IMG/VR virus record: IMGVR_UViG_3300047551_001073
Span: 1 to 20,399 of that record
Length of the DNA: 20,399 bases
DNA from: a virus
Strand: one strand, 5' to 3'
Position numbers and translations under genes: made by a program. Of the stretch, positions 1 to 20,399 are shown in pieces (position 1 is the stretch's first letter; every line of letters begins with the position of its first letter). Under the pieces are notes generated by a model. That model ran no database searches. It was not told where the DNA came from and saw only the letters and a program-made list of their open reading frames with translations.

Positions 1-34
1 ATTTATTTTTATAAAAGTTTGTGAGATTATTCAT
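1..34 (-). CDS. 5' end of an unidentified gene running off the left edge
   Basis: Only the first 11 codons are inside the window (MNNLTNFYKNK). The ATG at 34-32 has a strong ribosome binding site, GAGGA at 46-42, with 7 nt spacing. A late-promoter-like CATAAATA box lies at 58-51. The preceding transcript (nrdJ and tRNA) is closed by a terminator at 64-95, so this looks like the start of a new late unit. The short peptide shows no recognisable family and the product is unknown. The call rests on the signals in front of it rather than on the protein. Confidence 0.5.
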   Translation of the reverse strand, partial: MNNLTNFYKNK

Positions 35-50
35 TAAAAAGTCCTCAATT

Positions 51-58
51 TATTTATG
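51..58 (-). promoter_or_regulatory. Late promoter-like box CATAAATA
   Basis: On the minus strand the sequence reads CATAAATA, fitting the NATAAATA form of T4-type late promoters. It sits 16 nt upstream of the ATG at 34 and just before a GAGGA ribosome binding site. It immediately follows the terminator at 64-95. Position and context support it; the motif alone is common in AT-rich DNA. Confidence 0.5.
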
Positions 59-63
59 AGAAT

Positions 64-95
64 AAAAAATTCTCCCCTAAAAAGGGAAGAATTTT
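64..95 (-). terminator. Rho-independent terminator after tRNA-Asn
   Basis: An 11-bp stem pairs 66-76 with 84-95, with one bulged base at 87 and a 7-nt loop. The stem has three G-C pairs next to the loop. On the minus strand it ends in a run of T that continues beyond the stem base. It lies 4 nt past the tRNA end and would close the nrdJ/tRNA transcript. Confidence 0.75.
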
Positions 96-98
96 AGA

Positions 99-171
99 CT
101 CCTCCGACTGGATTCGAACCAGTGACCCGAGAGTTAACAGCTCTCTGCTCTACCTGCTGAGCTACAGAGGA
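99..171 (-). tRNA. tRNA-Asn (anticodon GTT)
   Basis: A complete cloverleaf is readable on the minus strand. It has a 7-bp acceptor stem with one G-T pair, D stem GCTC/GAGC, a 5-bp anticodon stem GAGAG/CTCTC and loop CTGTTAA. The anticodon GTT is at 138-136. The T arm is ACTGG/CCAGT with loop TTCGAAT. The discriminator at 99 is G, as is usual for tRNA-Asn. CCA is not encoded. The gene starts 7 nt after the nrdJ stop, so it is probably cut out of the nrdJ transcript. It may help translate the Asn-rich virion proteins of the right arm (inference). Confidence 0.95.
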
Positions 172-178
172 TTGAGGA

Positions 179-2068
179 TCAGACTATCTGGCAACCGCCA
201 GCGCTGCAGGCATACTCCTTTGCTGCCTCAGTATTGTCTTCTGCTTCGTATTTAGACAGGTCCTTGAAGTTAACTTTAACCTTTGGGTGTGCCGAATAAG
301 TAGCAGAATCAATTTGCTCAAATGGAGCCTGAGCATATGTATGACTATCACCACCAGGAAGGAACGAAATTCCTGTTGCCACATCAAAGTTTTCCCACAG
401 CCACTGACCAACTTCAAGGAACTCGGAGTCCCTGTAGTTAACGGTGATTGATGGCTTGTGGTGGCAATAGTGTTCCTGATATGTCTTCCACAGATCCAAG
501 TGATCCAATGCACGGAGATCTTCCGTGGTGATTGTTCCCTTGGGGGCCTTCATCGCAAAGGTGAAGACCGCTGTGTTTCCTGGGTTGATAACATCATCTT
601 CACAAGGAACGCCTTGATCCTTCATGAGATTGTAGATTGGATCCTTCTTGTCAATGCGAATTCTGCGATAATAATAATCCGCATATCTTGGGTGTAGTCC
701 TGATGCAGAATCCACCAAGCAAGAAGTTGTCCCCTCTGGCTTGACGCAAGTGATTGACTTGCTTGGGTTGATACCAAGCTTCTCTGCCCACTTGAGATTT
801 GTTGCTGTTGCGTGATCACGAAGGGTTTCAAGTAGACGGATCAACTTTGGCTTGCCTTCAAGACCACTAGTAAGTTTGTTGTCATAGATGCCAGTCATGC
901 TGACACCCAGCAATCTTTCGTCTTCACAGTTCTTCTTCCACTCGGGACGAAGGTATGGGAAGTTAGTAAAGGTGGATTGAACGGTTCCTATGATTGTGGC
1001 AATCTCAATCTTCTTCTTCAAAGTTGCTGCAGTATCATCGGGACGAACAACAACAGTTGAAAGATTGCAGAACTCAAACGGCTTGAGAATAATCTCCGAG
1101 CATGGGTTTGTTCCATACTCACAGTTTTCATCTCGGCTCCATTTGGCTGCTTGCTCTTGCAAAGCTCTTCTGTTGATCATTCCACGCTCACCGCTGTGGC
1201 TGTTGTACAGTGATGTCCACTCTTCAAGGAACTGACCCATCGGTGGGCGACCACGGTATACAGCAGAGTTGTTTGCGTATGAACGGAAACCAGCCTGCTC
1301 CCACCATGCACCACTCTTGCAGTGAGCCATCTCACGATCAGAGAGATCGCTGAGAGAAATCATGGCAGAACGACGAACACCACCAACAATAACTGCATTG
1401 GCAATGGCACAGCAAATGTCATGGCATTCAAGAGCAGTCAACTTGCGTCCTTGTGCATTGTAAAAAACCTTGACAAGGAATTTAAACAAATTGTCAAGTG
1501 GTGCTGGACCACTGGCACGACCACCAAATGTCTTGAGTCTTGCACCAGCAGGACGAATCTTGCTCAAGTCCCACTTGATATGGCGACCTGCATACAGATG
1601 ATCCATAAGGAACTTCACTGCATTGCCCCACCCTTCCTTTGAATCTTCAACGACATAAGTTACGTTGAAGTGTTTCTCAATCTTGTTTGCAACTGTTGGA
1701 AGTTTATCTGTGTACTGGCGTTCGACAGAGTAACCGACTCCAGTACCATTCATAAGAACAACAAACAACTCAGCAAATGATTCAAGAGAATCAATCGGCA
1801 AATAAGAGCAGTTGTACAAACAAGTATTATCGTGGTCCAATGCTGGTCCAGCAGTCATCAAACTACGCATAGATGGAAGAACCTCAAGATTCAGAATTGC
1901 ATCCTTTACATCAGGGCGTTCTGCAAGTTGAGGAACCTTGTTCGTAAAGTAATTCCACCAACGCTCTACGCACTCCTCCCAGCTTTCTCTGCGATTGTAG
2001 TCAGGAAGCCATCTGGAGTAGCGTGAGATAAAAATAAACGATTGAAACGGTGATAAAATTTCTGCCAT
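179..2068 (-). CDS. nrdJ: Adenosylcobalamin-dependent (class II) ribonucleoside triphosphate reductase, monomeric type
   Basis: It reduces ribonucleotides to deoxyribonucleotides using a B12 radical, feeding phage DNA synthesis in the cytoplasm. The 629-aa protein carries the expected catalytic set. C323 in NPCSEI is the thiyl-radical cysteine and E325 follows it. C87 and C334 form the active-site redox pair; the 11-residue step from C323 to C334 matches the Lactobacillus leichmannii enzyme. The C-terminal pair C621/C626 (CSAGGC) re-reduces the active site, again with the family spacing. The N-terminal SRWL motif is typical of phage NrdJ. The protein is shorter than the 739-aa bacterial enzyme but not broken, and has no intein. 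The start at 2068 is preceded by AAAGGAT. A CTAAATA box lies at 2102-2096. T4 itself uses class I NrdA/NrdB; none is seen here. Confidence 0.95.
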   Translation of the reverse strand: MAEILSPFQSFIFISRYSRWLPDYNRRESWEECVERWWNYFTNKVPQLAERPDVKDAILNLEVLPSMRSLMTAGPALDHDNTCLYNCSYLPIDSLESFAELFVVLMNGTGVGYSVERQYTDKLPTVANKIEKHFNVTYVVEDSKEGWGNAVKFLMDHLYAGRHIKWDLSKIRPAGARLKTFGGRASGPAPLDNLFKFLVKVFYNAQGRKLTALECHDICCAIANAVIVGGVRRSAMISLSDLSDREMAHCKSGAWWEQAGFRSYANNSAVYRGRPPMGQFLEEWTSLYNSHSGERGMINRRALQEQAAKWSRDENCEYGTNPCSEIILKPFEFCNLSTVVVRPDDTAATLKKKIEIATIIGTVQSTFTNFPYLRPEWKKNCEDERLLGVSMTGIYDNKLTSGLEGKPKLIRLLETLRDHATATNLKWAEKLGINPSKSITCVKPEGTTSCLVDSASGLHPRYADYYYRRIRIDKKDPIYNLMKDQGVPCEDDVINPGNTAVFTFAMKAPKGTITTEDLRALDHLDLWKTYQEHYCHHKPSITVNYRDSEFLEVGQWLWENFDVATGISFLPGGDSHTYAQAPFEQIDSATYSAHPKVKVNFKDLSKYEAEDNTEAAKEYACSAGGCQIV

Positions 2069-2094
2069 AATTTGACAATCCTTTGTTGGTGTCT

Positions 2095-2826
2095 TTATTT
2101 AGTTGTTAGAGTATTCCACGAAACTGGGAAAAGTGGAGCAATTATTTTGTCAATTGCTTTAGCATATTGCTGTATTTCCCATTGAGCGTGGGCATCGATT
2201 CTCAGGTTATAAACACGGGCAAATGCGTAGAGAGAACCAGTCCACATAAATTCCGTATATGTTCCTTGCGGAAGAATTGATCTTGCCTGCTCGGGAGCAA
2301 CACCATCTTGAATAAGTTTGCTATAAAGGTCAAGACATTCTTTTGCAATTGAGTCATACTCTTGACGAAGACGAATACAAAGATCCATATCTTCAATTGC
2401 ACCACTGCTTCCTTGCTTTGCCCCATCTGTTGGTGCATTGCGCCAAAGCGGAGTGTAGATCTCTGGTTCAAAAGTAACATAACGTCTACTGACCTCATTC
2501 ATTGTCAGACCAATTTGGTGTTTGCCCAGTTGGGCACGGACAAAAATTGGACACTTAATCCGCAAAGTAATTTGCGGATGACAGAATGGAGTAAAGTGGT
2601 TATGCTTACCAAGATATTTAATCAGCTTTGCATCTTTTTCAGGAAGCTTTGGGCTAGGAACATGACTGTCTGCGTAATCCCATGAACTTTCCTTATTGAA
2701 GGATACACGGGCTGCATTGACAACACTTAGATCTGACCCCATGTAGTCAACCAGATCAACATGCCCATAATCTAAAACATTAATTTTAATCTGCGCCGTG
2801 CTTCTGTTCAGGGTTTCCATCGTCAT
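2095..2826 (-). CDS. thyX: Flavin-dependent thymidylate synthase ThyX
   Basis: It makes dTMP from dUMP using methylenetetrahydrofolate, FAD and NADPH. The 243-aa protein has the ThyX core: VVNAARVSF (35-43), KYLGKHNHFTPFCHP region (70-84), and FVRAQLGKH leading to NEVSRRY (95-116). The family signature RHR...S...RY is present only in a modified form: KHQ at 102-104 in place of RHR, with NEVSRRY intact. Two ATGs are possible, at 2826 and 2820. The first is favoured because GAGG lies 6 nt before it. The gene starts inside the preceding 77-aa gene (41-nt overlap), which suggests translational coupling. With nrdJ just downstream and dut in the same window, it belongs to the dNTP supply set. Confidence 0.92.
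   Translation of the reverse strand: MTMETLNRSTAQIKINVLDYGHVDLVDYMGSDLSVVNAARVSFNKESSWDYADSHVPSPKLPEKDAKLIKYLGKHNHFTPFCHPQITLRIKCPIFVRAQLGKHQIGLTMNEVSRRYVTFEPEIYTPLWRNAPTDGAKQGSSGAIEDMDLCIRLRQEYDSIAKECLDLYSKLIQDGVAPEQARSILPQGTYTEFMWTGSLYAFARVYNLRIDAHAQWEIQQYAKAIDKIIAPLFPVSWNTLTTK
2096..2102 (-). promoter_or_regulatory. Possible late promoter box CTAAATA upstream of nrdJ
   Basis: CTAAATA on the minus strand lies 27 nt before the nrdJ ATG and is followed by AAGACACC and the AAAGGAT ribosome binding site. It overlaps the last codons of thyX (ACT AAA TAA), so chance is possible. The downstream AGACAC is shared with the CTAAATA box at 10568-10574. Confidence 0.3.
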
Positions 2827-3019
2827 TTAAATCCTCATCATTATCTACAAGTTCAACACGAACCCCAGGAATCTGGGTAAAATCTGCTGCATATTCTCTA
2901 GCTCTTGCCCAAAGATCGGGATCCATTTCCTTTACATATTCACCAAATCTTTGTACAAAAGTTAAGTATGCTTCACTAGCCTTTAAAATGTCTTCTTCCG
3001 ACATATTTTCATCTTCCAT
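2786..3019 (-). CDS. Small acidic protein of unknown function
   Basis: A 77-aa protein, rich in Asp and Glu, with a predicted helical first half and an acidic tail. No family is recognised. The start ATG at 3019 has AAGG with about 6 nt spacing. The gene begins 1 nt after the primase stop and its last 41 nt overlap thyX in another frame, so it is embedded in the primase-to-nrdJ transcript. The tight placement and clear ribosome binding site support a real gene. The function is unknown; acidic small proteins of this kind in T4-like phages are often accessory or host-interaction factors, but nothing in the sequence proves that here. Confidence 0.75.
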   Translation of the reverse strand: MEDENMSEEDILKASEAYLTFVQRFGEYVKEMDPDLWARAREYAADFTQIPGVRVELVDNDEDLNDDGNPEQKHGAD

Positions 3020-3020
3020 T

Positions 3021-4034
3021 TTATACCTTCTTCCAGTAAGTATATTTCATTTTTGCTTTAAGTCCAGAATAAATGTTATTGATTATAATCTTGTGTGTCA
3101 TTCCTTTTCCATAAGATAAAACCATATCATTTATATCTTTCTCAATTATTTCAGACGGCCAGATTACTACGTTTCTTCCAGCCTCTATGTATTTTCCAAT
3201 CAATCCGACTATTTCTGCATTTCTAGGTTCATTATCAAAAACAAATACAACATTTGACTTGTTTATTTTGGTAGGCAATTCACTTAGCCACCCAGCACCC
3301 TGCATAGCAACTGCATTATCCAAGAACATAGAATCAATCGGACCCTCAGTTACAAATACAGTTTCTCTGGGGTCTACTTTATCTAGGTTGTACCAGAGCC
3401 TTTCCGTTTCTTCTTTTTTGAGAGTAATGTAGCGAATCCCTTTAGCTTCTTTCCCACCTTTTTTATCGAATCCCGCTTCTTCAAGTATTCGTCCTTGCAC
3501 GCCAATAAGTACGCCCATCTCGTCATAGAACGGTATGACGAGTCTGGCTTCCTTAGATCCAACTCTTTCAAAAGATTCCATGATCTTACTGAAATCGTTG
3601 CTGTAATAAAAATTACAATACTTTTCTTTAGGTATTTCTCTGGACTTAACATATTTTACTGCCTTATGATCTTCGTTGAGTAGGTCAAGCCTGGTTCCAA
3701 GATCAGTGAAAGGTTTATGTCTTTCTTTTTTTGGTTCTTCAACAATTGGCTCTGGGTTTCTGTCCTTGAAAACTTCGAAGGAATATTCCTTGCAGAGTTG
3801 TGGGCTAATACTTTCAAGAGCAGAATATAGATTACAAGAAAAACCGCAGTTGTGACATTTGTAAACATAATGGTTTTTGTGTTGAAAGAAGTATCCCCTG
3901 GTCTTATTCCTGTTCTTTTTGGAATCACCACACTTAAAACACCTACATGTGGCCAATGAATCTTTTTTCCACTTGAACTTTGCAAGGGAACCGGAAAGAA
4001 GATTCACATACTTCTTGTCAATATATATGCTCAT
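3021..4034 (-). CDS. 61: DNA primase, T4 gp61-like
   Basis: It synthesises RNA primers for lagging-strand synthesis as part of the primosome with the gp41 helicase. The 337-aa length is close to T4 gp61 (342 aa). An N-terminal zinc-binding domain shows C32-x2-C35 and C60-x2-C63, with the YxCHNCGF pattern of DnaG-type primases. A TOPRIM catalytic domain follows: E230 in VTEGPIDSMF, and D267/E269 in VFVFDNE in place of the usual DxD. The segment LVIPFYDEMGVLIGVQGR (165-182) is the typical primase RNA-polymerase strand region. Its ATG overlaps the helicase stop as TGATG at 4036-4032, so the two subunits are translationally coupled. Confidence 0.93.
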   Translation of the reverse strand: MSIYIDKKYVNLLSGSLAKFKWKKDSLATCRCFKCGDSKKNRNKTRGYFFQHKNHYVYKCHNCGFSCNLYSALESISPQLCKEYSFEVFKDRNPEPIVEEPKKERHKPFTDLGTRLDLLNEDHKAVKYVKSREIPKEKYCNFYYSNDFSKIMESFERVGSKEARLVIPFYDEMGVLIGVQGRILEEAGFDKKGGKEAKGIRYITLKKEETERLWYNLDKVDPRETVFVTEGPIDSMFLDNAVAMQGAGWLSELPTKINKSNVVFVFDNEPRNAEIVGLIGKYIEAGRNVVIWPSEIIEKDINDMVLSYGKGMTHKIIINNIYSGLKAKMKYTYWKKV

Positions 4035-5446
4035 CAGGCTTCCTCAAATGTCCAGTTCACAACTTTGTTCTTCTTCTTTCCAAATTTTGGATTAAATGTT
4101 TGTGAATCCGAACCCGAACCAAAGCCTTCTTCTTCTGTGTTATTTGCATTAGTAAGGTTGTTGTTGGTATTGTCAACATCATAAAATTTCATCTTAGACT
4201 TATTGACACCAACCAAAAACTTCCTGTTCTTTGTCAAATCATTTCCACGATTCTTTAGTTGCTTGACCATTAGCTGACCAGCTTCTGCAAGTTCTTCATT
4301 TTCAATCAATGCAACAAAGAAGTCTGCTGTCTGTGGAAGACCAAAGCTTTCAGATGTATCGGTCATCTCCATGTCACTACTCTTTGCGCCTTCACGGTTG
4401 ACCTGGGTTGCTGTCCATACGGGGACATTGAACTGCTTGGCAAGTCCTCGCAATTCTTCAGCAATACCTTTAACATAAGTATAGCTATTCATTCCATTGC
4501 CCATCTTGAATCTAGCACATGAGCAAATATTCAAATAATCTACAAAAATTACATCTGGAATAAACTTCTTCTTAATCTTTAACTCTTCCATCAGATTACG
4601 AAAGTGTGTAACATTTGCTGCTGCGGTGGGGTATTCTTTTATGATAAGCTTTCCTCTGCAGGTTTTCTTTAAATTGTCAACTTTATTTTCATATTGCTGC
4701 AACGGCATCTGCTCTAGAACATGCATGTCGGTATCAAGAAGATTTGCATCAATTCTTTTTGCAATCTCTTCCTCTGCCATCTCAAGAGTAATGTAAAGTA
4801 CATTCAAGTTTTGAGACATGCATGCTGCTGCATGATGGCAAAGAAAAGCACTCTTACCGACACCAGATGCTGCCATGACAACATTGAGAGTCTTTTTACG
4901 GGTTCCGCCACGGGTAATCTTATTAAACATCTCTAGATCAAAAGGAACCTTTTCCTCTACTCTATGGTAATATTCATATCGCTCGTCAACATCTTCAAGG
5001 AAATCGTGACCTACGCGAGTATCGAAAGACACAGACAACGCCTTGGACATAATCTCGGGAATTGCATTCTGCGTCTGCTCTTTGTCTTTTCCTTCAATAA
5101 TACCAATAGAAGCCATGATACCATTGTAGATTGCTTTTTCTTTACAGAATTTTTCTGTATTCTCTACAAGCCATATTGTGTCTGACTTCTCACCTTCCTT
5201 GTACATTTCCTCGCTGATGGAAACACACTTTTTGAATTCAACCTCTCCCAACGACTTTTCATTTTCCAATGAAATGAGAATAGCATCCTTTGTCGGGATG
5301 TTATTGTACTTCAAGATAAACTTCGATACTATTCCAAATACTGCCCTTTCGGATTTATCGTGGAAGTATTCTTCTTGAAGGAAGGGAACAACTTTTCTTG
5401 CGTACTCTTCATTGAGTACCAAGTTCTTTAAGATTACTGTTTCCAT
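4034..5446 (-). CDS. 41: Replicative DNA helicase, T4 gp41/DnaB family
   Basis: A hexameric 5'-3' helicase that unwinds the fork and recruits primase. The 470-aa protein is almost the length of T4 gp41 (475 aa). The N-terminal domain (about 1-150) is followed by a RecA-like motor domain. Walker A is AASGVGKS at 192-199, and Walker B is DVIFVDYLN with D303. The segment WTATQVNREG is the H3-type region of DnaB-family helicases. The C-terminal tail (about 420-470) is Asn- and charge-rich and probably disordered, ending in an acidic FEEA. No ribosome binding site lies near the ATG at 5446. Instead TATAAT ends 6 nt upstream, so a leaderless mRNA is likely. The stop overlaps the primase start. Confidence 0.95.
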   Translation of the reverse strand: METVILKNLVLNEEYARKVVPFLQEEYFHDKSERAVFGIVSKFILKYNNIPTKDAILISLENEKSLGEVEFKKCVSISEEMYKEGEKSDTIWLVENTEKFCKEKAIYNGIMASIGIIEGKDKEQTQNAIPEIMSKALSVSFDTRVGHDFLEDVDERYEYYHRVEEKVPFDLEMFNKITRGGTRKKTLNVVMAASGVGKSAFLCHHAAACMSQNLNVLYITLEMAEEEIAKRIDANLLDTDMHVLEQMPLQQYENKVDNLKKTCRGKLIIKEYPTAAANVTHFRNLMEELKIKKKFIPDVIFVDYLNICSCARFKMGNGMNSYTYVKGIAEELRGLAKQFNVPVWTATQVNREGAKSSDMEMTDTSESFGLPQTADFFVALIENEELAEAGQLMVKQLKNRGNDLTKNRKFLVGVNKSKMKFYDVDNTNNNLTNANNTEEEGFGSGSDSQTFNPKFGKKKNKVVNWTFEEA

Positions 5447-5452
5447 GTTTTT

Positions 5453-5480
5453 ATTATATGATGGTTACCTTAAAAGTCCA
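5453..5480 (-). promoter_or_regulatory. Sigma70-like promoter of the helicase gene, probably leaderless
   Basis: On the minus strand the -35 box TGGACT (5480-5475) is followed by a 16-nt spacer and a perfect -10 box TATAAT (5458-5453). Six nt later comes the helicase ATG, so the expected start of transcription is the A of the ATG. It lies in the short gap between the 104-aa gene and the helicase. Confidence 0.55.
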
Positions 5481-5483
5481 GCA

Positions 5484-5798
5484 TTAGTCCTGATGAACAT
5501 CATCCTCAAGATCTACAGATTCTTTCTTTTCTTCTTCGATATTTTTCTCAACAATATCAGTAAAGATTTGACCAACCACTTGAGTAAACTCTGCTGTTTC
5601 TTGGTTAAAGTTTTCTGGAGCTTGTAATGTAGTAACATTCATATTTACCGCAAGTTCTCCAGATTCAGTTTCATGTAATGAAATTTTACCGTATTTAAAT
5701 ACGATGCCAGAAAAATCACCATTTAAGATTTCAATTGGGCATGTATCTTTTTGATCAAAAAGATCATCTCTAAATTTATAATCAGGAACCTTGTCCAT
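5484..5798 (-). CDS. Small protein of unknown function between uvsX and helicase
   Basis: A 104-aa protein, acidic overall, with a beta-rich first half (about 20-60) and a highly acidic tail (IEEEKKESVDLEDDVHQD, last 18 residues). No family is recognised. The ATG at 5798 lies inside the end of uvsX (17-nt overlap), with AAAAGGAT about 7 nt upstream, so it is coupled to uvsX translation. The acidic tail resembles those of single-strand-DNA-binding or recombination-mediator proteins, but it lacks a visible OB-fold signature, so that is only a thought. Position between recombinase and helicase suggests a replication or recombination accessory role. Confidence 0.8.
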   Translation of the reverse strand: MDKVPDYKFRDDLFDQKDTCPIEILNGDFSGIVFKYGKISLHETESGELAVNMNVTTLQAPENFNQETAEFTQVVGQIFTDIVEKNIEEEKKESVDLEDDVHQD

Positions 5799-6804
5799 AT
5801 TTAAAATCCTTTTGAACTTCTGCGTCGATTTTATTTAGAATATCCAAAGTAAAGTATTTCTCTGGATCATCATCAATGTTTTTCTCAAAAACTTTAGAAC
5901 CATCTGGCAACTCTACGCGAGTGGAAACCTTCTTGAAGATATTATACTTTAAAGCAAGATCCGTCAAACCATAATATCTGCTCAGACCAGATGTATAGTT
6001 TAGACGAGTTTCAACTTGCATGTTTTCTTTAACAAAACGATTTTTATAGTTTGTGCATTTGATAAAATTTCCAACTACTCCGTCTTCTGTTTTATCCTTG
6101 CTCTTTGAAAGAGTAAGGATGTTACTGGCTGCATACTTGAGTCCAATGCCACCACCAAGTTCCTTTGTTGGAACATATGCACCAATAACTTGGTAAGTAT
6201 GATTGGTGAGAAGCATGGGAATCTTGGCCTTGCCAAGCTTCAAAGTAAGAACACGGAATGTTGCTTTGGTCTGCTGAGCCTTTGTCATGTCACGAACATC
6301 TTTACCTTCAGCGGAGTCAGTCATCTCCTTGCGGGTAGACAACATCCCAAGGGAGTCAAGAACCATAAAAACTGGCTTTCGGTCTTCTTCGGGCTGCTCA
6401 AGAATGTCATTAACAATCTTCAGTGCCTGTGTCTTGAACTCTTCGATTGTTGCAACGGGAATGACTGCTACACGCTCAGGATCAACTCCCCGTGCAGTAA
6501 ACATATCAGATGTTACTGCTTGCTCGGTATCAAAATAAATCACAACACCGTCTTTGTGATCCTTTAGAAACTGGCCTGCGATGCCAATGGCATAGAAGGT
6601 CTTTCCCGTTGCTGGATCTCCTGCCAAGCAGGAGATCTTGTTGTTTGGTAATCCCCCAAAGATAGATCCAGACAATAGTGCATTCAATGCATACGAACCC
6701 GTGTCAATGAAGCCAGATACATCTGCACCATCAATGCCTTCAGAAACTAGGGTTGCGTCTGGATTATCAATTTTGCTTATTAAGTTTTTTAGATACTTTG
6801 ACAT
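5782..6804 (-). CDS. uvsX: UvsX/RecA-type recombinase
   Basis: It forms filaments on single-stranded DNA and carries out strand exchange for recombination-dependent replication and repair. The 340-aa protein has Walker A GDPATGKT at 62-69, the catalytic glutamate E94 in YFDTEQ, and Walker B VFMVLDSLG with D150. LLTNHTYQVIG and the glycine-rich ELGGGIGLKYAASN match the L2-side region of phage UvsX proteins. The upstream leader is A-rich with AGAAAGA as a weak ribosome binding site. A perfect consensus sigma70 promoter (6855-6828) lies inside the end of the preceding gene. The gene overlaps that upstream gene by 38 nt and the downstream 104-aa gene by 17 nt. Confidence 0.95.
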   Translation of the reverse strand: MSKYLKNLISKIDNPDATLVSEGIDGADVSGFIDTGSYALNALLSGSIFGGLPNNKISCLAGDPATGKTFYAIGIAGQFLKDHKDGVVIYFDTEQAVTSDMFTARGVDPERVAVIPVATIEEFKTQALKIVNDILEQPEEDRKPVFMVLDSLGMLSTRKEMTDSAEGKDVRDMTKAQQTKATFRVLTLKLGKAKIPMLLTNHTYQVIGAYVPTKELGGGIGLKYAASNILTLSKSKDKTEDGVVGNFIKCTNYKNRFVKENMQVETRLNYTSGLSRYYGLTDLALKYNIFKKVSTRVELPDGSKVFEKNIDDDPEKYFTLDILNKIDAEVQKDFKYGQGS

Positions 6805-7069
6805 TATTTTTTTTCTTTCTGGTCGTAATTATAACAGCTGCGTAGTCACTGTCAACTACGCTGTCGTCAATTTTAAGAGAATCGATTATTACCTCATCAT
6901 CAACGTCAAGAAGTCTATCACCAACCATAAGGCATGGACCACCTTCAAAATCAAAAAGACCGTCGCCATGGCGAGTATACAAACTCCGACCTTCGATTTT
7001 GTAAGATCCGTCTTTAAGTAATGTGAGAATTCGTTCATCACCATATCTAGATTTAAACCTCTTTACCAT
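6767..7069 (-). CDS. Small protein of unknown function upstream of uvsX
   Basis: A 100-aa protein with a basic N-terminus, a short beta-rich middle (about 15-80) and a Lys-rich C-terminus (RKKKNNVKVSKKLNKQN). No family is recognised. The ATG at 7069 has AGGA about 10 nt upstream, inside the 3-nt gap and the end of the preceding gene. Its last 38 nt overlap the start of uvsX, and its 3' third contains the uvsX promoter, so this stretch codes for protein and carries regulation at once. The basic tail could bind nucleic acid (inference). Confidence 0.78.
   Translation of the reverse strand: MVKRFKSRYGDERILTLLKDGSYKIEGRSLYTRHGDGLFDFEGGPCLMVGDRLLDVDDEVIIDSLKIDDSVVDSDYAAVIITTRKKKNNVKVSKKLNKQN
6828..6855 (-). 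promoter_or_regulatory. Consensus sigma70 promoter for uvsX
   Basis: On the minus strand TTGACA (6855-6850), a 16-nt spacer and TATAAT (6833-6828) are both perfect hexamers. The predicted start of transcription is near 6821, giving a leader of about 17 nt before the uvsX ATG. The promoter is embedded in the coding sequence of the 100-aa gene upstream. Confidence 0.8.
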
Positions 7070-7072
7070 TTC

Positions 7073-7690
7073 TTAACATTCCTGGTTTATACCGTTGAGC
7101 ATTTTTATTTCTTCTTTGAGATCTTTTATCTCAATTTTAAGGTCTTCAATTATATTTTGAAGAGCAGAAATTTGTTTTTCTTGATCAATTTCTCTGAGAG
7201 TTTTTTCACGAGAATTAAATTTATTCAACCATTCAACATCTTGGTCGTTCAATATCAATGGATTTGTTTTCTGTGATTTTTTATATGGAACTTTTGTTGT
7301 ATAATGATTATATGGTGTGGAGGGCGCATTTTGGTTGTAAGCTGTAGTTCCTGTTTTTGCAGCATCGGTCCAATAATTCATAGTTCCCATAACATCAATT
7401 ATTTTTTTTAGAAAAACGTCTTCCTGAAAAGAATTTCCATTAAACACCACACCCAAGTCTTCCAACAATTCTTTAGTAACAGTAACCGTTGGAAGATTTA
7501 TTGCACTGTTGCTCACAGTATCAATAACCTCTGCGCGTATATGGAACAGTTTACTAACTAAATCTTGTCTGAGAATTATATGTTGAAATTCATAAGATTC
7601 AGAATCTATGTTCTGGAGCTTATTTCCAGGTGAACCCTTCACCCATTCAAAATCAATATAACCTCTGTCGTAAGCAGTTTTTACTAGCAT
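7073..7690 (-). CDS. Unknown protein with C-terminal coiled coil, downstream of polymerase
   Basis: With the ATG at 7690 the protein has 205 aa (MLVKTAYDRGYIDFEW...). The N-terminal 100 residues look globular. A Pro/Thr/Asn-rich linker follows (about 115-140), and a long charged helix with heptad-like Leu/Ile spacing fills about 160-200 (ENLK-type repeats such as LKIEIKDLKEEIKML). No family is recognised. An in-frame GTG at 7708 would overlap the polymerase stop, but ATG is favoured because TATAAT ends exactly 6 nt before it, as for the helicase and dut genes. Read-through mRNA from the polymerase could use GAGG 12 nt upstream. The coiled coil suggests an oligomer or an adaptor. Confidence 0.8.
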   Translation of the reverse strand: MLVKTAYDRGYIDFEWVKGSPGNKLQNIDSESYEFQHIILRQDLVSKLFHIRAEVIDTVSNSAINLPTVTVTKELLEDLGVVFNGNSFQEDVFLKKIIDVMGTMNYWTDAAKTGTTAYNQNAPSTPYNHYTTKVPYKKSQKTNPLILNDQDVEWLNKFNSREKTLREIDQEKQISALQNIIEDLKIEIKDLKEEIKMLNGINQEC

Positions 7691-7696
7691 GTGTTT

Positions 7697-7724
7697 ATTA
7701 TACCTCACACAAAAAAGGATTCAA
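7697..7724 (-). promoter_or_regulatory. Sigma70-like promoter, probably leaderless, for the coiled-coil gene
   Basis: On the minus strand TTGAAT (7724-7719), a 16-nt spacer and TATAAT (7702-7697) are followed by 6 nt and the ATG at 7690. The predicted start of transcription is the A of the ATG. The promoter overlaps the last codons of the polymerase gene. Confidence 0.6.
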
Positions 7725-10206
7725 GAGTTAATTTATCAGTTATAGACCAACCGATTGCCTGCAATACATTATCTAGAGGTTCATCAAATGTTTTCTCAAA
7801 TTGTTTTTTCCTGTCTATGTATTTTTCAAGATTAAAACTTTCAGGTGGCTTACCAATAAAACCAATAACAGCATCTTTTCCACCCATTCCGTATGGATTT
7901 GGAACTTTTAAAAAGACAAATTTCATTTTGTCATTTTCTTTAATTGGTGGGATGTCTTTAGACAGATTTAGTTTTTCGATATGGGCATTATGCAACAGTG
8001 CAGCCTTTGTTGCAATCGGAGTTCCTGTTTTATAAATTTTAGCATTATCCTTGTACTTAGCAATACCCTTGACACCCCGGGGAGATGCGATATCTTCTAT
8101 AGGCAATTTCATAAATTCATCATAGAATTCATTCACATATTCTCGCAACTCCTCCGGGGTTTTGGTCAGGATAATCTTGATACAATCTTTTAGCTTGTTT
8201 CTCACAACAGTAGGTGTACTGCTTCTTGCCGTCTCAAGACCCATGATCTTGAGTTTGGGATCAGCAAACCGAACACCTTCAAGGTCTTGAACTAACAGTG
8301 CATATCTTTTCTTTGCAACAAAGATTCCAGCAGAAGCAATGGCCTCGCGCTTAAACACGATCTTATTTTCTTTGCAATTCAACCCAGCAGAAAGCAGATC
8401 CATCTCTTTCTTGAATTCTGGTTGTATTTTTGTTTCGCATACCTGACCAATAAATGCCGTGACATCATCGATCTTTGTTTTACTGGATATCTTTTGAACA
8501 ATAGCATCTAGATTCAAGTAAACCGAGTCAGTATCAACAGCAATGACATAATCTTTAGTGTCCTTTGTAAGACTTTGAATATAGTCATTCATTGCCTTTT
8601 CTGCTTTGCGAATGATTACTTGTCCTGTGACCGTGACTGCAGTGGCCAACTCAGGAGATGAATAAACAAAAGCGGGATTGCCAAGACAACCGTAAAGACT
8701 GTTGGCAAGAATCTTTTTAACAGATTGTTTAATCTTGAGGGCCGCAATTCTGGGTAGCAACTCTTTGTTCTTTGTGCTTTCATATTCCTTTTCCAATTCA
8801 ATCATCCGTGACTTTGCTTCTTTTCTTTGATTGAAAGTACGCTCAATCAAGATTGGAATGAAGCCTTGAAAACTTTGAGTAAACATAGAACCATTACATG
8901 CAAGGCAGGAATTTATAGATGCTGCCTCTTTAACCATATCGGGTATATCATTCCTTTTGCTTGAAATAAAATCATCAGCATTCAATGACGCATCTTTTTT
9001 GGTGCAAGTATCTGGGGAGATGTTCCATTGCATGATAATAGATGGATACAGACTGGTTGCATCGAAGCTTACTACATTCTTGTAGAAACCAGGTGTAACA
9101 TCTTTTACATAAGCACCGACAAACTGTTCATCTTTTGCATAACTGTGTTTTAGTGGTGGAACTACTTGCTTTTGTGCAAGATAATCACAGCAGATGGTTT
9201 CCCAAATGCGGGTAGCAAAAAATACCGTATCATAAGTTATCTTTGCTTCATAGGCAATAGATACGGCCAAATCAATTAGTTTTAGTTTACCGTCAAGTCG
9301 CTCAACCAGCACAGCGTCTTGGACGTTATATTCTGCAAACTTTTGAAAGTTCTTCTTGTAAAACTCACGGAGTGAGCCATACTCGCTATAATCCAATTTT
9401 TGAGCATCTAGTTCCACCTTTGCTATGTTCTGCAGAGCATAGCTTTCCTGACTAGTACCCGAAAACTTTTTGTACAAATCCATGTAATCTAAAATAGTGT
9501 ATCCGGGAAACTCATAAATTTTATGGTTTCTTCCACCAATATCTGTTTCCCGACACTTCATCAAATTAAAAGGCAACCAACTTTGTATTTCCTTCTCATC
9601 AAAGTAAAGCAAAGCCCTGCCAATTATATAGGGAATATCGAATAGCTTTACATTCCATCCAGTTATGATGTCTACATCTTCTTTTGCAAGTATCTCAAAG
9701 GTTTTCTTTAGAAGTTCCTTTTCGTTTCCAACCATATAAACTTTGCAGTCTGGCAAAGTAATTGGAGTAAATGTAATAACATGAGTAACACCAGAAATTC
9801 TGATGCTCATCAAGTTTACTCTTTCATTTGGTCGTTCAAGGTCCGGGAAACCGTCCTCGGACTCACACTCCAAGTCCAAATAAGCTATCTTGATTTTGGA
9901 AAGATCGTATTCCACCTCAGTCGGATAAGTCTCCATGAGGTATTGAGTAATGAAATCAGTGTTGCCATAAATTGGGCAATCCTCTAGTTCTCTATACTGA
10001 TCCAGGAATTCTCTGCAGTCATACAGAGTATCAAAAGTCATTTTTTTGACTTTAAACCCCTTGAGGGTTTTATACTTGCTATCTTTGTCTGTGCGGATAA
10101 AGAGAGAAGGTTTAAACGAAACTGACTCCGTAAACCTCTCTCCATTTTTGTATCCACGAACAAGTACTTTATTGCCCTTTAGGGCACATGCCGTATAGAA
10201 TTTCAT
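7705..10206 (-). CDS. 43: Family B DNA polymerase, T4 gp43-like
   Basis: The replicative polymerase with 3'-5' proofreading; 833 aa against 898 in T4. Exonuclease motifs are ExoI D111-L-E113, ExoII with D190 in NVKLFDIPYI and ExoIII with D297 in YNVQDA. Polymerase motif A is FDATSLYPS with D382, motif B is KKILANSLYG (about 497-506) and motif C is VDTDS with D558/D560. A KKRYAL segment lies further on. The last residues (LTLESFFV) resemble the C-terminal sliding-clamp peptide of T4-type polymerases. All catalytic residues are present and there is no intein or split. The ATG at 10206 overlaps the upstream stop as ATGA, so translation is coupled to the DUF1599-like gene. Confidence 0.97.
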   Translation of the reverse strand: MKFYTACALKGNKVLVRGYKNGERFTESVSFKPSLFIRTDKDSKYKTLKGFKVKKMTFDTLYDCREFLDQYRELEDCPIYGNTDFITQYLMETYPTEVEYDLSKIKIAYLDLECESEDGFPDLERPNERVNLMSIRISGVTHVITFTPITLPDCKVYMVGNEKELLKKTFEILAKEDVDIITGWNVKLFDIPYIIGRALLYFDEKEIQSWLPFNLMKCRETDIGGRNHKIYEFPGYTILDYMDLYKKFSGTSQESYALQNIAKVELDAQKLDYSEYGSLREFYKKNFQKFAEYNVQDAVLVERLDGKLKLIDLAVSIAYEAKITYDTVFFATRIWETICCDYLAQKQVVPPLKHSYAKDEQFVGAYVKDVTPGFYKNVVSFDATSLYPSIIMQWNISPDTCTKKDASLNADDFISSKRNDIPDMVKEAASINSCLACNGSMFTQSFQGFIPILIERTFNQRKEAKSRMIELEKEYESTKNKELLPRIAALKIKQSVKKILANSLYGCLGNPAFVYSSPELATAVTVTGQVIIRKAEKAMNDYIQSLTKDTKDYVIAVDTDSVYLNLDAIVQKISSKTKIDDVTAFIGQVCETKIQPEFKKEMDLLSAGLNCKENKIVFKREAIASAGIFVAKKRYALLVQDLEGVRFADPKLKIMGLETARSSTPTVVRNKLKDCIKIILTKTPEELREYVNEFYDEFMKLPIEDIASPRGVKGIAKYKDNAKIYKTGTPIATKAALLHNAHIEKLNLSKDIPPIKENDKMKFVFLKVPNPYGMGGKDAVIGFIGKPPESFNLEKYIDRKKQFEKTFDEPLDNVLQAIGWSITDKLTLESFFV

Positions 10207-10529
10207 CCAATATTCTTTTGCTCTTTGTCCTTCAGCAATCCAGCAAGCAGAACGCTATAGTTAATCATATCTATGATAGCATCATAGACGCTTTCATTAG
10301 TAATAGACAGATCGCCTTTATTGAGGAAAGTAGAAATTCTAGACATTTTATCTGTCATTCGAATTAATACCCCAAGTTCAGCCGTGGCAAAGCCAAGATA
10401 TTCAGCCCTGCGAAAGTTCATAAAAGGATCTGCCCCAGAAGCATAGTCGTTATTCTTCTTTTTCATAAGTTCTAAGGCTTCTTTGCAGATATCGTCGTGT
10501 AATTTAAATAGTTCTTCTCGTGTAGTCAT
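10203..10529 (-). CDS. DUF1599-like all-alpha protein (possible nucleotide-metabolism role)
   Basis: With the ATG at 10529 the protein has 108 aa. It matches the pattern of the DUF1599 family as I remember it: KKKNNDYA (23-30), DPFMNFRRAE, the helix ELGVLIRMTDKMSRI (51-65) and the acidic helix ESVYDAIIDMINYSVLL (79-95). This helical, Glu/Asp-rich layout resembles MazG-type nucleotide pyrophosphohydrolases, and the family is linked to nucleotide modification or pool control. The reaction is not known. The longer ORF to 10565 would need TTG and would run through the promoter, so ATG is preferred. It is the first gene of the minus-strand replication unit, and its stop overlaps the polymerase start (ATGA). 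Confidence 0.82.
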   Translation of the reverse strand: MTTREELFKLHDDICKEALELMKKKNNDYASGADPFMNFRRAEYLGFATAELGVLIRMTDKMSRISTFLNKGDLSITNESVYDAIIDMINYSVLLAGLLKDKEQKNIG

Positions 10530-10537
10530 GGTAGACC

Positions 10538-10565
10538 AATATACACCATTTATAGGACCCGTCAA
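10538..10565 (-). promoter_or_regulatory. Sigma70-like promoter of the DUF1599-like/polymerase unit
   Basis: On the minus strand TTGACG (10565-10560), a 16-nt spacer and TATATT (10543-10538) are followed by 8 nt and the ATG at 10529, so the leader would be about 2 nt. No ribosome binding site is visible. The -35 box directly abuts the palindrome at 10566-10580 that belongs to the divergent plus-strand side. Confidence 0.55.
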
Positions 10566-10580
10566 GTCTAAATATTAGAC
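10566..10580. repeat. 15-bp palindrome in the divergent intergenic region
   Basis: GTCTAA-ATA-TTAGAC is a perfect 6-bp inverted repeat around a 3-nt centre. It lies between two divergent genes, touches the -35 box of the minus-strand promoter and contains the plus-strand CTAAATA box. It could be an operator or simply a symmetrical promoter surround. Confidence 0.5.
10568..10574 (+). promoter_or_regulatory. Late promoter box CTAAATA for the plus-strand block
   Basis: CTAAATA lies 24 nt before the first ATG of the plus-strand block and is followed by a GGAG ribosome binding site at 10583-10586. CTAAATA is a late-promoter form reported for T4-like phages. It is the only obvious promoter for the four plus-strand genes downstream. 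Confidence 0.55.
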
Positions 10581-10598
10581 ACGGAGAATTTTTAAAAT

Positions 10599-11204
10599 AT
10601 GTTGGCAGTCATCCCAGATTTTTCTAAACTAATTGAGGTAATTTCCATAGCAGTTTTTGGAATTCTGGGAGTTGGGTGGGGATTGGTAAAATTTATTCAA
10701 TCTAGATCCAAATCTGATAATTTTATTGCAATACATACAGAAATCCATGAATTATTAACAGAACTCAGAGTTAATAGTAAGGCAATGCGTGTTAGTGTCT
10801 TGCAATTTCATAATGGTGAATATTTTATGGATGGAATTTCCATGAGAAAGTTTTCAATAACACATGAATCTTCTCATAAAGGCTACATTTCACAATCATT
10901 AAAATTTAAAAATGTTTTATGTTCTCTTTTTATTCCTTTATTGAATAAAATATTAGAAAATAAAGGAATTGTTCACCACGTCGATGCTATGTCGTCGTCC
11001 TATGCTAAACATTTCTTTGAAGATGAAAATATTTCTCACTATGCCTGTCTTCCAATAAGAAATAAAAATATAAACATTGGATTTATTTTATTACAATGGC
11101 ATTTTGATTTCCCACCGGATATGGAGAATCAACAGTCCATGGTTGATTACTTTGAAAGCATCCGTGATTCGGTAGAAATACAACTTTCATATCAAAAGAA
11201 CTGA
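10599..11204 (+). CDS. Membrane-anchored protein with a possible GAF-like soluble domain
   Basis: A 201-aa protein with one N-terminal membrane segment (about 12-33), a short basic stretch (KFIQSRSKS) and a soluble domain from about 42 to 197. The domain has a helix, then VSVLQFHNGEYFMDG (66-80), FSITHESSHKGY, and later YACLPIRNKNINIGFILLQWHF. This alternation of strands and helices resembles GAF/sensor folds, but it is only a visual match. With the basic stretch after the membrane segment the domain would face the cytoplasm. It is the first gene of a four-gene plus-strand block that continues with a holin-like and a lipoprotein gene. A GGAG lies 12 nt before the ATG. The function is unknown. 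Confidence 0.8.
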   Translation: MLAVIPDFSKLIEVISIAVFGILGVGWGLVKFIQSRSKSDNFIAIHTEIHELLTELRVNSKAMRVSVLQFHNGEYFMDGISMRKFSITHESSHKGYISQSLKFKNVLCSLFIPLLNKILENKGIVHHVDAMSSSYAKHFFEDENISHYACLPIRNKNINIGFILLQWHFDFPPDMENQQSMVDYFESIRDSVEIQLSYQKN

Positions 11205-11211
11205 GGTAAAC

Positions 11212-11646
11212 ATGAGCATAGAACTTTTATCTTTGATTGGTGGTGGATTTACTGGATTTCTTTTTAAATATTGGGCTCAAAGAGCACAAGACCAAAAAGA
11301 AATATTTGAACGCCTAATTAAAGCAAACCAACAAACAACAGATAATCAAGATAAAGCAGCCCAAAGAGTTCCACTTGATGTTGGCAAAAATGTAAGAAGA
11401 CTAATTGTTCTTACTTGCTTGTTTGCAGTAGTTGCTGCTCCCTTTGTACTTCCGTTTTTTGGAATTCCGACATTTGCCGAGTTTGATCAAAAACAACCTG
11501 AAAGTATTTTTGGAATGATTCCAGAAACAACTAGAAGATATTTTGTAGAAATTCCAGGTTATTTCTTGGCACAAGAAAATAGACAAGTTTTGTTGGCTGT
11601 TGTTGGATTTTATTTTGGTACATCTGTATCTGGAGATAAATCATGA
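11212..11646 (+). CDS. Holin-like membrane protein
   Basis: A 144-aa protein with three hydrophobic stretches: about 4-20 (glycine-rich), 63-84 (strong) and 125-140. A charged, probably helical region lies between the first two (QDQKEIFERL...). The last segment ends in VGFYFGTSVSG, a pattern familiar from three-segment phage holins. Holins make the inner-membrane lesion that times lysis; that role is inferred from topology and from the lipoprotein gene next door. The ribosome binding site GAGGT is 4 nt before the ATG. The gene begins 7 nt after the upstream stop and overlaps the next gene as ATGA. Other small membrane proteins could look the same. Confidence 0.8.
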   Translation: MSIELLSLIGGGFTGFLFKYWAQRAQDQKEIFERLIKANQQTTDNQDKAAQRVPLDVGKNVRRLIVLTCLFAVVAAPFVLPFFGIPTFAEFDQKQPESIFGMIPETTRRYFVEIPGYFLAQENRQVLLAVVGFYFGTSVSGDKS

Positions 11647-11885
11647 AATACTTAATTACTTTGTTTTTATTTTTATCTTCTTGCACAAGTCCAGAATTTG
11701 TCTATATGAAAGATAAAACTGGAAATCCAATACATACAACAACACCAAATCCATTTTTTAGCTCACCAAACCAAGCTTCTGAGTGGAGTTTTTGGTATGT
11801 AATAATACTAGCAATCGTAGCTTGGGCTGTTTGGAAAGAGTTTAAATCTGTAAAATGGCCAAAATCTAAAAAAGAAGATAAATAA
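11643..11885 (+). CDS. Lipoprotein with C-terminal membrane segment, candidate unimolecular spanin
   Basis: An 80-aa protein. Residues 1-13 form a lipoprotein signal, with the lipobox L11-S12-S13 before C14. Residues 15-49 are polar and periplasmic. A membrane helix spans about 50-64 (FWYVIILAIVAWAVW) and a basic tail (KEFKSVKWPKSKKEDK) should stay in the cytoplasm. A lipid anchor at one end and an inner-membrane helix at the other is the architecture of u-spanins such as T1 gp11, which fuse the two membranes in the last step of lysis. The periplasmic part is short for that job compared with T1 gp11 (131 aa). GGAG is 7 nt before the ATG, which overlaps the holin-like stop. An inner-membrane lipoprotein of other function is the alternative. 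Confidence 0.8.
   Translation: MKYLITLFLFLSSCTSPEFVYMKDKTGNPIHTTTPNPFFSSPNQASEWSFWYVIILAIVAWAVWKEFKSVKWPKSKKEDK
11877..11884 (+). promoter_or_regulatory. Possible late promoter box GATAAATA
   Basis: GATAAATA fits NATAAATA and lies 5 nt before the ATG at 11890, but it also encodes the last codons and stop of the spanin-like gene. If used, the transcript would begin at or near the ATG. AT-rich chance is a real alternative. Confidence 0.2.
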
Positions 11886-11889
11886 AAAC

Positions 11890-12357
11890 ATGGAAAAGTT
11901 ACAGCTTTCATTATCTTTATCATCCAAAGTTTCTGGATTACCAGATGAATTACCAACAAGCATAAATCCAACTTCTGGTTGGGGCAATCTTGAATCTGGA
12001 CTAGTTGATACTAGTTTTACATATTGGGCATCTTCTACAGGCGCACAAACAGCAGCATCTAATGGTCAAGATGTAATTATAACTTGTTCTTCACCTATTT
12101 CTGTAACTATAACAGTATCTTCAACGTCTGGAACACCTCTATCGGGTTTAAAATATATAAAAACAACTGGAGGAGTTGCAAGTAATATTATAAACTATAC
12201 TGGTGCAATTAGTATTTCTAGCGGAGATAGTTTAAAAATTGCAGCAACAACGCCTTCATTTGGACCAACTGATGGAACTGGAAATATTGTGGTTACAGAT
12301 ACAACAAGTAGCCAAATATTAGATTTAATTCCATATAGTTTTGTAATTGAAATTTAA
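11890..12357 (+). CDS. Beta-rich, Ser/Thr-rich protein of unknown function
   Basis: A 155-aa protein rich in Ser, Thr, Gly and Ile, with alternating patterns such as DVIITCSSPISVTITVSS and GAISISSGDSLKIAAT that suggest a beta sandwich. No signal peptide or membrane segment is visible. It resembles small virion decoration or fibre-tip proteins in composition, but no family is recognised. It is the last plus-strand gene, 4 nt after the lipoprotein gene, with only a weak ribosome binding site. Its TAA is directly followed by the complement of the dut stop, so the two genes meet with no gap. Confidence 0.75.
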   Translation: MEKLQLSLSLSSKVSGLPDELPTSINPTSGWGNLESGLVDTSFTYWASSTGAQTAASNGQDVIITCSSPISVTITVSSTSGTPLSGLKYIKTTGGVASNIINYTGAISISSGDSLKIAATTPSFGPTDGTGNIVVTDTTSSQILDLIPYSFVIEI

Positions 12358-12876
12358 TTACTTTCCAGTGCTTCCAAATCCACCAATTCTATCTGATTTT
12401 TGATTGGGCTGTTTAAAAATTTCTTGGAAGTAGCACTGTTCGTACTCAACCACTTCAGCCTGAGCCACCCTGTCCCTGTCGTAAATTTTGATGGCATCGG
12501 TGGTATTGGTGTTAAGGATGATAATTTTGGTCTCCAAGGTATAGTCTTCATCGACAATACCTTCGCAATTAGCCAGCGTTAAACCGTATTTAAGCGCCAT
12601 TCCCGACCGAGGGTGCAGACGGAGGGAATACTGCTCGGGCACGTTAAAAGTCAATCCAGTACGAATTAAAGCCCTTTCTCCGGGCATTAGAGCAATAAAG
12701 TTCTTTTCGTTTGCGGAATCATATTCTGGAAAAACTTCCGTAAAATTTTTGCCTTGATAAACTTTAATTTTTTCATTGCTTGGGATATATGCGCCCAAGT
12801 CAAAGCATGCTGCCATACGAGTTTGAAAATTTGGATCTACGACATCCGGTGAGTGTTTAAAGTATTGGAGGATCAT
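12358..12876 (-). CDS. dut: dUTP diphosphatase (dUTPase)
   Basis: It hydrolyses dUTP to dUMP, keeping uracil out of phage DNA and giving ThyX its substrate. The 172-aa protein shows all five trimeric dUTPase motifs: I ACFDLGAYI (24-32), II PRSG (89-92), III NCEGIVDEDY (103-112), IV RDRVAQAE (134-141) and V RIGGFGSTG (163-171). A small insertion at about 35-60 makes it slightly longer than the usual 150 aa. There is no ribosome binding site before the ATG at 12876. A TTGATT-N16-TATAAT promoter ends 6 nt upstream, so the mRNA is probably leaderless. The gene is apart from the other nucleotide genes, between the plus-strand block and the structural genes, with its own promoter. Confidence 0.95.
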   Translation of the reverse strand: MILQYFKHSPDVVDPNFQTRMAACFDLGAYIPSNEKIKVYQGKNFTEVFPEYDSANEKNFIALMPGERALIRTGLTFNVPEQYSLRLHPRSGMALKYGLTLANCEGIVDEDYTLETKIIILNTNTTDAIKIYDRDRVAQAEVVEYEQCYFQEIFKQPNQKSDRIGGFGSTGK

Positions 12877-12882
12877 GAGTAC

Positions 12883-12910
12883 ATTATACTACAAAAAATG
12901 TTAAAATCAA
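12883..12910 (-). promoter_or_regulatory. Sigma70-like promoter of dut, probably leaderless
   Basis: On the minus strand TTGATT (12910-12905), a 16-nt spacer and TATAAT (12888-12883) are followed by 6 nt and the dut ATG. The -35 box overlaps the stop of the 105-aa gene upstream. Confidence 0.65.
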
Positions 12911-13224
12911 ATATCAACTGATCCAATAAATTCTTCAACATTTGCCTTTATCCAATCATATCCAACTTTGACTGGATTGTTTGAATTGGTGTTTTTGCCA
13001 TCGGTTCCACACAACACAGTCCATGTTGCTGGATCTTCAACTATATAAACTTTTCTTGATGCTGGTTGATAATTTTCTTCTCTTATCTGTTCATTTAGAT
13101 AACCATCTAGTATCAAAGTTATTTTTACGCTTTCAGAATATGAATAATCGATTTTAACTGATCTAATTTTCCAGTATTCTGTGGTTACACCCGATGCGGA
13201 TTGTATTGATTTTTTTAGTGCCAT
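12907..13224 (-). CDS. Small protein of unknown function, possibly virion-associated
   Basis: A 105-aa protein, predicted mostly beta: EYWKIRSVKIDY (16-27), VKITLILDGYLNEQIR (33-48), KVYIVEDPATWTVLC, and a C-terminal helix (YDWIKANVEEFIGS). The layout (MALKKSIQSASGV..., then alternating strands, Y-L-N-E-Q-I-R) is reminiscent of short proteins found beside tail-fibre genes in T4-like phages, but I cannot name a family. The ATG at 13224 has only a weak TTGGAT ahead. An 89-nt gap with a hairpin separates it from the leucine-rich-repeat gene. The function is unknown. Confidence 0.75.
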   Translation of the reverse strand: MALKKSIQSASGVTTEYWKIRSVKIDYSYSESVKITLILDGYLNEQIREENYQPASRKVYIVEDPATWTVLCGTDGKNTNSNNPVKVGYDWIKANVEEFIGSVDI

Positions 13225-13246
13225 AATTTATCCAAAATATTTTTTA

Positions 13247-13254
13247 TATAAATA
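13247..13254 (+). promoter_or_regulatory. TATAAATA late-type box on the plus strand
   Basis: A perfect match to the T4 late promoter core, in the 89-nt gap between two minus-strand genes. On the plus strand it is followed, 22 nt later, by the hairpin at 13277-13312 and no gene. The surrounding DNA is almost pure A/T, so chance is likely. Confidence 0.2.
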
Positions 13255-13276
13255 TATATGACATTTAAAATTATTT

Positions 13277-13312
13277 GAAAAGGGCTCCCTGCAGGAGTCT
13301 TTTTCTTTTTTT
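13277..13312 (+). terminator. Rho-independent terminator, best on the plus strand
   Basis: A 12-bp stem pairs 13277-13288 with 13294-13305, including two G-U pairs, around a CTGCA loop, and is followed by seven T (13306-13312). Read on the minus strand the same stem has two A-C mismatches and only a weak CTTTTC tail, so plus is favoured. It could stop plus-strand transcripts before they enter the structural genes. It may still slow minus-strand transcription after the leucine-rich-repeat gene. Confidence 0.7.
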
Positions 13313-13313
13313 A

Positions 13314-14474
13314 TTAACATGTGGGACCAAATAAATATCCTTTAGCAGTTGCCGTGGTAATATTAGATGCTGCAAATCCAGTAATTCCTTGCGCGTCAAT
13401 AGTTACTGGGCCGTATCCAGGATCAGAAGTAATATTTCTAAGATCTGTATACATTGTATTCAGTGCAGATGTAGATAGACTGCATCCACTAATATTTAAA
13501 AAATTTCTAGCACCTATAGTTTTGTTTCCTATAATAAAACTTTCAGGAGTTCCTTTCACGCTTCCTTGCAGTCTAACTGAAGAAACTTTGTTTGTTATAT
13601 AATTACCACAATAATTGTGTAGTCCTATTGTCAGTTTGGTCAAATTGGGTAAAGTGTTTCCAGAAAAAGAAGTCAATGATTGTGGGTTTACTTCTACTGG
13701 ATTGTTTGTTTGTGTTGCGAGTGCTATTTGCCTTAAAGTTTGAATATTATCAACGGTAATACCTGTCAGTAAAGAGTCTTTTATGAATAATTCATATAAT
13801 TGTGATCCAGAAGGAAAAGAAATTCCAGTAAATCCACAACTTGATGCTCCCAGTCTTTTTAAGTTTGCACCTATTGTTAGGGATTTTAAAGCAAAATTAT
13901 GATTACAAAAAAATTGTTCTAGATTAGACAATCCAGAAACATCAATTGATGCAAAACAATTTCCAGAACATGCTATTGTTGAAATATTTTTGCAGGCATT
14001 TATATCCCCCAGACTAGTAAGTTTATTTCTATCACACTTTAAAACTTTTAATTGTTGGCATGTGGATGTGTCAATTTCTCTTGTACACATATTAAATTGA
14101 TTTTGATTGGCACCAAAATTAGTTTGTTGTTTTTTTCTTTTATCACATGCAAAAAATGTTATATTGCCTTTTAAATTTCCAGATGCATCACAAGGTTCTA
14201 CTATTACTTTTTTTAAATTATTATCAGTTGGTACTTTGTAAGCATTTCCTCTGATTGCTGTTCCATCTATTTTTTGAAGACCAAATCCAGTACAGTCTAC
14301 TACTTGTGTAGACCCATCCCACCAAGTAACTTTAAACAAACTTGTTGATGTTGCAACACCAACTCCAAAAGGTAAAGTGAGACCAGTAGTATTTGGATTT
14401 AAAATATTTGAAGGTAAATCTGTATATAATACTATTCTTTCTTGGGGTTTAACTCCAACAGTTGGTCTCATCAT
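13314..14474 (-). CDS. Leucine-rich-repeat protein, probably virion- or host-contact-associated
   Basis: With the ATG at 14474 the protein has 386 aa. An N-terminal beta-rich region (1-130) is followed by about five leucine-rich repeats at 138-245, stepping roughly 20-21 residues: LKVLKCDRNKLTSL, ISTIACSGNCFASI, LEQFFCNHNFALKSL, LKRLGASSCGFTGI, LYELFIKDSLLTGI. The recurrent Cys in the strand recalls internalin-J-like repeats with a cysteine ladder. The C-terminal part (about 260-386) looks like further, degenerate repeats. There is no signal peptide. The start at 14474 is chosen because AGGAG lies 10 nt ahead and ATG overlaps the upstream stop as ATGA. Coupling to the large fibre-like gene suggests a tail or adhesion role (inference). 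Confidence 0.85.
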   Translation of the reverse strand: MMRPTVGVKPQERIVLYTDLPSNILNPNTTGLTLPFGVGVATSTSLFKVTWWDGSTQVVDCTGFGLQKIDGTAIRGNAYKVPTDNNLKKVIVEPCDASGNLKGNITFFACDKRKKQQTNFGANQNQFNMCTREIDTSTCQQLKVLKCDRNKLTSLGDINACKNISTIACSGNCFASIDVSGLSNLEQFFCNHNFALKSLTIGANLKRLGASSCGFTGISFPSGSQLYELFIKDSLLTGITVDNIQTLRQIALATQTNNPVEVNPQSLTSFSGNTLPNLTKLTIGLHNYCGNYITNKVSSVRLQGSVKGTPESFIIGNKTIGARNFLNISGCSLSTSALNTMYTDLRNITSDPGYGPVTIDAQGITGFAASNITTATAKGYLFGPTC

Positions 14475-17470
14475 GCGGTTAGATCTCCTGATAGCAACCA
14501 AATATTTGTAGAAAGTTGTATTGCAGATGCTGTGCTGTATCGTGTTCTAAGGAATCTTCCCGGTGTAAAATTAAGTGTTACACCAGAAGCTCCAGTGAAT
14601 CCAACTTGTCCCACACCTAATTGTGCAAAGTAAAGCACCGTTCCTGTTGGGAATGCAACCGAAGAATTTAGAGGAATGGTCATTGTTATACCGGATGCAT
14701 TGTTTAGAGTTATCAGTTTGCTAACATCGCTCAATACTGCTGTATAAGCAGTTCCTGTCTGTGCATTTATTTGCTGATACCCGATCAATGCTCCAGTAGC
14801 AGTTACGTTTCCTGTAACGTTTATGCCAGAACTAAATGTTGCACCATTTACAAATGTTTGTGTGCCAGAGAATGTTCCTCCAGCAGCAGATATTCCTGAA
14901 GTAAATCTTGTTAGAGCACTAAATGTTCCACCCGGAGCACTTATACCGCTTGTGGCATTCAACAATCCATAAATTGTTGCGGCTGTTTGTGCTGTTGCTC
15001 CGATGACTGCAGTGTTGGATCCCAACCCAACTGCCTGTGTTCCTATTACAATTTCATTTGTCTGAGCGTTTGCTGATGCTCTGGACTGATATCCTATATA
15101 TATGCTACCAGTTGCGCCAAGAAGTAAAGTAGCAGCACTACCTCTATAATATCCAGCCTGACTGCCAATTGCTGTATTTTGACTTCTTCCTAAATTAATT
15201 CCACCTAAAGAACGGTAACCAATTCCAACATTATCGTTTCCAGTAGATATATTTCCTAGAGATCCAACTCCAATTGCAGAGTTATTTGAACCACTGGAAT
15301 TAGCGAATAAAGTCGAACTACCGACACCTACATTATATAATCCAGAACTATTTGAATTTAATGAAGCATAACCAAGAGCAATATTATCTGTACCATCTAT
15401 GTTGAGTTCTAAGGAACTGGCACCAATCGCTAAATTATAATTTCCTATAGTATTTGTTGTAAGTGTAAATGCGCCAAGAGCAACATTGTATAATTTATTT
15501 CCAGCTCCTAAGCCAACTCTCATTCCATTTACAGAAATATCGGTGGCAAATGTTGCTCCACCAGCCACCGTAATTCCAGATAGGAATCTTGCTTGAGAAC
15601 TGAAAGTACCACCAGCCGCAGAGATTCCAGCATTAAATCTTACAAGTGAACTGAATGTTGCACCAGCAGCGCTGATACCACCGGGGAAGTTTGTAAGAGT
15701 ATTAAAAGTGTTTGTATTTGTAAAAGTTTGAGCCGCTGAAAGTCCTGCAAGAACTGTTGTTGTTGGAGGTAATGTTACTGTATAGCCAAAGCCAGAAGGT
15801 GCTGAAAATTGTAAAATACCAGTAGAGGCTGAAACATCTTGAAAAGATGTTATTTGATTTGAAGCTGGTATTATTGTTATATAATTTCCAGTTACATCAC
15901 TGTCAACTACTTCTAAACTTGGATTAATTGATTGATTAACAGTAAAATTATTATTAACATTAGTCCTAGCAACATTCGTAATAGCACCAGTTCCACCATC
16001 AATGCTCAAAACACCAGTGTTGCTAAAGGACATCGTTTGACCAGAAACACTCAGACCGATTCCGCTGCTATTCGTGATTCCTATGGCACCAGTGAGACCG
16101 CGAACACTGTTAACACCAACAATTGCTCCAGTAGATCCATTGAAACTTGTAACAACAGGGAGATCACTAAAACTTTTATTAACCCAGTCTCCAGATGACG
16201 AATCGTAAATAAGCGCTTGATTATTCGCTACGCTTGTAATGGACACATCGCTCAAGTCATCAAGAGTTGCAATCGCAACACCACCACCACCAATATTTGC
16301 AGTGCTGCGAAACAATCCTGCTTGAACTATTTCGTAGTCCCCAGTTGAGCTAAAATTTGCAATTCCGCTTTTTACAATTAAGTATGCGCAAAAGATTGCA
16401 CTGTCCGCTGAGTCATCTGATTCAGAAAATTCTTCAAAAAATAATGCTGCCTTTGCTGTATCTATGCTATTATACGTAACTCTTCCATAATAAACTAGCA
16501 ATACTGTTGGTTCAGTGGGATAATAAAAAACACGTTGTATTGTGTATCTGCCACCTGCAACAGAATTTAAAGTTCCAGAACCATCATCATAATTTGTTGC
16601 ATCTACAGTAGAATTGATTACTGTAATCCAACTACCAGCTGTGGCCCCACGATATTGTCTGTATATTATTGGTGTTGGATTTGAATCGGTGTCATTGACA
16701 ACATTTGGGCTATTTGGATTTATTGGATAATTTCTTCCCAAATCATATGCCGAACCAGATGATCTTGATAACTGAAGTGTTCCCGGATACCCAGTAATTT
16801 CATGCCCAGACAATTTTAATGGACCAAAGGCTCTGACAAAGCCATCCATTTGATTTCCTTGGCCATATGCAACGTGTGGATATGTCTTTGCAAAAGAAAT
16901 ATAACTTTTTGTTGGGTGTATTAGAGCACCAATTGGTATCTGGGAATCATATTGGTTTACAGTAAATGGAGTATGATTTTGCAATATATTTCCCGAACTA
17001 TTCATTGAAATATATGTTATATCATATGTTGTCAACCCGCTTAATGTTAATCCACTTGCTCCACTCCAAGATACATAATTAACTGTTGGTGATGGATATG
17101 AATAAGTTGAACCGCCAGGAGTGACAATAATTCCGCTTCCTGCAGTGATGTCAAATGTGGCTGTATTTCCAGAATTTATAGAAAGCAGACCACCGTAAAG
17201 TAAACCAGTTTGCAAATTTTCTATAAATCTTTCGCCAGATACACCATCCAAAAGATCAGCATCAAGATCACTTCCAGAACCTTCAATAACATTTACAGAA
17301 AAACTTGCACCAGACAAAGATTCTTGGTATCCAACAGAAATTTGATTTCCAGCAGATATTCCTGGATGACTGTCCAATTTGTCCCATGCAACACCATTGT
17401 ATATCCAACGGTTAATTCCGTATGAATACGTTTGTCCTGTTGCTGGTCCTATTGGAAAATCAATTGGCAT
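14471..17470 (-). CDS. Large modular tail-fibre-like protein with YadA-head-like repeats
   Basis: A 999-aa protein. The N-terminus (MPIDFPIGPATGQTYSYG) is a common opening of phage fibre and structural proteins. A middle domain (about 130-400) is followed by SFNGSTGAIVGV and related repeats (about 440-500). Two runs of GISAAGGTFSS..RF modules lie at about 590-645 and 840-880. Between them, about 650-820, are repeats such as NIALGYASL, NVGVGSSTL and NTAIGSQAG, like the left-handed parallel beta-roll of trimeric adhesins (YadA head). A C-terminal tip domain follows (about 895-999). The whole suggests a trimeric fibre for host binding. The start ATG lies 6 nt after the upstream stop with GGTAA ahead, and the stop overlaps the leucine-rich-repeat gene. 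Confidence 0.88.
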   Translation of the reverse strand: MPIDFPIGPATGQTYSYGINRWIYNGVAWDKLDSHPGISAGNQISVGYQESLSGASFSVNVIEGSGSDLDADLLDGVSGERFIENLQTGLLYGGLLSINSGNTATFDITAGSGIIVTPGGSTYSYPSPTVNYVSWSGASGLTLSGLTTYDITYISMNSSGNILQNHTPFTVNQYDSQIPIGALIHPTKSYISFAKTYPHVAYGQGNQMDGFVRAFGPLKLSGHEITGYPGTLQLSRSSGSAYDLGRNYPINPNSPNVVNDTDSNPTPIIYRQYRGATAGSWITVINSTVDATNYDDGSGTLNSVAGGRYTIQRVFYYPTEPTVLLVYYGRVTYNSIDTAKAALFFEEFSESDDSADSAIFCAYLIVKSGIANFSSTGDYEIVQAGLFRSTANIGGGGVAIATLDDLSDVSITSVANNQALIYDSSSGDWVNKSFSDLPVVTSFNGSTGAIVGVNSVRGLTGAIGITNSSGIGLSVSGQTMSFSNTGVLSIDGGTGAITNVARTNVNNNFTVNQSINPSLEVVDSDVTGNYITIIPASNQITSFQDVSASTGILQFSAPSGFGYTVTLPPTTTVLAGLSAAQTFTNTNTFNTLTNFPGGISAAGATFSSLVRFNAGISAAGGTFSSQARFLSGITVAGGATFATDISVNGMRVGLGAGNKLYNVALGAFTLTTNTIGNYNLAIGASSLELNIDGTDNIALGYASLNSNSSGLYNVGVGSSTLFANSSGSNNSAIGVGSLGNISTGNDNVGIGYRSLGGINLGRSQNTAIGSQAGYYRGSAATLLLGATGSIYIGYQSRASANAQTNEIVIGTQAVGLGSNTAVIGATAQTAATIYGLLNATSGISAPGGTFSALTRFTSGISAAGGTFSGTQTFVNGATFSSGINVTGNVTATGALIGYQQINAQTGTAYTAVLSDVSKLITLNNASGITMTIPLNSSVAFPTGTVLYFAQLGVGQVGFTGASGVTLNFTPGRFLRTRYSTASAIQLSTNIWLLSGDLTA

Positions 17471-17476
17471 AAATTA

Positions 17477-20371
17477 TTACCAGAATTTTAGTGTTCTCCA
17501 CATTTCAAATCCAGAGTGGCGCATGATGTAGATGTACGACAGGTCATCCGCAGTCTTTACTATTTCAAACTTGTTGCTCAAGGTTGCGGTTCCATGTGCG
17601 TATGGGGTGGAGCCTGCAATGTCAACCTTGAACTTCGCCAAGTCAAGCACATAGATGCGGTTGGTGTTATCCTTTGTGAAGTAATATGAGTCCGCACCAT
17701 CGTAAACATACATGGAACCCGTTGTCAGAGTTGTTGTGATGGGTGTGATAAATGGCGTGATTTCCCATGTGGATGTGGGAATGTCAAATATGTCAAACAG
17801 GTTGGAAGCACCACCACGGGGCGACAACAGCCATCGACCTTTCTTTGCAGCATCAGACAGACCAAACAACCACTTGATGTCCGTTCCCGTGCTTCTTGCA
17901 GGGATTTCATAAATTGCATAAAAAGTATCAGTTGTGTTGGATGTAAGGGTAGGAACAGTTATTACTGTTGCGGTATTTGATGTTACTGTTACTTCAACTG
18001 TCGCTGTACCAGCAGACGAAGAAGCGGCTCCAGCAATATAACGGATTCTTTTTCCTGCCAGATAGTTTACGGGGAAATTTTTGTTTGCATCGGTAACAGT
18101 TGTAGTGCCTGCTCCAGTTGTTACTATTCCGTATGAGTCCATGATTTCATATTTGGAAGTAGCATCAGGTGTGGCAACACCCCAAGATGCAACCGTGAGT
18201 GTGGTAGCACTATTGGCGGTGATTACCGCATCATTACCCTCGCCTGTTCCTGCCACCACACGAACACGGCAGTTTAGGTACTGGTTGTTTCTCCAGTTTT
18301 TGGTGGTGTCTACAAGAGTTGTGGCTGTTCCTGAAGTTGCCCATCCGTTGGGCGAACGCTCTGCAACTTTGTCCACGGACATCGCACCAAATGGTCGTGC
18401 TTCCTGAATCACATAACGAGACTGGCCGTTCGTCATTGCCGAAATTGCAGAGGACAAAGTTAATGTTGTTGCAGTATTTGCAGTAATGCGTCTTGCTCCC
18501 AAGTTGGTTGGAGATATGCCCGCAGTCTGTACAAACACTACACGACCAACATGCTCGTTTGTTGTCCAATTTTGAGCCGCATCAACAATTAAGGATGTGG
18601 TCAAGGAGCTTGCTGCTGTTGGGCTTTGTGTTGCAGCAGCATTTGCAGCAATACTGAAAGTGGTTAGAGATGATGTGCCTATAATTTGGAAAGTGGCATT
18701 AAATGTGGTTTCGGTGGCACATCCTGCAATAATTGCATACTCTCCATGACGGAAATCGTGGTTTACTGCGGTTACCACATTTCCAACCTTTCCTACTGTT
18801 AAGGTTATGGTAAGACCAGAACCGCTGCCGCCTGTGGTGTTAGATGATCCGTTAGAGTAGCCACTGCCTGATGCTGCAAGTTGAAGTGCTGTTACTGCAC
18901 CTGTTGAACTTACAGCGGTAACATAAGCCTGCCCATTTGTGCCTGTCGTAGAACAAGTAACCAAGTCACCAACCACATAGTTTGTGCCACCTGCATTTAC
19001 CGCAACAGTCAAAATACCGCTTGCAGAATAGGTAATGCTTGTGATTGCGTATCCTTCGTGGGGAGGACCATATGAACCCGTATTTCCAGCAGCGGGAGTA
19101 GCGGATATTTGACGAGCAACGCCCGAATCCACTACCGGTGCGCTTGCCCACAAGTCTTTTTCCACCGAATACTGAAGCATGGCAGCGGAACCATTTCCTG
19201 CCAACCACATCTTGTCCGTATCACCGTATATGGCGTAACCCGATGTATTGTCGGGGGTGATGTCCCACTTGTGGTCAATATAGAATGTATCTGCGGTATG
19301 TGCAGCAATGCGTCTGCGTTGACCTGTGCCTGTACCTGATACGATTCGTATCTGGTGATTGGTGTATCGGTCGTATCCGTAGGTTGCTCCACTATGCACC
19401 AAACTTTTTACGGTAGCTGAAGAAGCAGTGACACCACTTACAAACACCCCGCCTGCCTCGCCTGTGCGATCTATTGCAAAATCCGTGCCCAGTGCGGCAG
19501 CAAAATGCATTGGGCCACCAGGAGTTTTGGTAAACCATGTGTCCAGCAGAATATCGTAGAACTGCCAAGACGCAAAAGGCGTTGCGGATGCTGCTGAAAG
19601 TATCCATATTCCACCTGTCATAATCTGATAAATGGAACTTGCATCGGGGGTGACATCCCAAGAGGTGTTTACAGTAAGTTCGGTAGATTCAATCACAAAA
19701 TGGGTCTGTGATCCCGCAGTAGTGACAGGAGCCGCAAAAGGAGCCACCGCAGAGAAGCCCGTGTTGTTGAATGAGTCAACTGCCTGATGGTTGGTGTCGG
19801 AAAGGGTAAGCGTGGTGGTGTCGTTGTACAGAATTCTGCGAATCTGTGACTGACCAGTGTTATAGATAAGCCTAACATTGTATCCATCCCACTGATTTAC
19901 TCGCCATTTCTTTGTGGAGTCACCAATTTGGGTTGCACTTGCGGTGGTTGCCAAGCCGTTGTCGTGAATAACTCCATCCGAAACAGCCGTAATGGTTCGC
20001 TCTTGTCCTGCTCCTGTGCCTGCAACTATACGAATCTTGCTGCCAATACAAATGTTACCAAGCCTGCCAAGCCCACCAACTGTAATGGTGGTGGAGGTTG
20101 CGCTGATGGTGTGTCCTCTACTGCCCGAATACGCTGCGTATTTTGCTGCGACAGCCGTGACGGGCGCGATATTTGGGGGAGCGCATTCCTGCCACGAATC
20201 GCTGTAGGTGTCGTAACGCCACATGGCTTGGGCGTTGATGTAGTACATATACCGTGCTTTTTCATCTGAAGACACCAAAACAGAAGTGCTGGCTGTTGCA
20301 ACTGGCGCAAAGCGCATCCACTCAAATACTGGAAGATCAACTTGTGGTTTTAATAAATTTTGAAGTGCCAT
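17477..20371 (-). CDS. Large virion protein with repeated GTG-loop modules and Kelch-like blades
   Basis: A 964-aa protein with no signal peptide. Six related modules of 50-75 residues share the core x-RIVxGTGxGQxRxI and TANxATTLTV, at about 86-140, 141-199, 313-385, 588-656, 678-744 and 747-824. Between them are short blade-like motifs with YD/FD and Trp: WRYDTYSDSWQE (51-62), WQFYDILLDTW (269-279), QYSVEKDLWASAP (400-412) and FDIFDIPTSTWEI (859-871). A GG.NYVVGD segment with a glycine-rich GSGYSNG stretch (about 455-525) is a common insert in phage fibre proteins. This predicts a beta-propeller-like scaffold carrying repeat inserts. The likely place is tail or baseplate surface; the exact role is unknown. 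AGGA precedes the ATG by 9 nt. The gene is clearly richer in GC than its neighbours. Confidence 0.88.
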   Translation of the reverse strand: MALQNLLKPQVDLPVFEWMRFAPVATASTSVLVSSDEKARYMYYINAQAMWRYDTYSDSWQECAPPNIAPVTAVAAKYAAYSGSRGHTISATSTTITVGGLGRLGNICIGSKIRIVAGTGAGQERTITAVSDGVIHDNGLATTASATQIGDSTKKWRVNQWDGYNVRLIYNTGQSQIRRILYNDTTTLTLSDTNHQAVDSFNNTGFSAVAPFAAPVTTAGSQTHFVIESTELTVNTSWDVTPDASSIYQIMTGGIWILSAASATPFASWQFYDILLDTWFTKTPGGPMHFAAALGTDFAIDRTGEAGGVFVSGVTASSATVKSLVHSGATYGYDRYTNHQIRIVSGTGTGQRRRIAAHTADTFYIDHKWDITPDNTSGYAIYGDTDKMWLAGNGSAAMLQYSVEKDLWASAPVVDSGVARQISATPAAGNTGSYGPPHEGYAITSITYSASGILTVAVNAGGTNYVVGDLVTCSTTGTNGQAYVTAVSSTGAVTALQLAASGSGYSNGSSNTTGGSGSGLTITLTVGKVGNVVTAVNHDFRHGEYAIIAGCATETTFNATFQIIGTSSLTTFSIAANAAATQSPTAASSLTTSLIVDAAQNWTTNEHVGRVVFVQTAGISPTNLGARRITANTATTLTLSSAISAMTNGQSRYVIQEARPFGAMSVDKVAERSPNGWATSGTATTLVDTTKNWRNNQYLNCRVRVVAGTGEGNDAVITANSATTLTVASWGVATPDATSKYEIMDSYGIVTTGAGTTTVTDANKNFPVNYLAGKRIRYIAGAASSSAGTATVEVTVTSNTATVITVPTLTSNTTDTFYAIYEIPARSTGTDIKWLFGLSDAAKKGRWLLSPRGGASNLFDIFDIPTSTWEITPFITPITTTLTTGSMYVYDGADSYYFTKDNTNRIYVLDLAKFKVDIAGSTPYAHGTATLSNKFEIVKTADDLSYIYIMRHSGFEMWRTLKFW

Positions 20372-20399
20372 ATATTAATTTCCTATTATGTAAATATTA

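Follow-up and report, generated by a model that had tools for sequence, protein, structure and literature searches.

Why should three genes in the replication block of a T4-like phage each begin exactly six nucleotides after a TATAAT box, at a distance that would place the start of transcription on the start codon itself? We addressed this question in a virus record of 20.4 kb, the whole of which (20,399 nucleotides) is the window analyzed here. The contig carries on its - strand a T4-like replication block with NrdJ, ThyX, primase, a gp41-type helicase, UvsX, a gp43-type polymerase and dUTPase. The markers of T4-like myoviruses are present, namely gp41, gp43, gp61 and UvsX in the contig and T4-type head genes in its relatives. 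No close DNA match to the contig was found among phage records; its polymerase shares approximately 42% identity with cyanophage polymerases, and its helicase approximately 55% with the helicases of cyanophages, of the pelagiphage HTVC008M and of the methylophage Melnitz. Relatives are numerous in IMG/VR, and a host search through the helicase in genome contigs found no relatives there. The lineage is a group of uncultivated T4-like water phages whose early and late promoters both stand at a spacing that predicts leaderless messages. With no mapped 5' end and no cultured host, we still regard it as highly probable that promoters of the sigma-70 and gp55 classes are fused to start codons and give rise to leaderless mRNAs throughout the lineage.

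A sequence-only reading of the contig had placed TATAAT-N6-ATG at three gene starts and considered this coincidence hard to explain by chance, and both points held. The three sites are all present at the given positions on the - strand, in front of the helicase (TATAATAAAAACATG, 5458-5444), of a coiled-coil gene that follows the polymerase gene (TATAATAAACACATG, 7702-7688) and of dut (TATAATGTACTCATG, 12888-12874). The contig has four matches to the motif, compared with a mean of 0.34 and a maximum of 3 in 100 dinucleotide shuffles; three of the four lie at gene starts and the fourth (7300-7314, + strand) does not. All three gene starts also have a -35-like hexamer. Since the contig-wide count of promoter-like sites is not above chance (59, compared with 57.8 in shuffled sequence), the evidence is given by position and conservation, and not by matches to the consensus. 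The elements of the three starts are:

5475-5480, - strand: helicase -35 box, TGGACT, 16 bp from the -10 box; TgGAC is kept in dereplicated orthologues
5453-5458, - strand: helicase -10 box, TATAAT, N6 before the ATG of the gp41-like helicase; conserved in orthologues
4034-5446, - strand: gp41/DnaB-like helicase (phrog_19, 6e-117), start at 5446 predicted leaderless; orthologues align from residue 1
7719-7724, - strand: -35-like TTGAAT of the coiled-coil gene, inside the 3' end of pol, 16 bp from the -10 box
7697-7702, - strand: -10 box of the coiled-coil gene, TATAAT, N6 before the ATG at 7690; recurs after pol in relatives
7073-7690, - strand: coiled-coil protein, function unknown, with a start predicted to be leaderless; GTG at 7708 as an alternative
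12905-12910, - strand: dut -35 box, TTGATT, 16 bp from the -10 box; orthologue consensus TTGAC
12883-12888, - strand: dut -10 box, TATAAT, N6 before the dut ATG; conserved in orthologues
12358-12876, - strand: dUTPase (phrog_135, 1e-37), start at 12876 predicted leaderless

We aligned orthologues at their start regions, with the ATG as anchor, after removal of sequences at least 80% identical, and scored the -10 box at 5/6 or better (the count of -10/-35 pairs for dut used a looser -10 threshold). Exactly 6 nt separate the -10 box from the ATG in 24 of 27 helicase orthologues, with the -10/-35 pair there in 22, and in 26 of 32 dut orthologues, 28 of the 32 having the pair. The spacer is 16 bp in 21 of the 22 helicase and 27 of the 28 dut pairs, within the 16-18 bp of sigma-70-type promoters. 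Neighboring genes have essentially no -10 box at N6. They also differ in their Shine-Dalgarno sites, which the three genes had been said to lack. For the helicase and dut this was borne out, as the Shine-Dalgarno core occurs in 1 of 27 and 0 of 32 orthologues, respectively, compared with 16/18 for g7069, 14/15 for nrdJ, 11/15 for thyX and 13/24 for uvsX.

A misplaced helicase start could be rejected, since no dereplicated orthologue has an upstream in-frame start. A misplaced dut start is unlikely: an in-frame alternative exists in 3 of 32 orthologues, and orthologues align from residue 1. The start of the coiled-coil gene is still ambiguous. This is the weakest of the three cases, because an in-frame GTG (7708) that overlaps the pol stop may be the start, and because the -35 hexamer falls in conserved pol codons (LESFF), which constrain it. 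The same arrangement of boxes also follows pol in relatives where the next gene has no recognizable homology to the coiled-coil gene.

Further promoter candidates of the contig, and one associated gene, are:

10538-10565, - strand: g10529 promoter, TTGACG-N16-TATATT, N8 before the ATG at 10529; leader predicted at approximately 2 nt
10203-10529, - strand: small conserved gene before pol (g10529; phrog_1485, weak DUF1599), predicted near-leaderless
11877-11884, + strand: T4-late-type box GATAAATA, N5 before the ATG at 11890; the only late candidate in the contig
6828-6855, - strand: contrast promoter, perfect TTGACA-N16-TATAAT, 23 nt before the uvsX ATG (6804)

In the dereplicated orthologues of g10529, the distance d between promoter and ATG is 8 nt in 9 of 17 and 6-7 nt in 6 of 17. 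With N8 in the contig and mostly N6-N8 in relatives, the predicted leader of this gene is therefore 0-2 nt. The late-type box is weak when taken alone because it overlaps the stop codon of the gene before it, and its class is supported in the clade (see below). The uvsX promoter lies within the preceding gene of the same operon and, if used, would produce a leadered message.

Because the window is the whole contig, the genome-wide scan that the sequence-only reading had set as its own test was run on seven large relatives (717 kb), by measuring how far each promoter lies from the ATG that opens a reading frame. The ATG is found at d=6 in 97 of the 313 sigma-70 promoter-like sites, while any other distance accounts for at most 10. 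The combination -35/-10-N6-ATG occurs 96 times, and dinucleotide shuffles of the same DNA return a mean of 0.75 and a maximum of 2, so that the excess is confirmed. A strict version of the pattern has 51 matches in the clade, none in a reversed-pattern control and 4 in seven isolates. Expansion of a single duplicated promoter family was rejected, as the 107 sigma-70 sites form 67 clusters at ≤60% identity outside the boxes; they carry 99 distinct N-termini. Matches listed by exact-pattern scans of viral contigs at N6 and at N12, whose totals do not bear comparison, served as background alone. Among the matches listed, other environmental viral contigs show a bimodal promoter-ATG distance, a minor peak falling at 6 nt and the main one at approximately 30 nt. 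This smaller peak suggests that the arrangement has been under-noticed.

A second class of promoters emerged from an unbiased hexamer count in front of 574 predicted gene starts of the relatives. TAAATA at -11 was observed 45 times compared with 2.9, and this late-box signal was, unexpectedly, stronger than the sigma-70 one. In the seven relatives, the ATG follows NATAAATA after exactly 5 nt at 50 of 296 sites, and the late box-N5-ATG arrangement is found 53 times compared with 6.9 in shuffled sequence (maximum 10). As the T4 late box TATAAATA spans -13 to -6 from the transcription start (PMC1524935), N5 would put +1 on the A of the ATG, and sigma-70 N6 would do likewise. Relatives also encode the late-promoter machinery, with gp55 (phrog_234, 8e-52), gp33 (PF16805, 1e-17) and gp45. 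They hence combine a TATAAATA-type box with all three proteins; the contig has only its one weak candidate. The original proposal, that early or middle genes form a leaderless class, is thus supported as to the missing leader, which is still a prediction, and too narrow as to the genes, since late T4-type promoters are fused to the ATG as well.

Sites of both classes were then characterized by their start codons and immediate surroundings. ATG, GTG and TTG are used 90, 2 and 2 times at sigma-70 N6 sites, and 50, 1 and 1 times at late N5 sites. Leaderless translation in E. coli prefers AUG, which the sigma-70 sites satisfy, and is enhanced by CA repeats after the start codon (PMC9031893). A pyrimidine occupies -1 in 95% of sigma-70 and 94% of late sites compared with 54% of other genes, an excess expected at a transcription start because of the usual -1/+1 preference. 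In the positional profile, the Shine-Dalgarno peak seen at other genes is missing at the usual spacing in both promoter classes.

These features bear on the possibility that the boxes are real promoters, but that transcription starts several nucleotides upstream or that transcripts come mainly from farther promoters, in which case the boxes only boost expression and read-through messages are translated. The close packing of genes on a single strand makes upstream read-through likely; moreover, a perfect leadered promoter precedes uvsX and g10529 is mostly at d=8. However, such messages would have no Shine-Dalgarno site at the genes in question, and neither the single-nucleotide spacing nor the pyrimidine at -1 is required by this explanation, which we consider unlikely. 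Under the preferred reading of promoters fused to start codons, real leaders might still measure 0-3 nt, as the choice of start site can vary.

Five contigs of relatives contain a GC-rich island (approximately 46-59% GC, compared with 30-45% elsewhere) with strings of small genes (L163:1000-11300; L145:4300-11400; L136:6200-11800; L134; L160:2700-11600). In these otherwise AT-rich T4-like contigs, the islands hold small orphan genes, many of which have ATG-ARC-ACC-ACC-like starts, mixed with tRNAs. They are likely early host-takeover cassettes; their early timing is inferred from the sigma-70 promoters and small orphan genes, late boxes lying elsewhere. Many island genes bear their own TTGACA-N17-TACAAT-N6-ATG, and cassette genes often begin with ATG-AGC/AAC-ACC-ACC. 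CA/AC density in codons 2-6 of the early-cassette genes is 0.37, compared with 0.13 in the interior of these genes (74 of 76, P-value = 7e-14). A general CA bias of gene starts was rejected by GC-rich non-leaderless genes, where the difference is not significant (0.154 and 0.134, respectively). The enrichment is absent from AT-rich core genes with such promoters, including those of the contig's type. Early-cassette genes at L163:9341-13356 and L145:9824-11089 encode an AAA_5 ATPase, which matches phrog_249 ('porphyrin biosynthesis'), and a large protein with a match to phrog_459 ('peptidase'); together they resemble the CobS/CobT-like pair of cyanophages.

The composition of the cassettes also matters for the idea that TATAAT or ATAAATA near the ATG acts as an A/T-rich translation enhancer or an unstructured leader and not as a promoter. 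The T-rich late N5 and the A-rich helicase N6 would fit it. However, the early cassettes have a high GC content beyond their boxes, the sigma-70 class conserves its -35 boxes at 16-17 bp, and among control AT hexamers a spacing spike appears only for those overlapping these boxes; we judge this idea very improbable. Chance in an AT-rich genome, for which the contig-wide promoter-like count speaks, is contradicted by the excess over shuffles in contig and relatives, the single spacing spike and the orthologue conservation, and can practically be discounted.

Fusion of promoters to start codons is not a general T4-like trait, which was rejected by T4, S-PM2, DSL-LC02, Cr30 and phiM12. T4 and the clade share the late system, with the box NATAAATA and homologues of gp55, gp33 and gp45. 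Nevertheless, none of the 66 late boxes of T4 is at N5 and their ATGs are mostly 17-28 nt away, whereas the clade has a spike of N5-ATG; the upstream placement that leaves a leader, as in T4, was not met in the clade. S-PM2 and DSL-LC02 have one N5 case each and most ATGs again at 17-28 nt, and late N5 is absent from Cr30 and phiM12. A -35/-10 scan of five isolates returned no sigma-70 box at N6. The Pelagibacter phage HTVC008M resembles the clade in having the late box N5 before the ATG at 9 of 45 sites, but the -35/-10 scan revealed no sigma-70 N6 class in it; in Melnitz, 3 of 42 late boxes are at N5. At least one marine relative therefore shares the late half of the arrangement, and HTVC008M is a cultured phage with predicted leaderless late genes. 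As far as sequence can tell, the spacing breaks with the gene starts of T4 and most sequenced T4-like phages.

We propose that host RNA polymerase with its housekeeping sigma factor would read the -35/-10 boxes, the latter ending 6 nt before the ATG, and would start at the A of the ATG to produce an mRNA without leader. Both the exact +1 and the absence of a leader are inferred from the observed spacing. Later, again by inference as to timing, the polymerase, now carrying gp55 of the phage together with gp33 and gp45, would use NATAAATA boxes 5 nt before the ATG, with the same outcome. Initiation is inferred to involve 70S ribosomes, which would bind the 5'-terminal AUG, while the CA-rich stretch right after it may aid translation in the GC-rich early cassettes and operon-internal genes would retain their Shine-Dalgarno sites. 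We found no phage-encoded IF3 or bS21 as a helper in the phage contigs, which are incomplete, and thus no sign of a phage reprogramming initiation. With more reserve, we lean towards a broader scenario, in which a T4-like lineage fused both host sigma-70 and phage gp55 promoters to start codons and equipped its early host-takeover cassettes with a CA-rich downstream element. Most promoter-proximal genes would then be leaderless throughout infection, and might in this way evade a control that host or phage exerts on Shine-Dalgarno initiation.

The Thermus phage phiYS40 has leaderless middle and late mRNAs, and in its host IF2 rises while IF3 falls (PMC3594737). Like the clade, it uses leaderless mRNA phage-wide over whole expression classes. 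It differs in its thermophile host, in the genes concerned (sigma-70 early and replication genes and gp55-type late genes in the clade) and in the IF2/IF3 shift, no such factor being found in the phage contigs of the clade. The cI mRNA of lambda is also leaderless, with its AUG at +1, and begins with AUGAGCACA. This start resembles the ATG-AGC-ACC starts of the early cassettes, but concerns one gene and one promoter, whereas the clade has a genome-wide class. Leaderless phage mRNA is thus already known; no description of its predicted use as a class in T4-like phages was found in the literature searched, which gave partial coverage. In E. coli and other well-studied model bacteria, leaderless translation is uncommon. 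If the prediction is true, a lytic lineage with leaderless replication, takeover and late genes would offer a natural system in which to study how 70S ribosomes select an AUG at the 5' end, and would point to hosts where the leaderless route is efficient. Gene-start calling would also improve, because programs that learn from Shine-Dalgarno sites can put these starts in the wrong place.

Two further observations were made in these genomes. Six relatives (L133, L137, L146, L150, L159 and L164) have tmRNA genes, with tags such as ANIKAAPMRMAA. In the contig, a gene at 13314-14501 on the - strand, with a TTG start within the end of a long tail-fibre-like gene, encodes a leucine-rich-repeat-like protein that matches LRR_4 slightly below the cut-off.
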